From Lentzea aerocolonigenes (lineage in GTDB: Bacteria > Actinomycetota > Actinomycetes > Mycobacteriales > Pseudonocardiaceae): a stretch of 64,000 nucleotides of DNA. The stretch is from positions 434,001 through 498,000 of the forward strand of contig NZ_BBOJ01000002.1 of assembly GCF_000974445.1 (NCBI RefSeq). Direction: 5' to 3'. This document shows positions 1 through 64,000 of this stretch, piece by piece; the stretch's first letter is position 1; every line of letters begins with the position of its first letter. The position numbers and the translations under genes are program-made. The notes under the pieces were generated by a model. It saw nothing but the letters and a program-made list of their open reading frames with translations. It was not told the origin of the DNA and did not search any database.

Positions 1-888
1 GTGCACGCCGTGGAGCTCCAGGCGCGCAACGCCTGGCCGCTCGGCGGCGGCCGGACTCTGGTGTGGGAAATGGGATCCGACACCCTGGCGGTGATCGAGG
101 GCGACGACCTCCTCTGGCGGGACAGCCGTCCGGTGCCGGTGCGCAGGACGGTCGTCGGCGAGGGTGGCCGGGTGGGCGTCGGCGGCTGGGACGGCGCGGT
201 GCGCTGCTTCGCAGGCGACGAGGTGGCGACGCACCAGCTCGACGGCACGGTGGGAGACCTGACGTTCGTCGGCGACGACCTCGTCGTGGGGTCGTGGCGG
301 CGTGAGCTGATCCGGCTGGGGCAGACCGGCAAGTGGACCGAGCTGCTGGCGACCGAGCGCGGCGTGCACCGGATCGCCGCGCACGGCGAGCGGTTCGCCG
401 TGTCGGGACTGTCCGGTGGCCTCACCCTGTACTCGGACACGCGCATGACCGCCGACCACCCCGAGCTCGACTTCGTGGGTGACATCGCCTTCGCGGGCAG
501 CCGGTTGGTCGTACTGACCCACGACAACGAGCTGACCAGCATGCGGCTCGACGGCACGTTCACGGCACGGGAGGTCAAACCCGGCGCACGCGGGCTGCTG
601 CCGTCCCCCGCGCGGGGCAGCTGCCTGCTGCTGACCGACGAGCAGGCGTGGCTGATCGACGACGCGAACCGGCACCTGCTGCACGCGGTCCTGCCCGCCC
701 GGTCCAGGATGGTCTCCGCCGCGTCCAACAGCTTCACATTGTCCACATCGGACGGTTGCGCGTACTGGCAGGACGGCGTGCAACGGCACGTGTGGCCGGA
801 AGCCCTTTCGGCCGTGCTCTCCTGGGACGGCGGGCAGCTCGCCGTGACAACTCCCGGCACCGTCGAGCTGTACGAGGTGGTCCGGTGA
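1..888 (+). CDS. Beta-propeller-like (WD40-type) protein, probably 5'-partial
   Basis: The protein is about 295 residues of short repeating beta-strand units, for example runs such as GEGGRVGVGGWDGAVRCF and GDIAFAGSRLVVLTHDNEL. These alternate glycine, aspartate and hydrophobic residues as WD40 or PQQ-like propeller blades do. No enzyme motif is visible. The first codon of the window is a GTG, so the true start may lie upstream and the protein may be longer. The stop overlaps the GTG of the next gene (GTGA), so the two are translationally coupled in the Hsp70/TPR operon. A propeller would serve as a protein-protein interaction platform. The fold is inferred from repeat character only. Confidence 0.6.
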   Translation: MHAVELQARNAWPLGGGRTLVWEMGSDTLAVIEGDDLLWRDSRPVPVRRTVVGEGGRVGVGGWDGAVRCFAGDEVATHQLDGTVGDLTFVGDDLVVGSWRRELIRLGQTGKWTELLATERGVHRIAAHGERFAVSGLSGGLTLYSDTRMTADHPELDFVGDIAFAGSRLVVLTHDNELTSMRLDGTFTAREVKPGARGLLPSPARGSCLLLTDEQAWLIDDANRHLLHAVLPARSRMVSAASNSFTLSTSDGCAYWQDGVQRHVWPEALSAVLSWDGGQLAVTTPGTVELYEVVR

Positions 889-3185
889 ACCCGTTGCGGG
901 CGGCCATCGCCGAGCTCGGCAGCCGGCCCGACAGCCCGCGGGTGCGGACGGCGCTCGCCGAGGCGCGGTTCCGGCTCGCCCTGGAGACCGAACCGGGTGA
1001 GGCGGCCGAGCTGCTGCGTGCGGCCGCCGAGGCCGATCCGTTCCAGCCCAAGGTGTTCCTACACCTCGGACGGGTGCTGCACCGCGAAGGCAAGTACTTC
1101 GCCGCGTTGCGCGAGTACCGCCGGGCCGCCGAGCTCGTGCCGGACAGCCGCCGCGTCCACCGGCTCATCGCCCAGGCCGAACAGGACCTCGGCCAGAGCA
1201 GGAAACGGGAGAAACCGGCCCCGGACACGTGGTTGCTGCTCCTGCTCGACCAGCTGTCCAAGGAACACCCCACGCGCGTCCAGGTCACCGCTTGCCTTGC
1301 CGTGGGAGCCGAACACGCCTCCGCCGCAGAGCTCGCGGTGGCCGCAGTCCTCGTGCAGGCCCACGACCAGGTCCCGATCGACGTCCGCGAGCTCGGCACG
1401 TCCCACCCGTTGCTCGACGCGGTCCTCGACCTCGTCGAAGCCCGCGACCCGGACGCGTTCGTCTCGGCCGCCGTCGACCACCTGAGGGCACAACGCCTCC
1501 CCGTCGAAGTGGTCTGCTGGGCTCACTTCACGAAGTGGGAGAAGCTGAGCGCCCTCGACGCGCTGCAGTTGCTCGACCGCTACCCCGACGACGTGAGACG
1601 CCTGGACTGCTTCCGGGAACTGGAGATCGCGGTCCTGGACGCGTGCGCGAGGAGAGCCTGGACCGAGGACCGCCCCCACGAGGCGAAACTCCTGTGGCGC
1701 GAGACGATTCCGCTCGACCCGCACCGCGTCCCGGTCGCCGTCAACCTCGCCCTGCTCGCCGCCCGCACCAGGACCACCGAGGAGTACGCCCCGGCGTGGG
1801 CCCGGCTGGCCGAGCTGCTGTACCTGCACGCGGCCGCGATCGGCGACGTGCAGGTCATGCTCGACGAGCGCGTCACCCTGCACCGCGCTATCAGCCAGAA
1901 CAGCAGGCAGCGGTACGTGCTCGGCCGGGAGCAACCGGACGACGAACAACTGCGCGCGTGGCTCGCGGACCCGGAAGCGCTCGAAATCTGGCTGCGGGAG
2001 TGGGACCGCTACTACCTCAACGCCCGCCTCGGCTTCCGCTCTCCCACCCACCGGCTCGGCGTGCGCAGCCCCGCCGCGCGAGACGCCCTGATCCGGCACG
2101 TCGACACCGAGCTGCGCACCCGGAACTGGTCCGGCATCAGCGTTTTCTGCGACCTCGCCCGCGCCGCGTTCACCGAGGCGTGCGAGGAGCCGGACGAGCA
2201 CCGGGAACTGGAGCAGGGGCGGGCGAACGCGCTCCTCGACGAGGCGTTCCGCCGCGCGGTGCTGGTGCGCCGCATGCTGCACGTCCTCGCCGACGACCCG
2301 CAGCCGTTGCGCCTGGGCCTGCTCCTCGCCCGCCACCTGTTCGCGTTGCCGTGGGCCGTCTTCCAGCCGCTCTGCGTCGAACGCGGCCTCGTCGAGCCCG
2401 GCGTCGACCTCGTCCGCCTGCTCGAGGCCGATCTCCTCCACCTCGCCGCGCGGGAGGACCGCCTGGAAGCGCTGGACGAGTGCGTCGAGCTGCTCCCCCA
2501 CCGGCTGGCGCCGCGGGCGTTCCGCTGCCGGGCGCTCCAACAGGCCGGGCGTCTCGACGAGGCCTACGAGGAGACGCTGACCGCGCTGCAGCTGCGAGTT
2601 CCCGAGGAGGACGTGCCGCGGCGCAGGAGCCTGGTCGTCCTGCTCGGTGTCATCGGGCGGGAGGCGATTCCCGAGTCACTGCGCGGTTTCCACGACCGCA
2701 CGAGCCTCGAAGCGCACGTCGAGGCGGCACGGGTGGCGCTGCTGAGGTTCCCGCAGAGCGGCACGTTGCGGCTGCACCTGGCGAAGGCGCTGACCCTGCT
2801 CGGCGGCGCGGACAGGATGGCGGAGGCGGAACGGCTGCTGGCCGAAGGCGTCGCGACCGCGCTCACCGACGAGCAACGCGAGGAGTTCGAGCAGGGCCTG
2901 TCGTGGACCGGCGAGGCTGCCGAGGTGGACACGGCCCGCCGCAAGGTGATCGACCTGCTCGACGCGGCGCTGAACCGGGCCCAGGACGCCGTCGACGAGT
3001 ACAACGAGGCGCGCTACGCCGGGATGGCCTACCGCTCGCTCGACAAGGTCCGGCAGGCGCTCGACGAGCTCTCGCAGGCGCTGACCATCGCCGAGGAGGC
3101 CGGGCTGGAGCGGGAGGTGAGCGAGCTGGAGAAGTGGCTGGACCGGTTGGGAGAGCTCGAAGGCGAACTGCAGCACAGGGGGTGA
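885..3185 (+). CDS. Large TPR-repeat protein of the Hsp70 operon
   Basis: A 766-residue alpha-helical, Leu/Ala/Arg-rich protein. TPR-like helix pairs are clearest near residues 35-105 (FLHLGRVLHREGKYFAAL followed by AELVPDSRRVHRL) and again around 550-680. No membrane segment or signal peptide is seen, so it should be cytoplasmic. The GTG start at 885 overlaps the previous stop. A longer frame opens upstream at 648 but runs through the propeller gene and is not needed. The stop is 6 bp before the J-like gene. Beyond an Hsp70-linked adaptor or scaffold role, inferred from context, no function can be assigned. Confidence 0.75.
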   Translation: MNPLRAAIAELGSRPDSPRVRTALAEARFRLALETEPGEAAELLRAAAEADPFQPKVFLHLGRVLHREGKYFAALREYRRAAELVPDSRRVHRLIAQAEQDLGQSRKREKPAPDTWLLLLLDQLSKEHPTRVQVTACLAVGAEHASAAELAVAAVLVQAHDQVPIDVRELGTSHPLLDAVLDLVEARDPDAFVSAAVDHLRAQRLPVEVVCWAHFTKWEKLSALDALQLLDRYPDDVRRLDCFRELEIAVLDACARRAWTEDRPHEAKLLWRETIPLDPHRVPVAVNLALLAARTRTTEEYAPAWARLAELLYLHAAAIGDVQVMLDERVTLHRAISQNSRQRYVLGREQPDDEQLRAWLADPEALEIWLREWDRYYLNARLGFRSPTHRLGVRSPAARDALIRHVDTELRTRNWSGISVFCDLARAAFTEACEEPDEHRELEQGRANALLDEAFRRAVLVRRMLHVLADDPQPLRLGLLLARHLFALPWAVFQPLCVERGLVEPGVDLVRLLEADLLHLAAREDRLEALDECVELLPHRLAPRAFRCRALQQAGRLDEAYEETLTALQLRVPEEDVPRRRSLVVLLGVIGREAIPESLRGFHDRTSLEAHVEAARVALLRFPQSGTLRLHLAKALTLLGGADRMAEAERLLAEGVATALTDEQREEFEQGLSWTGEAAEVDTARRKVIDLLDAALNRAQDAVDEYNEARYAGMAYRSLDKVRQALDELSQALTIAEEAGLEREVSELEKWLDRLGELEGELQHRG

Positions 3186-3191
3186 CGGGCC

Positions 3192-3659
3192 ATGTTCATG
3201 ATCGACCTCGGCGCCGAGTCGTACTACTCGGTGCTCGGCGTCACGCCGAACGCGACCGCGGCGCAGATCCGGCAGGCCCGCGACGGCCTGATCCGTGAGC
3301 TGCGGACCCGCCAGCGCCGTGAACCCACCCGGCGCGGTGAGCTCGACGAGCGGCAGCGGGTGATCAACGCCGCGGGCGAGGAGCTCGTGCGACCGGCCAG
3401 AAGAGCGCAGTACGACCAGGAGAACGCGCACCTGCGGTTCTTCACCGTGCGGCCGGCCGCCGCGCCGATGTTCACCGACCACGCCGACCGGACCGCCGTC
3501 CTGCACCATGCCCTCCGCGACCACCTCGCTTCCCAGGGCGTCGAACTGCCGCCACTGTCCGATGTGGACCGCACGGACTTCACCGCCGACCACTCCCCCA
3601 ACCGCCTGCTCGACGAGCTGCTGGCCCAAGGAGGCAGACAGTGCCATTCCACAAAGTGA
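3192..3659 (+). CDS. Degenerate J-domain protein lacking HPD
   Basis: A 155-residue protein. Residues 9-80 resemble a DnaJ J-domain: a YYSVLGVTPNATAAQIRQA start (helices I-II) and an ARRAQYDQEN end (helix IV). The His-Pro-Asp loop that normally triggers Hsp70 ATP hydrolysis is absent; that place reads RELRTRQRREP. The C-terminal 75 residues have no recognised zinc finger or substrate domain. The gene overlaps the following Hsp70 gene by 19 bp, so it is almost certainly its dedicated partner. It may be a J-like tether that does not stimulate ATPase, or may use a different contact. The J-fold is a pattern judgement. Confidence 0.75.
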   Translation: MFMIDLGAESYYSVLGVTPNATAAQIRQARDGLIRELRTRQRREPTRRGELDERQRVINAAGEELVRPARRAQYDQENAHLRFFTVRPAAAPMFTDHADRTAVLHHALRDHLASQGVELPPLSDVDRTDFTADHSPNRLLDELLAQGGRQCHSTK

Positions 3660-5272
3660 TCGGCATCGACCTCGGCACCACGTACTCGGCGGTGTCGATC
3701 TGGGACGGCAAGGAGGTGCACGTCATCGAGAGCGCGTTCGGCGAGCCGACCGTGCCGTCGGTCGTCGGGCTCGACCACGAGCGCCAGGTCGTCGTCGGCA
3801 AGCCCGCTCAGAACAACCTCGCCGCCGATCCCGCCAACACGGTCATCGAGGTCAAACGCGAGATGGGTGTGTACGAACGCCCACCGGCCGGGCCCGGCGA
3901 CCCCGGGGTGCCGCGCCGGATCCGGTTCCGCGACCAGGACTACCTGCCGCAGGAGATCTCCGCGTTCATCCTGACCGAGCTCAAGCGCCAGGCCGAGGCC
4001 TACGTCGGCGAGCCGATCCACGACGCCGTGATCACGGTGCCCGCCTACTTCAAGGAACCCCAGCGCGGCGCGACCGAGGACGCCGCCAGGATGGCCCGGC
4101 TGAACGTGCACCGGCTGATCAACGAACCGACCGCGGCGGCCGTCTGCTTCGGCGCGGACAAGATCGAGGACGACCGCACGCACACCTACGCCGTCTACGA
4201 CCTCGGCGGCGGCACGTTCGACGTGTCGATCATCCAGGTCAGCCCCGGCAACGTGAGCGTGGTCGGCACCGGCGGCGACCCGCGCCTGGGCGGTGGCGAC
4301 TTCGACGACCGGATCACCGACCACGTGCTGGCGCAGATCCACGAGCAGCACGGCGTGGACCTGCGCGACGACCCGATGGTCCGGCAGCGGGTCAAGCGCG
4401 AAGCCGAGCAGCGCAAGCGCGACCTGTCGGTGGCCAAGTCCACGACGCTCAACCTGCCGTACCTGACGCCGACGCTGACCGTGAGCATCCCGTTGTCCCG
4501 AGCCACGTTCGAGGGGCTCATCGCCGATCTCCTGCAGCGCTCGCTCGACTGCCTCGACCAGGCGCTGGAGTCGGCGCGGCAGAGCAACGGCGTCGAACCC
4601 GACGAGGTCGAGCAGGTGCTGCTGGTCGGCGGGTCGACCCGGATCGCGTGCGTGCGCCCGCTGCTCGCCGAGCACCTCGGGCTGGAGCTCAAGGACATCC
4701 GCGCCGACATCAAGCCGGACGAGGTCGTGGCGCGCGGGGCCGGCATGGTCGCCCGCGACTTCGCGGCGTCCGACGGCTACGAAGGCGCCGTCGTCGAGAT
4801 GACACCGCAGGATCCGCTCCGCGACACCGCCGACGAGCCGTTGATCCTTCAGGACGTCACCAGCCACACGCTCGGGATCCTCGCCAACGACACGGACTTC
4901 ATCCCGATCCTGCCCAAGGACAGCCGCATCCCCGGCGACCAGACCCGCGACAACTTCATCAACGGCGGGCGGTCCACGAGCATCGACGTGCTGATCTTCC
5001 AGGGCGAGAACCCCGTCGCGTTCGAGAACGACCTCATCGGCAAGCTCCCGATCCAGCTGCCGGAAGCGCGCGAACGGGGACACTACCGGTTCGAGGTGAC
5101 GTTCACGATCGACCAGAACGGGTTGCTCGGCGCGGCGGTGAAGTGCCTGAACGACAACCAGGTCTGGCAGACCGAGCTGCAGTGCGACGTGCGGGCGAGC
5201 CGGCAGGCGATCGAACGCGGCGCCGCGCACATCGGCACCGTCATGGCCGGCCTGCCGAAGCCGCCGGAGTAG
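3641..5272 (+). CDS. Hsp70 (DnaK-family) protein without C-terminal lid
   Basis: A 543-residue Hsp70. The nucleotide-binding domain is intact: phosphate-1 GIDLGTTYSAV near residue 8, phosphate-2 YDLGGGTFDVSI near 187, and adenosine motif LLVGGSTRIACVRPLL near 327. The beta substrate-binding half follows (LQDVTSHTLGI at about 402). The protein ends near residue 543, so the helical lid and the EEVD/disordered tail of house-keeping DnaK (about 620 aa) are missing. The GTG start at 3641 has AAGGAGG 6-7 bp upstream. No grpE is nearby. It sits between a J-like gene and a pseudokinase/TPR gene. It is probably a specialised Hsp70 with dedicated clients, not the main dnaK. Confidence 0.92.
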   Translation: MPFHKVIGIDLGTTYSAVSIWDGKEVHVIESAFGEPTVPSVVGLDHERQVVVGKPAQNNLAADPANTVIEVKREMGVYERPPAGPGDPGVPRRIRFRDQDYLPQEISAFILTELKRQAEAYVGEPIHDAVITVPAYFKEPQRGATEDAARMARLNVHRLINEPTAAAVCFGADKIEDDRTHTYAVYDLGGGTFDVSIIQVSPGNVSVVGTGGDPRLGGGDFDDRITDHVLAQIHEQHGVDLRDDPMVRQRVKREAEQRKRDLSVAKSTTLNLPYLTPTLTVSIPLSRATFEGLIADLLQRSLDCLDQALESARQSNGVEPDEVEQVLLVGGSTRIACVRPLLAEHLGLELKDIRADIKPDEVVARGAGMVARDFAASDGYEGAVVEMTPQDPLRDTADEPLILQDVTSHTLGILANDTDFIPILPKDSRIPGDQTRDNFINGGRSTSIDVLIFQGENPVAFENDLIGKLPIQLPEARERGHYRFEVTFTIDQNGLLGAAVKCLNDNQVWQTELQCDVRASRQAIERGAAHIGTVMAGLPKPPE

Positions 5273-5275
5273 GCC

Positions 5276-6610
5276 GTGCAGGGACCGCACGGCGTCCGGT
5301 TGCAGGCCGTGGTCGGGGTCACCGACCGCGGTTCGCTGTGGCGCGCCCACGACACCGTCCTGCGGGTCGTCGAACCGCGCTTCTGCGACGAGAGGTTCCG
5401 CGAGGCGCTGACCCGGCTGAGGCAGCGGCGGTACCCGCGCACGCTGGAGATCACCGGCGAGGGCTGGACCGGAGGCCACTTCTACGTCTCCTACGCCGTC
5501 ACGCCGCCGTGGCAGACGCTGGAGGAACGACTGGCAGGGCCGCTGGAGTGGCCGGAACGGGTCGCGCTGGCCGCCGACCTGTGCCGGGCGCTCGACCACT
5601 GGCGGTCGAGCCCGGTGCACCCGCTGGGCCTGACCTTGCGCACCGTCGTGCTGTGCCGGCACGCCGGGCGGTGGCTGCCGTGGCTCGTGCCGTGCCCGCC
5701 GGTCGCCCGGCAGACCCCGCGCGACCTGTTCGGCCTCGACGCCACGGCGCTCGCCCCGCTGGCGCCCGAGCTGATCAGGGGCACCACCGCCGCCGCCCTG
5801 GACAGCTACGCGCTCGGCACCCTGGTCGCGCAGGTGCTCGGGCCGGTGACCGCGCAGCACGACGACGAAGGCAGGGTCGAGGCCCAGGCTCGCGGTGTCC
5901 TGCTGTCGTCGACCGGCACGCACATCCCGTCGTTCCTGCACGGCACCCCGCAGTTCCAGGCCGTCGTCCGCGCGGTGCAGCGGTGCCGGCACCCGCACCC
6001 GCAGGCCCGCCCGGACTCTCCAGCCGACCTGCTGGCCGCGCTGGAGAGCCTGCTCGACCTGCACGGCCTCGCCGAGGCACTGCTGCCCGACCGGGTGGTG
6101 GAGATGTTGCGGGCCATGGGCGACGACCCGCGCGTGGTACCGATCGCCGAACAGATCAGCGCGACGGCGGACCCGGTGCACGCGTTGCGCTGCCTGGACC
6201 TGGCCGTCCCGATCGCGGCGGACAACCTCCGGCTGCGCCAGGTGCGGGCGTCGTTGCGCTGGCAGCTCGGCCGGTACACCGGCGAGCTGCTCGACGACCT
6301 GGCCCAGCTCGCCCGGCACGGCGACCGGTCCGACCGGCTGACCGCGCTCAAGCGCAGTGCGGAAGTGCACCTGTCGCACGGGAATCCGGCGGAGGCGGCC
6401 AAGGACCTCTACGCGGCGAACCAGCTGGCGCCCGGTGACCTCGACGTCCTGTGGTCGTACCGGCAGTGCTGGCGGGAGCTCGGGCAGACCGCCGAGGCGG
6501 ACCAGACGCGCGCCGAGGCGTTGCGGCGGATCGAGCGCATGGAGGCCGCGTTGATGCTCACCACGAAGGAGGCGGACGAGTGGCGTTCCCGATTCGACGA
6601 GCCGGACTGA
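5276..6610 (+). CDS. Pseudokinase-like protein with TPR tail
   Basis: A 444-residue protein starting with GTG 3 bp after the Hsp70 stop. Residues 1-190 follow the order of a Ser/Thr kinase domain: an N-lobe with DRGSLWRAHDTVLRVVEPRF, then PWLVPCPP, and a GTTAAALDSYALGTLVAQVL segment resembling the helix F region (DxxxxG). The Lys, HRD and DFG catalytic signatures are not found. The C-terminal third (about residues 290-430) is TPR-like with PAEAAKDLYAANQLAPGD repeats. It is therefore likely a catalytically dead kinase-fold scaffold in the chaperone operon. The kinase-fold assignment is tentative. It overlaps the next gene by 31 bp. Confidence 0.6.
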   Translation: MQGPHGVRLQAVVGVTDRGSLWRAHDTVLRVVEPRFCDERFREALTRLRQRRYPRTLEITGEGWTGGHFYVSYAVTPPWQTLEERLAGPLEWPERVALAADLCRALDHWRSSPVHPLGLTLRTVVLCRHAGRWLPWLVPCPPVARQTPRDLFGLDATALAPLAPELIRGTTAAALDSYALGTLVAQVLGPVTAQHDDEGRVEAQARGVLLSSTGTHIPSFLHGTPQFQAVVRAVQRCRHPHPQARPDSPADLLAALESLLDLHGLAEALLPDRVVEMLRAMGDDPRVVPIAEQISATADPVHALRCLDLAVPIAADNLRLRQVRASLRWQLGRYTGELLDDLAQLARHGDRSDRLTALKRSAEVHLSHGNPAEAAKDLYAANQLAPGDLDVLWSYRQCWRELGQTAEADQTRAEALRRIERMEAALMLTTKEADEWRSRFDEPD

Positions 6611-8238
6611 TCGTCGGCACGTTCTTCGCGTTGACGGGGTGCTCGGCCGACGGCCAGAACGTCACCGTCGGAACCTCGCTGCCCGAGGGCACCTACGACG
6701 CCGTGGTGACGTGGGCGGGCGGTCAGATCCAGACCCAGATCGTCGTCGGACCGACGGAGTCAGGTTCCGCGCTGCCGTTCCTCCTGCTCGCGGTCGCCCT
6801 GATCGGTCTGATCGCCCTGGCGTACCTCGTGGTCGTGGTGCCGCGGCGACGCAGGCAGGCCTACGAGCAGGCGCTCGCCCAGCTGGACGCGGGCGAGTTC
6901 CGCCGCGCGCTGCCGGAGTTGACGCGACTGGAGACCCGGCTGCCGGGGAAGCTGCGGACCGAGGCACGGTTCTTCATCGCCTTCGCCTTGTTCCAGATCG
7001 ACGCGCTGGACGAGGCCGACTACCGGCTCTCCGCGTTGCGCCGCGAGAACCCCGCCGACGCCTCCGTCTGCTACCTGCTCGCCTACCTGCGCTTCACCCG
7101 CCGCGACCACGAGGGTGCGGAGTCCGTTTTGGACACAGCGATGGCGGACGGACTGCTGACCGGCAGGAAGATGCGCAGGCTCTACGCCGTCGTGAAGTTC
7201 CAGCGCGCCGCCGAGGCCGTGTCGGACGGTCGTCTCGACGCCGCCGCCGACCTGTTCGGGAAGGTCGAACGCCTCGGCGAGCTCACCGACCGAATCCCGG
7301 CCGACCTGCGCAACAGGCACCTCGCGCTCGGCACGCAGTCGTTGTTCGACAAGGACGTCCCGGCCGCGCGCGCCCACTTCGAGAGCCTGCGCACCACCGC
7401 GCTCGAACCGGCCCAGCTCGCGTCCGTCCACTTCGGACTGGCGTTGGCCGAGTGGCTCGACCCGTCACCCGACGCGCCGCAGCGGATCGAGCAGCTCCTG
7501 ACCGAGAGCGCCCGGCTGCTCGACCCCGGCGGTGAGCTGTCGGCCGACTGGCCCGCCACCGTCGCGACCAGCGCGGCCGAGAACCTGGCGACGCTGACCG
7601 GGGAACGGGACGTCGTGCTGCGCAACATCCACTTCCTGCGCGGCATGGCGGCCGTGCGAGCCGGCGACCTGACCGCGGCCGTCGGCCGGTTCGCCCGCGC
7701 CCGCGCGCACGACCCGGAGTTCAGCGACGTGCACCTCGTCGTCGGCCTGATCAAGTACCGCCTCGGTGACGTCGAGGAGGGCGTGACCCTGTTGCTGCAC
7801 GCGCAGAAACTCGGCGTGCGAGAACCCGAACTGCGCCGCATCATCGCGAGCCACCAGCAGCCCGTGGCCCGGTACCTCGACGTCCTCGACTCGTACGCGA
7901 ACGACAGCGCCGTGCTCACCGAGGTGCGGACCGCTCTCACCGGCCTGGCCCGCTTCCGCAAGCCGCGCGACTGGGACACCCGCCCCGACCTGCCCGCCAC
8001 GCACACCGCGCCCACCATCGCCGACCTGGGCGACCGCAGCGCGGTCCTGCGCGAACGGGTCACCGAACTGCTGGCCGCCGGAGCCGACCTCGGTGCCGCC
8101 CGCGACCTGGCCGACGACCTGGGACGCGACACCGCCGCCCTCGTGGCGTCCGCACGTGCCTTGCAGCGCAAGGAGGCCGAGCTGCTGACCCTGCTCGGCG
8201 CCGCGCTGCTCCCCGAGAACGGAGGGCTTCCCCGATGA
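6580..8238 (+). CDS. Membrane-anchored TPR protein with lipobox
   Basis: A 552-residue protein. The GTG at 6580 was chosen because it yields a signal peptide with lipobox FFALTGCSADG (Cys near residue 21). A short extracytoplasmic stretch and one strong membrane helix follow (LPFLLLAVALIGLIALAYLVVVVP, given here in part: LLLAVALIGLIALAYL), then PRRRRQ as the cytoplasmic anchor. The remaining 460 residues are TPR-like repeats (AYEQALAQLDAGEFRRALPE). The bulk is thus cytoplasmic and tethered to the membrane, probably docking the Hsp70 complex there. It overlaps the upstream gene by 31 bp and the downstream one by ATGA. Lipidation is predicted from the motif only. Confidence 0.7.
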   Translation: MAFPIRRAGLIVGTFFALTGCSADGQNVTVGTSLPEGTYDAVVTWAGGQIQTQIVVGPTESGSALPFLLLAVALIGLIALAYLVVVVPRRRRQAYEQALAQLDAGEFRRALPELTRLETRLPGKLRTEARFFIAFALFQIDALDEADYRLSALRRENPADASVCYLLAYLRFTRRDHEGAESVLDTAMADGLLTGRKMRRLYAVVKFQRAAEAVSDGRLDAAADLFGKVERLGELTDRIPADLRNRHLALGTQSLFDKDVPAARAHFESLRTTALEPAQLASVHFGLALAEWLDPSPDAPQRIEQLLTESARLLDPGGELSADWPATVATSAAENLATLTGERDVVLRNIHFLRGMAAVRAGDLTAAVGRFARARAHDPEFSDVHLVVGLIKYRLGDVEEGVTLLLHAQKLGVREPELRRIIASHQQPVARYLDVLDSYANDSAVLTEVRTALTGLARFRKPRDWDTRPDLPATHTAPTIADLGDRSAVLRERVTELLAAGADLGAARDLADDLGRDTAALVASARALQRKEAELLTLLGAALLPENGGLPR

Positions 8239-8420
8239 CGTCCCGCAGGCTGACCCCGGCCGACTGCATCGCCGCGCTGCCCGAACCCGAACTGGACCTG
8301 CCGCCCGGTCTTCAGGACGATGTGCGGGCCATCGACCTGCGGCACGCCGCGCTGGTCATCGCCGAGCTCGACCACGCCGCGGAGATCGCGCAGGTGCTCG
8401 CGGCGGACGAATCGAGGTGA
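8235..8420 (+). CDS. Small hypothetical protein (61 aa)
   Basis: A 61-residue acidic, helical protein (DVRAIDLRHAALVIAELD). Its ATG overlaps the preceding stop (ATGA) and its stop lies 3 bp before the GH13 start. The tight coupling and high GC third positions support a real gene. No family is recognised. It may be an accessory subunit of the TPR/Hsp70 operon or merely a translational coupler to the downstream glucan enzyme. Confidence 0.55.
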   Translation: MTSRRLTPADCIAALPEPELDLPPGLQDDVRAIDLRHAALVIAELDHAAEIAQVLAADESR

Positions 8421-8423
8421 CAG

Positions 8424-10232
8424 GTGAGCTCACCGACGAGATCCCGCCACGCTGGCATGGGCTCGATCCCCCACCAGGACGGCGTCACGTTCCGCGTGTG
8501 GGCCCCCAACGCGGACAGCGTCGCCGTCGCGGGCACCTTCAACGGCTGGTCGAAGGAGCCACTGGCGGACGAGCACAACGGGCTGTGGTCGGTGGACGTT
8601 CGCGCGGTCCGGCCGGGCGACGCCTACCGCTACGTGATCGTCCACGACGGTGTCGAACTGCATCCCTGGCGCCCCGATCCGTACGCCACGGCCATGAAGA
8701 GCTCCGTGGGCGACTCCGTCGTCGACGATCCGGACTTCGACTGGGGCACCACGCCGTTCACCATGCCGGGCTGGGACGAGCTGGTGATCTACGAGCTGCA
8801 CGTCGGCACGTTCAACGACGAGACCGGCGGCGGTCCCGGCAGGCTGGACGGCGTCGTCGCCCGCCTGGACCACCTCGCCTGGCTCGGCGTCAACGCGATC
8901 GAGCTCCTGCCGCCGGCGGAGTTCCCCGGCGGCTTCTCGTGGGGGTACAACCCGTCGTCGATCTTCACGGTCGAGACCGACTACGGAGGCCCGAAAGCAC
9001 TGCGGCGTCTGATCCGCGCGGCGCACGAACGCGGTCTCGCTGTGCTGTGCGACGTCGTCTACAACCACTTCGGCACCGCGGACTCCGCGGTCTGGCGGTT
9101 CGACGGGTGGCACGCCGAGAGCAAGGGCGGCATCTACTACTACAACGACTGGCGAGATCTGACCCCGTGGGGCCACACGCGGCCGGACTACGGCCGTCCG
9201 GAAGTCCGCCGGTTCTTCCGCGACAACGCCCTGATGTGGCTGGAGCGGTTCCGGTTCGACGGGCTGCGCTGGGACGCGACCGCCTACATCCGCAACGTGC
9301 ACGGCGACCGCGACCCCGGCGCGGACCTGCCGGACGGCTGGCGGTTGATGGGCTGGATCAACGACGAGATCGACGCCCGCCAGCCGTGGAAGATCAGCAT
9401 CGCCGAGGACATGCAGGACAACGAGTGGATCACCAGGAGCACCGGGACAGGTGGCGCGGGCTTCGATGCCCAGTGGGACGCGGGCTTCCACCATCCCGTC
9501 CGCCGTGCGCTGACCTGCGTGGACGACGCGGACAGGGACATGTCCGAGATCCGCGCCGCACTCGCCCACCAGTACAACGGCGACCCGCTGCACCGCGTCG
9601 TCTACGTCGAGTCCCACGACGAGGTCGCCGCGCTCAACGGCAAGGTCCGCCTGCCGGAGGAGATCGACCGCGGTCACGCCGCGAGCTGGTACGCGAAGAA
9701 GCGGTCCACCCTTGGCGCGGCGCTGGTCCTCACCTCACCGGGCATACCGATGATCTTCCAGGGACAGGAGTTCCTCGAGGACGGCTCGTGGCACGACGAC
9801 GACCCGCTCGACTGGTCCAAACTGGACACTCACGACGGCATCACCGCGCTCTTCCGCGACCTGATCGCCCTGCGCCGTGACCGGCTCGGCACCACCAGGG
9901 GCCTGCGAGGCAGGAACCTGAACGTGCACCACGTCAACCACGGCGGCAAGGTCGTGGCCCACCACCGGTTCGACCGGGGAGGGCCGCGCGACGACGTCCT
10001 CGTCGTCGCCAACTTCGCCCACCGCGGCTACGCGCACTACACGATCGGAGCGCCGCGGGCAGGCCGGTGGCGGGTTCGGTTCAACAGCGACTGGGCCGGG
10101 TACGACGTGACGTTCGGAGCTCAGGACTGCTTCGACACGGTGACGCGGCCCGCGGCTGTCGACGGCATGCCCTGGGCGATCGACCTGGGTATCGCTCCGT
10201 ACAGCGCGGTCGTCCTCTCTCAGGACGACTGA
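8424..10232 (+). CDS. GH13 alpha-glucan branching-enzyme-like protein with CBM48
   Basis: A 602-residue glycoside hydrolase family 13 enzyme. Residues 10-95 form a CBM48/E-set domain (TFRVWAPNADSVAVAGTFNG). The catalytic barrel follows, with conserved regions AVLCDVVYNHFG, GLRWDAT (nucleophile D284), ISIAEDM (acid/base E328) and ESHDEV (D399). The SHDEV form is typical of glycogen branching enzymes, whereas trehalohydrolases carry NHDQ. Trehalohydrolase (TreZ) remains the main alternative because of similar domain order. No signal peptide is visible, so it should act on cytoplasmic glucan. The GTG start is 3 bp after the 61-aa gene, placing it at the end of the Hsp70/TPR operon, an odd pairing. 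Confidence 0.85.
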   Translation: MSSPTRSRHAGMGSIPHQDGVTFRVWAPNADSVAVAGTFNGWSKEPLADEHNGLWSVDVRAVRPGDAYRYVIVHDGVELHPWRPDPYATAMKSSVGDSVVDDPDFDWGTTPFTMPGWDELVIYELHVGTFNDETGGGPGRLDGVVARLDHLAWLGVNAIELLPPAEFPGGFSWGYNPSSIFTVETDYGGPKALRRLIRAAHERGLAVLCDVVYNHFGTADSAVWRFDGWHAESKGGIYYYNDWRDLTPWGHTRPDYGRPEVRRFFRDNALMWLERFRFDGLRWDATAYIRNVHGDRDPGADLPDGWRLMGWINDEIDARQPWKISIAEDMQDNEWITRSTGTGGAGFDAQWDAGFHHPVRRALTCVDDADRDMSEIRAALAHQYNGDPLHRVVYVESHDEVAALNGKVRLPEEIDRGHAASWYAKKRSTLGAALVLTSPGIPMIFQGQEFLEDGSWHDDDPLDWSKLDTHDGITALFRDLIALRRDRLGTTRGLRGRNLNVHHVNHGGKVVAHHRFDRGGPRDDVLVVANFAHRGYAHYTIGAPRAGRWRVRFNSDWAGYDVTFGAQDCFDTVTRPAAVDGMPWAIDLGIAPYSAVVLSQDD

Positions 10233-10289
10233 GACTCCGCTGATCACCGCTCTTGGCCTGGCGCACCGGACGTGAACTACGTTGGTGGC

Positions 10290-10775
10290 ATGGAGATCTA
10301 CGACATCCCGGTCAACACCCTCGCCGGCGAGCCCGGCGACCTGAGTCCGTTGCGCGGCAAGGTGGCGCTCATCGTCAACGTCGCGTCGCGCTGCGGCCTC
10401 ACCCCGCAGTACGCGGGCCTGGAGCGGCTCCAGGAGAAGTACGGCGCGGACGGGTTCACCGTGGCCGGCTTCCCGTGCAACCAGTTCATGGGACAGGAGC
10501 CGGGCACCTCCGAGGAGATCGCCACCTTCTGCTCGACCACCTACGGGGTGTCGTTCCCCCTCTACGAGAAGATCGACGTCAACGGCCCCGACCGGCACGC
10601 CGTGTACCAGGAGCTGGTGCAGCACGCCGACGCCGAGGGAACCGCGGGCGACGTGCAGTGGAACTTCGAGAAGTTCCTGGTGTCGCGGGACGGTGAGGTG
10701 CTCGCCCGCTTCCGTCCGAGGGTCGAGCCGGAGGACGCGTCGATCACCGAGGCGATCGAGGCCGCACTCCGTTAG
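10290..10775 (+). CDS. Glutathione peroxidase-family thiol peroxidase
   Basis: A 161-residue thioredoxin-fold peroxidase (GPx/BtuE/BsaA family). The peroxidatic site is SRCGLT with Cys near residue 35. The other tetrad residues are in FPCNQF (Gln) and WNFEKF (Trp, Asn). Because actinomycetes lack glutathione, the physiological reductant is probably thioredoxin or a mycothiol system (family knowledge). The ATG at 10290 gives the usual MEIYDIPV N-terminus; an in-frame GTG at 10272 is an alternative. The gene stands alone on the plus strand, and its stop overlaps the convergent MarR gene by 4 bp. Confidence 0.92.
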   Translation: MEIYDIPVNTLAGEPGDLSPLRGKVALIVNVASRCGLTPQYAGLERLQEKYGADGFTVAGFPCNQFMGQEPGTSEEIATFCSTTYGVSFPLYEKIDVNGPDRHAVYQELVQHADAEGTAGDVQWNFEKFLVSRDGEVLARFRPRVEPEDASITEAIEAALR

Positions 10776-11236
10776 TCGAGTTCCGCCACCCGTGCCTGGA
10801 GGTCGTCCACGAACCGGCTGAGCAGGCGGCCGAACGTGCGGCGGTCCTCCTCCGACCAGTCGGCCACCGCGCCGGTGAACCAGCCGAGGATCGCCTCCAG
10901 GTAACGCCCTCCCGCCGCGGCACCGGAGTCCGTCAGCTCGATCAGGCGTGCGCGCTGGTCGTTCGGATCGGTGACGCGGCGGACCAGGCCGGCGCGCTCC
11001 AGGTCGTGCAGCAGCCGCGTGACGTGCGGGCCGACGACCTGCATCCGGGTGGCGATCTCCCCCACCCGCAGGGGCTGGCCGGCCATGCGCAACGTGACGA
11101 GGACGGTCATGGCCGGGCGGTCCAGCGGGATGCCGACGTGGTCCATCGCCCGCTCCACCAGCTGGCTGCGGTTGAGCACGGTGCCCAGTTGCATCAGGTG
11201 CGGCAGTACCGCCGCGGGGTCCAGGGCCTCGCTCAT
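10772..11236 (-). CDS. MarR-family transcriptional regulator
   Basis: A 154-residue winged-helix regulator. The recognition-helix region is LRVGEIATRMQVVGPHVTRL, and the wing carries the family mark VTDPNDQRARLIELT. It is divergent from a FAD monooxygenase gene with a 109-bp shared intergenic region containing two near-identical palindromes. It most likely represses itself and the monooxygenase, with release by a phenolic or drug-like ligand. Ligand identity cannot be read from sequence. Confidence 0.92.
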   Translation of the reverse strand: MSEALDPAAVLPHLMQLGTVLNRSQLVERAMDHVGIPLDRPAMTVLVTLRMAGQPLRVGEIATRMQVVGPHVTRLLHDLERAGLVRRVTDPNDQRARLIELTDSGAAAGGRYLEAILGWFTGAVADWSEEDRRTFGRLLSRFVDDLQARVAELD

Positions 11237-11250
11237 CTCACACCTTACTT

Positions 11251-11263
11251 ACCTAACTTAGGT
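11251..11263. promoter_or_regulatory. MarR operator 1 (perfect palindrome)
   Basis: ACCTAACTTAGGT is a perfect 6+1+6 palindrome located 15 bp upstream of the MarR start codon. It recurs as a near copy at 11320-11332. The pairing with a MarR gene and the symmetric placement at the two divergent genes make it the probable operator. Confidence 0.75.
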
Positions 11264-11319
11264 ATATGCTCGCCTCAGTCACCCGCAACCGTAGCGATCA
11301 TTGCGGCGTGAAAAAGGAT

Positions 11320-11332
11320 ACCTAAGTTAGTT
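11320..11332. promoter_or_regulatory. MarR operator 2 (one mismatch)
   Basis: ACCTAAGTTAGTT repeats operator 1 with one mismatch in its symmetry. It is directly upstream of the ribosome binding site (GGAGGG) of the monooxygenase gene at 11346, where a bound repressor would block transcription. Confidence 0.7.
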
Positions 11333-11345
11333 ATCTGGAGGGACC

Positions 11346-12512
11346 ATGAGCACCGTCCTGATCTCCGGCGCCAGCATCGCCGGGCCCGCGCTCGCGTTCT
11401 GGCTGCGCCGCCGCGGTTTCGACGTCACCGTCGTCGAGAAGTCCCACGCCCTGCGCGGCGGCGGCTACCCGATCGACATCCGCGGCACGGCGCTCGGCGT
11501 GGTGGACCGGATGGGTCTGCTCCCCCGGTTGCGGGAGGCCCACGTGAACACGCGCAGGATCACGTTCCTCAACGCCGACGGCAGCCGCGTCGCGTCGCTG
11601 CGGCCGGAGTCGATCTCCGGTGGCGACGGCAGCGACCTGGAGGTCCGCCGCGGCGATCTCGCCGAGATCCTCCACGACGCCGTGCGCGACGACGTGGAGT
11701 TCCTCTTCGACAACAGCATTTCCGCCCTGAACGATCATTCCGGCGGTGTGGACGTGACGTTCCGCAGCGGTCTGCGGCGGACCTACGACCACGTCATCGG
11801 CGCCGACGGGCTGCACTCGGCGGTGCGCGCGCTGACGTTCGGGCCCGAGGAGCAGTTCCACCGCTATCTCGGTTACTGCTTCGCGGGCTTCACGATGCCG
11901 AACCACCTCGGCCTCGCGCACGAGGGCCTGCTGTGGAACGAGCCCGGCCGCGCTGCCGCGCTGTACGCGGTCGGCTCGGGCGAGAGCGTCCACGGGTTCC
12001 TGAGCTTCACCCGCGCCGAGCCGCCGTTCGGCGCCTTCCGCGACCCCGAAGCCCAGCGCGAACTGGTGGCGTCAGTCTTCGCCGCCGACGGCTGGGAGGT
12101 CCCGCACCTGGTCTCGGCGATGCGCTCGGCGGACGACCTGTTCTTCGACACCGTCAGCCAGATCCGCCTGCCGCGCTGGTCGTCAGGCCGGGTCGCGCTG
12201 GTCGGTGACGCCGCGTACGCCCCGTCGTTCCTCACCGGCCAGGGCTCGAGCCTCGCCCTGGTCGGCGCCTACGTGCTGGCCGGCCACCTGGCCACGGCAC
12301 CGGACCACACGGCGGCGTTCGAGGCTTATGAACGCGAGACCCGGCCGTTCGTGGAGCTGAACCAGAACCTGGTCGAGGAAGGCGACGCGGAACTGTTCCC
12401 CGGCACCGCCGAGGCGTTGGCCGCCCGCAACGCCGCCCTGCGCGATCGCACGACGATGGCCGCCGAGGCCCGGCCTGAGCACTCCGCGATGACGTTGCCG
12501 GACTTTCACTGA
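11346..12512 (+). CDS. FAD-dependent monooxygenase (TetX/PHBH-like)
   Basis: A 388-residue class A flavoprotein monooxygenase. It has the Rossmann [18 protein letters not shown] near residue 7, a DG-type motif in [10 protein letters not shown] near 160, and the second FAD motif [19 protein letters not shown] near 285. Such enzymes hydroxylate aromatic compounds or drugs using NAD(P)H and O2 (family knowledge). GGAGGG precedes the ATG. It is under the divergent MarR gene with matched operators, which suggests induction by its substrate; resistance to an aromatic antibiotic or catabolism are both possible. The 3' end overlaps the convergent DUF1345 gene by 7 bp. Confidence 0.9.
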
Positions 12513-13174
12513 CTGCTGATGCTCGCCACCAGGTTGATCGTCGTGGCGAGCACACCGGTGCCGAAGAGGTACGACAGCAGCGAGTGCTTCAGGGCCGTGC
12601 GTCGCATCTCGCTGCCGGACAGGCTCGTGTCGGACACCTGGAACGTCATCCCGATGCTGAAGGCGACGTACGCGAAGTCGCCGTAGTCCGGCGGTTCGGG
12701 TTGATTGAAGTCCACGCCGCCGTCCGCGCCGTAGTAGTAGAGACGGGCATACCGCAGGGTGAAAATCGTGTGCACGACCGTCCACGACAACACCACCGAC
12801 AGCACGCCGAGCCCTACACGCAACAACTCGGACGCACCGGTCGTGTGTGCCGCACGGGCGAGTACGAAACCCACGGACACCAAGCTCGCAAGCGCGGCAA
12901 CGAGTAGCAGCACCTCGGCCACGCGCCGTGTGGGATCGTTGCGCATGGCGTGCTGTGCGGTCTCCTCGGCGTCCATCGGCCAGATGGTCATCCACGCCCG
13001 GACCAGGTACACGAGGGTCGCCACGTCCCAGCCGACCAGCGGGCCGAACTCGGCGTGGCCTGCGAAGGTGACGGCGAGCCCGCTGACCAGGCCCGCCGTC
13101 ACCGCGATCACGACCTTGGTCCGGGCGAGCACGAAGCGGTCCGGCAGCGGTCGGGACGGAAGATCATCCGACAT
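12506..13174 (-). CDS. DUF1345 integral membrane protein
   Basis: A 222-residue protein with about five hydrophobic helices ([69 protein letters not shown] and a C-terminal one). The central motif [14 protein letters not shown]...[22 protein letters not shown] is characteristic of DUF1345. The function is unknown. The ATG at 13174 is preferred; the frame extends upstream only through the strong hairpin at 13209-13255 and would not be expected to code. Confidence 0.88.
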
Positions 13175-13208
13175 GACCGCTGAAGGTACCCGCCCCCGCG
13201 GAGTTGGC

Positions 13209-13255
13209 ACGCGGGGCCCTTTCGTGCGCCAGAAGAGTACGAAAGGTCCCCGCGT
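13209..13255. repeat. 17-bp near-perfect inverted repeat (hairpin)
   Basis: Arms 13209-13225 (ACGCGGGGCCCTTTCGT) and 13239-13255 (ACGAAAGGTCCCCGCGT) are complementary with one mismatch across a 13-base loop. It lies between the starts/ends of two minus-strand genes, just downstream of the PIG-L stop and upstream of the DUF1345 start. It could be a terminator without a clear T run or a member of a dispersed intergenic palindrome family. Confidence 0.7.
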
Positions 13256-13294
13256 ACCCAAAAATGTGGCTGGTGGGGCTCTTGTGGGTGAAAG

Positions 13295-15196
13295 CTAGCT
13301 CCCAGCCGCCTGCCAGTCGCCGAACGGCGCGTCCGGCCCCACCGCCGTCTGCACGCGCTGACGCAGGCGCATGTCCGCCCCGAGTGCGAACACCCGCACG
13401 AGACCCTGCGCGTCCACCACGGCCGACGGAGCGACCTCGACGTACCCGCCGAAGTCCTGCCACGGCACGAAGTTCCCGGCCGAGTCCTGACGCGTCATGC
13501 TCAGGCCGTAGTCGTTGTTGCGCGCGAACGCGAGTGTGCGGCCCCCACTGGTCACCGCGGCCACCGGCCCGAGGCCGCCCATGCCGCCGATGTTCGCCAG
13601 GGTCGTCTCCCACGACCCGTTGGCCGTCATCTCGCGCAACGTGCCGACCGACCCGTCGCTGTGCCGGCGAGTGAAGATCCGGACCCGGTTGGCGTCGAGC
13701 GCGGTGCCGATCGACGCGGTGCTCTGCGCCTCGGTCGTCAGCGCCTGGTAGATCGTCGTGCCGCCGACGTTCTGGTACCAGTGGAACGCCTTGCCGTTGC
13801 CGTCGGCGAAGACGTGCATGCGGCCGCCCGGCGCGGTGATCGCGGACGGCTGGGACATCGCCTTGCCGTTGCCTCCGGTCACCGTGACCCAGCCGCTGAA
13901 CCCCGTGCCCTCCTGCCACTTGTTGCCCAGCGTGCCGGCGCGGTTCACGACGTACAGCTCCAGCGACCCGTTCGAGACGCCGAAAACCGGTGTCTGGTAA
14001 GCAGGTGAGGAGCTGTTGGGGTTGCCCAGCGAGGTCCACGTGCCGAACCCCTGCGCGCCCGCGGCGGTCTGCGTGCAGGTGCGGATCGCGGCCGTGTCGA
14101 GGTCGAGCACGGCGAGCTGCAGGCGGTTGTCACCACGCATGGCCACGGCGACACCGGGGGCGAACGACCCTGCCAGCAACGTCGTGGGGCCGACCCACGC
14201 GCCGCCGTTGGGCTGGCGCCACCACATCAGCGAGTCACCCGCGACGACGAACGCGTGGACCGTACCCGCACTGTCCACAGTGGCCCACTGAGGCGAGACG
14301 GGCCAGCGTTCGTAGCAGCGGGACAGGTTCACGTCGAACACGTCGCCGCTCAACGGGTCCATCGCCTTGTACTTGTTGTACGCGTTGGTCTTCGGCGTCC
14401 GCAGCGCGGCGGGAACGTTCGCCGGCGCCTGACGCGTGTTGTAGCAGCGGTAGCGGACCAGCAGCGCGTACGGACGGCCGGTCGGCCCCATGTAGGACTT
14501 CACGGCCTTCTGCGCGAACTTGGCCGTGTGGATGTGGTCCAGGTGGTCGGGCATGCCGGCCGCGTAGCGAACGTCGTCGGGGAACGGGTCCTGACACCGG
14601 ACGACGGTCGGCTGGAACTGCGCGAGCAACCCGACCAGGACGTTGACCACGTCGGCGTGCCGGTAGGTCTGCACGCGGTTGGCCGGGCTGCCGGTCGGGA
14701 CGATCGTGCTGGTGCTGTAGGACGTGTTGGTCCAGAGGTTCTTGGTCGCGTCCTCGTGGAGGTCGTCGCCCCCATCGGGCAGGTTCAGGTAGACCAGCTG
14801 CACGGTCGGCTTGCCGTCGAGCGTGTTGACCTCGACGGTCTTGCCCGCCACGACCATCGCCGTGCGGGTCCACGTGCTCGCCACCCCGGCGAGCGCCGCG
14901 TAGGCGTTGCGCTGGCCCTTGTGCAGCTCCGCGGACAACTGCTCGCGGGTCAGGTTGTCGGTGCCGTTGAACTCGTCCGCCGTGAGAACGATCGTCCTCA
15001 CGGGACAGCCGGAGAGGATCGCCGGCTGGATGTCCGGGTTGATGAACAGCAGGTCGTCGTCCGAGTGCGCGATGATGTTGACGAAGCTCGCACCCGTCGG
15101 CGCGGCGTGCGCCGTTCCGATGTTGGCCCCGAACGCCGTCACCGCCGCGGCGGCGGTACCGGCCTTCAGGACCGTGCGTCTGCTGATTTTGGGCAT
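13295..15196 (-). CDS. Tat-exported PIG-L family deacetylase with C-terminal propeller
   Basis: A 633-residue secreted protein. The ATG at 15196 gives a twin-arginine signal (SRRTVLKAGTAAAAVTAF, cleavage near AHA-AP). Residues 35-300 are PIG-L/LmbE-type, with zinc motif AHSDDDLLF and a second metal part HLDHIHTAKFA. The family deacetylates N-acetylglucosaminyl compounds. The C-terminal 330 residues are repeated short beta units (WVTVTGGNGKAMSQPSAI, GTVHAFVVAGDSLMWW), a PLL/tectonin-like propeller that probably binds carbohydrate. It thus looks like an extracellular sugar deacetylase with a binding module. The longer frame to 15352 lacks a signal peptide and was rejected. Confidence 0.88.
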   Translation of the reverse strand: MPKISRRTVLKAGTAAAAVTAFGANIGTAHAAPTGASFVNIIAHSDDDLLFINPDIQPAILSGCPVRTIVLTADEFNGTDNLTREQLSAELHKGQRNAYAALAGVASTWTRTAMVVAGKTVEVNTLDGKPTVQLVYLNLPDGGDDLHEDATKNLWTNTSYSTSTIVPTGSPANRVQTYRHADVVNVLVGLLAQFQPTVVRCQDPFPDDVRYAAGMPDHLDHIHTAKFAQKAVKSYMGPTGRPYALLVRYRCYNTRQAPANVPAALRTPKTNAYNKYKAMDPLSGDVFDVNLSRCYERWPVSPQWATVDSAGTVHAFVVAGDSLMWWRQPNGGAWVGPTTLLAGSFAPGVAVAMRGDNRLQLAVLDLDTAAIRTCTQTAAGAQGFGTWTSLGNPNSSSPAYQTPVFGVSNGSLELYVVNRAGTLGNKWQEGTGFSGWVTVTGGNGKAMSQPSAITAPGGRMHVFADGNGKAFHWYQNVGGTTIYQALTTEAQSTASIGTALDANRVRIFTRRHSDGSVGTLREMTANGSWETTLANIGGMGGLGPVAAVTSGGRTLAFARNNDYGLSMTRQDSAGNFVPWQDFGGYVEVAPSAVVDAQGLVRVFALGADMRLRQRVQTAVGPDAPFGDWQAAGS

Positions 15197-15876
15197 GGGC
15201 GACCTCCCGATGTTCACCTGGTGCCCAGACTTCGGTTGGCGATGAATCTTTGTTACACAGCGCATTTGCGCCGAGAGCGACTCCTCACCCGGTTGACATC
15301 CCGGACGACCGTGAGCCATCAGAAAAACTAATTGCAGAGAGGTGCCGGCCACAGGAACTGCAGCGGAGAGTCAGCGCGTGATACCGCAGCGTGGGCGTCG
15401 CCGAGCCCGGACCTACCAATCAAATGTTCAACCTCCCGGCCCTTGGAATTGATTGGCTTGGACCATTAGGTCCGCAGGGTGAGCGGGACGAAAGCAGGCA
15501 CAGTCGTAACGCGATGAAGGTCGCAGACGACGCCACTGGGAAACCTGGATGCGACGTCCGCGGCGAGCGGCTGCAACCGATCGCCGGACACGGCTCACGG
15601 TGCGCCATTCAGCGGCTACGCGCGGTGATAAATTCGTCCACGAGGAGAATATCCAGGGCCCAGGCGCCCCGCGCCGTGTCCACTTTCTCAATTCGGAGCC
15701 CCGCAGGCGTCAACAAAAACCGTACAGCGTTAGTTTCTCATTGGTTCAGCCTCAACGAAGAAAATCCATCGGCTCTACTGATCACCTGGAGACTTGGAAT
15801 TCTTCCATTCGGCGCGCGAAACAAACCGTTCGCCGAGTTGGTCGCGTCACCGACCACGGGCGTCAGTCGCTATCCG
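15197..15876. other. Gene-poor intergenic stretch
   Basis: About 680 bases of lower G+C than the surroundings with no convincing reading frame. Short open frames exist (for example on the plus strand from 15391) but show no third-position GC bias or recognisable protein. It could hold promoters for the PIG-L gene or be decayed sequence. No tRNA, IS end or clear repeat is seen. Confidence 0.5.
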
Positions 15877-16136
15877 TCATGCTGATCTCGTTCGGGTGAT
15901 ACGCCCTGACACGTTGGGCCTAACGTGCCACGCCACGGTGTCCGCCCCGGAGCGCCACAGCACGAGCCAGGACAGGCCCCCGTTCCTCGCACCACCCGGC
16001 TCCAGCACGACGACACCTCCGCCTGCCGCACCCGTGTCGTCCTTCGAGAACAGGACGCTCCACCTTGGCAAGGGCACTTCACGCCGTGGCGATCGGCCAC
16101 GGCCTTCCAGCGACCCTCCAGCACCTCCGCGACCAT
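15877..16136 (-). pseudogene. Probable frameshifted small gene
   Basis: On the minus strand an ATG at 16136 opens a plausible N-terminus (MVAEVLEGRWKAVADRHGVK). Near 16070-16080 this frame turns implausible, while the adjacent frame becomes strongly coding-like (PRWSVLFSKDDTGAAGGG, then LSWLVLWRSGADTVAWHV) with about 90% GC in third positions, ending with TGA at 15877. Joining the two gives a protein of about 85 residues. The simplest reading is a single-base indel in a small hypothetical gene, or a sequencing error. No family is recognised. Confidence 0.4.
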
Positions 16137-16212
16137 CCGAGAGCGCGAACAACCTGGGAGTGACACCAGGTTCGGCATTTCGCTCATCGCGACGGAAGAG
16201 GGGGGAACGGCC

Positions 16213-18336
16213 GTGCGTCGGCCCAGCGTGGCAACAGGAGTGGTTGTCACAGTTGTAATCGCGGTGGTGGTCAATCTCGCAACTGAGACGGTCCAGCTGC
16301 CCGCCTGGTCAGATCCACTCGTGTGGGGTGCGCTTCTCCTGCTAGTGCTCGGTGCTGTCGTGCTTGAGGTGCGGCACGCGCCATCTCCGCACACGGACGA
16401 GACGAGTGACCGCGATCGTCTGCAGGACGTGGCCGACAGGCTCCGTGAGACGGTCACGACCCAGTGGCGTTTCGAAGAGGAACGCCGGCGTCTGCACGAC
16501 CCGTTCCCGCTGACCCTGAGGTGGAAGAACGCGTGTGAGAGCCTGATCGACCACTGGTCCAACATCCGCAGGCTGCCGAGCGGGAAGGCCGGTGGTGCGC
16601 TCAACCTGGCCGGAGAGCTGGGCAAGATCAGCGAGATCTACCGGCGCGTCCCCTCGGGCAGGCTCGTGGTTCTCGGTGCCGCCGGTTCCGGCAAGTCGGT
16701 ACTCCTGCTGAACCTGGTGCTGGACCTGTTGACCTGCCGCCGGGTGACCGAGCCCGTCCCGGTCATGTTCAACCTGATTTCGTGGAACCCTGGCACGACG
16801 TCGTTCCGCGGCTGGCTCGTCGACCAACTCGTGCGGGACCACCCGTGGCTGTGCAAGACGGGGATCAGGACGGAAAACCTCGCCGCCGAACTCGTGGACC
16901 GGCGCAAGATCCTTCCGGTGCTCGACGGCTTCGACGAGATGGCTGCCGGACTGCACGCCGCGGCGCTGGAGGCGTTGAACCGCAACCAGATGCCGCTGGT
17001 CCTCGCGAGCAGGCGAGACGAGTTCGCCGCGACGGTCCGGTCGGCCGACGTGCTCTCGGCTGCCGCTGCGATCGAGATGTCCGAACTGAAGCCGAGCGAT
17101 GTGGCCGCATACCTTCCCCGAACCGCGGCACAACGATCGGCGCCCGCGGGTGGATCGGACTGGGACGCGGTGCTCACCGAGCTGCGCGAACACCCGACCG
17201 ACGAAGCCGCGGAGAACCTGGCGGCGGTCCTGTCGACACCTCTGATGGTCGGGCTCGCCCGCACCATCTACAGCGACGCCCCGGACAAGAACCCCAAGGA
17301 GCTGCTCGACACCGACGTCTTCCGGTCGCCTGAGGCGGTCCGAACGCACCTGCTCGACGCGTTCCTGCCGGCTGCGTTCCGCCAGCCGCCGCGCCGGCGC
17401 TCGGCCGGGGCCCGGATCGCCGGACGGTACACGGCGGACGACGCGAAGAGGTGGTTGACGCACCTCGCCGGCAGCCGCCACCAAGAGATCGCCTGGTGGC
17501 GCCTGAGCAACGGCGTCGCCCCCGTCACCGCGACGGTTCTCTACGTCGCGATCTTCGCGGCCGTCTTCGGTTGCCTGTTCAGCTTCGAGGCCGCGCTCGT
17601 GCTGACGGCGGCGTGCACAGCGCGGTTCGTGTACATCGCAGCGCGGTCGCTTCCGCCTGCGCAAGCGTACTTCCAGGTGCGAGATCTCGCGGTCGCGCTG
17701 AAGCAGGAAGCCTTGAGGGGTGTGCGGGGAAAGTTCGTCGAGGGGCTCCTGTTCGGTGGGGTGGTCGGCGCCGGGCTCGGCCTGATCGCCGCACTGAAGT
17801 CGCTTGCCGCCGGTGCCGCGATCGGGTTGGCGAGCTGCCTCACCGGCACCTTGATCTACGTGGTCGCCGTCCTGCGGCCCAGAATCCTCAGCAGGTCCGT
17901 CAACACCAGATCGGCGCCCTGCCCGATCGAGATGATCGCCGACGACCGCAAGTGCGCCCTCGTCCGGTCGGTGGTGTGCGGCCTCGCCGCGAGCGTGCCG
18001 ACCCTGGGACTCTTCGACGTCCGGCGCGCCGCGGAGATGGCGTTCGCCGTCACGATCCTCTTCGCGCTCAGCGAGACCGCCTGGGGTCGCTGGGTCGTGA
18101 TCGTGAGGTTCTGGCTCCCGCTGACCAGGCGCCTGCCTTGGAGGTTGAACGCGTTCCTCGACGAGGCCTGTGATCGGGCGGTGTTGCGCCAGAGCGGCGC
18201 GGTCTACGAGTTCCGCCACCTCGCGCTGCGGGACAATCTGACGACGGACTCGTCCCGGCGCGGGCTCATCGCAGATGAACCAGCACCACTCCGTCGTTGT
18301 CCGGAGCCACCTCCACCCGCCGGTAGAGCTTCTTGA
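16213..18336 (+). CDS. Membrane NACHT-domain NTPase
   Basis: A 707-residue STAND/NACHT protein. Two membrane helices lie at residues 5-25 and 38-56 (PLVWGALLLLVLGAVVLEV). Walker A is GAAGSGKSVLL at about 155 and Walker B VLDGFDEM at about 236, the NACHT type with an extra acidic residue. A DVAAYLP-like helical region follows, then a multi-helix hydrophobic block at 430-640, and the end YEFRHLALRDNL typical of actinobacterial NACHT proteins. GTG 16213 was chosen for the GGGGGGAA ribosome binding site; the longer frame from 15925 has no coding character. Such proteins are common in actinomycetes. Some bacterial NACHT proteins act in phage defence, but that role is only an analogy here. Confidence 0.82.
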   Translation: MRRPSVATGVVVTVVIAVVVNLATETVQLPAWSDPLVWGALLLLVLGAVVLEVRHAPSPHTDETSDRDRLQDVADRLRETVTTQWRFEEERRRLHDPFPLTLRWKNACESLIDHWSNIRRLPSGKAGGALNLAGELGKISEIYRRVPSGRLVVLGAAGSGKSVLLLNLVLDLLTCRRVTEPVPVMFNLISWNPGTTSFRGWLVDQLVRDHPWLCKTGIRTENLAAELVDRRKILPVLDGFDEMAAGLHAAALEALNRNQMPLVLASRRDEFAATVRSADVLSAAAAIEMSELKPSDVAAYLPRTAAQRSAPAGGSDWDAVLTELREHPTDEAAENLAAVLSTPLMVGLARTIYSDAPDKNPKELLDTDVFRSPEAVRTHLLDAFLPAAFRQPPRRRSAGARIAGRYTADDAKRWLTHLAGSRHQEIAWWRLSNGVAPVTATVLYVAIFAAVFGCLFSFEAALVLTAACTARFVYIAARSLPPAQAYFQVRDLAVALKQEALRGVRGKFVEGLLFGGVVGAGLGLIAALKSLAAGAAIGLASCLTGTLIYVVAVLRPRILSRSVNTRSAPCPIEMIADDRKCALVRSVVCGLAASVPTLGLFDVRRAAEMAFAVTILFALSETAWGRWVVIVRFWLPLTRRLPWRLNAFLDEACDRAVLRQSGAVYEFRHLALRDNLTTDSSRRGLIADEPAPLRRCPEPPPPAGRAS

Positions 18337-18390
18337 CGTGCGGCTGTCTCAACAACACGATCCGCTTGCTCCATCCGCGTGAACGGCCAT
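18271..18390 (-). pseudogene. Minus-strand coding remnant
   Basis: Reading the minus strand towards a TGA at 18271-18273 gives a convincing C-terminus (RQPHVKKLYRRVEVAPDN, then DGVVLVHLR) with high third-position GC. Upstream in another frame an ATG near 18402 begins MTEMAVHADG, which would fuse naturally to WSKRIVLL after a single-base shift near 18377. It overlaps the last 66 bases of the NACHT gene on the opposite strand. It is either a small frameshifted gene or a truncated leftover. Confidence 0.3.
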
Positions 18391-18529
18391 TTCAGTCATC
18401 TGAACGTCCTATGTAGAGCTTGCGACCCGTGGGGGCGTTGCAGTGACTACGATGTCGTACGCCGTTCCAGCGCCCGGCCGAGTACCGGATGTCAGAGCAC
18501 GCACCCACCGAGGCAAGGGGATCGCGCCC

Positions 18530-19186
18530 GTGAACGATCTGCTCGAACGGTTCCTCGCCGTCGACACGACCGCCATCTGCGACGCCGACCGCACCACGCG
18601 GGTTCTGCACAGCGCGATCCGCCCGAGGTCCGCGACGACGCGCGTCTTCGGGCCCGCGTTCACCGTGCGCTGCCGGGAGGACTTCCTCGCGGTGCTGCGC
18701 GCGGTCGAGACCGCCGAAGCCGGCGCGGTGATCGTCGTCGACGGCGGGGCGCGCGAGACCGCGCTCGGTGGCGAGATGTTCGCGAGGGCGGCGTTGGTGC
18801 GGGGGCTCGGCGGCATCGTCGTGGACGGCGGCTACCGGGACATGTCCTACGTCGCGGGCTGCGAGCTCCCCGTCTACAGCCGGTTCGTCACGCCGCGCGC
18901 GGGCACGGCGTCACAGCTCGGGGAACTGCAGGTTCCGGTGATGTGCGGTGGAGTCGTGGTCAGTCCCGGTGACCTGGTGCTCGGCGACGCCGAAGGTCTC
19001 GTCGTGCTGGACCCGCAGCGGGCCGGGGCCGTTCTCGACGCCGCGCTGGCCGTCAAGAACACCGAGCACGAGGTCGTCGAGATGCTCGACGGCGGATCGA
19101 CGCTGAGCGACGCGTTCAACCTCGCCGATCACGTCAACGCGCTGCAGCGGGGAGAACAGTCGGTGTTGCGCGCTCTTGTGGACTGA
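18530..19186 (+). CDS. RraA-family protein (HMG aldolase / RraA-like)
   Basis: A 218-residue RraA-fold protein. The core shows AICDADRTTRVLHSAIRP near the start, then GAVIVVDGGARETALGGE and GIVVDGGYRDMSYV. The last has the G-G-x-R-D pattern that in 4-hydroxy-4-methyl-2-oxoglutarate aldolases binds the substrate and metal-linked Asp. Members are either class II aldolases or inhibitors of RNase E; sequence alone does not decide. The GTG at 18530 has AAGGGG upstream and matches the family start; the frame extends to 18443. Its 3' end overlaps the convergent GT87 gene by 53 bp. Confidence 0.8.
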   Translation: MNDLLERFLAVDTTAICDADRTTRVLHSAIRPRSATTRVFGPAFTVRCREDFLAVLRAVETAEAGAVIVVDGGARETALGGEMFARAALVRGLGGIVVDGGYRDMSYVAGCELPVYSRFVTPRAGTASQLGELQVPVMCGGVVVSPGDLVLGDAEGLVVLDPQRAGAVLDAALAVKNTEHEVVEMLDGGSTLSDAFNLADHVNALQRGEQSVLRALVD

Positions 19187-20291
19187 CCGCGCGCACCGCG
19201 AGCACGCCCAGCGCCGCCACGGTCAGCCACACGAAGGTGTCGAACTCGTGCAGCCGCGTCACGAACACCAGGAACACCGCGGCGAACGCGGGCCAGGCGG
19301 TGCCGCGCAGGGCGAGGAACACCAGCACCGGCACGCACCACACCCAGTGGTGCAGCCACGACACCGGTGAGGCCAGCAGTCCGGCGGCCGCGATCACGAA
19401 CAACGCCACCAGGTCGTCGCGGGTGCGCCGGGCCACGAACACCGCGAGCGCCACCACCGCCGCGGCCAGTGCCGCCCACAGCAGCGTTTCGACGCCCGGC
19501 GCCAGGCCCAGGTCGCGCACGAGCCCGCGGATCGACTGGTTCGTCGACAACGACATGTCGCCGATCCGGTCGGGGTTCAGCAGCGAGTGGAACCAGTACT
19601 GCACCGAATCCCTTGGCGCGATGAGGAAACCAACGACGGCGAGGCCCATGAACGTGGCCGCGGACTTGATCGCCGCCCGCCAGTCGCGTTTGACGAGGAA
19701 GTACAGCACGAAGATCGCGGGCGTCAGCTTGATCGCCGCGGCGACGCCGACCAGCACACCGCGGAAGCGCCGGTCCGTCACCAGCAGGCAGTCGGTCACC
19801 ACCAGGGCCAGCAGGAACAGGTTGACCTGGCCGTAGCCGAACGTCCCCCACACCGGGTCCAGCGCCAGCGCGCCGATCGCGGCGAGCAGGCCGGCCGTCC
19901 ACCTGAGATCGGGACGCACCTTGCCCGCCACCACCACGCACACCGCGGTCAGCGCGATGAAACCGAACGCCACCATCAGCAGGGTGTGCGCGCTCTGCGG
20001 CACGATGGTCAACCCGCTGAACATCACCGCGGCGATCGGCGGGTACGTGAACGGGAGCTGCGGGTCGAGCGGCGGACCGGTGAAACCGACGTACAGCGGC
20101 CTGCCCTCGAGCCAGGCGAGGCCGCCGAGGCGGTACACGTCCAGGTCGATCGGGTAGTGACCGGACCAGGTCACGAGCAGCCACACCAGCGCGGCAGACC
20201 ACAGCGCACCGGCAACCCGGTGGCTTTTCGCGAGACGAATCAGTTTGTGCGGAACTTCGTCGGTCGTCCGCATCGGTGAAGCGATGGACAC
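19134..20291 (-). CDS. GT87-family polyprenyl-phosphate mannosyltransferase-like membrane protein
   Basis: A 385-residue protein with roughly ten membrane helices. An early periplasmic loop DLDVYRLGGLAWLEGRPLY contains the acidic pair and YPP motif (PFTYPPIAAV) typical of GT-C enzymes of family 87 (DUF2029, PimE-like). These enzymes transfer mannose or arabinose from a polyprenyl-phosphate donor on the outer face of the membrane. The GTG at 20291 or an internal ATG at 20273 may be the start. It is a single gene, divergent from the XRE/NB-ARC regulator. Confidence 0.85.
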   Translation of the reverse strand: MSIASPMRTTDEVPHKLIRLAKSHRVAGALWSAALVWLLVTWSGHYPIDLDVYRLGGLAWLEGRPLYVGFTGPPLDPQLPFTYPPIAAVMFSGLTIVPQSAHTLLMVAFGFIALTAVCVVVAGKVRPDLRWTAGLLAAIGALALDPVWGTFGYGQVNLFLLALVVTDCLLVTDRRFRGVLVGVAAAIKLTPAIFVLYFLVKRDWRAAIKSAATFMGLAVVGFLIAPRDSVQYWFHSLLNPDRIGDMSLSTNQSIRGLVRDLGLAPGVETLLWAALAAAVVALAVFVARRTRDDLVALFVIAAAGLLASPVSWLHHWVWCVPVLVFLALRGTAWPAFAAVFLVFVTRLHEFDTFVWLTVAALGVLAVRAVSPQERATPTVLPAAAR

Positions 20292-20438
20292 GCTTTCGAA
20301 ATTATTGACACTCGAACGTGTTCACCTTGCTGAACAACCGGCAGAACTACCGGCAGAATTGCTCTTGCCTGCAACGACGGGCTTCGTCAGACGTCTCTTC
20401 ATACGCATGACGTGCTTGAGCGGACAGGGGGCGCAAGG

Positions 20439-22772
20439 GTGAGCACAACAGCGTTCGGGGACTTTCTTCGTTTCTACCGTTCCCGTGTTCCGCTGACCCA
20501 GGAAGAGCTCGCGGAACACACCGGGCTGAGCACGCGGGCGATCAGCGACATGGAACGCGGCCGCACGCTCAGCCCGCAGTTCCGCACCGTGCAACTGCTC
20601 GTGCGGGGGCTCGGGCTGTCCGAGGACGAGGCGGCGGAGTTCACCGCGCTCGCCCGCGCGAGCAGGGTGTCCGCGGCGCAGGAGCGGCCGGACTTCCCGT
20701 TCACCGCGCCGTCCTCGTCGCTGCCGCCGGTGCTCATCGAGCTCACCGGCAGGGAGGCCGAGCGGCAGGTCCTGGAGGGATTCGCCGAGGACGCGGCGTC
20801 GTCGTCGCGGTTGCAGATCGCGGTGATCAACGGTGCTCCCGGTGCCGGCAAGACCGCGCTCGCAGTCGACGCGGGACACCGGCTGGGCGCGCGGTTCGCC
20901 GACGGCTGCGTGTTCCTCGACCTGCGCGGCACCGACACCGAACCGCTGAGCCCGGACCGGGCCGCGCACCGGCTGCTGCGCTCGTTCGGTGTGGACGAAC
21001 GGCAGATCCCCTCCGACCCGGACGACAAGCTGTCGCTGTACCGGTCTCAGTTGCGTGACCGGACGGTGTTGCTGGTGCTGGACAACGCCGCGAACGAGGC
21101 GCAGGTGCGGCCGCTGCTCGCGTCCAGCCCCGGCACGCTGGTGCTCGTGACCAGCCGAAGAACCCTCACCGGCCTCGACGCGCGGCACCGGCTGGCACTG
21201 GACCTGTTGCCGCTGGACCGTTCCGTCGCCCTGCTGCGCATCGTCGCGGGCCCCGAACGCCTGGCGGAGGAGACCGAGGCGGCCGTCCGGGTCGCGGAGC
21301 TGTGCGGCGGCCTGCCGCTCGCGTTGCTCATCGCGGGCCACCGGCTGGCGAGCAGACCACAGTGGACGGTCGGTCACCTCGCGGAGCAGCTGGAGGACGA
21401 ACGGCGCAGGCTGTCCGTGCTGCGCGCCGGAGACCTCCAGGTGCGCGCGGCGTTCGAGATCTCCTACCACCAGCTGAGTGCCGGTGCGGCGTCGTTGTTC
21501 CGCAGGCTCGCGCTGATCCCCGGACCGGACACGAGCGAGGACGTCGCCGCGGTGCTCACCGACCTCCCCCAGGAGGCGTTGGAGGAGCTCGCCGACGCGA
21601 GCCTGCTCGGCATCGGCGAGACGCCCGGCCGGTACACGCGCCACGACCTGCTGCACGTGTTCGCCGCCGAACGCCTGGAACTGGACGAGGACCCGGACGT
21701 CGTCGCCGAACTGCGGACGCGGCTGCGGCACTGGCTGCTCGACGTCGCCACCAGGGCCGCGCGGTTCTTCGACCACGACGTGCCGGCCGAGAGCGCGGGT
21801 CCGGTGCGCGACAAGGAGTCCGCGGCCCGGTGGCTCGAGCTGGAGCTGGAGAACTGGCGTGGCGCACTGCGTTCGGCGGTGGCGGCGAACGAACACGAGC
21901 GCGTTCTCGCGCTGGCACAGGCGATGCACTGGTACTCGGACATGCACGGCGTCGGCGAGCTGTGGCGCGAGGTCTTCGGCGCGGGTGCGGACGCGGCACG
22001 GTGGCTGGGCAACGCGAGGGACGCCGCGGAGCAGCTGAACTACCTGTCGTGGGCGCTGTACGCGTTGTGCGGGCAGCCGCACGAGGCGCTGGCCGTGCAC
22101 GAGGAGGCGGCGGCGGTCCCGCTCGACGACACCGTCACCGAAGCCTGGACCTGGTACTACGGCTCGGCGATCCGGCGGCGGGTCGGCGAACCGGAGAAGG
22201 CCGTGCGGCTCGGACGCCGGTCCGTCGAGCTGTTCGAGCGCGCCGGTTACCTGATCGGCGAGAACCTGGCGCTCTCGTTGCTCGGCCTGATGCTGCGCAC
22301 CGCCGGCGAGCTCGACGAGGCCGTGGAGGTGCAGCAGCGCAGCGTGGACCAGCACCGCAAGGTCGGCGGCGACGACGAACTGCTGTCGATGCTGCTGATC
22401 CGGCTCGCCACGAGCGTGGCGGCCACGGGCGACGTCCCGGCCGCGCTGGAGTTGCTCGACGAGGCGGAGTCGCTGTTCCGCGAACACGGCACCACCGCCG
22501 GAGTAGCGCGGGTACGGCACCACCGTGGCCTGCTGCTGATGGACGCCGGACGGTTCGACGAGGCACGCGACCAGCTGCTGGCGGCACTGGACGAGGCACG
22601 GCTGTCCGACCAGCGCGTGGAGATCATGGCGCGGCTGGCCGACCTGGCGGACGCCGCCGGGGATTCCGCGCAGGCCAGGGAGTTCCGGGTGCGGGCGCTG
22701 GCCGAGTGCGACCGCTACGACACGCCCGCGGTGCGCGGGACGGCCGCGGCGTTGATCACCGCACTCGGCTGA
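20439..22772 (+). CDS. XRE HTH - NB-ARC - TPR transcriptional regulator
   Basis: A 777-residue STAND regulator. Residues 5-60 are a Cro/C1-type helix-turn-helix (LTQEELAEHTGLSTRAISDM). The NB-ARC ATPase has Walker A GAPGAGKTALA near 148, LLVLDNA near 218 and LCGGLPLAL near 300. The C-terminal half is TPR (for example ELFERAGYLIGENLALSL). This architecture is common in actinomycete regulators of secondary metabolism, in which ATP binding and TPR-sensed signals gate DNA binding. GTG 20439 sits 8 bp after a GGGGGCG stretch; an upstream GTG at 20412 is the alternative. The target is unknown. Confidence 0.9.
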   Translation: MSTTAFGDFLRFYRSRVPLTQEELAEHTGLSTRAISDMERGRTLSPQFRTVQLLVRGLGLSEDEAAEFTALARASRVSAAQERPDFPFTAPSSSLPPVLIELTGREAERQVLEGFAEDAASSSRLQIAVINGAPGAGKTALAVDAGHRLGARFADGCVFLDLRGTDTEPLSPDRAAHRLLRSFGVDERQIPSDPDDKLSLYRSQLRDRTVLLVLDNAANEAQVRPLLASSPGTLVLVTSRRTLTGLDARHRLALDLLPLDRSVALLRIVAGPERLAEETEAAVRVAELCGGLPLALLIAGHRLASRPQWTVGHLAEQLEDERRRLSVLRAGDLQVRAAFEISYHQLSAGAASLFRRLALIPGPDTSEDVAAVLTDLPQEALEELADASLLGIGETPGRYTRHDLLHVFAAERLELDEDPDVVAELRTRLRHWLLDVATRAARFFDHDVPAESAGPVRDKESAARWLELELENWRGALRSAVAANEHERVLALAQAMHWYSDMHGVGELWREVFGAGADAARWLGNARDAAEQLNYLSWALYALCGQPHEALAVHEEAAAVPLDDTVTEAWTWYYGSAIRRRVGEPEKAVRLGRRSVELFERAGYLIGENLALSLLGLMLRTAGELDEAVEVQQRSVDQHRKVGGDDELLSMLLIRLATSVAATGDVPAALELLDEAESLFREHGTTAGVARVRHHRGLLLMDAGRFDEARDQLLAALDEARLSDQRVEIMARLADLADAAGDSAQAREFRVRALAECDRYDTPAVRGTAAALITALG

Positions 22773-22775
22773 CGG

Positions 22776-23681
22776 TCACTTCGTCGATCCCGCCAGCACC
22801 CCCTGCACGAAGTACTTCTGGAACAGCAGGAACACCGCCAGCGGCACGATCATCGACAGGAACGCGCCCGTCGACAGCATGTCGATGTTGGTGCCGAACT
22901 GGCGCAGCTGGGCCCGCAGCGCCACGGTGATCGGCGCCGAGTCCTGGTCCGCGAACACCAGCGCCACCAGCAGGTCGTTCCACACCCAGAGGAACTGAAA
23001 GATCGTCAGCGACGCGATCGCCGGCTTGGCCACCGGCAGCACGACCCGCTTGAAGATCACCCACTCCGTCGCGCCGTCCATCCTTGCGGCCTCGATCAGG
23101 TCGCGCGGGATGCCCGTGAAGAAGTTGCGCAGCAGGAAGATGGCGAACGGCAGGCCGAACGCCACGTGGAACAGCACGACGCCGGTGATCGTGCCGAACA
23201 GGCCGAACGCGCCGAACAGCTTCGCCACCGGGATCAGCGCGACCTGGATCGGCATCACCAGCAGCCCGACCACCACCACGGTGAGCGTCTCGCGGCCGGG
23301 GAAGTCGATCCACGACAACGCGTACGAGGCCAACGACGCCATGACGACGACCAGGGCCGTGGCGGGAACCGCGATGTAGAAGGTGTTGAGGAACGACTGC
23401 CACACCGCCTGGTTCGCGACGAGCTCGGCGTAGTTGTCCAGTGTCAGCTCGGCGGGTTTGGTGAACACGGTCCACCAGCCGCTCGAGGTGTTGGCCGCCT
23501 CGTCGCGCAACGACGCGATCAGCAGGCCGAACACCGGAACCAGCCAGAACACCGCCACCACCGCGAGCAGCACCTGCACGAACCCGTTGCCGAGCCGCCC
23601 GACCGCCCGCGACACCACTCCTCGCCGCGGCGCGCCGGACACCGGCACGTCGATGCGGACCTCTTCGGCTACCAGTGTCAC
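22776..23681 (-). CDS. Carbohydrate ABC transporter permease (MalG-type)
   Basis: A 301-residue inner-membrane permease with six predicted helices and the cytoplasmic EAA loop EAARMDGATEWVIFKRVVLP near residue 195, which docks on the ATPase. It overlaps the upstream MalF-type gene by 4 bp (ATGA) and is last in the importer operon. The sequence matches MalG/AraQ-type subunits. Substrate cannot be told, but neighbouring GH13/GH15 enzymes suggest an alpha-glucoside. Confidence 0.93.
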   Translation of the reverse strand: MTLVAEEVRIDVPVSGAPRRGVVSRAVGRLGNGFVQVLLAVVAVFWLVPVFGLLIASLRDEAANTSSGWWTVFTKPAELTLDNYAELVANQAVWQSFLNTFYIAVPATALVVVMASLASYALSWIDFPGRETLTVVVVGLLVMPIQVALIPVAKLFGAFGLFGTITGVVLFHVAFGLPFAIFLLRNFFTGIPRDLIEAARMDGATEWVIFKRVVLPVAKPAIASLTIFQFLWVWNDLLVALVFADQDSAPITVALRAQLRQFGTNIDMLSTGAFLSMIVPLAVFLLFQKYFVQGVLAGSTK

Positions 23682-24973
23682 GACCGCTCCCGTCGGAATC
23701 TGCGGATGTTGAACAACATCGCGGGGGCGACCAGCAGGAACAGGATCACCGCGAGCGCACTGCCGGCACCCTGGTCACCGCCGGTGCCGAACGAGACCTG
23801 CCACATCTGCAGGGCCAGCACGTTGGCCTCCTCCTGCACGGAACCCGGCGCGATGACGAAGACCAGCTCGAAGATCTTCAGCACGTTGATCACCAGCGTC
23901 ACGAAGACCACGAGCAGCACCGGCGACAGCAACGGGATGGTGACGCGGCGGAAGACCTGCCACTCCGTCGCGCCGTCGACCCGCGCGGCCTCCAGCGCGT
24001 CACGGGGAATCGCCGAGAGTCCCGCGGCGATGAACGTGATCGCGAACCCGGTCATGATCCAGATCCAGGACGAGATGATCACCGGGGTGATCAGCGACGG
24101 CCCGAGCCACGTCAGACCGCGGAACGGCAGCGTGAAGTTCGACGACGGCAGGCGCACCACGACCTCACCCCTCGCCAGGTCGGGGAACGTGAACCTGCCG
24201 TCGTCGCCGGTCGTCGTGCGGGCGACGACCTTCCCCTCTCGCACGGCCTCCACCGCGACGCCCGGCAGGCCGCGCTCCGTCGGGTCGACCGATCCGGCCT
24301 TGCCGCCGACTGACACGTCGAGCCACACCACGCCGCGCAGTTCGCCGTCGCCCGCGCTCGGCACGGACGCCGGGAGTGCCTGCGCGGGCACGTCCTGCGG
24401 GGAGAAACCGATGAGCGGCAACGTGATCACCTCGCCCGCCCGGGAGGGCCGCGCCGCGGTGAAGCCCGCTTCCGTTGCGGCGTAACCCTCACGCGGCCGG
24501 GCGCCCGGGTACTGCGAGGCGGGGCTGAACACGTCGTGCACGCCGACCGCGGCCGCGTTGACGATGCCCTGGTTCGGGTCTTCCTCGTAGACGAGCCGGA
24601 AGATGATGCCGGAGGCGAACAGCGAGATCGCCATCGGCATGAACAGCACCAGCCGGAACGCGGTGGCCCACCTGATGCGTTCGGTGAGCACGGCGAAGAT
24701 CAGGCCCAGGCCGGTGACGGCCGCCGGGGCGACCACCACCCAGATCACGTTGTTGCGGAACGCGGTGAGCGTGCGCGGGTCGGTGAACGTGTCGACGTAG
24801 TTGCTCAGGCCGACGAACTCGTCACCCCTGGCGTCGAAGAAGCTGCGGATCAGCGAGTACACCAACGGGTACAGCACGAGCGCCGCGAGCACGACCAGCG
24901 CGGGCAGCAGGAACGGGATCGCCTGCCGGGGCGAGCGCCCCGGCGCGGCGTCCACGTTCGTCCGAAGCCTCAT
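23678..24973 (-). CDS. Carbohydrate ABC permease (MalF-type) with extracytoplasmic SdrD-like insert
   Basis: A 431-residue permease. It has transmembrane helices at about 20-42, 74-95, 106-127, then 295-315 and beyond, and the EAA loop EAARVDGATEWQVFRRVTIP near 328. Ordinary members have about 300 residues; here residues 150-285 form an extra extracytoplasmic segment. Its second half looks like a carboxypeptidase-regulatory/SdrD B-type beta sandwich (GLPGVAVEAVREGKVVARTT then DGRFTFPDL). E. coli MalF also has a large P2 loop that contacts the binding protein, so a similar docking role is plausible. The ATG at 24973 overlaps the upstream stop (ATGA). Confidence 0.9.
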   Translation of the reverse strand: MRLRTNVDAAPGRSPRQAIPFLLPALVVLAALVLYPLVYSLIRSFFDARGDEFVGLSNYVDTFTDPRTLTAFRNNVIWVVVAPAAVTGLGLIFAVLTERIRWATAFRLVLFMPMAISLFASGIIFRLVYEEDPNQGIVNAAAVGVHDVFSPASQYPGARPREGYAATEAGFTAARPSRAGEVITLPLIGFSPQDVPAQALPASVPSAGDGELRGVVWLDVSVGGKAGSVDPTERGLPGVAVEAVREGKVVARTTTGDDGRFTFPDLARGEVVVRLPSSNFTLPFRGLTWLGPSLITPVIISSWIWIMTGFAITFIAAGLSAIPRDALEAARVDGATEWQVFRRVTIPLLSPVLLVVFVTLVINVLKIFELVFVIAPGSVQEEANVLALQMWQVSFGTGGDQGAGSALAVILFLLVAPAMLFNIRRFRRERS

Positions 24974-26259
24974 TTGCCGTAGGCCTTGACGGCGTTGGCT
25001 TCCAGCCGCTGCATGATGCCGTCGACGTTCTTCGGGTCGGCGAGGAAGTCCTGGAGGTCCTTCCACTCCCCCGCCCCCTTCGTGCCGCCGAACGCGGCGG
25101 GCGCGAGGTCGGACATGTCGAACCGGACGTTGTCGCCCGCGTCGACGACCCGCTTGGCGAGGTCCTTGGTCACGTCGTCGGGGTAGGCGGAGGACGGGAT
25201 GTCCTTGTTGGGCGAGAGGAACCCGCCGAGACCCGCCCAGATCTGACCGGACTCCGGCGAGGCGAGGAACTTCATCAGCTCGGTGGTCGCCTTGTCGTCC
25301 TTGAACTGCACGGCCATGTCACCGCCGGCGACGACCGCGTCCTTGCTGCCCGCGACCGACGGGAACGGGAAGAACTTGGCGTCCTGGCCGACCTTCGCCT
25401 TGGTGTTCGTGGAGATCACGCTGGCGACGAAGTCCGCCTCGAACACCATCGCGGCCGTCGGGGGCTCACCGAAGACGTTGATCACCGACTTGGGGAACTC
25501 GGTCTGCAGCGCGCCACCGGCGACGAGCGTCGGCTCGCCCCACAGCTTCGCCAGTTCCTCCAACGCCTTGCGCACGCTGGGATCGGTCCACGGGATCTCG
25601 TGCTTCGCGAGCTTGTCGTAGTTCTCGGGGCCCGCGGTGCGCAGGTAGACGTTCTCGAACCAGTCGGTGAGCGTCCAGCCGTCCGCGCCGCCGACCGCCA
25701 CCGCGGCCAGACCGGTCTCGGAGATCGCCTTGCTGGTCTTGACCAGGTCGTCCCACGTCGCCGGCGGGGTCGCGCCGACCTGCTTGAAGGCCTTCTCGCT
25801 GTACCAGAACGCGGACTTGTTGGCGGTCTTGAAGGTGAAGCCGTAGAGCTTGCCGTCGACGCTGCCGAGCTTCTTCCACACCGCCGCGTTGTGGTCGGTG
25901 ACGGCCTTCTCGACGTCCGCGTTCACGGGCTTCAACGCGTTGGCCTTGGCGAACTGGGCGACGAGTCCGGGCTGGGCGATCAAGGCGACGTTCGGTGGTG
26001 TGCCGCCCGAGATTCTGGTCTGCAGCACCGTGGGCAGCTCGTCGCCGGCGGGTGTGTACTTCACCTCGGCGCCGGTCTTCGACGTGAACTCCGCCAGCAC
26101 CTTCTCGAAGTTCTTCTGCTCGTCACCGGTCCAGGGGCCGACCACCTCGACGGTCTGGCCCTTGAGGTCCTGGGCGCTGGTTCCCGCCGCACCTCCCGAG
26201 CACGCACCCGTTCCTGCGGCTGCGGCGAGCGCGAGCAACGCGATGAACTGCTTCCTCAT
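24970..26259 (-). CDS. Sugar ABC transporter substrate-binding lipoprotein
   Basis: A 429-residue family 1 solute-binding protein. The signal peptide ends in lipobox AGTGACSGG (Cys near residue 20), so it is lipid-anchored outside the membrane. Downstream signatures include TPAGDELPTVLQTRISGG and the aromatic-rich sugar site TANKSAFWYSEKAFKQVG. It lies 13 bp after the ATPase gene and overlaps the MalF-type gene, so all four are co-transcribed. It probably binds an oligosaccharide; the ligand is not deducible. Confidence 0.93.
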   Translation of the reverse strand: MRKQFIALLALAAAAGTGACSGGAAGTSAQDLKGQTVEVVGPWTGDEQKNFEKVLAEFTSKTGAEVKYTPAGDELPTVLQTRISGGTPPNVALIAQPGLVAQFAKANALKPVNADVEKAVTDHNAAVWKKLGSVDGKLYGFTFKTANKSAFWYSEKAFKQVGATPPATWDDLVKTSKAISETGLAAVAVGGADGWTLTDWFENVYLRTAGPENYDKLAKHEIPWTDPSVRKALEELAKLWGEPTLVAGGALQTEFPKSVINVFGEPPTAAMVFEADFVASVISTNTKAKVGQDAKFFPFPSVAGSKDAVVAGGDMAVQFKDDKATTELMKFLASPESGQIWAGLGGFLSPNKDIPSSAYPDDVTKDLAKRVVDAGDNVRFDMSDLAPAAFGGTKGAGEWKDLQDFLADPKNVDGIMQRLEANAVKAYGK

Positions 26260-26272
26260 CGAAGCGTCTCCT

Positions 26273-27463
26273 CTACTTCCAGATCGAGGACCCGGTGGCC
26301 GGGTCGAAGAAGTGCAGCCGGGAGGTGTCCACCCAGGCGGCGACGGGTTGTCCTTCGTAGATGCGGGTGCGCGGGCTGAACCGTCCTACCAGGACGGTCC
26401 CCTTGCTGGTCTTGGGCAGGTCGTCGGTGCCGGCGTCCTGCGCGAGCTCACGGGTGTCGTCGGTGACCACGGGCGGCACGTCGACCGGGAAGTGCACGAG
26501 GACGTCCGAGCCCATGGCCTCGACGAGGTCGGCGACGGAGTGCAGAATCTCGCCCTCGCGGGCGTCGGCCAGGGCCGTGTCCTCCATGTCCTCGGGCCGG
26601 ATGCCGACCACGACGTCGCGGCCGACGTACTGCCGCAGCGCCGGACGTTGGCGCAGCACGGACTCCGGCAGCAGCAGGGCGTCCGAATTGAGCGACACCC
26701 AGAAGCGGCCGTCGTTCTCCTCCAGCCGCGCGGACACGAGGTTCATGCCCGGCGAGCCGATGAACCCGGCCACGAACAGGTTCACCGGACGGTCGTAGAG
26801 CTCCTGCGGCGGCCCGACCTGTTGCAGCACACCGCGGCGCATGACGGCCACGCGGTCGCCGAGCGTCATGGCCTCGGTCTGGTCGTGGGTGACGTACACG
26901 GTCGTCACGCCGATCTCACGCTGGATGCGGGCGATCTGCGCCCGCATCTGCACCCGCAGCTTGGCGTCCAGATTGGACAGCGGCTCGTCCATCAGGAATG
27001 CCTGGGGCGCCCGCACGATGGCCCGGCCCATCGCGACGCGCTGCCGCTGACCGCCGGAGAGGTTGCGGGGCTTGCGGTCGAGGTGCTCGGTCAGTTCGAG
27101 GACCTCGGCCACCTCGCGGACCCGGTGGTCGATCTCGGACTTGGCCAGCTTGCGCAACGTGAGGCCGAACGCGATGTTGTCGTACACGTTCAGGTGCGGG
27201 TAGAGCGCGTACGACTGGAACACCATCGCCACGTCGCGGTCACGTGACGGGACGTCGTTGACGACCTGCTCGCCGATGCGGATGGTGCCCTCGGTGATCT
27301 GCTCGAGCCCCGCGATCATCCGCAGTGCCGTCGTCTTGCCGCAGCCCGACGGGCCGACGAGCACCAGGAACTCCCCGTCGCGGATGTCGAGGTTGAGGTC
27401 GGTGACCGCACGGGTGCCGTCACCGTAGGCCTTGCCCAGGCCCGTGAGAACGACTTCTGCCAC
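26273..27463 (-). CDS. Sugar ABC importer ATPase (MsmK/UgpC-type)
   Basis: A 396-residue ABC ATPase. It has Walker A GPSGCGKTT near residue 38, Q-loop VFQSYALYP, signature LSGGQRQRVAMGRAIV near 137, Walker B AFLMDEPLSNLDAK and H-loop YVTHDQ. The last 150 residues form the TOBE/regulatory domain of the MalK/MsmK/UgpC group. First gene of the importer operon, which here carries its own ATPase, whereas many actinomycetes use a shared one. It is divergent from the response regulator gene at 27597. Confidence 0.94.
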   Translation of the reverse strand: MAEVVLTGLGKAYGDGTRAVTDLNLDIRDGEFLVLVGPSGCGKTTALRMIAGLEQITEGTIRIGEQVVNDVPSRDRDVAMVFQSYALYPHLNVYDNIAFGLTLRKLAKSEIDHRVREVAEVLELTEHLDRKPRNLSGGQRQRVAMGRAIVRAPQAFLMDEPLSNLDAKLRVQMRAQIARIQREIGVTTVYVTHDQTEAMTLGDRVAVMRRGVLQQVGPPQELYDRPVNLFVAGFIGSPGMNLVSARLEENDGRFWVSLNSDALLLPESVLRQRPALRQYVGRDVVVGIRPEDMEDTALADAREGEILHSVADLVEAMGSDVLVHFPVDVPPVVTDDTRELAQDAGTDDLPKTSKGTVLVGRFSPRTRIYEGQPVAAWVDTSRLHFFDPATGSSIWK

Positions 27464-27596
27464 GCCAACTCCCTGGTTCGGTGTGATTGCAGACCGTAGG
27501 CCCGGCCGCCCTAAGGGAGATTTAAGGACGAAACACGATCTCGATAAGCTCGCAACACCCCTCCCATCCGGCGGGTTCGCTGCTTACCCTGCGTAC

Positions 27597-28280
27597 ATGT
27601 CGAAGGTGCTGGTGGTCGAGGACGACCCGGTGGTGCAGGCGGCGCTCGTGCACGCGCTGACCGACCTCGGGCACGTCGTGCAGGCCGTCGGCACCGCGGT
27701 CGCCGCGTTGCGCGAAGCGGGCACGAACGAGCTGGACCTGGTGATTCTCGATCTCGGGCTGCCTGATCTGGACGGTGTGGCCGCCCTGCGGATGCTGCGC
27801 GGGGTCAGCAACGTGCCGGTCATCGTGGCCACCGCGAGAGGCGCCGAGAACTCCGTGGTGAGCACGTTGAACGCGGGTGCGGACGACTACATCGTGAAGC
27901 CGTTCTCCTCCGAACACCTCGCGGCGCGGATCAACGCCCTGTTGCGCCGCACGGGTGGTTCCGCCGCTCCCTCCGAGGTTGTCGTCGTGGGTGACCTCAG
28001 CGTCGATCTGGCGCAACGGTCGGCAACGCTCGGTGACTGCCCGCTCGCGTTGAGCAGGCGCGAGTTCGACCTGCTGGCGTATCTCGCGCAACGGCCGGGG
28101 CGCGTCATTTCGCGGCGGGAGCTCATTCAGGCCGTGTGGGGGCATCCGTACGTGGGTGACGACAAGACGATCGACGTCCATGCGTCGTGGCTGCGGCGCA
28201 AGCTCGGGGAGACGGCGGCGCATCCCCGTTATCTGCACACCGTCCGCGGCGTGGGGTTCAAGCTGGCGGCGCCGGAATGA
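27597..28280 (+). CDS. OmpR/PhoB-family response regulator
   Basis: A 227-residue regulator with a receiver domain (acidic pair EDDP near residue 9, phosphoacceptor Asp in LVILDLGLPDLDG, Lys in YIVKPFSS) and a winged-helix DNA-binding domain (ALSRREFDLLAYLAQRPGRV, then DDKTIDVHASWLRRKLGE). The ATG at 27597 gives the canonical MSKVLVVEDD start; the open frame upstream is not coding. It overlaps the kinase gene by ATGA, forming a two-component pair. Targets are unknown; the importer operon is divergent and a candidate. Confidence 0.94.
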   Translation: MSKVLVVEDDPVVQAALVHALTDLGHVVQAVGTAVAALREAGTNELDLVILDLGLPDLDGVAALRMLRGVSNVPVIVATARGAENSVVSTLNAGADDYIVKPFSSEHLAARINALLRRTGGSAAPSEVVVVGDLSVDLAQRSATLGDCPLALSRREFDLLAYLAQRPGRVISRRELIQAVWGHPYVGDDKTIDVHASWLRRKLGETAAHPRYLHTVRGVGFKLAAPE

Positions 28281-29491
28281 GATCGGTCGTCACCCGCGCG
28301 TTGCTGCTCGCCGCAGGGTTGGTGACGGTCGTTTTCCTGGCCACGGCTGGGTTTCTGCTGTACTCGCAAGCATCGTCCAGTGCGCGGGCGGCTGATCAGC
28401 GGGACGCGGCCGTGGTCGCCGGTGTGCTCGCGGTGTCGTCCGACGCCGACGTCGTCCGCGGCACGATCGCGCGCACGACGGCGGGGGCCCAGGGGCGGCT
28501 GTCCGTGGTCCTCGCGAACGGCACGCGGCTCGGTGCGGGTGGCGGGTCCCCGGTGGTGTCCGTCGGCGGGGCGACGGTGTCGGTGGTGCCGGCGACCGTG
28601 CCGTTCCCTTACGGCGCCGTGTTCGTGGTTCTGGGCGTCGCGGCGGTGACGCTGGGGGTGGCGGTGTGGCTGGGGCATCGGCCGTTCACCCCCGTGATCG
28701 AGGCTCTGCGGGTGCTCGCCTCGTCGACCGGGCGGCGCGTGCGGTTGCGCGGGCCGCGCGAGCTGGAAGCGCTGGCGGAGTCGATCGACGCGGCCTCGGA
28801 GCGCACTTCGCAGCTGCTCGCCAAGGAGCGCGAGATGATCGCGGACGTGTCGCACCGGTTGCGCACGCCGCTGGCGGCCTTGCGGCTGGACGCCGACGCG
28901 GTGGGGTCGGGGCCCGTCGCCGACCGGATCCGCAGTGCTGTCAGCACGCTGGGACACGACGTCGACCGGATCATCCAGGCCCTGCAACCCGCGGAGGGCG
29001 AGTCCACGAGCACGTGCGACGTGGCGTCCGTGGTGGAAGCCCGGATGGCGTTCTGGTCCGCGCACGCCGCCGATCAAGGACGGGTGTGCGAGATCGACGT
29101 CGGCGAGCCGTGCTGGGTGCCGTTGTCACCCGACGCGCTGGGGGCGGTCGTGGACGCGTTGCTGGAGAACGTCTTCCGGCACACCCCCGCCGCCGCGCCC
29201 GTCGGGGTGTCGGTCGTCCGGCACGCCGGGTGGGTGACGCTGGTGGTCGAGGACGGCGGCACCGGGGTGGCCGACCCGTCCTCGGCGTTGCACCGCGGCA
29301 GCAGCGGTGGCGGGTCGACCGGGCTCGGGCTGGACATCGCCCGCGCCGCCGCCGAGGCGACGGGCGGGACGATCCACCTCGAACGCGGACGGCTGGGCGG
29401 GGCGCGCGTCCGGTTGCGGTTCTCCGAGGCCGACAGCCACCACGAGCCGGCGAGCCCGCGTGCGTGGCGGCTGTGGCACGGTCACCCCTGA
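28277..29491 (+). CDS. Sensor histidine kinase
   Basis: A 404-residue membrane kinase. Helices lie at residues 8-30 and about 115-137, with an 85-residue extracytoplasmic sensor between, then a HAMP-like linker. The H-box is ADVSHRLRTPLAALRLDADA near residue 195, and the HATPase_c part has N-box ALLENVFRHTP, G1 VEDGGTGV and G2 GSTGLGLDIA. Partner of the response regulator immediately upstream. Its 3' end overlaps the convergent GH15 gene by 10 bp. Confidence 0.93.
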   Translation: MRSVVTRALLLAAGLVTVVFLATAGFLLYSQASSSARAADQRDAAVVAGVLAVSSDADVVRGTIARTTAGAQGRLSVVLANGTRLGAGGGSPVVSVGGATVSVVPATVPFPYGAVFVVLGVAAVTLGVAVWLGHRPFTPVIEALRVLASSTGRRVRLRGPRELEALAESIDAASERTSQLLAKEREMIADVSHRLRTPLAALRLDADAVGSGPVADRIRSAVSTLGHDVDRIIQALQPAEGESTSTCDVASVVEARMAFWSAHAADQGRVCEIDVGEPCWVPLSPDALGAVVDALLENVFRHTPAAAPVGVSVVRHAGWVTLVVEDGGTGVADPSSALHRGSSGGGSTGLGLDIARAAAEATGGTIHLERGRLGGARVRLRFSEADSHHEPASPRAWRLWHGHP

Positions 29492-31167
29492 TCGAGAAGG
29501 CGAGCGCAGCGGATCAGGCCCAGGTGCGAGTAGGCCTGCGGGTGGTTGCCCAACGAGCGTTCGGCGATCGGGTCGTACTCCTCCGGCAGCAGTCCCGTCG
29601 GTCCCGCGAGCCTCACGAAGCTCTCGAACAACTCCTCCGCGTCCGCGCGACGGCCGACTTTCAGGTACGCCTCGATCAGCCACGTCGTGCAGAGGTGGAA
29701 GCCGCCCTCGTCGCCGGGCAGGCCGTCGTCGCGCAGGTAGCGGTACACGGTGGGGCCGCTGCGCAGGACGTCCTCGACCGCGACCACGGTGGCGTGGAAT
29801 CGTTCGTCGGACGGGTCGAGCAGCCCGGACAGGCCGACGTGCAGGGACGCGGCGTCGAGGTCGGTGCCGTCGTAGGCCGTGGTGAAGGCACCGACCCCGG
29901 GGTTCCAGCCGCGGGTGAGCACGTCGTCGGCGATGGTGTCGCGCAACGCGAGCCAGCCGGGGTCGGCGGATCGGCCGAAACGGGTGCCCAGTGCGATGGC
30001 GCGGTCGAGCGTCTGCCAGCACATCACGCGGGAGTACACGCGGTGGCGCGGCAGGTCGCGTTCCTCCCAGATGCCGTGGTCCGGTTCGTTCCAGGCGAGC
30101 GTCACGGCGCGGACCATCGCGGTGACGACCTCCCAGTCGCGGTCGGCGAGGGTGCCGCGGGCCAGTGCGAGGTCGTGGACGAGGTCGGCGATCGGGCCGA
30201 ACACGTCGAGCTGGACCTGCTGGTCGGCGAGGTTTCCGACGCGCACCGGGCCCGAGCCCGCGTAGCCGGGCAGGCTGTCGATCACCACTTCCGGGCCGAG
30301 GGTCGTGCCGCGGACCGTGTACAGCGGGTTCAGGTGTTCGGGCCCCGCGACGGTGGCGAGCACGCCGTGCAGCCAGTCGACGAAAGCGCTTGCCTCGTTC
30401 GTCGATCCCAGTGACACCAACGCCTGCACGGTGAGGGCGGCGTCGCGCAGCCAGCAGTAGCGGTAGTCCCAGTTGCGGATGCCGCCGATCTGTTCAGGCA
30501 GCGAGGTCGTTGCGGCGGCGAGCACGGCACCGGTGTCGCGGTGACACAACGCTCGCAACGTAAGAGCGGATCTTCGGAGGAGCTCGCGGTGAGCGGCGGG
30601 CAGGCGCAACGCCTCCACCCATTCGACCCAGTCCTCTTCGGACGGTTGGGCGCCCCACTCCAGTTCGAGCACGACAGGTGGGATGATCACCGCGGTGGCC
30701 GTGCCGTCCTCGATCTGCCAGTCCACACCGGGTGAACGCAGCTCGATCGGTGTGCCCGCCACACGAAGTCCGTCGGCGGTGAGCTCCAGCCGCACCGGGA
30801 ACTGGCCAAATTCTGGACGTGGCGCGAACTCCACGACCGCGGGCACCCTTCCGTCGACCTCGCGGACGAGACCGCCGGCGAGCCGGTCCGTCACCTGCAG
30901 ACCGGTCCAGCGCGTCTGCACGGTCATGCAGCCGGGTGCATACCGTTGGCCCAGCGGCAGTTGGTCTTTTCGGGGCCTGATCGAGAAATGACCTTCCCCG
31001 CCGAGGAGTTTGGCGAACAATGCAGGTGAGTCCGGTGCGGGCTGGCACAGCCACGTCACGTCCGCGTCCGGCGTGACCAGAGCGAGGGCACGGCGGTCGG
31101 AGAGCAGGCTGTGCCGTTCGATCGGTACCGCCGTGCGCACCGGGAGCTGGGTCAGGAAGTCCGTCAC
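29482..31167 (-). CDS. GH15 family glucoamylase/trehalase-like enzyme
   Basis: A 561-residue enzyme with an N-terminal beta super-sandwich (residues 1-200) and an (alpha/alpha)6 barrel of glycoside hydrolase family 15. Marker motifs are IGGIRNWDYRYCWLRDAAL, VDWLHGVLATV and a late EEYDP (general base region). Actinobacterial homologues are often trehalases or dextran glucosidases rather than starch glucoamylases. No signal peptide is present, so it is cytoplasmic. The GTG at 31167 is used; a TTG at 31176 is possible. Confidence 0.88.
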   Translation of the reverse strand: MTDFLTQLPVRTAVPIERHSLLSDRRALALVTPDADVTWLCQPAPDSPALFAKLLGGEGHFSIRPRKDQLPLGQRYAPGCMTVQTRWTGLQVTDRLAGGLVREVDGRVPAVVEFAPRPEFGQFPVRLELTADGLRVAGTPIELRSPGVDWQIEDGTATAVIIPPVVLELEWGAQPSEEDWVEWVEALRLPAAHRELLRRSALTLRALCHRDTGAVLAAATTSLPEQIGGIRNWDYRYCWLRDAALTVQALVSLGSTNEASAFVDWLHGVLATVAGPEHLNPLYTVRGTTLGPEVVIDSLPGYAGSGPVRVGNLADQQVQLDVFGPIADLVHDLALARGTLADRDWEVVTAMVRAVTLAWNEPDHGIWEERDLPRHRVYSRVMCWQTLDRAIALGTRFGRSADPGWLALRDTIADDVLTRGWNPGVGAFTTAYDGTDLDAASLHVGLSGLLDPSDERFHATVVAVEDVLRSGPTVYRYLRDDGLPGDEGGFHLCTTWLIEAYLKVGRRADAEELFESFVRLAGPTGLLPEEYDPIAERSLGNHPQAYSHLGLIRCARLLDQG

Positions 31168-31336
31168 GGCAGGCAACGTAAGTCTGCGCCAGGGCCATCC
31201 GGCCCCAGTTGGTCAAGACTTAGGCCTGCCCTAAACCTCTTTTATTACATCAGTTTCGTATGCGTGGATTGTTCGCGTTGAGTCATCTCGATAGGGTCCG
31301 CGTATCAGTGCCGGGCATGACGTAAGGCGGCTTTCT

Positions 31337-32800
31337 TTGATCGGGCAGCGTGGACGACCGCCGTCGGATGCCGACCTGATCGATGCCGTCCGAGACGGCA
31401 AGGTCGAGGCGTACGGCACGCTTTACGAACGCCACAAGCGGTCCGCGAACCTTCTGGCCATGCAACTGTCCACGTCCTCCGCGGACGCCGACGATCTGGT
31501 GGCCGACGCGTTCGCCAAGGTTCTCACCGCGCTGCGGTCCGGCGGCGGCCCCGGTTCGGCGTTCCGGCCGTACCTGCTCACCGCGGTGCGTCACGCGGCG
31601 TACGACCGGACGCGCAAGGAGAAGCGGCTCGAACTGGCGGGCAACGTCGAGGAGGTCCCCGGCGCCACGAGGGCGACCAGCGTTCCCTTCCGCGACAAGG
31701 CGGTGGAGGACCTCGACCAGGAGCTGGCCGCCTCCGCGTTCGCCACGTTGCCCGAGCGGTGGCAGACCGTGTTGTGGCACACCGCGATCGAGGGCCAGTC
31801 CCCCGGTGAGATCGCGCCGCTGCTGGGGCTGACCGCGAACGGCGTGTCCGCCATGGCGTTCCGCGCCAGGGAAGGCCTGCGCAAGGCGTTCCTCCAGGCG
31901 CACGTGAACCAGGAGCCCGCGGAACGGTGCCGTGCGACGGTGACGAAGCTCGGCGCGTGGACGCGTGGCGGGCTCAAGGGGCGGGAAGCCGTCCAGCTCG
32001 ACGCGCACATGGACGACTGCGCCGAATGCCGCAAGCTCGCGAGCGAACTGTCCGACGTCAACGGTGCGCTGCGCGGTCTCGTCGCGCCCATCGTGCTCGG
32101 CACGGGCACCGCCGGTTACCTGGCCGCGGCCGCGACCGCGACCAAGGGCGCGGTCACGATCAGCGCGGCGTCCTGGGTCGGGATGGCCGCCTCGGCCGCG
32201 GCGGTCGTGGTCGTCGCCGCGTCGGGCGTGGTCACCTCCGACAACCCGTCCGACACCCCCGGCGCCGCACCACCGGTCACGTCGAGCACTTCGGCGGGTG
32301 CCACCGCCCCGACCGGTTCGTCGTCCGGCGTCGGACAGACCTCCGGCAGCACGCCGACGGGCAGCGCGGCCAATACCGCCCCACCGGTCGGGTCGAGCGC
32401 GGCGAACCGGCCGGCGCCGACCATCTCGTCGGTCGCGGCCGCCGGGGAAGGCCAGCTGTCGGCGTCCGCGCCCAGCGAGATCGCCATGGCGACCGAGGGC
32501 CCTCCCAACGAGATGAACATCAGCTTCACCAACACCGGAACGGGCCCCACCACGCTGCCAACGTTGACGTTGACCATGCCCGACAAGATCAAGACTGTTG
32601 GGCCGGGCAAACTGTCCGCGGGGTTCGTGGGATGTCCGGCGGGCAAGGGCACCGTCGTCTGCGAGGGCGGCGAGACGCTGGAACCGGGCGAGACCGTCAC
32701 GTTCCGGGCTCGCCTGCAGGCCGGGAACAAGGCGGGGGACGGCGTCATCACCGGCGTCGCGGGCTCCGTCGAGCTGAGCATCACGATCACCATCAAGTAG
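31337..32800 (+). CDS. ECF-type sigma factor fused to anti-sigma and extracytoplasmic domain
   Basis: A 487-residue fusion. Residues 1-190 are a sigma-70 family ECF factor: region 2 (TLYERHKRSANLLAMQL, DADDLVADAFAKVLTAL) and region 4 (LPERWQTVLWHTAIEGQSPG then ANGVSAMAFRAREGLRKAF). Residues about 200-240 hold a zinc-binding anti-sigma signature (HMDDCAECRKLASEL). A membrane helix (WVGMAASAAAVVVVAASGVV) follows, then a Ser/Thr/Pro linker and a C-terminal beta-rich domain with a possible disulphide (VGCPAGKGTVVCEGG). Start is TTG 31337, since no ATG or GTG is in frame. A single-chain membrane-tethered sigma implies release by proteolysis or local action (inference). Confidence 0.88.
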   Translation: MIGQRGRPPSDADLIDAVRDGKVEAYGTLYERHKRSANLLAMQLSTSSADADDLVADAFAKVLTALRSGGGPGSAFRPYLLTAVRHAAYDRTRKEKRLELAGNVEEVPGATRATSVPFRDKAVEDLDQELAASAFATLPERWQTVLWHTAIEGQSPGEIAPLLGLTANGVSAMAFRAREGLRKAFLQAHVNQEPAERCRATVTKLGAWTRGGLKGREAVQLDAHMDDCAECRKLASELSDVNGALRGLVAPIVLGTGTAGYLAAAATATKGAVTISAASWVGMAASAAAVVVVAASGVVTSDNPSDTPGAAPPVTSSTSAGATAPTGSSSGVGQTSGSTPTGSAANTAPPVGSSAANRPAPTISSVAAAGEGQLSASAPSEIAMATEGPPNEMNISFTNTGTGPTTLPTLTLTMPDKIKTVGPGKLSAGFVGCPAGKGTVVCEGGETLEPGETVTFRARLQAGNKAGDGVITGVAGSVELSITITIK

Positions 32801-32855
32801 CAGGCGAATTCCACTTCGGGCAGCAAGATCTCCCCCGGCGACGCACCATGAGCGG

Positions 32856-33329
32856 GTGGAGGAGCTCACGGCGGCGCTGACCGAGCTGGAGGCGCCGTTC
32901 CGCACGCTCGTGGACGACTCGGAGTGGGCGCACGCGAGCATGGAGGGCCTGGTCCTCGACGTCGGCAGCTGGTGGACCGCCAACGCGCGCACGCGTCTGC
33001 AACCGCAGGTGACGTTCAGCGACGCCTTCAGCGAGGCGGCGCGTCATCAGGGTGGCGTGTACGTCGAGGGGTACGTGTGGACGGACGGCGGTCCGGTCGC
33101 CGCGGCGTGGTGCGGTCAGGGCGACGTGGTCGTGTACGGCCCACGGGCGCACGCGTACCTCGGGGTGCCGTTGTCACCGCACTTCTGCCGCAGGACGCAG
33201 CAGCGCAACGGCACGGCGGCGGTGCTGATGAGCAAGCACCCCAAGCTGTTGCCGTTGCTGCGGGACGGACTGCCGCGCGGTGCCGTGCTGCCCGGCGGCA
33301 AGCCCGGTCCGCGGTCACTCGGCGCCTAG
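32856..33329 (+). CDS. Hypothetical protein (157 aa)
   Basis: A 157-residue soluble protein rich in Trp and Gly (VLDVGSWWTANARTR, GGVYVEGYVWTDGGPVAAAW). GC-rich third positions and length support coding. No family is recognised. GTG 32856 is the first in-frame start and lacks an obvious ribosome binding site. Its 3' end overlaps the convergent SARP gene by 15 bp. Confidence 0.6.
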   Translation: MEELTAALTELEAPFRTLVDDSEWAHASMEGLVLDVGSWWTANARTRLQPQVTFSDAFSEAARHQGGVYVEGYVWTDGGPVAAAWCGQGDVVVYGPRAHAYLGVPLSPHFCRRTQQRNGTAAVLMSKHPKLLPLLRDGLPRGAVLPGGKPGPRSLGA

Positions 33330-36032
33330 CGCCGCGAACCTCTCTTCGGCCTCTTTCCGGTGCCGGGCCGCCTCGGCGGGGTCCGCGACCGCCTTCGCGA
33401 GGTGCCTGTGCGCGTTCGCGGCCTCACGCCGGTCGTCGATCCGTTCCGCCAGGTCGAGTGCCTCCCGCAACGGCGCCAGGGCTTCCTCGGGGCGTCCGGC
33501 CGCGGTGAGCACGTCGCCGAGGTAGTTGAGCACCACTGTCTCCGTGGTGACGTCACCGATCGCGCGCACGGCCGCGAGCGCCGAGCGCAACGCCTCCAGC
33601 GCCTCCTCGTGCCTGCCCATGGCGTGCAGGATCATGCCCAGCGCGCTCCGGGTGTCGGCCTCGTCGCGGCGGCTGCCCATCTCGCGCATCAGGGTGAGCG
33701 CCGACGTGCAGGCCTCCAGCGCCTCGTCGTAGCGGCCGAGTGCGCTGTAGATGTTGCTGACGTTGCTCATCGCCTGGGACTCGAGGTGCCGGTCGCCCAG
33801 CTCCCTGGCCACGGTGATCGCCTGTTCCAGCAGCTCCGCGGCCTCCGCGTGCCGTTCGAGGGTGCGGTACACCAGCGACAGGTTGTTCAGCGTGCCGGCG
33901 ACACCCTGCAGGTCGCCCTGCTCGCGGAGCATCTCGATCGCGCGCTCGTTGTAGTAGATGGCGTCCTGGTAGCGCGCCATCTGCCAGAAGACCATCGCGT
34001 AGTTCTTCGTGGTGATCGCGAGCGCGGCCGGGTCGTCCTTCGCGGCCTCCAGCGCCAGTTCGTTGATCGTGGCCCAGTCACGGGTGTGGCCGCGCACCAT
34101 GCAGAAGAACGTCATCGCGCGCGCGAGCTGCCACGTGTGTGTGCGCCAGTCACCGTCGAGAGACAGGGCCACGGCGGCGACGAGCGTCTGCCGTTCGGTC
34201 TCCAGCCACTCGACGGCGTGGTCGTAGTCGCGCAGCACGAGCCGTGACTCGGGCCGGTAGGAGATGTCGACCTCGTACTTGCGGGCCGCGGGCGACATCA
34301 GCCGGGTGGCCTGGTTCGCGGTGTCCAGGAAGTGGTCGAGCAGCCGGGTGAGCGGCTCGCGCGACGAGTCGACCCTGGACTGGGCGTACTGCCGCAGCAG
34401 GTCGTGCATCCGGTAGCGGCCGAGCGTGGTCGCCTCCAGCAGGTGCACGTCGACGAGGTCCTCGAGCATCCCGTCGCACTCCAGCAGGTCGAGCTCGCCC
34501 AGCGCGGCCGCCTGGTGGACGTCGAAATCGGTGCCGTGGTGCAGGCCGAGCAGGCCGAAGAGCCGCTGGTGTCCTGCGGGGAGCTGGCCGAACGACAACG
34601 CGAAGACCGCGTCCAGTTCGGATAATCGTCCCTCGCGCAACCGCGTCGCGAGGTGGGCGGTCGTCCAGGTGGGGCGGCTGCGCAACCGTCCGGCGGCCAG
34701 GCGCACGGCCAGCGGCAGCCTGCCGCACAGCTCCACGATCTCGTGCGCCGCCGGGTCCGTGCCGCGTTCGTCGCCCACGATCGTGGCGAACAGCTGCAAC
34801 GCCTCCGCCTCGGACAGCACGTCGAGGGTGAGCGTCGACGTGCCCTCCAGCTCGACCAGCCGCGCACGTGACGTGACCAGCACCAACGAGCCGGGAACGC
34901 CGGGCAGCAGAGGCCGCACCTGGTCCGCGCTCGCCGCGTTGTCCAGCACGACCAGCAGCCGTCGCCTGGACAGCTCCGCGCGCCACAGCGAGGCCCGTTC
35001 GTCCAGGCCTACCGGGATCTCCTCCAGACCGAGCGCGCGCAGCAGCACGTCGAGCGCGTCTGTCGGCTCGACGGGCGCACGGCCCGCAGTGTGCGCGTGC
35101 AGGTCGATGAACAGCTGACCGTCCGGATATTCCAGGCGGTGTGCCAGGTGGACGGCCAGGGTCGTCTTGCCGACGCCGGGCATGCCGTCGATCGCGGAGA
35201 TCACCACGGCCGACTTCCCGGTGACGGCCCTGGTCAGCCGTTCGATCTCGGCGGTGCGGCCGGTGAAGTCCGCGACGTCGCGGGGCAGTGTGTTCAGCGC
35301 GGGCCGCGGTTCGTCGCCGCGCAGCAGCCGTTCGTGCAGTTCTCGCAGGTCAGCGCCCGGATCGGTGCCCAGTTCCTCGGCCAGCAGCACGCGCAGTTCC
35401 TCGAACGCCTGCAACGCTTCCGCCGGCCGGTTCGCCCGCTGCAACGCGTGCATGAGCTGCAGCCACAGCTGTTCGCGCAACGGGAACTGCTTGGTCAGCC
35501 GCCGCAGTTCGGCGATCAGCCGTTCGCCCTGCCCCAGCTCGATGGCGAGGCGCGCGTGCTGTTCGGCGACGGTGAGCCTGCGTTCCTGCAGCAGGGTCAG
35601 CTCGGCCTCCAGGCGCGGCCCGACCGCGAGTCCGTCCAGCGCAGGGCCCCGCCACAACGCCAGCGCCTGTTCGTACCGCGAGACCGCCGCGCGGTGATCA
35701 CCCTGCTTCAGCGCCTCGTCACCGGCGGCGCACAGCCGTGCGAACACGCCGACGTCGACCTCGTCGTCCGGCACCCTGAGCCGGTAACCGCCGGGTACCG
35801 TGACGAGGTCGTCCAGCACCAGCTTGCGCACGGCGGCCACGTACGTGCGGATGTTCGATTCCGGCGCCGCGGGCGGAGACTCCCACACCGCCTCAACCAG
35901 ATGTTCAAAGCTGACCGTGTCGTTGGCGTGCAGTGCCAACGCTGCCAGCAGTGCCCGTTGCCGGGGTCCACCCAGCCGCAGTTCCACGCCCCCGCGCCAG
36001 ATCTGCAGCGGCCCAAGAAGCCGATAGCGCAC
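33315..36032 (-). CDS. SARP-family regulator with NB-ARC and TPR (AfsR-like)
   Basis: A 905-residue AfsR-type activator. Residues 1-90 are an OmpR-like winged helix (RYRLLGPLQIWRGGVELRLG, VSFEHLVEAVWES). Residues 95-245 are the bacterial transcriptional activation domain (DVGVFARLCAAGDEALKQGD). The NB-ARC part has Walker A GMPGVGKTTLA near 292, LLVVLDNAA and LCGRLPLAV. The rest is TPR (RYDEALEACTSALTLMREMG). GTG 36032 is preceded by a perfect AGGAGG. SARPs activate antibiotic clusters by binding direct repeats; no cluster is in this window, so it may act globally. Confidence 0.93.
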   Translation of the reverse strand: MRYRLLGPLQIWRGGVELRLGGPRQRALLAALALHANDTVSFEHLVEAVWESPPAAPESNIRTYVAAVRKLVLDDLVTVPGGYRLRVPDDEVDVGVFARLCAAGDEALKQGDHRAAVSRYEQALALWRGPALDGLAVGPRLEAELTLLQERRLTVAEQHARLAIELGQGERLIAELRRLTKQFPLREQLWLQLMHALQRANRPAEALQAFEELRVLLAEELGTDPGADLRELHERLLRGDEPRPALNTLPRDVADFTGRTAEIERLTRAVTGKSAVVISAIDGMPGVGKTTLAVHLAHRLEYPDGQLFIDLHAHTAGRAPVEPTDALDVLLRALGLEEIPVGLDERASLWRAELSRRRLLVVLDNAASADQVRPLLPGVPGSLVLVTSRARLVELEGTSTLTLDVLSEAEALQLFATIVGDERGTDPAAHEIVELCGRLPLAVRLAAGRLRSRPTWTTAHLATRLREGRLSELDAVFALSFGQLPAGHQRLFGLLGLHHGTDFDVHQAAALGELDLLECDGMLEDLVDVHLLEATTLGRYRMHDLLRQYAQSRVDSSREPLTRLLDHFLDTANQATRLMSPAARKYEVDISYRPESRLVLRDYDHAVEWLETERQTLVAAVALSLDGDWRTHTWQLARAMTFFCMVRGHTRDWATINELALEAAKDDPAALAITTKNYAMVFWQMARYQDAIYYNERAIEMLREQGDLQGVAGTLNNLSLVYRTLERHAEAAELLEQAITVARELGDRHLESQAMSNVSNIYSALGRYDEALEACTSALTLMREMGSRRDEADTRSALGMILHAMGRHEEALEALRSALAAVRAIGDVTTETVVLNYLGDVLTAAGRPEEALAPLREALDLAERIDDRREAANAHRHLAKAVADPAEAARHRKEAEERFAALGAE

Positions 36033-36166
36033 TGACCCTCCTCGGGTGGGCATCGTGCCAGACCACGGGGCGGCTGTGCGGAACATGTGCGGGATTTGTG
36101 CGAGCGATCTTCGAAACTCTTGGCATGGCGAGATCATGGAACGGCCAAGCGGCCTAAGATGACTGC

Positions 36167-37183
36167 ATGACCGAGACGGCGAAGCGACGTCCCGGCACCC
36201 GGATCGAAGAGGTCGCGCGGGTGGCCGGGGTGTCGAAGTCGACCGTCTCGCGCGTGATCAACGACGAGCAGTACGTCAGCGCCAAGTCGCGCGAGGCCGT
36301 GCACGCCGCCATCGCGCAGCTCGGCTACAGCCCGAACCAGGCCGCACGCGCGCTGGCGGGCAACCGCGCCAACGCGATCGCCCTCGTCGTCTCCGAGCCG
36401 ACCGGCCGGGTGCTGGGCGACCCGTTCTTCGCGGGCGTCCTGCGCGGGGTCCACTCGGAACTGGCCGGGCGGCACATGCAGCTGCTGCTGATGATGACCC
36501 AGCCGTCGGACACCGAGGACCTGGTCACGTACCTCAGCAGCGGGCACGTCGACGGCGCGCTGCTGGTGAGCCTGCACGGCGAGGACCCGCTGGTCCCGAT
36601 GCTCGACGAGATAGGCCTCCCCGTCGTCTCCGGTGGCCGCCCGCTCGGGGCGACCGTGCCGTTCGTGGACGCCGACAACTTCACCGGCGCGCTCGAAGCC
36701 GCGCGGCATCTGGCCTCGCTGGGCCGCAAGCGGATCGCCACCGTGGCCGGCCCGAAGGACATGGCCGTCGGCGCGGACCGCCTGAGCGGGTTCAAACGCG
36801 GGCTGAGCGAGGCCAAACTCCCCTCCGGCCTCGTGGCACACGGCGACTTCACGCCGGAAAGCGGCGCCAAGGCGATGGAACGGTTGCTGCGCAAGGCCCC
36901 CGACCTCGACGCGGTGTTCGTCGCCGCGGACATCATGGCCCTGGGCGCGCTCCAGGTCCTGCACGCGCACGGCAAGCGCGTCCCGGAGGACGTGGCCGTG
37001 GTCGGGTTCGACGACTCGGTGTTCGCCGCGACCGCGACGCCGCCGCTGACGACGATCCGGCAGGACGTCGAGGAGCTGGGCCGCACGATGACGTGGCGGC
37101 TGCTCGCGGAGCTGGCGGGCGAGGCGGGACTGCCGCCGTCGCTGCTGCTGCCGACGTCGCTCGTCCGTCGGGCGAGTGCCTGA
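36167..37183 (+). CDS. LacI-family transcriptional regulator
   Basis: A 338-residue regulator. The N-terminal helix-turn-helix reads VARVAGVSKSTVSRVIND and the hinge NQAARALAG, followed by the periplasmic-binding-type sugar domain (DGALLVSLHGEDPLVPML, VVGFDDSVFAATATPPLTTI). It likely represses a sugar gene in the absence of ligand. Candidate sites are the TTTGCAG/CTGCAAA palindromes before the GH13 gene at 40258. The gene is divergent from the SARP gene. Confidence 0.93.
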   Translation: MTETAKRRPGTRIEEVARVAGVSKSTVSRVINDEQYVSAKSREAVHAAIAQLGYSPNQAARALAGNRANAIALVVSEPTGRVLGDPFFAGVLRGVHSELAGRHMQLLLMMTQPSDTEDLVTYLSSGHVDGALLVSLHGEDPLVPMLDEIGLPVVSGGRPLGATVPFVDADNFTGALEAARHLASLGRKRIATVAGPKDMAVGADRLSGFKRGLSEAKLPSGLVAHGDFTPESGAKAMERLLRKAPDLDAVFVAADIMALGALQVLHAHGKRVPEDVAVVGFDDSVFAATATPPLTTIRQDVEELGRTMTWRLLAELAGEAGLPPSLLLPTSLVRRASA

Positions 37184-37284
37184 TCTTCACTCGTTCGGCC
37201 CCGTCCGCACGCACTCCCGGTAACACCTGAAGCAATCCCCCGATGGTCAGGCGGTACGCCCCCACCCCCGAGGGAGTTGCGACA

Positions 37285-38145
37285 GTGATCGAGAACTCGG
37301 CCGCCGGTCTGGTGATGGTGCCCGGCGAGGTGACGGTAACCGTCACCGGCGAGCAGCACCACCAGGAGGTGCTCGCGAGGTACGCGGTTCCGGACGGCGT
37401 GTCACGGCACGTCGCCGTGCACCTGACGTGGTGCACGATCGCCGCCGGCAAGTACCGCGGCCAGCGCGGGATCGAGGTGCGGCTCGACGGGTACCGCGTC
37501 GGCGAGCTGACTTTCCTGATGTCGCAACGGTATGCGCCCGTGCTGATGCACGTGGAGTCCGGCGGCGGAGCGACCGGGTGCGCCGCGTTGGTCCAGCGTG
37601 GCGGCAACGGGCTGTTGCAGATCGTGCTGCGGATGCCCCGGGAGGTTCCCCGTGGTGCGGTGGTGCCGGTCGCGGGCTCACGGTCGTGGGTGCCGCCGGT
37701 GGCCATCGGTGCGGCGAGCCTGTTCGCGTTCTTCATCGCGATTGTTGTTGTTGCAGGGGTGATGGGCAGTCCGTCCGACGTGAACAAGGCGGCCGGACTC
37801 ACGACCACGGCCGTGCCGACCACCACGACGACTGCGGTGACAACGAGCAGTCCGACGTCGACCACCACCACGACAACTACTACGACGACCACTGCTCCCC
37901 CGGCGGTCGCACAGCCGAAGCCTCAGCCCAATCCGCAGCCGCAGCCCAACCCGCAACCTCCGGCACCCGCCCCGCAGCCGAGTTGTCACGCGAGCTACAG
38001 CCCGTGCGTGCCGATCGCGAAGGACGTCGACTGCGAAGGCGGAAGCGGAGACGGGCCCCAGTACGTCCGAGGCCCGATCCGCGTCATCGGTCCCGACGTC
38101 TACAAGCTCGACAGCAATGGAGACGGCATCGGGTGTGAGAGCTAG
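37285..38145 (+). CDS. Membrane protein with C-terminal Excalibur calcium-binding domain
   Basis: A 286-residue protein. Residues 1-130 form a beta-rich cytoplasmic domain of unknown type (YRGQRGIEVRLDGYRVGELT). One membrane helix (VAIGAASLFAFFIAIVVVAGV) is followed by a poly-Thr and Pro-Gln-Pro-Asn spacer. The final 45 residues contain DVDCEGGSGDG and DSNGDGIGCES, the DxDxDGxxCE mark of Excalibur domains, with a likely disulphide. GTG 37285 follows GAGGGAG; an ATG at 37243 is less well placed. The C-terminus is probably extracellular and linked to the cell envelope. Confidence 0.78.
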   Translation: MIENSAAGLVMVPGEVTVTVTGEQHHQEVLARYAVPDGVSRHVAVHLTWCTIAAGKYRGQRGIEVRLDGYRVGELTFLMSQRYAPVLMHVESGGGATGCAALVQRGGNGLLQIVLRMPREVPRGAVVPVAGSRSWVPPVAIGAASLFAFFIAIVVVAGVMGSPSDVNKAAGLTTTAVPTTTTTAVTTSSPTSTTTTTTTTTTTAPPAVAQPKPQPNPQPQPNPQPPAPAPQPSCHASYSPCVPIAKDVDCEGGSGDGPQYVRGPIRVIGPDVYKLDSNGDGIGCES

Positions 38146-38171
38146 CGCGGCACCCCGGTCACAATGACGAG

Positions 38172-38870
38172 GTGGAGATGCCGGAGGAGATCGTGCACGC
38201 GGTCGGCGCGGACGCGGTGTGGTCGGCTGACCACGAAGGAATGTCCGGCGAGACGTGGCGGGCGGGTTCCTGTTACGTGAAGCGCGCGGGGTCGGCCGAA
38301 CGCGACCGGTTGTTGTGGCTGGGCAAGCACTTCGAAGTGCCCGAGATCCGGGCGTTCGCGGACGGCTGGCTGGTCCTGGCGGACGTCGGCGCCCCGTCGC
38401 TCGCCTCCGCGGAACCGGTGGTGGCCGGATCCGTCATGGGCGCGGTGCTGCGCGCACTGCACTCGTTACCGGTGGCGTCGTGCCCTTATGACGCAAGGAT
38501 TCCTGTTGTGCTGGAAACGGCCAGGCGCAACGTCGAGGCCGGTCTCGTGGACCCGGACGACTTCGACGACGACAACCGCGGTGTCACAGCTGAGGAACTG
38601 CTGGAGCGGCTGGTCGCGACGGCTCCGGACGAACAGGACCTCGTCGTGGCGCACGGGGACTTCTGCCCGCCGAACGTGCTGCTGCGCCCGGACGGCTCGA
38701 CCGTGCTGATCGACGTGTCGCGGCTGGGCGTGTCCGACCGGCACCGCGACCTCGCGCTCGTGCACCGGGAACTGGACGAGGAGGCCGCAACCGCGTTCGA
38801 GCGCGCCTACGGCCTCGTCCCCCGCCCGGACAGGCTCGAGTGGTACCGGTTGCTCGACGAGTTCTTCTAA
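38172..38870 (+). CDS. APH-family phosphotransferase (aminoglycoside kinase-like)
   Basis: A 232-residue kinase-fold protein. It has the APH(3')-like catalytic loop VVAHGDFCPPNVLL and the metal-binding segment VLIDVSRLGVSDRHRDLAL, with an end EWYRLLDEFF very like APH(3') enzymes. At 232 residues it is about 30 shorter than classical APH(3'); the N-lobe is compact (GETWRAGSCYVKRA holds the probable ATP-binding Lys). It could confer aminoglycoside resistance or phosphorylate another small hydroxylated compound. GTG 38172 or ATG 38178 may be the start. Confidence 0.82.
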   Translation: MEMPEEIVHAVGADAVWSADHEGMSGETWRAGSCYVKRAGSAERDRLLWLGKHFEVPEIRAFADGWLVLADVGAPSLASAEPVVAGSVMGAVLRALHSLPVASCPYDARIPVVLETARRNVEAGLVDPDDFDDDNRGVTAEELLERLVATAPDEQDLVVAHGDFCPPNVLLRPDGSTVLIDVSRLGVSDRHRDLALVHRELDEEAATAFERAYGLVPRPDRLEWYRLLDEFF

Positions 38871-39610
38871 CCGCGCTCGTACGGCGTCTTCTCGCCCGCC
38901 TCGACCGCGAACGGCAGCCGGTTGCCGGCAGGCGGCAGCGGGCAGGTGGCGAAGTCGGTGAAGGCGCACGGCAGGTTCGTCGCGCGGTTGAAGTCGAGGA
39001 CGACCCTGCCGTCCACCGGGGTCGCCGCCAGCGACCGGTTCGCCGCGTACGTGGTGACGCCGCTCGTCTCGTCGGTGAAGAGGATGTTCAACCCGCCGTT
39101 GCGACCGTTGAACGCCGTGAGTCTGTGTTCGGTGCCGTTGAAGCTGAACCGCACACGACCCGGTGCCTCGTACACGTGACTAAGTCCTTCCACGACCGCA
39201 CCGACGGTCGTGGGGATGGGTGCGTCGAACGGCTCGTATTCACCCTCCAGCACCCACCGTTCTTGTGGTTCGTACGACGGCACGCCGCGGAAGTTCTGGA
39301 GCACCTCGGCCTTCGGGTCGTGCACGCGGATCAGGTACCCGCCGCGCCGCGCGATCTCGATCTCGACGTCACCCGCCTCGACGCGCGTGCCGGGACCGCT
39401 CTGGACGAGTTCGAACCGCTGCGGTTCGCCATCGTCCTGCCAGTACGCGGCGTCGTCGTCTTGCCACCACACGCCCGGTAGGCCGTCATAGGCGCGTGGG
39501 GTGGTTTCCAGCCAGTCGAGTGAAACCAACGCCAGCCACCCGTACGGGTCGGCCAGTGCCTTCTCCCGCTCGGTCTTCCAGGTCTGCCAGTCCTGCGCGA
39601 AGCCGCTCAT
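38867..39610 (-). CDS. DUF1684 domain protein
   Basis: A 247-residue DUF1684 protein: opening FAQDWQTWKTEREKALADPY, then GWLALVSLDWL and the Cys/Pro-rich end DFNRATNLPCAFTDFATCPL. Function is unknown. The ATG at 39610 starts 50 bases downstream of the last tRNA of the attenuated tRNA operon, same strand, and no terminator is seen between them, so it may be part of that transcript. The longer frame to 39775 would run through tRNA-Cys and is not credible. Confidence 0.88.
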   Translation of the reverse strand: MSGFAQDWQTWKTEREKALADPYGWLALVSLDWLETTPRAYDGLPGVWWQDDDAAYWQDDGEPQRFELVQSGPGTRVEAGDVEIEIARRGGYLIRVHDPKAEVLQNFRGVPSYEPQERWVLEGEYEPFDAPIPTTVGAVVEGLSHVYEAPGRVRFSFNGTEHRLTAFNGRNGGLNILFTDETSGVTTYAANRSLAATPVDGRVVLDFNRATNLPCAFTDFATCPLPPAGNRLPFAVEAGEKTPYERG

Positions 39611-39660
39611 GGTCGTGCCAACGACCGGCGCGCGGACCGGCTTCCCCGTTCCACTCCTTG

Positions 39661-39731
39661 AGACCCACCTGGGAGTCGAACCCAGTGTCAACGCTGTTGC
39701 AGAGCGTTTCACGACCGTCGTGACGTGGGTC
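39661..39731 (-). tRNA. tRNA-Cys (GCA)
   Basis: A 71-base cloverleaf read by hand. Acceptor GACCCAC/GTGGGTC; anticodon stem ACGCT/AGCGT with loop CTGCAAC (anticodon GCA); T arm CTGGG-TTCGACT-CCCAG; discriminator T73, the base expected for Cys. The D arm is compact (CACG-ACGGT-CGTG, five-base loop). CCA is not encoded. Last tRNA of a four-tRNA array controlled by a leader-peptide attenuator. Confidence 0.85.
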
Positions 39732-39735
39732 GGGC

Positions 39736-39806
39736 ATCGCGCGTCCTGGTGTCGAACCAGGCACTCCGGGCTCATGAGACCCGAATGACCACCGGATCAC
39801 GCGCGA
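39736..39806 (-). tRNA. tRNA-Met-like (CAT), non-canonical
   Basis: A 71-base cloverleaf. The acceptor can form eight pairs (TCGCGCGT with ACGCGCGA). The anticodon stem is CGGGT/GCCCG with loop CTCATGA (anticodon CAT), and the T arm CCTGG-TTCGACA-CCAGG. The D arm is short (GATC-CGGT-GGTC). If the outermost pair is trimmed the discriminator is A73, as in tRNA-Met. CAT could also be a lysidine-modified Ile tRNA, but the leader peptide with two Met codons favours Met. Only 4 bases separate it from tRNA-Cys. Confidence 0.75.
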
Positions 39807-39809
39807 TGG

Positions 39810-39883
39810 GGTGACCGACCGGACTCGCACCGGCTTCGACCAGGACCACGACCTGGCGCCTCGACTGCTTCGGCTTCGGTCAC
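39810..39883 (-). tRNA. tRNA-His-like (GTG), non-canonical
   Basis: A 74-base cloverleaf. Acceptor GTGACCG/CGGTCAC with C73, the His discriminator; anticodon stem CCAGG/CCTGG with loop TCGTGGT (anticodon GTG). Several universal features deviate: base 33 is C instead of T, the T loop reads TGCGAGT instead of TTCxAxx, the D loop lacks GG, and the G at -1 usual for tRNA-His is T. It may still be aminoacylated since acceptor and anticodon identity elements remain. It is separated from tRNA-Gln by 2 bases. Confidence 0.7.
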
Positions 39884-39885
39884 AG

Positions 39886-39958
39886 CTGCCCGTCGAGGAC
39901 TCGAACCTCGATCTCCGCGTCCAGAGCGCGGCGTCCGTGCCGATTGGACCAACGGGCA
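39886..39958 (-). tRNA. tRNA-Gln (CTG)
   Basis: A 73-base canonical cloverleaf. Acceptor TGCCCGT/ACGGGCA with G73 as in Gln; D arm GTCC-AATCGGCAC-GGAC; anticodon stem CCGCG/CGCGG with loop CTCTGGA (anticodon CTG); T arm CGAGG-TTCGAGT-CCTCG. First tRNA of the array; its 5' base lies two bases after the T run of the attenuator terminator, so it can be transcribed from this promoter only by readthrough. Confidence 0.9.
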
Positions 39959-39960
39959 AC

Positions 39961-39997
39961 AAAAAAGCCGCCTCGTCGCTGCGGCGACGGGACGGCT
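39961..39997 (-). terminator. Intrinsic terminator (attenuator) in front of the tRNA array
   Basis: On the minus strand, arms at 39997-39984 (AGCCGTCCCGTCGC) and 39979-39966 (GCGACGAGGCGGCT) pair over 14 positions with two wobble-type mismatches and a 4-base loop, followed immediately by TTTTTT (39966-39961). This is a textbook Rho-independent terminator between the leader ORF and tRNA-Gln. Its three basal pairs are shared with the competing hairpin at 39995-40032. Confidence 0.88.
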
Positions 39998-40032
39998 CCC
40001 CGGAAGGCACGGATCAACTCATGCCGGGGAGC
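39995..40032 (-). promoter_or_regulatory. Competing hairpin (candidate antiterminator)
   Basis: Arms 40032-40024 (GCTCCCCGG on the minus strand) and 40003-39995 (CCGGGGAGC) form a perfect 9-bp stem over a 20-base loop. The 5' arm lies inside the last codons of the leader ORF (TGC TCC CCG), and the 3' arm overlaps the terminator's 5' arm by 3 bases. A still earlier small stem (AGCAC 40044-40040 with GTGCT 40034-40030) competes with it. The three structures are mutually exclusive as in trp/his-type attenuators. Confidence 0.7.
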
Positions 40033-40063
40033 ACCAGACGTGCTGATGACACATGTGCTGCAT
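40019..40063 (-). CDS. Leader peptide of the tRNA operon (Met/Gln/His/Cys-rich)
   Basis: A 14-codon ORF, MQHMCHQHVWCSPA, with codons ATG CAG CAC ATG TGT CAT then CAG CAC GTC TGG TGC TCC CCG GCA and TGA. It is preceded by GGAGGAAGGAG 9 bases upstream; an in-frame GTG at 40066 is an alternative start. The first eight residues use only Met, Gln, His and Cys, the four amino acids whose tRNAs (CAT, CTG, GTG, GCA) follow. Two alternative hairpins start within its 3' end. It is best read as a regulatory leader whose translation speed reports the charged state of those tRNAs. Not similar to any leader I know by sequence. Confidence 0.82.
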   Translation of the reverse strand: MQHMCHQHVWCSPA

Positions 40064-40098
40064 CACGGCTGGCTCCTTCCTCCGGTTCGTTGAGATCC

Positions 40099-40128
40099 AC
40101 TCTGACGGATGGCGCCGCACGGCCGCAA
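40099..40128 (-). promoter_or_regulatory. Candidate promoter of the leader/tRNA operon
   Basis: Minus strand TTGCGG (40128-40123), 18-base gap, CAGAGT (40104-40099), a fair match to house-keeping -35 and TAnnnT -10 boxes with one -10 mismatch. It would give a 5' leader of roughly 25-30 bases before the leader ORF. A weaker alternative -10 (TAATGC) sits at 40135-40130. Assigned by eye only. Confidence 0.35.
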
Positions 40129-40142
40129 CGCATTATTCGGGC

Positions 40143-40158
40143 CTGCAAAAGTTTGCAG
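40143..40158. promoter_or_regulatory. LacI-type operator palindrome
   Basis: CTGCAAAAGTTTGCAG has perfect 7-bp arms around two bases, the form of LacI/MalR-type sugar operators in actinomycetes. A related imperfect site (TTGCGGAAAACTTTTGCAA) lies at 40195-40213. Together they flank the likely promoter of the GH13 alpha-glucosidase gene, and the first is also upstream of the divergent tRNA operon. Confidence 0.6.
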
Positions 40159-40194
40159 AACATCAGCTTCTTCTTTAGTAAACCTCAAGCCGAC

Positions 40195-40213
40195 TTGCGG
40201 AAAACTTTTGCAA
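40195..40213. promoter_or_regulatory. Second LacI-type operator-like site
   Basis: TTGCGGAAAACTTTTGCAA is an imperfect palindrome sharing the CTTTTGCA half with the site at 40143-40158. It lies 45 bp before the GH13 start codon, a usual repressor position. Confidence 0.45.
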
Positions 40214-40257
40214 CGTCTTTCCTGGAGCGCTGACACACCCCATCGGAAGGCATGGAC

Positions 40258-41817
40258 ATGTCCCAGGACTGGTGGCGCCACGCCGTCATCTACCAGGTCT
40301 ACGTGCGCAGCTTCGCCGACTCGAACGGCGACGGCACCGGTGACCTGCCCGGCATCCGCTCGCGTCTGCCCTACCTCCGCGACCTGGGCGTCGACGCCGT
40401 CTGGATCACACCGTTCTACGCCTCGCCGATGGCCGACGGCGGCTACGACGTGGCGGACTACCGCGCCGTCGACCCCCAGTTCGGCGGACTCGACGACGTG
40501 CGCGCGTTGGTCGCCGACGCGCACACGCTCGGCATCCGGGTGATCGTCGACATCGTGCCGAACCACAGCTCCGACCAGCACGAGTGGTTCCAGGAGGCGC
40601 TGGCCGGACGTGGCCGCGAGCGCTACATCTTCCGCGAGGGCGTCGGCGACCAGCCGCCGAACGACTGGGAGTCGGTCTTCGGCGGACCGGCGTGGACGCG
40701 GGTCGAGGACGGCTCCTGGTACCTGCACCTGTTCGCGCCCGAGCAGCCCGACCTGAACTGGGACCTGCCGGAGGTGCGCGCGGAGTTCCGCGACGTGCTG
40801 CGGTTCTGGCTGGACCTCGGCGTCGACGGCTTCCGGGTCGACGTGGCCCACGGGATGATCAAGGCGCCCGGCCTGCCGGACATCGGGCACGCGGACCAGC
40901 TGAAGCTGCTGGGCACGGAGCCGTTGCCGTTCTTCGACCAGGACGGCGTGCACGACATCCACCGCGAGTGGCGCGAGGTCGTCGACTCGTACGAGGGCGA
41001 GCGCGTCCTCGTGGCGGAGGCGTGGACACCGTCGGCCGAGCGCACGGCGATGTACCTGCGCGCGGACGAGATGCACCAGGCGTTCAACTTCCACTACCTG
41101 ACCGCGGAGTGGAACCACGACGCCCTGCGCTCGGTGATCGACTCGTCCCTGGCGGCAGTGGCCCCGGTGGGCGCCCCTACTACGTGGGTGCTCTCGAACC
41201 ATGACGTGCAACGGCACGTGACGCGCTACGGCGGCGGAGAAACCGGCGTGCGCCGAGCGCGCGCTGCCCTGGCGTTGATGCTGGCGTTGCCGGGATCGGT
41301 CTACCTGTACCAGGGCGAGGAACTCGGCCTCCCCGAAGTGCTGGACCTGCCCGACGAGCTGCTCCAGGACCCGATGTGGGAGCGGTCCGGTCACACCGAA
41401 CGAGGCCGCGACGGCTGCCGGGTGCCGCTCCCGTGGACCACCTCGGGCCCCTCTCTCGGCTTCGGCACCGGCGGCTCGTGGCTGCCGCAGCCGCTCGACT
41501 GGGCGAAGCTCAGCGTCGAGGCGCAGACCGGCGACCAGGACTCGATGCTGTCCTTCTACCGCAACGCTTTGCGCGTGCGCCGCGAGCACCCGGCCCTGGG
41601 CGCGGGCGACGGCGTCACGTGGGTGGACGGCCCCGAGGGCGTCCTGTGGTTCGAGCGCCGCGCCGAAGACCGCGGCATCGCCTGCGCGGTGAACCTCTCC
41701 GGCGAGGTGGTGCCCCTGCCCGACCTGGGCGCCGCCCTGCTGGCCTCGTCGTACTACGGCGTGCGCGACGGCCAGCTGCTCCTCCCGCCGGACACAGCGG
41801 TCTGGTGGGAGCTCTGA
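40258..41817 (+). CDS. GH13 alpha-glucosidase
   Basis: A 519-residue cytoplasmic GH13 enzyme of the oligo-alpha-glucosidase type. It opens WWRHAVIYQVYVRSFADSNG with the calcium-like DSNGDGTGDL loop. Catalytic regions are VDIVPNHSSD, GVDGFRVDVAHG (nucleophile Asp), VLVAEAWT (acid/base Glu) and VLSNHDVQRH (third Asp). It releases glucose from maltose or related alpha-glucosides. ATG 40258 is preferred as GGAAGG stands 7 bases upstream; an ATG at 40252 also exists. LacI-type operators precede it, and the sugar importer at 22776-27463 would supply substrate. Confidence 0.93.
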   Translation: MSQDWWRHAVIYQVYVRSFADSNGDGTGDLPGIRSRLPYLRDLGVDAVWITPFYASPMADGGYDVADYRAVDPQFGGLDDVRALVADAHTLGIRVIVDIVPNHSSDQHEWFQEALAGRGRERYIFREGVGDQPPNDWESVFGGPAWTRVEDGSWYLHLFAPEQPDLNWDLPEVRAEFRDVLRFWLDLGVDGFRVDVAHGMIKAPGLPDIGHADQLKLLGTEPLPFFDQDGVHDIHREWREVVDSYEGERVLVAEAWTPSAERTAMYLRADEMHQAFNFHYLTAEWNHDALRSVIDSSLAAVAPVGAPTTWVLSNHDVQRHVTRYGGGETGVRRARAALALMLALPGSVYLYQGEELGLPEVLDLPDELLQDPMWERSGHTERGRDGCRVPLPWTTSGPSLGFGTGGSWLPQPLDWAKLSVEAQTGDQDSMLSFYRNALRVRREHPALGAGDGVTWVDGPEGVLWFERRAEDRGIACAVNLSGEVVPLPDLGAALLASSYYGVRDGQLLLPPDTAVWWEL

Positions 41818-41844
41818 CCAGCATCTTCACCTGATCACCAAAAA

Positions 41845-41867
41845 CTGTCAGACCCCCTGAGTACGGT
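41845..41867 (+). promoter_or_regulatory. PafBC-type DNA-damage promoter before WGR gene 1
   Basis: CTGTCAGAC (41845-41853), exactly 8 bases (CCCCTGAG), then TACGGT (41862-41867). This matches the RecA-independent damage promoter known from mycobacteria, tTGTCRgtg-N8-TAnnnT, in its core and spacing. Transcription would begin near 41874, upstream of the GTG at 41909. An almost identical element precedes WGR gene 3. Confidence 0.72.
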
Positions 41868-41908
41868 CCGTGGACATCAGCTTCCGACCGGATTCAGGGG
41901 GTTCAGCA

Positions 41909-44900
41909 GTGCGCAGGTGGGAGCTCGTCGCGGGCGGTTCCGCGAAGTTCTGGGAGATCGGCCGCACCGGCACCGAGGTGACCGTCCGCTTCGGACGGCT
42001 GGGCACCGCCGGCCAGACCCAGACGAAGGAACTGACCTCAGAGGACGCGGCCGCCGCGCACGTCGCGAAGCTGGTGGCGGCAAAGGAGAAGAAGGGCTAC
42101 CAGAGCGTCGCCACGACGGCCGCCGAACCTGCCGCAGCCCCCGCGCCGCCCGCCCAACCGACCCCAGCAACCGCACCGCCCACCGCACGACTCGCCCAAG
42201 CTTCCGCGGCCACCACGCCGACGCTCACCGGCCCTCCCGCGCCGACCACGCCGCGTCTCGCCGCAACATCCACCCAGCCTCCCGCGGCCACCACGCCGCC
42301 GTCCGCATCTCCCACTGCGGCCACCGCTCCACCCGCGGCATCTCCCGCAGCCACCACTCCACCCGCGGCACCTCTCCCAGCGGCCACTCCACCCACCGCA
42401 CCTCCCACAGCCACCACCCCACCCGCGGAACCTCCCACAGCGGCCACCCCATCTCCAGCCTCCCCAGTCACCCCTCCCCCAGACGAGGAAACCTGGATCA
42501 TGCCGGCGGAGTGGCTCCGCCAGGCCATGCGCCGAAGAGACGTCAGACCGTGGCCGAAGTTCGCGCCCGACCCCACCAAGGCGCAGGAGTTCCGCGCCCA
42601 CATCACCACCCAGACCGCCAGGATCGACGAGGTCCTCACCCACCCGTCGTCCCACCAGGCCCTCGTCCGCGCACTGCGCGACCAGCTCGAAGGCCGCCCC
42701 GACCCGCTGGGCGCCGCCACCCTGGCCAGGGTGGCCGAAACCGAGGACTCGCCGCTGCACTGGTGGATCGAGGAGTTCGGCCTCCCGTTCGCCGCCGCGG
42801 CGGCCGTGCACCTCGCGACGGTGCACGTCAACAACTGGAAGGACTGGCAGACCCAGAACTGGTTCGGCAACCACCTGAACCACTCCCTGCCGCACCACCT
42901 CTCCGAAGACACCTTCGAGGGCCGCGCGCTGGTGCTGGCCAGGACCGCACTCGCCGTGACCGACGACGAGACCTACGAGCAGACCCTGGTGGAGCTCGAC
43001 AAGGTCGGCACCACCTGGTTCGGGCAGGTGGCTCGCGCATTCCTCGCCCCGACGCGGCACGACTGGTTCGAGGAGGCGAACGCTGCTGAGCACGCGCCGT
43101 ACTGGATGGTGCACTGCGCGGCGAGCACGGCGGAGCAGCTCGGCCGCCTGCGCCAGGGGCACCTGATCTGGTCGCCGATCGGCATGTGCACCGCGATGTA
43201 CGTCCTGGGTCCCGCACTCGCACCGCTGCTGGACGCCGAGCTGCGCGCGAAGGTCGAGTGGGGCTCGGAGTGCCGCAAGTTGGCACTCGAGATGCTCGCC
43301 GCGCTGCCGACGGACCAGGCCTTCATGATGCTGCTGAACCGGTTGCGGGAACGGTACGTGCGGCCCGCGCTGCTGTCCGCGATGGCCGCGTTCCCCGCAC
43401 GGGCCGCGCGGCTGATGGCTCCCCGCGCCGCCACCGACCCGGACGTCCGCAACCTGTTGCGGGCGCACCTGCTCAGGCACCCCGGAGTCGAGGCGCCGGT
43501 CCAGTTGCCCGAACCGCTGCCGGACGCGCCGGCCTCGGCTCTGCCGCGGGTGCTGGCCGAACCGCCGTGGGCGCACCGGCGCCCGCTGCCGAAACCCTTG
43601 GTGCTGAAGGACGTCCCGGTGCCGGCAGCCCACCTGACGTGGCTGCCCGGCGAGCGCGAGGAGTGGGGGAAGCCCAGCGGCTATTGGACCGCGCGGGTCC
43701 ACGACTGGAAGGCCATGGCCGCGGCGATCCGGGCTCGCAACAACCGCTACCACGACCACGGGCTGTTCGTGGCGGGTCCTGAGGAGCTCGCCCTCCCGCT
43801 GCTCGCGGACTGGGTTCCCAGCGACACCTGGGGCAGCGAGCACTGGGGCAAGCGCATCACGGCCCGGTTCGGCATGGAGGCCCTGCCCGCGATGCTGCGC
43901 CTGGCCGCGCGGGATCCGCACGTGTCGGGTGTCGTTCTGCTGCCGTACGCGACGCCCGAGGTCGCGGACATGATGGCCGACTGGCTGGCGCGCCTCAAAA
44001 CCGCGCGCGCGTTCGCCATCACCTGGCTGGCCCGGCACCGCGAAGCCGCAGCCCGCCTCCTGCTGGCACCGGCCCTCGGCGTCGCAGGTCCCAGACGCCG
44101 CAACGCGGAGCTCGCGTTGCGCCACCTCCACCTGGAAACCGGTGTCGACGTCATCGCCGTCGCCACCTCCTTCAGCACCGAGGCAGGCGCCGCGATCCGC
44201 ACGCTCATCGAGATCGACCCGCTCGACGTCCTCCCGGCGAAGCTGCCGGTGATCGGCGACTGGGCCGACCTGAAGCTGCTCCCCCAGGTGCGGCTCGAGG
44301 ATGGTGCCACCGCGTTGTCCGCAGACGCCGCGAAAAACCTCCTGATGACCGCCGCACTGTCTAAACAGGACGCTATCTACCCCGGCCTGCCGCTGGCCGT
44401 GGAGGCGTGCGACCGCGCCTCGCTCGCCGAGTTCGCGTGGGCGGTCTTCGGGTGCTGGCAGGACGTGGACGCGCCGTCGAAGGACGCCTGGGTCCTCACC
44501 GCGCTCGGCTGGTTCGGCGACGACGAGACGGTGCGCCGCCTCTCGCCGCTCATCCGCGCCTGGCCGGGCGAAAGCCAGCACGCCAGAGCCGTCACGGGCC
44601 TCGACGTCCTCGCCCAGATCGGCAGCGAGGTGGCGCTGACCCACCTCAACAGCATCGCGGAGAGGGTGAAGTTCAAGGGCCTCAAGGCCCGCGCCCAGGA
44701 GAAGGTGTCCGACATCGCCGCCGCGCTGGGCCTGAGCCGCGACCAGCTGTCCGACCGCCTGGTTCCGCGCCTGGGCCTCGACGACGCCGCGACGCTGGTC
44801 ATCGACTACGGACCGCGTCAGTTCACCGTGGGCTTCGACGAGCAGCTCAAGCCCTACGTCCTCGACGCGGAAGGCAAGCGCCGCAAGGACCTCCCGAAGC

Positions 44901-45673
44901 CGGGCACCAAGGACGACCAGGAGCTGGCTCCCAAGGAGAACAAGCGCTTCGCCGCGTTGAAGAAGGACGTCCGCACCATCGCGTCCGACCAGATCCACCG
45001 CCTCGAACGGTCGATGGTCGACCAGCGCACGTGGACCGCCGAGGAGTTCCACACCGTCCTGGCCGGCCACCCGCTGCTCTGGCACCTGGTCCGCCGCCTG
45101 GTCTGGATCACCGACACAGGCCTCTCGTTCCGCCTGGCCGAGGACCGCACGCTCGCCGACGCCGAGGACGACGAGATCACCCTGCCCGGAGGCGCCACCG
45201 TCCGCGTGGCCCACCCGGTCGACCTGAGCGACACCCTCCAGACGTGGGGCGAGGTGTTCGCGGACTACGAGATCCTGCAACCCTTCGCCCAGCTCAACCG
45301 CCCGACGCACGCGTTCGCGCCCGGCGACAACGTCCCGCAGCTGGACAAGTACGTCGACCGGGTGATGCCGGTCGGCAGGGTCCTGGCCCTCACCAAGCGG
45401 GGCTGGGTCCGCGGCGAACCCCAGGACAACGGCTGCGAGTCGTGGATGACCCGCCCGCTCCCGTCCGGCGGCGCCCTGGTCGCGTGCCTCGATCCCGGCA
45501 TCACGGTGGGAATGGTGGACATGTTCCCCGAGCTGAAGTTCAGCTCGCTGTGGTTCTCGCCGAGCGGCGCAGGCAACTGGACCGCTCCCCGCAACGGCGG
45601 GCCCGCCCGCTTCGACGTGGACGCCGTCACCGCCTCCGAGCTCCTCGTGGAGCTGGAGTCACTGCATGCGTGA
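41909..45673 (+). CDS. WGR / DUF4132 protein, paralogue 1 (YehI-like)
   Basis: A 1254-residue protein. Residues 1-70 are a WGR domain (RRWELVAGGSAKFWEIGRTG, TVRFGRLGTAGQTQTKEL), a fold that binds DNA or nucleic-acid ends in PARPs. A 120-residue Pro/Ala/Thr linker made of imperfect repeats follows, then HEAT-like helices and, from about residue 930, a DUF4132 region (LGLDDAATLVIDYGPRQFTV, then FDEQLKPYVLDAEGKRRKDL). E. coli YehI and MolR have this architecture; their biochemical role is unknown. GTG 41909 has AGGGGG 8 bases upstream. It heads a conserved WGR-MoxR-DUF5682-VWA-SWIM locus. Confidence 0.88.
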   Translation: MRRWELVAGGSAKFWEIGRTGTEVTVRFGRLGTAGQTQTKELTSEDAAAAHVAKLVAAKEKKGYQSVATTAAEPAAAPAPPAQPTPATAPPTARLAQASAATTPTLTGPPAPTTPRLAATSTQPPAATTPPSASPTAATAPPAASPAATTPPAAPLPAATPPTAPPTATTPPAEPPTAATPSPASPVTPPPDEETWIMPAEWLRQAMRRRDVRPWPKFAPDPTKAQEFRAHITTQTARIDEVLTHPSSHQALVRALRDQLEGRPDPLGAATLARVAETEDSPLHWWIEEFGLPFAAAAAVHLATVHVNNWKDWQTQNWFGNHLNHSLPHHLSEDTFEGRALVLARTALAVTDDETYEQTLVELDKVGTTWFGQVARAFLAPTRHDWFEEANAAEHAPYWMVHCAASTAEQLGRLRQGHLIWSPIGMCTAMYVLGPALAPLLDAELRAKVEWGSECRKLALEMLAALPTDQAFMMLLNRLRERYVRPALLSAMAAFPARAARLMAPRAATDPDVRNLLRAHLLRHPGVEAPVQLPEPLPDAPASALPRVLAEPPWAHRRPLPKPLVLKDVPVPAAHLTWLPGEREEWGKPSGYWTARVHDWKAMAAAIRARNNRYHDHGLFVAGPEELALPLLADWVPSDTWGSEHWGKRITARFGMEALPAMLRLAARDPHVSGVVLLPYATPEVADMMADWLARLKTARAFAITWLARHREAAARLLLAPALGVAGPRRRNAELALRHLHLETGVDVIAVATSFSTEAGAAIRTLIEIDPLDVLPAKLPVIGDWADLKLLPQVRLEDGATALSADAAKNLLMTAALSKQDAIYPGLPLAVEACDRASLAEFAWAVFGCWQDVDAPSKDAWVLTALGWFGDDETVRRLSPLIRAWPGESQHARAVTGLDVLAQIGSEVALTHLNSIAERVKFKGLKARAQEKVSDIAAALGLSRDQLSDRLVPRLGLDDAATLVIDYGPRQFTVGFDEQLKPYVLDAEGKRRKDLPKPGTKDDQELAPKENKRFAALKKDVRTIASDQIHRLERSMVDQRTWTAEEFHTVLAGHPLLWHLVRRLVWITDTGLSFRLAEDRTLADAEDDEITLPGGATVRVAHPVDLSDTLQTWGEVFADYEILQPFAQLNRPTHAFAPGDNVPQLDKYVDRVMPVGRVLALTKRGWVRGEPQDNGCESWMTRPLPSGGALVACLDPGITVGMVDMFPELKFSSLWFSPSGAGNWTAPRNGGPARFDVDAVTASELLVELESLHA

Positions 45674-45731
45674 CGTTCCAGTTCTTTTTGATCGGCCAGC
45701 AAACTCCGGATCGGATTCAGGGGGTACGTCA

Positions 45732-48700
45732 GTGCGCAGGTGGGAGCTCGTCTCCGGCGGGTCGGCCAAGTTCTGGGAGGTGGGGACGGACGGGGTGACG
45801 GTCACCGTCCGCTTCGGACGGCTGGACACGGCCGGCCAGACCCAGACGAAGGAGCTCGCGTCCGCGGAGGCAGCCGAGGCGCACGTCGCGAAACTGGTGG
45901 CGGAGAAGGAGAAGAAGGGCTACCGCGCCGTCACCGGCGAGGCGTCCGAGCAACCTGTCGCCGCGCCCGCCGCGGAGAAGCCCGCCGCCGTCGACGAGGA
46001 CACCTGGGTCATGCCCAAGGCGTGGCTCAGGGATGTCGTGCGGCAGCGCGGCTTCGACCCGGCACCGGTCTTCGCCGTCGACGACGAGCTCGCAGCGACG
46101 GCCCGTCGCCGAGTGGGCAAGCAGACCGCGACCACGATCGAACGAGTGCTGTCCGATCCGGCCTCCGAACCGGATCTCGTGCGAGCCGCACGGGAACACC
46201 TCGCCGGCCGGCCCGATCCGGTCGGAGCGGCCGCGATCGCGGCGATCATCGCGAGCGGCCTGGAGTCCGTGCACGCCTGGATCGCCGACCACGGCGTCGT
46301 GTTCGCCGCCGAGGCGGCGGTTCACTTCACCGGCCTGGCCTCCGTCCCGACGTGGATTTCAAGCCAGCACACGTGGGGCGGCGAGCGGCTGCAGTCCCGT
46401 GGCAGCCACTTCCACATCATCTTCGACAGCGTCGAGGGCAAGATGCTCACGGCGGTTCGCTACGCGCTCGCGGTCGCGGACGACGCCGAGCGCGAAGCCG
46501 CCGAGGCCGCGCTGGACCGCCTCGGGGGCGCCAGTGCCAAGCTCTCCCGGGCGTACCTGGTGCCTTCCCGAGCCGACTGGTTCCAGCAGGCGTGCGACGA
46601 GCCGAACACGAACTCGCAGTGGTGGATGCTTCCCTGCAGTGCCGGCACCCAGGAGCAGTTCGAGCAGGTTCAGGCCACGGTGACCGCTCCCGCGTTCCTC
46701 CTGCACACGGCGCTCTACGTCCTGGGTCCGGCGGTCGCGCCGTTGCTGGCGGCGGAGCTCGACCGGAGCTACCAGCGTGCGGAGAGCCGCAAGCAGGCGT
46801 TGAAGGTGCTCGCGATGCTTCCCACCGACGAGGCCTTCACGATCCTGCTCGACCGCCTCGACACCAAGTACGTGCGCCCGGCGCTGTTGTCCGCCATGTC
46901 GGCGTTCCCGGCACGGGCCGCCCGGCTGCTGGCGGAGCGGGCATCCGCGAACGCCGAGGTCCGGCAGCTGCTGAGCGTGCACCTGACGACGCACTCGCAC
47001 CTGGAGGTGCCGGCAGGCTTCACCGCGATCGAGTCCGCCACGCTCCCGGAGGCCCCGGCGGAACTGCTGCCGTCGCTGCTGGTTTCGCCGCCGTGGGTGC
47101 ACCGCAAGCCGCCGGTGAAGCCCGTGGTGGTGCCAGATCTCCCGTCGCCGGCACCTTCGATCGTCTGGGAGCCGGGTGAGCGGGACGAGTGGCTCACGTC
47201 CGGCGACTGGAACACCCACGTGCCCTGGCAGGACCTGCTGGCGGAGTTCAAGGCGGGCCGGATCGGCTACCGCATGCGCGACCTGTTCGCCCAGGCTCCC
47301 GAGGACGAGGTGCGGCACCTGCTGGCCGGCTGGGAGCCGAAGCTCAGCTGGAGCGCCGAGGAAACGGGCAAGCTGCTGGCGGCCAAGTTCGGCTTCGACG
47401 CGCTGCCTCCGCTGCTGCGGATCGTCGAGTCGAACGCGAACACCGCCGTCGTCGTGCTGCCCTTCGCCACACCGGAAGTGGCCACCCTGATGGCGGACTG
47501 GCTGGTGCGGCTCAAGCAGGTGCGCAAGGTCGCGCTGGACTGGCTGTCGCGGCACCGCGAGACGGCGGCCCGTCTCCTCATCCCCGCCGCCCTGGGTCAG
47601 CCGGGAGCACCAAGGCGCAACGCCGAGACCGCCCTCCGCCACCTGCACGGCCTGGGAGTGAACGTGGTCGCGCTGGCACCGAATGCTGCGGCGGCCGCCG
47701 CTCTCCAGACCTTCCTGGCCGTCGACCCCGTCGACGTGCTGCCGGCCAAGCTGCCGGTGATCGGTGAATGGGCGGACACGAGGCTGCTGCCCCAGGTCCT
47801 CCTGAGCGACCGCAAGCACGCTCTTTCACCTGAAGCCGCTCACCACCTCCTGATGACGGCGGCCCTGTCCAAACCGGGTGACCTGTACGCCGGCCTGCCG
47901 GTGGCCCGCGACGCCCTCGACCGCGCCTCGCTCGCGGAGTTCGCGTGGGCTGTTTTCCAGCGCTGGCAGGAAGTGGGAGCGCCCTCGAAGGAAGGCTGGG
48001 CTCTCACCGCGCTCGGCTGGTTCGGCGACGACTCGACGGTCCGCGCGCTGTCGCCGCTGATCCGCAACTGGCCGGGCGAGAGCCAGCACGCCAAGGCCGT
48101 GACGGGCTTGGACGTCCTCGCCGACATCGGCACCGAGGTCGCCCTGTCCCACCTCAACAGCATCGCCGAGAAGGTGAAGTTCAAGGGCCTCAAGACAAGA
48201 GCCCAGGACAAGGTCTCGCAGATCGCCGCCGAACTGGGCCTGTCCCGCGACCAGCTGGCCGACCGCCTGGTCCCCCGCCTCGGCCTCGACGACGAAGCCT
48301 CACTGGTGATCGACTACGGCCCGCGCCGCTTCACCGTCGGCTTCGACGAGCAGCTCAAGCCCTACGTCCTCGACCCCGACGGCAAGCGCCGCAAGGACCT
48401 GCCCAAACCCGGCGCGAAAGACGCCCAGGACCAGGCACCACTGGAGCACAAGCGCTTCGCCGCCTTGAAGAAGGACGTCCGCACCGTGGCGTCCGACCAG
48501 ATCCACCGCCTCGAACGGGCGATGGTGGACCAGCGGACGTGGACCGCGGCCGAGTTCTACACGGTCCTGGCAGGCCACCCGCTGCTGTGGCACATCGTCC
48601 GGCGCCTGGTCTGGATCACTGACGAGGGCGTCTCGTTCCGCCTGGCAGAAGACCGCACCCTCGCCGACTCGAACGACGACGAGTTCACCCTCCCCGAGAC

Positions 48701-49181
48701 CGCCGCAGTCCGAGTGGCGCACCCGGCCGACCTCCAAGGCACGCTGGAAGCCTGGGGCGAGGTCTTCGCCGACTACGAGATCCTCCAGCCCTTCCCGCAA
48801 CTGAACCGCCCGCTGCACGTCGTGCCGCCGGACGAAGACCTGTTGGCACACCTGAAGAAGTACTGCGACGTGCCCCACCCCATCGGCAAGATCCTCAGCC
48901 TCACCAAGAAGGGCTGGGTCCGCGGTCAACCACAGGACGCAGGCGTCGAGTGCTGGATCACCCGCCCACTGCCCTCGGGCGGCGCCCTGATCGCCGACCT
49001 GGACCCCGGCATCGCGGTGGGCGCGATCGACGTCTTCCCCGAGGTCAAGTTCACCGGCCTCTGGTACTCGGCCACCGGCAGGGCCTACTGGTCCGTGCAG
49101 AAGGACGCGCCGGCCACCCTCCAGGTCGACCCGATCACCGCCTCCGAACTCCTCTCCGAGCTCGAGTCGCTCCACACGTGA
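45732..49181 (+). CDS. WGR / DUF4132 protein, paralogue 2
   Basis: A 1149-residue tandem copy of paralogue 1 with an N-terminal WGR domain (RRWELVSGGSAKFWEVGTDG) but only a short linker of about 25 residues. The C-terminal DUF4132 region is very similar (FDEQLKPYVLDPDGKRRKDL). It starts 58 bp after paralogue 1 with no promoter motif of its own, so it is probably co-transcribed. The GTG at 45732 is conserved in place with the other copies (VRRWELV). Confidence 0.88.
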   Translation: MRRWELVSGGSAKFWEVGTDGVTVTVRFGRLDTAGQTQTKELASAEAAEAHVAKLVAEKEKKGYRAVTGEASEQPVAAPAAEKPAAVDEDTWVMPKAWLRDVVRQRGFDPAPVFAVDDELAATARRRVGKQTATTIERVLSDPASEPDLVRAAREHLAGRPDPVGAAAIAAIIASGLESVHAWIADHGVVFAAEAAVHFTGLASVPTWISSQHTWGGERLQSRGSHFHIIFDSVEGKMLTAVRYALAVADDAEREAAEAALDRLGGASAKLSRAYLVPSRADWFQQACDEPNTNSQWWMLPCSAGTQEQFEQVQATVTAPAFLLHTALYVLGPAVAPLLAAELDRSYQRAESRKQALKVLAMLPTDEAFTILLDRLDTKYVRPALLSAMSAFPARAARLLAERASANAEVRQLLSVHLTTHSHLEVPAGFTAIESATLPEAPAELLPSLLVSPPWVHRKPPVKPVVVPDLPSPAPSIVWEPGERDEWLTSGDWNTHVPWQDLLAEFKAGRIGYRMRDLFAQAPEDEVRHLLAGWEPKLSWSAEETGKLLAAKFGFDALPPLLRIVESNANTAVVVLPFATPEVATLMADWLVRLKQVRKVALDWLSRHRETAARLLIPAALGQPGAPRRNAETALRHLHGLGVNVVALAPNAAAAAALQTFLAVDPVDVLPAKLPVIGEWADTRLLPQVLLSDRKHALSPEAAHHLLMTAALSKPGDLYAGLPVARDALDRASLAEFAWAVFQRWQEVGAPSKEGWALTALGWFGDDSTVRALSPLIRNWPGESQHAKAVTGLDVLADIGTEVALSHLNSIAEKVKFKGLKTRAQDKVSQIAAELGLSRDQLADRLVPRLGLDDEASLVIDYGPRRFTVGFDEQLKPYVLDPDGKRRKDLPKPGAKDAQDQAPLEHKRFAALKKDVRTVASDQIHRLERAMVDQRTWTAAEFYTVLAGHPLLWHIVRRLVWITDEGVSFRLAEDRTLADSNDDEFTLPETAAVRVAHPADLQGTLEAWGEVFADYEILQPFPQLNRPLHVVPPDEDLLAHLKKYCDVPHPIGKILSLTKKGWVRGQPQDAGVECWITRPLPSGGALIADLDPGIAVGAIDVFPEVKFTGLWYSATGRAYWSVQKDAPATLQVDPITASELLSELESLHT

Positions 49182-49187
49182 CGCACG

Positions 49188-49245
49188 CTCAGGGGGTCTG
49201 ATCAGGACTTTAAGCAGACCGTAAAGAATTGTCAGACCCCCTGAG
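49188..49245. repeat. 14-bp perfect inverted repeat overlapping the promoter
   Basis: CTCAGGGGGTCTGA (49188-49201) and TCAGACCCCCTGAG (49232-49245) are exact reverse complements over a 30-base loop. The first arm follows the paralogue 2 stop; the second lies inside the damage-type promoter of paralogue 3. It could end transcription of paralogue 2 or serve as an operator. Confidence 0.75.
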
Positions 49246-49251
49246 TAGCGT
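49229..49251 (+). promoter_or_regulatory. PafBC-type DNA-damage promoter before WGR gene 3
   Basis: TTGTCAGAC (49229-49237), 8 bases (CCCCTGAG), TAGCGT (49246-49251). It fits tTGTCRgtg-N8-TAnnnT better than the copy at 41845 and shares 15 consecutive bases with it. It would drive paralogue 3 and the downstream MoxR-VWA-SWIM genes. Confidence 0.75.
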
Positions 49252-49295
49252 CCGCGTCACATCAACTTCGTAGTTCGGCCCCCGGAGGTACGGCA

Positions 49296-52200
49296 GTGCG
49301 CAGGTGGGAACTCGTCGCGGACAGCTCCGCGAAGTTCTGGGAGATCGGCCAGTCCGGCGCGACCGTGACCGTCCGGTTCGGACGGCTGGCGACGAACGGC
49401 CAGGCCCAGACGAAGGAGCTCGCGTCCGAGGAGGCCGCCGAGGCGCACGTCGCGAAACTGGTGGCGGAGAAGGAGAAGAAGGGCTACAGACCGGTGGACA
49501 CCGCCGGGCAGTCGCTGAACACCGCCGACCAGCCGGTAGACACCACCAGGCAGTCAGCGGGCTCCGCCGGGCAGTCGATCGCCGCGGACCGGGCCAGCGT
49601 CGCCGAGGCCGCCGGTGACGAGATCGCGGCGACCGCCACCCAGGCCGTCCCCACGGACAGCCAGCTTCCCGAGGGCAGCCGGACCTCTGTCGCCGATCAG
49701 GCCTCTGCTGCCCCCAGCCAGACCGCCCCGGCAGTCCAGACCGCCTTTGCCGCCAACCACACCACCGCCGACCAGACTCCCGCCACGGCCAATCAGGCCG
49801 CCCCCAACCAAACCCTCGCCACGACCGACCAGACCTCTCCCAGCCAGACCGCCGTCATCGCCAACCAGCCCGCCGCACCCAACACGATCACCGCCACCCC
49901 ACCCACAGCCCCCACCCACGCTCCCGCCCCCATCCCCCAGCCGTCCACCACCGACGAAGACACCTGGGCCATGCCCAAGCCGTGGCTCCAACACGCCATC
50001 CGCCAGCGCGGCTCAACCCCACCCCCGGACTTCTCCGTGGACAGCGCGAAAGCCGCCACCGCCCGCCAGCAGGCCACCGATCAGGCCGACACGATCGAAC
50101 GAGCGTTGTCCACCAAGGGTTCCAAGCCCGAACTGGTCAGCGCGACCCGCGAGCACCTCGGCGGCCGGTCGAACCCCGTCGGCGCGGCAGCGATCGCGGC
50201 CATCACGAACTCCGGGCTGCCGTCGGTGCACGCCTGGATCGCCGACCACGGCCTGGCCTTCGCCGCCACCGCGGTCGTCGAGTACATGGGGCTGACGTTC
50301 TCCGAGCAGTGGGACGAGCGGCGCGGGAAGTTCACCGACATCCGCCTGCAGACGCGGCGCGAGAACCTGCACACCTCGGTCAACGAACCCGAAGGCCGGA
50401 TGCTCACCACCCTCCGGTACGCGCTCGCGGTGGCGGACGACGCGTCGCGTGAGGCTGCCGAGGCCGCGCTGGCGGACATGGGCGGCACGCCGACGATCAA
50501 GGAGCTGCGGTCGTTCCTCGTGCCCGCGCGGGCCGACTGGTTCGCCGAGGCGTGCAAGGTGCCGTACCGGCCCAACCAGTGGTGGACGTTGCCGTGCAGT
50601 GCCGGCAGCTTCGAGGACTACGAGAAGTCCAAGCACTCGCTGACGGGCGCGGCTTTCGTCCTGTACACGGCGGTCTACGTGCTGGGGCCGGCGATCGCGC
50701 CGTTGCTCGCCGAGGAACTCGACGGCGAGTACCAGGTCGCGGACACCCGCAAGCTCGTGCTCAAGGTGCTGGCGGCGTTGCCCACGGACGAGGCGTTCAC
50801 GATTCTGCTCGACCGGGTGGACGGCAAGTACGTGCGGCCCGCTCTGCTGTCCGCGATGGCGGCGTTTCCGGTGCGGGCGGCTCGGTTGCTGGCCGAACGG
50901 GTGTCGTCCAGTGATGACGCGCGGCAGTTGTTGCAGGCGCATCTGCTGTCGAACCCCGGGCTCACCGTGCCTGACGAGGTGGCCGCTGTGCTGGCCGCGT
51001 CCGGGGTGCGGGCCCTGCCGGAGGCGAGCGCGGACCAGCTGCCGGCGGTGCTCGCCAAGCCGCCGTGGCTGCACCGTCGTCCGCCGGTGAAGCCCGTGGT
51101 GCTGGCGGATCTTCCGGTACCCGCGGGGTCCGTGGTGTGGCGGCCAGGCGAGCGCGAGGCGTGGGTGGAGTGCGGGAGTGAGTGGTACGGCGATCACCTC
51201 GACTGGCGGAAGCTGCTCGCGGACTACCGTTCGGGCGACATCAGGTACTTCGACAGCGATCTGTTCCTCCTGGCGCCTGAGGAAGAGGTGCGGTCGCTGC
51301 TCGCGGACTGGAAGCCGAACTACCACTACGGGTTCGAGGACTGGGGCAAGCGGGTCGCCGCGCGGTTCGGTCTCGACTCCGTGCCCGCTCTCCTGCAGCT
51401 CGCCAGGTCCGTGCCGGGGACGGGCGGCGCCGTGCTGCTGCCCTTCGCCACCGCCGAGGTGGCCGCGCTGATGGCCGAGTGGTTCGCCCGGTCCAAGCAG
51501 GCCCGGCGGTGGGGGCTCGACTGGCTGGCCCGGCACCGCGACCTGGCCGCCGCTCTCCTCATCCCCGCCGCGGCGGGGAAGGCCGGCGCCGCACGTCGCA
51601 ACGCCGAGGCGGCGCTGCGTCACCTCAACGGCATCGGGGTGGACGTCGCCGCCGTCGCCGCGTCGTCCGGCGCCCAGGCCGCGATCGACGTCGTGCTGTC
51701 GGTCGACCCGGTCGACGTGCTGCCCGCGAAGCTGCCGGTGATCGGCGAGTGGGCCGACGCACGTCTGCTGCCCCAGGTCGCGCTGCGCGACCGCAGGCAC
51801 GCGTTGTCGCCGGAAGCCGCCGGGCACCTGCTGATGACGGCCGCTCTGTCGAAGCCGGGCGAGGTCTACGCAGGTCTGGCGTCGGCCCGCGAAGCGCTCG
51901 ATCCGAGTTCGCTGGCCGAGTTCGCCTGGGCGGTCTTCCAGGCGTGGCAGCAGGCCGGTGCGCCGTCGAAGGAGAGCTGGGCGCTGACTGCGCTCGGCTG
52001 GTTCGGCGACGACTCGACGGTGCGCGCGCTGTCGCCGTTGATCCGCAACTGGCCGGGTGAGAGCCAGCACGCCAAGGCGGTCGCGGGCCTCGACGTCCTC
52101 GCGGACATCGGCACCGAGGTCGCGCTGTCCCACCTGAACGGCATCGCGGAGAAGGTGAAGTTCAAGGGCCTCAAGGAACGCGCCCAGGAGAAGGTCGCCC

Positions 52201-53162
52201 AGATCGCCGCCGAGCTCGGCCTGTCCCGCGACCAGCTGTCCGACCGCCTGGTCCCGCGCCTCGGCCTGGACGACGCCGCGACCCTGGTGATCGACTACGG
52301 GGTCCGGCAGTTCACCGTCGGCTTCGACGAACAGCTCAAGCCCTACGTCCTCGACCCGGACGGCAAGCGCCGCAAAGACCTGCCCAAACCCGGCGCGAAG
52401 GACGACCAGGACCAGGCACCGCTGGAGCACAAGCGGTTCATGGCGCTGAAGAAGGACGTTCGCACCATCGCGTCCGACCAGATCCAGCGTCTCGAACGTG
52501 CCATGGTCGACCAGCGCACGTGGACCGCCGACGAGTTCCAGACCGTTCTCGCCTCGCACCCGCTGCTGTGGCACCTGGTCCGACGCCTGGTGTGGATCAC
52601 CGACGAGGGCGTCACCTTCCGCCTGGCAGAAGACCGCACGCTCGCCGACTCCGGCGACGACGAGTTCACCCTGCCCGCAGACGCCGTCGTCCGCGTGGCC
52701 CACCCGGCCGACCTCCAAGGCACGGTGGAAGTGTGGGGCGAGGTCTTCGCCGACTACGAGATCCTCCAGCCGTTCCCGCAACTGAGCCGCCCGCTGCACG
52801 TGCTGGCGGCCGACGACGACCTCCTGGCCCGGATCACGAAGTACTGCGACACCCCGTACCCGATCGGCAAGATCCTCGGCCTCACCAAGAAGGGCTGGGT
52901 GCGCGGCGAACCGCAGGACGCGGGCGTCGAGTGCTGGATCACCCGCCCGTTCCCGGACGGCGGCGCGCTCGTGCTCTCCCTCGATCCCGGCATCGCCGTC
53001 GGTGCCGTCGACGTCTTCCCCGAGGTCAGCTTCACCGGGGTGTGGTTCTCCCCCAGCGGTCGCGGAGACTGGTCCGCGCCGAAGGACGCGCCACCCACCT
53101 TCGACGTCGACCCGATCACCATCTCCGAGCTCCTCACCGAACTGGAGTCCCTGCAGTCATGA
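49296..53162 (+). CDS. WGR / DUF4132 protein, paralogue 3
   Basis: A 1288-residue third copy. It has a WGR domain (RRWELVADSSAKFWEIGQSG), an unusually long low-complexity linker of about 150 residues rich in Ala, Thr, Gln and Pro, then the helical body and DUF4132 region (VIDYGVRQFTVGFDEQLKPY). GTG 49296 follows CGGAGG. It has its own damage-type promoter, and its stop overlaps the MoxR start (ATGA), tying it to the downstream ATPase/VWA unit. Linker length is the main difference among the three copies. Confidence 0.88.
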   Translation: MRRWELVADSSAKFWEIGQSGATVTVRFGRLATNGQAQTKELASEEAAEAHVAKLVAEKEKKGYRPVDTAGQSLNTADQPVDTTRQSAGSAGQSIAADRASVAEAAGDEIAATATQAVPTDSQLPEGSRTSVADQASAAPSQTAPAVQTAFAANHTTADQTPATANQAAPNQTLATTDQTSPSQTAVIANQPAAPNTITATPPTAPTHAPAPIPQPSTTDEDTWAMPKPWLQHAIRQRGSTPPPDFSVDSAKAATARQQATDQADTIERALSTKGSKPELVSATREHLGGRSNPVGAAAIAAITNSGLPSVHAWIADHGLAFAATAVVEYMGLTFSEQWDERRGKFTDIRLQTRRENLHTSVNEPEGRMLTTLRYALAVADDASREAAEAALADMGGTPTIKELRSFLVPARADWFAEACKVPYRPNQWWTLPCSAGSFEDYEKSKHSLTGAAFVLYTAVYVLGPAIAPLLAEELDGEYQVADTRKLVLKVLAALPTDEAFTILLDRVDGKYVRPALLSAMAAFPVRAARLLAERVSSSDDARQLLQAHLLSNPGLTVPDEVAAVLAASGVRALPEASADQLPAVLAKPPWLHRRPPVKPVVLADLPVPAGSVVWRPGEREAWVECGSEWYGDHLDWRKLLADYRSGDIRYFDSDLFLLAPEEEVRSLLADWKPNYHYGFEDWGKRVAARFGLDSVPALLQLARSVPGTGGAVLLPFATAEVAALMAEWFARSKQARRWGLDWLARHRDLAAALLIPAAAGKAGAARRNAEAALRHLNGIGVDVAAVAASSGAQAAIDVVLSVDPVDVLPAKLPVIGEWADARLLPQVALRDRRHALSPEAAGHLLMTAALSKPGEVYAGLASAREALDPSSLAEFAWAVFQAWQQAGAPSKESWALTALGWFGDDSTVRALSPLIRNWPGESQHAKAVAGLDVLADIGTEVALSHLNGIAEKVKFKGLKERAQEKVAQIAAELGLSRDQLSDRLVPRLGLDDAATLVIDYGVRQFTVGFDEQLKPYVLDPDGKRRKDLPKPGAKDDQDQAPLEHKRFMALKKDVRTIASDQIQRLERAMVDQRTWTADEFQTVLASHPLLWHLVRRLVWITDEGVTFRLAEDRTLADSGDDEFTLPADAVVRVAHPADLQGTVEVWGEVFADYEILQPFPQLSRPLHVLAADDDLLARITKYCDTPYPIGKILGLTKKGWVRGEPQDAGVECWITRPFPDGGALVLSLDPGIAVGAVDVFPEVSFTGVWFSPSGRGDWSAPKDAPPTFDVDPITISELLTELESLQS

Positions 53163-54229
53163 CCAGCACCCAGACGATGCAGCGTCCGCCGGCCGAGGTC
53201 CGCTACGCCGACGAGCTCGCCCGCCTCCGCGACGGCGACGCCGCACCCAAGCCGCCCGGCTGGGCGATGAGCCTCGACGCCGCGCGCCGGTTCGTGGTCG
53301 GCGACGAGAAGCGGGGCATCACCAAGAAGTTCGTGGGCGATCCGTCCCTTGTGGACAGAGCGTTGGTCACGCTGGCCACGAGCCGCGGCCTGATGCTCGT
53401 CGGTGAGCCGGGCACGGCCAAGTCGCTGCTGTCCGAGCTGATCGCGGCCGCGGTGTGCGGCGAGTCGACACTGACGATCCAGGGCGGTGCGGCGACCACC
53501 GAGGACCAGATCAAGTACTCGTGGAACTACGCGCTGCTGGTGGCGGAAGGGCCGTCGCCGCGTTCACTCGTGCCGGCGCCGATGCTGCGGGGCATGACCG
53601 AGGGCAAGATCGTGCGGTTCGAGGAGATCACGCGGTGCCCCTTGGAGGTGCAGGACTGCATGCTGTCGTTGCTGTCCGACCGCGTGATGGCGATCGGGGA
53701 GCTCAACGGCCCGGACGGCATGGTGTTCGCTCAGGACGGGTTCAACGTGATCGCCACGGCGAACACGCGGGACCGAGGGGTCAACGAGATGAGCGCGGCG
53801 CTGAAGCGGCGGTTCAACTTCGAGACGGTGTTCCCCATCGCGGACTTCGACACCGAGCTCGCCCTGGTCGAGCAGGAGGCGGCGAAGCTGCTCGAACGGT
53901 CCGGAGTGGAGCTCGCGCCGAAGCGGGACGTGCTGGAGGTGCTGGTGCGGACGTTCCGCGACCTGCGCGAGGGCAACGACCGGCTCACCACCGTGATGAG
54001 CACCGCCGAGGCGGTGTCGGTGGCGCACGCCGTCGGGTTGCGCGGGTGGTTCCTGCGCGGTGAGAGCGGATCGGCCGCGGACGTCGTGGAGTGCCTCGCG
54101 GGGACGGCGGCGAAGGACAACGCGGAGGACCTGGCGAGGCTCCGGCGGTACCTGGAGCAGCACGCGCCTCGCCGCAAGGGCAAGCAGTGGCAGGAGCTGC
54201 ACCAGGCGCGGCACCTGCTGCCCGGCTGA
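53159..54229 (+). CDS. MoxR-type AAA+ ATPase (YehL-like)
   Basis: A 356-residue AAA+ protein. It has Walker A GEPGTAKSLLSE near residue 83, Walker B region IVRFEEITR near 160, sensor 1 NVIATANTRDRG and a sensor 2 region after MSAALKRRFNFE. MoxR ATPases act with VWA proteins to remodel or insert metals into partners. Here the VWA gene is two genes downstream, matching the E. coli yehL-yehM-yehP order. The ATG overlaps the preceding stop, and the stop overlaps the next ATG (TGATG). Confidence 0.9.
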   Translation: MTSTQTMQRPPAEVRYADELARLRDGDAAPKPPGWAMSLDAARRFVVGDEKRGITKKFVGDPSLVDRALVTLATSRGLMLVGEPGTAKSLLSELIAAAVCGESTLTIQGGAATTEDQIKYSWNYALLVAEGPSPRSLVPAPMLRGMTEGKIVRFEEITRCPLEVQDCMLSLLSDRVMAIGELNGPDGMVFAQDGFNVIATANTRDRGVNEMSAALKRRFNFETVFPIADFDTELALVEQEAAKLLERSGVELAPKRDVLEVLVRTFRDLREGNDRLTTVMSTAEAVSVAHAVGLRGWFLRGESGSAADVVECLAGTAAKDNAEDLARLRRYLEQHAPRRKGKQWQELHQARHLLPG

Positions 54230-56442
54230 TGGGGGCCGTGTTCGTCGGCGTCCGGCACCACAGTCCCGCCTGTGCCCGGCTGGTCGCCGCCACGATCGAG
54301 GAGCAGCAGCCCGCGTACGTGCTGATCGAAGGTCCCGCCGACTTCAACGAGCGCATCGACGAGCTGCTGCTGGGCCACGAGCTGCCGGTGGCGCTGTTCA
54401 GCTACTCCGACGAGCACGCGTCGTGGTCGCCGTTCTGCGACTACTCACCGGAGTGGGTGGCGATCACCGAGGCGCGCAGGTGCGGGGCGGAGGTCAGGTT
54501 CATCGACCTGCCCGCGTGGCACGAGGCGTTCCGGGACGTCAGCAACAGGTACGCCGACGCGGAACTGCGCTACGCCGAGGTGGTCGAGCGGCTGTGCGGT
54601 GAGTTCGCGGTCGACAACGTCGACGTGCTGTGGGACCACCTCTTCGAGTGCGAGGCCGAGCCGAAGGGGATGGACGAGTACTTCGACCTCCTGCGCGGCA
54701 CGGCCACCGCGGACGACGGCGACTCGGCGCGCGAGGAGTACATGGCGAGCTGGGTGCGGGCGGCGGTGAAGGACGCGGGCGACCGGCCGGTCGTCGTGGT
54801 CACCGGCGGCTTCCACACGCCTGCTCTCAAGGCGAAGCTCGACGGCGGCCCGGAAGATGTCACGGGGTGGCCAGAAGTGCCGGAACGCGACCGAGGTGCC
54901 AGTTACCTCGTGCCGTACTCCCACGCGCGGCTGGACGCGTTCACCGGGTACCAGTCGGGCATGCCGTCTCCCGGCTACTACCAGCAGGTCTGGGAGACCG
55001 GGGCGCAGCGCGCGGCGGACTGGCTGGTCGAGTCGGTCGCGACACGGCTGCGCAGGAGGCAGCAGCCGGTGTCGACGGCGGACCTGATCGCCGCGCACAC
55101 CCAGGCGGGCGCGCTGGCCCGGTTGCGCGGGCACGAGAACCTGGCGCGCACGGACGTGCTGGACGGGCTGACGAGCGCGTTGATCTCCGAGGACCTGACG
55201 CAGCCGCCACCGTGGACACGACGAGGCACGCTGCAACCCGGCGCTCACCCCGCGCTCGTCGAGATGATCGCGGCGTTGCGCGGCGACAGGGTCGGGCGGC
55301 TGCACCCGAGCACACCGGCGCCGCCGTTGGTCAACGCCGTGCAGGAGCTGTTGCGCGCGCACGGGCTCGACCAGGAGGGCAAGATCGCGCTCGACCTCAC
55401 GGACGCGGAGGCGTTGGAGCGCAGCAGGATCCTGCACCGTCTGCGGGTCTTGCGGATTCCCGGTTTCGAACGCACGAGCGGGCCGTCGGAGGGCGCGCAA
55501 CCGCAGCTGGACGAGCAGTGGACGCTGCGGCCGACCGACGACCGGCTGGCGGCGCTGATCGAGGCCGCCGAGAACGGTGCCACGCTGGAGGAAGCGGCCG
55601 GGGTGGCGCTCGAACGCCGGTCCCGGAACGCGCCGCTGCGGCACCTCGCGGGCATCCTGTTCGACGCCGTGCTGTGCGGGATCTCCTCGGTCTCCGGCAG
55701 GGTCAAGGAATCCATCGACGAAGGCGTCCGGGAGACAGGTGACCTCGCGGCGCTGGGCCAGGTGCTGAGCGGTGTGCTCGGCCTGTGGCGGCACGACAGG
55801 GTGTTCGGCGGCAGGAAGGACCCGTTGCTCGGCGCGGTGATCGACGCGGGCACGGCCAGGGTGCTGTGGCTGGTCGAAGGGCTGCACGGCGGTCCGGCGC
55901 CGGCTGATCCGCACCGGCTCAAGGCGATGGCGGCGACCAGGGACGCCGTGGTGCACGCGAAGTCCGCGCTGTCGCTGGACGTCGTGGACGTCACGGGTGT
56001 GGCCACGCGCGTGAGCGACGACGCGCAGGCTCCGCCGGACCTGCGGGGTGCGGCGCTCGGGCTCGCCTGGTCGCTCGGCACCCAGCCGGACGTGCGGAAG
56101 GTGCGCGGCATCGAGGCGCTCGGCGACTGGCTCGCCGGGTTGTTCGCGGTGGCACGGGAAGAGGTGCTCGCGAGCCCTGATCTCGTCGGGGTGCTGGACG
56201 AGCTGGTCAGCGCGATGACCGAGGACGAGTTCCTGGTGGCGCTGCCCGCGTTGCGGCTCGCGTTCAGCTACTTCCCGCCCAGGGAACGGGAAACCATCGC
56301 GGCCACCGTCCTGAGCCACCGCGGCGTCGAGGGCAGTGCGAGAGGTGTCACCCGGCTGAACGCCGATCCGATGGTCGTGGCGGAGGCGATGGCGGTGGAG
56401 CAGCGCGTCGAGAAGCTGCTGGTGAAGGGCGGGCTGGCATGA
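54229..56442 (+). CDS. DUF5682 protein (YehM-like)
   Basis: A 737-residue protein beginning VFVGVRHHSPACARLVAATI, the mark of DUF5682. A TraB/ChaN-like alpha/beta N-terminal part is suggested by YVLIEGPADFNERIDELL, FIDLPAWHE and VVVVTGGFHTPAL. The remainder is helical. Function is unknown; it always accompanies MoxR and VWA genes of this type (family knowledge). It is coupled on both sides by overlaps (TGATG and ATGA). Confidence 0.85.
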   Translation: MGAVFVGVRHHSPACARLVAATIEEQQPAYVLIEGPADFNERIDELLLGHELPVALFSYSDEHASWSPFCDYSPEWVAITEARRCGAEVRFIDLPAWHEAFRDVSNRYADAELRYAEVVERLCGEFAVDNVDVLWDHLFECEAEPKGMDEYFDLLRGTATADDGDSAREEYMASWVRAAVKDAGDRPVVVVTGGFHTPALKAKLDGGPEDVTGWPEVPERDRGASYLVPYSHARLDAFTGYQSGMPSPGYYQQVWETGAQRAADWLVESVATRLRRRQQPVSTADLIAAHTQAGALARLRGHENLARTDVLDGLTSALISEDLTQPPPWTRRGTLQPGAHPALVEMIAALRGDRVGRLHPSTPAPPLVNAVQELLRAHGLDQEGKIALDLTDAEALERSRILHRLRVLRIPGFERTSGPSEGAQPQLDEQWTLRPTDDRLAALIEAAENGATLEEAAGVALERRSRNAPLRHLAGILFDAVLCGISSVSGRVKESIDEGVRETGDLAALGQVLSGVLGLWRHDRVFGGRKDPLLGAVIDAGTARVLWLVEGLHGGPAPADPHRLKAMAATRDAVVHAKSALSLDVVDVTGVATRVSDDAQAPPDLRGAALGLAWSLGTQPDVRKVRGIEALGDWLAGLFAVAREEVLASPDLVGVLDELVSAMTEDEFLVALPALRLAFSYFPPRERETIAATVLSHRGVEGSARGVTRLNADPMVVAEAMAVEQRVEKLLVKGGLA

Positions 56443-57542
56443 CGGACCTGGAACGCTGGCGGCTCATCCTCGGTGAACCGGCCTCGCGGTGCACGGGCGG
56501 CTTGCAGGGTGAGGCGGCGCGCAGGGACGCCGCGCTGGAGTGGCTCTACGGGCGCGATCCCGAGCTGGCCGAACGCGGTGTGCGCAAGGGCGGCAGCGAG
56601 GACTCGGTGCTGCAGACCGTCGACTGGCTGGACGAGGTCCACCACCTCTTCCCGCGCGAGACGATCGAACGCCTGGAGCGCGACGCGGTCGAGCGGTACG
56701 AGATCACCGACGTCGTGACGGATCCCGAGGTGCTGCAACGGATCGAGCCGAACCCCGCACTGCTGCGGGCGGTGCTGCGGACCAAGCACCTGATGAACCC
56801 CGCCGTGCTCGCGATGGCGCGCAAGATCGTCGAAGCGGTCGTGAAGCAGCTGATGGAGAAGCTCAAGACCGAGGTGCGCACGGCGTTCAGCGGCACGCGG
56901 TCACGCAGACCGAGCATCCACAAGAACTCGCGCAACTTCGACTTCCGCTCGACGATCAGGGCGAACCTCCAGCGCTACCAGCCGGAGGAGCGCAAGCTCG
57001 CGATCGAGCACCCGAAGTTCGTCTCCCGCACCAGGCGGCACGTCGAGCAGTGGCAGGTGATCCTGCTGGTGGACCAGTCGGGGTCGATGACCAGCTCGGT
57101 GATCCACTCGGCGGTCACCGCGGCCTGCCTGTGGGGGCTGCCGGGACTCCGCACGCACCTGATCGCCTTCGACACCAACGTGGTCGACCTGACCTCCGAC
57201 GTGACCGACCCGGTCGAGCTGCTGATGAAGGTGCAGCTGGGAGGTGGCACGGACATCGCCAAGGCCACGGCCTACGGGGCAGGGCTCGTCGACAGCCCGC
57301 GCCGCGCGATCGTGGCGATCATCAGCGACTTCTACGAGGGTGGCAACGAGACGCACCTCGTGCGCACGGTGAAAGGCCTGTGCGAGCAGGGCACCCACGT
57401 GCTGTGCCTGGCGGCGCTGGACGAGGAGGCGAACCCGGACTACGACCGCGCGCTGGGCCAGCGGCTCGCCAACGCCGGCGCCCACGTCGGCGCGATGACC
57501 CCCGGCCAGCTCGCGGAATTCGTTGCGGAGAAGCTCAGGTGA
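56439..57542 (+). CDS. VWA-domain protein (YehP-like)
   Basis: A 367-residue protein. The N-terminal half is helical. Residues about 205-365 are a von Willebrand A domain with the MIDAS motif LLVDQSGSMTSSV, the Thr of GGGTDIAKA, and IISDFYEGG. VWA proteins of MoxR loci present metal-dependent ligand sites and are remodelled by the ATPase. No signal peptide or membrane helix, so cytoplasmic. Overlaps the neighbours by ATGA and GTGA. Confidence 0.9.
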   Translation: MTDLERWRLILGEPASRCTGGLQGEAARRDAALEWLYGRDPELAERGVRKGGSEDSVLQTVDWLDEVHHLFPRETIERLERDAVERYEITDVVTDPEVLQRIEPNPALLRAVLRTKHLMNPAVLAMARKIVEAVVKQLMEKLKTEVRTAFSGTRSRRPSIHKNSRNFDFRSTIRANLQRYQPEERKLAIEHPKFVSRTRRHVEQWQVILLVDQSGSMTSSVIHSAVTAACLWGLPGLRTHLIAFDTNVVDLTSDVTDPVELLMKVQLGGGTDIAKATAYGAGLVDSPRRAIVAIISDFYEGGNETHLVRTVKGLCEQGTHVLCLAALDEEANPDYDRALGQRLANAGAHVGAMTPGQLAEFVAEKLR

Positions 57543-59341
57543 CCAGACCCGACCTGCTCGCCCTCACCCCCGACGCGCTCGCGGCGCTCGCCAACCGCGG
57601 TCTGGTGAAGCGCGCCGCCAAGGAGCTCGACGCCGGTGTCGTGCCCGCGCTCGACACCGATCCCGCCGGTGCCGTCCAGGGCAAGTTCCCGGACGGCACC
57701 ACGACCACGTTGCCGCCGGGCACCACGCTCGACGCCGCCGGGTGCAGCTGCGGCGCGGCGGGCGTGTGCCGGCACCGCATTGCGGTGGTGCTCGCCTACC
57801 AACGCACTCAAGAGGCCACGGCTCCCGCCGAGCTGTGGTCGCCGAGCGCGGTCACGGACGCCGACCTGGCCGCGTTGATGGGCGAACGAACGCTGCGCCG
57901 CGCGCGCCGGGCGTTCCAGGCCGGTTACCGCGCCAAGCTCCGCCACCCGACCGCGGAGGACCAGACCGCGCAGGCGGAGCTCCCCACGTGCACGGTGACG
58001 TTCCTCGTGCCCGGCGACCTGTCGTACGTCCACACGGACGCCGTCAACCGCGACGAGGCGACGGCGTTGGCGGTGTGGGCCTTCCGGGAGGCGGCTGACG
58101 CACAGGACACGGTCGACGTCGGCGGATCTCCCACCACCGCGACGGATCTGACGGCGGTCACCGATCTGCTCGACCAGCTGCTGCTCGACGGCGCCACCAA
58201 CGCGAGCGAGGTGCTGGACGTCGCGTGGCAGCGACTGCACCGCGACCTGAGCGTCCAGCGCCTGCACTGGCCGGCGGCGGTGATCACCGACCTGCTGGCC
58301 CAGCTCACCGCCTATCGCCGCAGAAGCGCGGACTACGAAGCCGAACGGTTCGCCGCGCTGCTGACCGAGCTGCACGCGAGGACCACCGCGACCGGGCCGC
58401 GCGCCGAGGTGCTCGGTCCGGACGAGCCCGCCGAGACACCGCTCAAACGGGTCCGGCTGACCGCGCTGGGCGCACGTCTGCGCAGCGAGTCCACGGCGGA
58501 CGTCTACTTCGCTTCCGGCGACGTGGTGCTGGTGCAGCGCGACACTCCCCTGCGCACCAGCCGGCAGCTGGCGGCGTCGAACGTCGTGTCCGAGTCGGCG
58601 ACCCGCAGTGCGAGCCGCGCGGTGACGTTGAAGACCAGCCGGGTCGCGAAGACCTCGCTGACTCCGGTGGGGACGTCGTGGGCCGACCTGCCGCAGGCGC
58701 TGGTGATCGACGACTACGACGCGGCGGCCGCCCACCTCGCCGAGTTGCCGCCGCGCCAGGTCCGCGCGAGGGTCGAGGCGGAGCTGGTCCGGGCGGTCCG
58801 GGTCGCGGAGGTGTCCGGCCCGGCCTACGACCCCGCCGCGCAACGCCTCACCGCCACGCTGCACAGCGCCACCGGGACCACGTGCGTCCTGGAGGCGAAC
58901 CACCGCGCCGTCGCGCCGAACTCCCTCGACGCGCTGGCGCAGGCGTTGCGCGCCAACCCGACGACGGTCACCGGTGCCGTCCGCCGCCACCGCGGCACGC
59001 TGGTCGTCGACCCGCTGGCCGTCCACACCGAGACCGGAGTGGTCGTCCTGGACCTGGCGGCGGATACGGCACCGCAACCGCTTCCGCCCGGCGTCACGGC
59101 CACCGACCCGTTGAGCGCGGCGGTCGACAGCGCTCTGACGGTGTTAGCCGAGGCCGCGCACCGCGGCCTGGACCACCTGACGGACAGCCTGCTCGCCCGC
59201 GTGCGCGAGGTCGGCACGCACCTGCACCGCACGGGTCTGCGCACGGCGGCGGCCCGCGTCACGGCGTTCGCCGACGCCCCGGCCGCGAGCACCTGGCTCG
59301 GAGCGCACCTGCGGCTGCTGGTCACCGCCGATGCCCGCTGA
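57539..59341 (+). CDS. SWIM zinc-finger protein (YehQ-like)
   Basis: A 600-residue protein with a SWIM zinc finger near residues 60-80 (AGCSCGAAGVCRHRIAVVLA, the CxC...CxH pattern). The rest is a mostly helical body with no known catalytic motif. SWIM fingers bind DNA or proteins. It is last in the WGR-MoxR-DUF5682-VWA-SWIM locus. GTG 57539 overlaps the VWA stop. The 3' 198 bp overlap the convergent frame at 59144. Confidence 0.87.
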   Translation: MTRPDLLALTPDALAALANRGLVKRAAKELDAGVVPALDTDPAGAVQGKFPDGTTTTLPPGTTLDAAGCSCGAAGVCRHRIAVVLAYQRTQEATAPAELWSPSAVTDADLAALMGERTLRRARRAFQAGYRAKLRHPTAEDQTAQAELPTCTVTFLVPGDLSYVHTDAVNRDEATALAVWAFREAADAQDTVDVGGSPTTATDLTAVTDLLDQLLLDGATNASEVLDVAWQRLHRDLSVQRLHWPAAVITDLLAQLTAYRRRSADYEAERFAALLTELHARTTATGPRAEVLGPDEPAETPLKRVRLTALGARLRSESTADVYFASGDVVLVQRDTPLRTSRQLAASNVVSESATRSASRAVTLKTSRVAKTSLTPVGTSWADLPQALVIDDYDAAAAHLAELPPRQVRARVEAELVRAVRVAEVSGPAYDPAAQRLTATLHSATGTTCVLEANHRAVAPNSLDALAQALRANPTTVTGAVRRHRGTLVVDPLAVHTETGVVVLDLAADTAPQPLPPGVTATDPLSAAVDSALTVLAEAAHRGLDHLTDSLLARVREVGTHLHRTGLRTAAARVTAFADAPAASTWLGAHLRLLVTADAR

Positions 59342-60529
59342 CACGACCGAGGAGGTCGGATCGATGCGTTGGGACAGCACGTTGTCCTCGGCGGCCTCGG
59401 CCGCCCGGCCGAGCCGTTCCAGCACGAAACCGCGGAGGTACGCGGCACGAGCAGCACCCCAGCCCCCGAGCGCGATGCCGCGGCCGTAGGCGTCCAGCGC
59501 GTCGTCGAGCAGGCCGCACGCGGCCAGGGCGTCGCCCTTCAACGCCCACGTCCTGTCGTCGCCCGGACTGAGCTCGACGAGCTCATCGGCGCACGCCACC
59601 GCGCGCTGCCCGAGACCGGCGGCGAGGTGGGTCCGCACGAGGAGGCAGTGCAGGGCGTAGGCCTCGTCCAGCCACGCCAGTCTGTCCATCTCGGCGTCGC
59701 CCGGCGTGGCCGAGGCCAGGCTTTCCAACGCCCGGCCGAGCAGTCGGTGCGTCTCCTGGATGTCGCGGCGCACGAACGGAACCGCGGCGATCGCGCGGTG
59801 CAGGCGTGCTCTGCTCAGCGCGCCGGTGAACCCGTTCTGGGGCCGCTCCGAGGCCGCCTTCACCGCGAGCGCCGCGCCGGCCTGCAGGGAGGTGGAGTCG
59901 ACGCCGCGGGCAGCGGCGCGGAACACCACGAACAGCGCGAGGTCCCGCCGGGTCTCGGGAGGAAGCGAAGATCTGGCGCCGTGCAACGCCATCGCTTCCA
60001 CCGCGGAGGCCGGGAGGTGGCACCGCAGCACGGCGAGCTGCTCCACGGCGAACTCGGGAGCGAACACGTGCCTGCGGGCGTCGATCACGGACAGTCCGAT
60101 CACCGAGGCGGCGCGCTGCGGATATCCCAGGCGCAGCAGCAGATCGCAGGCCACGCGACGTTCGGCCGCGCTCAACGAGCCGGCGGCGTGCTCGTGCACC
60201 CGCCACCACAGTCCGGAGGCGAGGTCGGCGGGGAACGTCGTCATGTCCGCGCCGACGCCGTCGAGCCTTCCCCAGCTCGCCGCCGTGAGCAGCCGCAGGT
60301 GCGCGGAGGGTGGTGGTTCGAAACGCGGAACACCCGCTGACGCACCGGCGACGAACGCCTTCGCCATCGAGTGGGTGGTCCGCGCGTGCAGCGCGGAGGC
60401 AGGACCGGGAGTGGACAGGCCGGCGTAGACACCACAGGCGACGGGAACGTCGGCGGTGCGCAGGGCACGCAGCCGGGCGGCCAGCGCGCGGGGACTCGGG
60501 TCGGTGCGGTACCGCGGCATCGCGGTCAT
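59144..60529 (-). CDS. Hypothetical TPR-like protein
   Basis: A 461-residue Ala/Leu/Arg-rich helical protein with TPR-like pairs near the C-terminal third (CADELVELSPGDDRTWALKG, ACGLLDDALDAYGRGIAL). It starts 15 bp after the ArsR-like regulator gene, so the two are probably co-transcribed. The last 65 residues change to Gly/Arg/Gln-rich sequence that is simply the antisense of the SWIM gene. The true product probably lost its stop, ends early through a frameshift near 59345, or really carries this tail. Family unknown. Confidence 0.6.
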   Translation of the reverse strand: MTAMPRYRTDPSPRALAARLRALRTADVPVACGVYAGLSTPGPASALHARTTHSMAKAFVAGASAGVPRFEPPPSAHLRLLTAASWGRLDGVGADMTTFPADLASGLWWRVHEHAAGSLSAAERRVACDLLLRLGYPQRAASVIGLSVIDARRHVFAPEFAVEQLAVLRCHLPASAVEAMALHGARSSLPPETRRDLALFVVFRAAARGVDSTSLQAGAALAVKAASERPQNGFTGALSRARLHRAIAAVPFVRRDIQETHRLLGRALESLASATPGDAEMDRLAWLDEAYALHCLLVRTHLAAGLGQRAVACADELVELSPGDDRTWALKGDALAACGLLDDALDAYGRGIALGGWGAARAAYLRGFVLERLGRAAEAAEDNVLSQRIDPTSSVVSAGIGGDQQPQVRSEPGARGRGVGERRDAGRRRAQTRAVQVRADLAHAGEQAVRQVVQAAVRGLG

Positions 60530-60544
60530 GCGGGCCTCCCAGGT

Positions 60545-61465
60545 TCAGTTCAGCAGTTCCCAGCCACGTCTGGTCAGGCGGTGGCGGACCGACCGGCCGT
60601 TGCGGTGGGTGGAGACGAAACCCGCGGTGCGCAGTGCGGTCGCGTGTTGCGAGGCCGTCGGCAGGCTGACGCCCACGTGCTTGGCGAGTTCGGTGGTGGT
60701 GCGCTCGGACGTCAACGCCCGCAGCACGAGAGTGCGGGTGCGCCCGAGAGCGAGCTCGAGGCTCGCCCCACCCGGCTGGGGTGACGCGACGGGGTAGAAG
60801 AGCAGCGGCTGCGGTTCGGCGAACATCGACACCGCGGGCCGGGTCAGCCCGTTCAGCACCGGCACGATCAGCAGTCCGGTGCCGCGCAACGAGATCTCGG
60901 CGTCCCAGCCCAGCTCGACGTGCAACGCGGGTGAGGTCCACGAGATCGACGGGTGCAGGTTGCACAGCACGTCGCCCAGCCCGCGCGCCACCACCTGCGA
61001 GGACCGCAGGCGCACCTCGGCCTCGAACGCCTGGCGGGTGTCCGGCCAGTTCGCGCACAGCAGATCGCGGAAACCCGAGTGCAGCGCCGACCGCAGGTCC
61101 TGGCGCGAGGTCGGTGTGCCGGCCGCGAACGACCGCAACCACGGCGACGTCGTGCCCAGCATGCTCGCGATCTGGTCACGCACGCGCGTGGCGGGCACGT
61201 CGAGCACCTGGCGCACGGCCTCGTCGAAGTCGGGGCGTGCGGAGTTGAAGAAGTCCGGGATGAACCGACCCGGCCGGACCAGCTCGGCGAGCGGGCGGAT
61301 CTGCGGCAGCAGCATGCGGTCCCACTCACCGCTGTGCACCGTGAACACCAGCTCGTACATCGGCAGCGGCGCCGGCGCGAACCGGGTGCGCGCGAGATCT
61401 TCCAACTCGAAGAGAATGGTCAATCCGCGGCCTTTGGGCGCGGATTCGGACATCACCATCGGCAT
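60545..61465 (-). CDS. ArsR-like winged-helix regulator with DUF5937-type N-terminus
   Basis: A 306-residue regulator. The C-terminal 75 residues are an ArsR-type winged helix (TTTELAKHVGVSLPTASQHA then ATALRTAGFVSTHRNGRS). The preceding 220 residues (YELVFTVHSGEWDRMLLPQI) match the actinobacterial DUF5937 layout. Such proteins usually repress a neighbouring gene. ATG 61465 is chosen since GGGGGG stands 6 bases upstream; the frame to 61486 is less likely. Confidence 0.85.
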   Translation of the reverse strand: MPMVMSESAPKGRGLTILFELEDLARTRFAPAPLPMYELVFTVHSGEWDRMLLPQIRPLAELVRPGRFIPDFFNSARPDFDEAVRQVLDVPATRVRDQIASMLGTTSPWLRSFAAGTPTSRQDLRSALHSGFRDLLCANWPDTRQAFEAEVRLRSSQVVARGLGDVLCNLHPSISWTSPALHVELGWDAEISLRGTGLLIVPVLNGLTRPAVSMFAEPQPLLFYPVASPQPGGASLELALGRTRTLVLRALTSERTTTELAKHVGVSLPTASQHATALRTAGFVSTHRNGRSVRHRLTRRGWELLN

Positions 61466-61561
61466 GTGCTTCCCCCCGGAGTGCAACCTCTTCCGAAGGT
61501 ACGCAGATGTCGTTGTCCAGTGTCAGTGCTGTTCCACTGGACAACGTCCGCCGGACAACTT

Positions 61562-62116
61562 TCAGACGAGCGGCCCCGACTGTTCGGTGAGCTTCAACAG
61601 CAGATCACGAGTCTGCAGGCGCTCCTCCTCCGGCTCCTGACCACGCCACAGCAGATCCGCCAGCGTCACTCCGTCGAGTGCACGGGAAATGAGGTCGGCA
61701 CGCTGCGGGTGCAACCCGTCGGAATCGGTTTGCTGCCGCCAGCGGGCCGCCGCCACGTCCAGGCACTGCTGGAGTTCGGGAACGCCGATCAATGCCGTTA
61801 CGACAGACGGGTGAGACCACAGGCCGGCGGGTTCGAAGGTCGCGCGGATGTGCGCGCGGGTCCAGCGCCCCGGCGTGTCCTCGGGTTCGAGAAGGCTCTC
61901 GACCGTCGTGTCGTAGTGGTCGAACCACGCGTCGATGAGGCCGACGATCAACGCCTGCTTCGTGCGGAAGTGGTGCAGCAACCCGCCCTTGGAGACACCG
62001 GCCTCCTTGGCCACCGCGTCGAGGCTGACACCAGGTCCGTGTGCGATCAACGCGCGCGCCGCCGCCTCGATCACTTCACGGCGCGTACGGGGCGCATTGC
62101 GCAGTTCTCCGGGCAC
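61562..62116 (-). CDS. TetR-family regulator of the adjacent MFS exporter
   Basis: A 184-residue TetR protein with N-terminal helix-turn-helix (VSLDAVAKEAGVSKGGLLHH) and a variable ligand-binding C-terminus. It begins with GTG 62116 and is divergent from the MFS gene. The 83-bp shared region carries a perfect palindrome at 62145-62158. The arrangement is the usual one for drug-responsive repressors of exporters. Confidence 0.92.
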   Translation of the reverse strand: MPGELRNAPRTRREVIEAAARALIAHGPGVSLDAVAKEAGVSKGGLLHHFRTKQALIVGLIDAWFDHYDTTVESLLEPEDTPGRWTRAHIRATFEPAGLWSHPSVVTALIGVPELQQCLDVAAARWRQQTDSDGLHPQRADLISRALDGVTLADLLWRGQEPEEERLQTRDLLLKLTEQSGPLV

Positions 62117-62144
62117 GTGGTCAACCTATCGTTTTGTCGAGCCG

Positions 62145-62158
62145 ACCGTCCAGACGGT
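62145..62158. promoter_or_regulatory. TetR operator palindrome
   Basis: ACCGTCCAGACGGT has perfect 6-bp arms around CA and resembles ACCGTnnnnACGGT-type TetR/QacR sites. It lies between the divergent TetR and MFS genes, where binding would shut off both. Confidence 0.7.
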
Positions 62159-62199
62159 ACGTTAGCTTGCAGACCAGATGGTCGGCAAAGGGGGAAGTC

Positions 62200-63567
62200 A
62201 TGCGGAAGTGGGCGGCACTGGGCGTGCTGGCGCTCGCGTTGTTGTTGATCGCGGTCGACGGCACGGTGCTGGCTCTCGCCCTGCCCGCACTCCAGCGGGA
62301 CCTGGCGCCGTCCGCCACCCAGGTGCTGTGGATCGGCGACATCTACTCGTTCGTGCTCGGCGGCCTGCTCGTCACGATGGGCACGCTCGGCGACCGGATC
62401 GGCCGCAAGAAACTGCTGCTCACCGGCGCGTTCGGCTTCGGAGCAGCGTCACTGCTGGCCGCGTTCGCGCCGTCGGCGGAATGGCTGATCGCGGCTCGCG
62501 CACTGCTCGGCGTGGCGGGCGCGACGATCATGCCGTCGACGCTGTCGATCATCCGGAACCTGTTCACCGACCCCGCGGAACGCACGCGGGCGGTCGCGGT
62601 GTGGGCGGCCGCGGCGACGGCGGGCGCCGCGCTGGGCCCGTTGATCGGAGGTGCCCTGCTGGAGCACTTCTGGTGGGGCTCGGTGTTCGTCATCAACCTG
62701 CCGGTGATGGCGCTGCTGCTCGTGTTCGGCGCGTGGTGGCTGCCGGAGTCGCGCGACCCGGCCCCCGGCCCGTTCGACCTGGTGTCGGCCGCGCTGTCGG
62801 CGGTGGGCGTGGTCCCGCTGGTGTACGCGATCAAGGAGGTCGCCCTGGCGGGCCCGACCTGGACGGCGCTGGCGGCCGGACTCGTCGGCGTGGCGGGCCT
62901 GTCGCTGTTCGTGCGACGCCAGCGGTCCGCCCGGCACCCGATGATCGACGTGGCGCTGTTCCGCACCCCGGCGTTCAGCGGTGCCGTGGGCGCCAACATG
63001 ATCGCGATCTTCGCGCTGACCGGCCTGGTGTTCTTCCTGTCGCAGTACTTCCAGAACGTGCTGAGCTACTCCCCGCTGGAGGCCGGCCTGCGCGAACTCC
63101 CCCTCGGCGTCGCCGGCGTGCTCGTGGTCGCCGTGATCGGCCCGGTCGTGCGCGTGCTGGGCGCGGGCCGGGCGATCGCCGCGGGACTCCTGGTCAGCGC
63201 GGGCGGCCTGACGATCGTCGGTTTCTCCTCGGGCTACGGCGCGATCGCCGTGGCACTGGTCGTGCTCGGCGCCGGCGTCGGGCTCGCACTGACCCTCACG
63301 ACGGACGCGGTGGTGTCCGCCGTGCCCGCGGACAAGGCGGGCGCGGCGTCGGCGGTGTCGGAGACGGCCTACGAGCTGGGCGCGGCGCTGGGCATCGCCG
63401 TGCTCGGAACCGTGCTGTCGGCGTGGGCCCGCTCGGGCACGTTCACGGAGGCGATGCAGGGCACGGCGCTGGTGGCGGCCGTGCTGCTCGTCGTGGCGTC
63501 CTTCGTGGCCTACCGGCTCATTCCGAGCGCGAGGCCTCGGCCAGCCGTTCGTGCAGACGCTCCCTGA
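62200..63567 (+). CDS. MFS drug exporter (DHA2-type)
   Basis: A 455-residue proton-driven exporter with about 14 membrane helices. It shows motif A GTLGDRIGRKKLLL, motif C-like GAALGPLIGGAL and the start VDGTVLALALPALQRDL with the acidic residue typical of DHA2 members. It pumps hydrophobic or cationic drugs outward. ATG 62200 is preceded by AAGGGGGAA. Control by the divergent TetR gene is likely. The 3' end overlaps a small convergent gene by 50 bp. Confidence 0.93.
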   Translation: MRKWAALGVLALALLLIAVDGTVLALALPALQRDLAPSATQVLWIGDIYSFVLGGLLVTMGTLGDRIGRKKLLLTGAFGFGAASLLAAFAPSAEWLIAARALLGVAGATIMPSTLSIIRNLFTDPAERTRAVAVWAAAATAGAALGPLIGGALLEHFWWGSVFVINLPVMALLLVFGAWWLPESRDPAPGPFDLVSAALSAVGVVPLVYAIKEVALAGPTWTALAAGLVGVAGLSLFVRRQRSARHPMIDVALFRTPAFSGAVGANMIAIFALTGLVFFLSQYFQNVLSYSPLEAGLRELPLGVAGVLVVAVIGPVVRVLGAGRAIAAGLLVSAGGLTIVGFSSGYGAIAVALVVLGAGVGLALTLTTDAVVSAVPADKAGAASAVSETAYELGAALGIAVLGTVLSAWARSGTFTEAMQGTALVAAVLLVVASFVAYRLIPSARPRPAVRADAP

Positions 63568-63676
63568 TTTGGTCCGGCGTGTACGCGGCACGGCGGCGCT
63601 GGTTGCGGGCCATGACCACGCCGCTCGCCGCGACACCCGCGAACGCGGCGATGCCGAGCAGCTTCCAGAGCTTCAT
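63518..63676 (-). CDS. Small single-pass membrane protein (52 aa)
   Basis: Reading the minus strand from ATG 63676 gives MKLWKLLGIAAFAGVAASGV, then VMARNQRRRAAYTPDQIRER and a short tail to TGA at 63518. One hydrophobic helix is followed by a basic/acidic cytoplasmic helix. The layout is a common small actinobacterial membrane protein of unknown function. Third positions are GC-rich. It overlaps the MFS gene end by 50 bp. Confidence 0.7.
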   Translation of the reverse strand: MKLWKLLGIAAFAGVAASGVVMARNQRRRAAYTPDQIRERLHERLAEASRSE

Positions 63677-63695
63677 GTGCCTAGGCTATCGGGCT

Positions 63696-64000
63696 ATGCC
63701 GACAACCCTGGACCAAGCCGTCGAGATGACCCGCACCGGTGACGTGTGGGTGTTCCGCGGGCGCAGTGCCGCGGACCGGGCGATCCAGGCCATGACGAAC
63801 AGCCCGGTCAACCACGTGGGCATGGCCATCGTGCTGGACGACCTGCCGCCGTTGATGTGGCACGCCGAGCTCGGCAAGTCCCTCAAGGACATGTGGAGCG
63901 GCACGCACCAGCGCGGGGCGCAGCTGCACGACCTGCGCGACGCCGTGGTGACGTGGCACGACAAGTACGGGCAGCGGGCGTGGCTGCGGCAGCTCGACCA
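63696..64000 (+). CDS. Partial gene, possibly permuted NlpC/P60 (YiiX-like)
   Basis: The frame starts with ATG 63696 and stays open to the window end (101 codons). The opening GDVWVFRGRSAADRAI and the segment SPVNHVGMAIVL followed by WHAELGKSL resemble permuted papain-fold proteins of the NlpC/P60 superfamily, in which NHVGMAI carries the catalytic His. The catalytic Cys is not evident in the visible part, so the assignment is tentative. The 3' end is missing. Confidence 0.6.
   Translation, partial: MPTTLDQAVEMTRTGDVWVFRGRSAADRAIQAMTNSPVNHVGMAIVLDDLPPLMWHAELGKSLKDMWSGTHQRGAQLHDLRDAVVTWHDKYGQRAWLRQLD

Follow-up and report, generated by a model that had tools for sequence, protein, structure and literature searches.

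Organisation of the tRNA array and its leader

The window analysed here is a stretch of 64,000 nucleotides from Lentzea aerocolonigenes (contig NZ_BBOJ01000002.1, positions 434,001 to 498,000). Its minus strand carries, from 40066 to 39660, a Shine-Dalgarno sequence and leader ORF, an antiterminator, a terminator with a run of six T and tRNA genes for Gln, His, Met and Cys, in this order. All elements of the layout given in the original prediction (ribosome-binding site, ORF, hairpins, terminator and four tRNAs) were found in the sequence. The features and the evidence for them are listed below.

40073..40078, minus strand: Shine-Dalgarno sequence AAGGAG, 6 nt 5' of the GTG start (sequence and leader rule)
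40019..40066, minus strand: leader ORF GTG-MQHMCHQHVWCSPA-TGA, 15 codons and stop (sequence and leader rule)
40024..40032, minus strand: 5' arm of the antiterminator, GCTCCCCGG, within the ORF end (sequence, fold and pair counts in 35 arrays)
40006..40025, minus strand: apical stem of the antiterminator, including the stop codon TGA (fold, alignment and pair counts)
39995..40003, minus strand: 3' arm of the antiterminator, CCGGGGAGC (sequence, fold and pair counts)
39966..39997, minus strand: intrinsic terminator hairpin, AGCCGTCCCGTCGC...GCGACGAGGCGGCT (sequence, folding and covariation)
39961..39966, minus strand: T-run of the terminator, TTTTTT (sequence)
39885..39958, minus strand: tRNA-Gln(CTG), divergent copy (ARAGORN; Rfam tRNA, 57.8 bits)
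39807..39883, minus strand: tRNA-His(GTG) with encoded CCA (ARAGORN at 85% threshold, shifted register; cloverleaf from sequence)
39736..39806, minus strand: tRNA-Met(CAT) (ARAGORN default; no Rfam match)
39660..39731, minus strand: tRNA-Cys(GCA) (ARAGORN default; no Rfam match)

Translation of the leader most likely starts at the GTG at 40066, one codon upstream of the ATG from which a 14-codon ORF had been proposed, because this GTG is invariant in 23 of 23 Lentzea orthologs (the genome studied and 22 others), while the following ATG is replaced in four of them (by CTG, ATC, AGG and AGG). Counted from GTG, codons 2-9 encode exclusively Met, Gln, His and Cys, as had been claimed for the early part of the leader. 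Sequence and fold also agree with the earlier placement of the 5' arm within the end of the ORF and with the double use of the final three bases of the 3' arm, AGC, as the base of the terminator. The antiterminator had been described as a 9-bp hairpin; its arms are indeed 9 nt long and the hairpin as a whole is longer, since it continues into the apical stem.

Detection of the four tRNAs depended on the tool. ARAGORN with default settings reported Gln, Met and Cys, and His was obtained only after relaxing the threshold to 85%, and then in a shifted register, whereas we read its cloverleaf from the sequence as 39883-39810 plus CCA. In Rfam, both at E-values up to 1 and at gathering level, Gln was the only tRNA of this array to be reported, besides one chance match to a snoRNA. 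By the Rfam model, three of the predicted four are therefore weak. Scoring below the Rfam reporting level, the His, Met and Cys genes may be of doubtful function, His above all. Its T-loop reads TGCGAGT (G at 55) and its D-loop is devoid of the usual GG in the register reported here. By eye, position -1 is T or C and never G in 23 Lentzea sequences; the gene is nevertheless conserved. From these sequences, charging by HisRS appears questionable.

No Rfam family was named in the leader (38500-41500, E up to 1), and a simple promoter and terminator scan flagged neither element at the array. The terminator was accepted because folding and covariation support it. It should be added that two palindrome-like boxes, TTGCAAAAGTTTTCCGCAA and CTGCAAACTTTTGCAG, lie at 40150-40225, between the array and a divergent sugar-hydrolase-like ORF; they recur in most of the Lentzea sequences compared and probably belong to the hydrolase gene. 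An ORF of LacI type is located at 36167-37183. Further along the plus strand, two adjacent long ORFs (41870-45673 and 45666-49181) look like paralogs by eye and both start with VRRWELV...GGSAKFWE.

Conservation within Lentzea

The Gln-His-Met-Cys array is retained in 22 of 23 other Lentzea genomes, and the early codons of the orthologous leaders are mostly Gln, His and Met. The gene for tRNA-Cys is present in 8 of the 23 orthologs, all eight of which have an early Cys codon; in 14 of the 15 orthologs lacking tRNA-Cys this codon is missing as well, and L039 retains it. Loss of leader codons with the array kept, which was to be expected if the proposed link were wrong, was thus not seen. The association of Cys codon and tRNA-Cys is significant by Fisher test (p = 2e-5), but it counts as one event, because the tree shows a single change.

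Arrays preceded by leaders in other genomes

Two further low-scoring tRNA arrays, each with leader, antiterminator and terminator, were found in the same genome. The C40 array encodes Arg Pro Phe Ser Ser Arg Asn and the C29 array Trp Gly Leu Leu Ala Ile; their leaders are MTSHEMRNLRLSSATACVRSCGRPGLRRPFSQVSSL and MLAKAELAGWRILALIAGGLLAVAWGSTP, respectively. The ordinary tRNA clusters C43, C36 and C19 of this genome were found by eye to have no such terminator.

The family was searched with the terminator pattern GGAGCCGYCC-N(8-28)-GGCGGYTTY, which matched 49 of 150 genomes, compared with 26 for the reversed pattern. A tighter version applied to 84,980 species genomes matched at least 117 stretches. 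Among the matches listed, 97 of 115 instances had a tRNA array downstream, and 95 of these 97 a leader. Among the 80 listed matches with a record title, an array was present in 65 of 71 family-type records, two of which bear titles of other genera, and in none of nine elsewhere. In the first set of instances an array was found in 75 of 87, a figure biased by the inclusion of loci chosen for having arrays, so that the count from 115 instances is the fairer; a rule blind to the tRNAs picked a leader in 73 of these 75 arrays. Left out of the counts were 12 instances without array and two without a rule-picked leader (of 87), and 18 and two (of 115).

At least one array with leader was found in Lentzea, Saccharothrix, Amycolatopsis, Kibdelosporangium, Actinokineospora, Actinophytocola, Actinosynnema, Allokutzneria, Crossiella, Pseudonocardia, Prauserella, Streptoalloteichus and Actinocrispum. 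Leader-controlled arrays of the Pseudonocardiaceae type were also seen in records titled Nocardia sp. NRRL S-836 (L220) and Rhodococcus rhodnii NRRL B-16535 (L251), titles that may be wrong.

Across 296 genomes of the class, the exact terminator pattern occurred at chance level (25 matched, among them the genome studied and one of the same family, versus 33 for the reversed pattern). Inspection of 28 loci from this search comprised three of the genome studied, two with arrays and one without; the other 25 yielded one single tRNA without leader and no leader-controlled array. In a second family of the same order, inspection by eye revealed leader-controlled arrays of 5-16 tRNAs in four of five genomes (L327, L328, L329, L330, L332 and L333, in genomes G092, G070, G498 and G505; not seen in G083). 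The leaders of this family are long and mutually similar, and the terminator is without the GGAG start. We therefore abandoned the claim that the arrangement is restricted to Pseudonocardiaceae, as the second family shares the layout with a different start of the terminator. No convincing leader was seen at L078 or at L079, which may belong to the downstream end of the L329 array. A search with the C40 array matched 125 of 150 genomes of the order, mostly at ordinary tRNAs, and was not used. The search of relatives recommended in the original prediction has in this manner recovered the arrangement in Lentzea, in other genera and in a second family.

Leaders match the amino acids of their own arrays

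Leaders were chosen from position, start codon and Shine-Dalgarno sequence only, blind to the tRNAs. The array Glu Leu Leu Gln Ser Lys Cys is preceded by the leader MKSKLECQSAKLELSLELDRLLV, Arg Ser Ser Arg by MTSMRRHSRRSSSSSTGSPP and Arg Cys by MTNTRRCCSRSPGSPP. With arrays permuted among 35 leader clusters, the match (observed 6.75, null sd 0.605, z 11.2) was not equalled in 100,000 permutations. The named set of 43 clusters, from which duplicates (168 to 124) and one-tRNA arrays (47 to 43 clusters) had been removed, gave z 12.0, reached in none of 20,000 permutations. The value of z depends on the identity cut used for clustering, being 15, 12, 7.7 and 5.8 at 0.7, 0.55, 0.5 and 0.45; at 0.4 everything falls into one cluster and permutation is impossible.

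In the 43 clusters, 43% of leader residues belong to the amino-acid set of their own array and 25% to the sets of other arrays. More than half of the residues are hence not array amino acids; the window array, for instance, lacks tRNAs for the Val and Trp codons of its leader. The deviation had the expected direction for 20 of 20 amino acids in this set, with p<0.05 for 17 of them (not for Gly, Asn and Thr). The early leader codons of Lentzea are mostly Gln, His and Met, in line with the original prediction, and the rule extends beyond it in that the leaders of different arrays match their own tRNAs.

The match could in principle be accidental or due to base composition, the leader being a chance ORF or one for a functional small peptide. 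Lone short ORFs near tRNAs are easily found, relaxed ARAGORN settings yield false tRNAs (41 in 39 kb, on both strands), and one antisense frame of the leaders does reach z 2.3. Against this, the match is strong in one reading frame only (z 11.1 in the leader frame, -1.7 to 2.3 in the other five), the permutations contradict an accidental match, and the hairpins covary. DNA just upstream of the leaders gave z -0.9 to 1.4, and base composition does not explain the match, because neither the other frames nor this upstream DNA shows a strong one. Position within the leader tells against chance as well: counted back from the stop, codons -7 to -18 are enriched about 2-fold and codons -19 to -39 about 1.4- to 1.7-fold, and the last six codons show no enrichment (about 0.9), as would be expected if the hairpin binds those codons as the antiterminator arm. 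We consider a chance origin barely credible.

Matching of codons to anticodons within an amino acid was also considered and rejected, as the agreement is weak with hints in both directions. TTG makes up 1 of 6 Leu codons with Leu-CAA arrays and 0 of 54 otherwise, AGA 1 of 4 with Arg-TCT arrays and 0 of 68 otherwise, and GAA 5 of 7 with Glu-TTC arrays and 1 of 6 otherwise; CCA, on the contrary, occurs in none of 17 Pro codons with Pro-TGG arrays.

Predicted competing hairpins and candidate promoters

Most of the 35 cluster representatives have an ORF whose 3' end is able to pair with GGGAGCC, the stop codon lying within the apical stem, and antiterminator and terminator are mutually exclusive through the shared AGC(C). 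Cells of the antiterminator are paired in 85.5% of cases in the 35 arrays, compared with 81.5% after shuffling and 33-45% with slid partners. Its covariation is 0.201 versus 0.131 in shuffled data (0/500 as high), with 23 double changes versus 9.4; double changes are spread over four pairs, which is unexceptional (93/500), and further pair types are not strongly exceptional either (40/500). The terminator is 96.7% paired, with covariation of 0.170 versus 0.093 (0/500). Both hairpins exceeded shuffled data in the covariation check proposed at the outset. On average, the arms of a leader pair better with each other than with swapped arms (a result matched by 25 of 20,000 permutations), but they lie above the swapped mean in only 23 of 35 cases and are best of all in three.

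Equilibrium folding of the full leader end, U-tract included and the 5' arm free, favoured the terminator (means of 0.78 versus 0.22 for the antiterminator). After this failure to favour the antiterminator, a second fold without the U-tract was run, ending at the first T. With the arm free, it gave means of 0.51 for the terminator and 0.46 for the antiterminator, the latter exceeding 0.5 in 20 of 47 clusters; the values for the window itself were 0.66 and 0.32, and shuffled arms reduced the antiterminator to 0.05. Without the U-tract (47 clusters), the antiterminator had a mean probability of 0.46 when the ribosome edge was placed 21 nt ahead of the stop, and of 0.02 when it was placed at the stop itself. 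The 135-nt MFE fold of the window leader retains the terminator. Since equilibrium folding favours the terminator, antitermination would need kinetics, and the computed folds point to a poised switch that would be decided during transcription. The control codons are set for a logic of stalling and covering, as seen in the match at -7 to -18, the stop within the stem and the computed effect of occlusion.

For promoters, a first expression, TTGA[ACG]-TANNNT, matched none of 47 leaders. The pattern was altered post hoc after inspection of about seven sequences, and the resulting post hoc pattern, TTGA-(18-20 nt)-NATNNT, precedes 22 of 47 leaders, with 0.3 expected by shuffling and none on the reverse strand. 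Seventeen of the 22 lie 27-35 nt before the start; in the window the distance is an implausible 92 nt.

Array tRNAs as a divergent second set

The genome encodes 72 tRNAs, 55 of them housekeeping and 17 in the three arrays (His and Ala only at the relaxed ARAGORN setting). No anticodon occurs twice among the 17 array tRNAs, and all 17 anticodons are also represented among the housekeeping genes. Identity to the housekeeping tRNA of the same anticodon is 54-75%, His being compared in the shifted register of ARAGORN. In 14 of 17 the anticodon loop differs from that of the housekeeping copy, the sole reference for this count; eight of these loops differ by a single base. The tRNA-Leu(CAG) and (GAG) genes of the C29 array (L062 728-876) measure 74-75 nt versus 83-86 nt in their housekeeping copies; the housekeeping Leu(CAA), (TAG) and (TAA) genes of this genome are likewise short (75-77 nt).

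An anticodon was shared in 1 of 33 pairs of arrays within genomes versus 305 of 670 pairs between genomes, and none of 20,000 permutations was as low. This count covers 16 genomes, 14 of them with at least two arrays, including congeners that are not independent and some incompletely annotated arrays; the C40 array and the Leu-Leu-Gln array of G056, unmatched by the pattern, were added by hand. The arrays look like a partitioned reserve set. The same partition by anticodon, together with the many amino acids covered, is at odds with a use of the array tRNAs as amino-acid donors for tRNA-dependent secondary metabolism, with the leader merely keeping their level low. Such a use is suggested by the richness of these families in natural products and by the known existence of tRNA-dependent peptide enzymes; the ORFs beside the window array, inspected by eye, give no hint of it, and we regard it as highly improbable.

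Captured phage tRNA arrays, either relics or tools for lysogeny or superinfection and with the leader as inherited phage regulation, would be another source of such genes. The tRNA-Gln of the window array is 89% identical over 72 nt to a copy in Rhodococcus phage RGL3, and its tRNA-His 81% over 79 nt to one in Gordonia phage Sixama. This similarity is not specific, because housekeeping Gln and Glu tRNAs of the same genome also match phages, at up to 88%, and an argument for phage origin from tRNA similarity was rejected on this control. Three arrays, one of them with its leader, were used as queries against phages, and no phage record covers 80% of any of them (at most 20% among the matches listed). 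By annotation, no leader precedes the tRNAs in three phage regions, and the array is retained through the genus Lentzea. We hold a phage origin to be improbable.

Relation to known regulatory systems

Ribosome-mediated transcription attenuators are known from trp, his, leu, ilv and pheST. The present leaders resemble them in having a short ORF with control codons set back from the arm, competing hairpins and a stop inside the arm. They differ in standing before tRNA genes rather than genes for biosynthesis or synthetases, in reading several to many array-matched amino acids with one leader, and in having only two hairpins. T-box riboswitches, which bind tRNA directly and need no ORF, share with them the input of tRNA charging and the output through antiterminator and terminator. 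No T-box match was obtained in Rfam at 38500-41500 with E up to 1, and at gathering level only tRNA was reported at eight array loci, including that of the window.

In Streptomyces, attenuators have been described before leuS, trpS, alaS, thrS, leuA, trpE, ilvBHC and metN (PMC8079986). Those before leuS, trpS, alaS and thrS are comparable in that actinobacterial leader peptides gate the supply of charged tRNA; they gate synthetases with one amino acid each, and none of the eight cases named there precedes tRNA genes. Regarding the cargo, it has been proposed that changes in their anticodon loops let phage tRNAs evade the anticodon nucleases of the host (PMC10264068), and T5 phages provide a tRNA-Tyr that counters a retron effector degrading this kind of RNA (PMC11555353). 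The arrays would resemble these phage genes in supplying replacement tRNAs, and differ in being chromosomal, conserved and placed behind a leader that would read the need, a switch that the abstracts of these two papers do not mention. By this analogy, the reserve arrays may represent the cell's own, inducible version of phage rescue tRNAs.

In agreement with the earlier claim of no previous description, a literature search, judged by titles and the starts of abstracts and with subscription papers and most preprints outside its scope, gave no paper on attenuators of tRNA genes among the matches listed. As far as we found, the multi-tRNA target, the matched leaders for several amino acids and the partitioned reserve set are new; the type of switch is already known.

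Proposed mechanism and trigger

The locus combines a short ORF with ribosome-binding site, control codons matched to the array, mutually exclusive hairpins and the codon placement of an attenuator. Judged from these sequence features, the leader and hairpins of the window probably form a ribosome-mediated transcription attenuator that would turn the array on when charged Gln, His, Met and Cys tRNAs are scarce.

While RNA polymerase copies the leader, a freely moving ribosome would reach the stop inside the antiterminator and cover the 5' arm, so that the terminator can fold. Stalling of the ribosome at a codon for Gln, His, Met or Cys, which in the window means 7-14 codons ahead of the stop, would leave the 5' arm free; the antiterminator could then claim the pairs at the base of the terminator, and the array would be transcribed. 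New array tRNAs would restore translation of the leader, closing a negative feedback. An equivalent switch, with other amino acids, is predicted to control each of the other arrays, giving each genome several arrays of different anticodons that together may constitute a divergent reserve set. The trigger in this scheme would be the loss of tRNA itself, for example through anticodon nucleases that act as toxins, come from competitors or take part in phage defence.

Leaders of this kind are established as sensors of tRNA charging, and an attenuator serving ordinary control by amino-acid supply or growth rate, with extra tRNAs tuning codon supply in slow growth or development, has to be weighed against this trigger. 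Classical attenuators sense charging rather than tRNA loss, and those of Streptomyces precede synthetase genes (leuS, trpS, alaS, thrS) and biosynthetic operons (PMC8079986). On the other side, a single leader spans several unrelated amino acids, and the reserve tRNAs have diverged strongly, in most cases with changes in the anticodon loop. More tRNA, moreover, should not raise charging if the amino acid is missing. We hold such ordinary control to be unlikely, though it is a serious contender. Loss of the tRNAs themselves is the likely natural trigger, since plain starvation for an amino acid would not be eased by additional tRNA genes and since the anticodon loops of the reserve tRNAs in this genome are mostly altered.

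The wider reading is that these bacteria keep a silent second set of tRNAs, nearly non-overlapping over several operons, each gated by a ribosome sampling the encoded tRNA species, as an inducible and self-limiting repair that answers tRNA-destroying toxins and phage defence by a regulation not described before. We give this reading an even chance. If true, how well ribosomes can translate the codons of a given amino acid would determine, separately for each amino acid, the transcription of the corresponding tRNA genes, which would close a direct feedback loop on the translation apparatus. A group of antibiotic-producing bacteria would then possess an inducible tRNA reserve, a natural parallel to phage rescue tRNAs, and would offer a ready test bed in which each leader names the tRNA losses it is to report.
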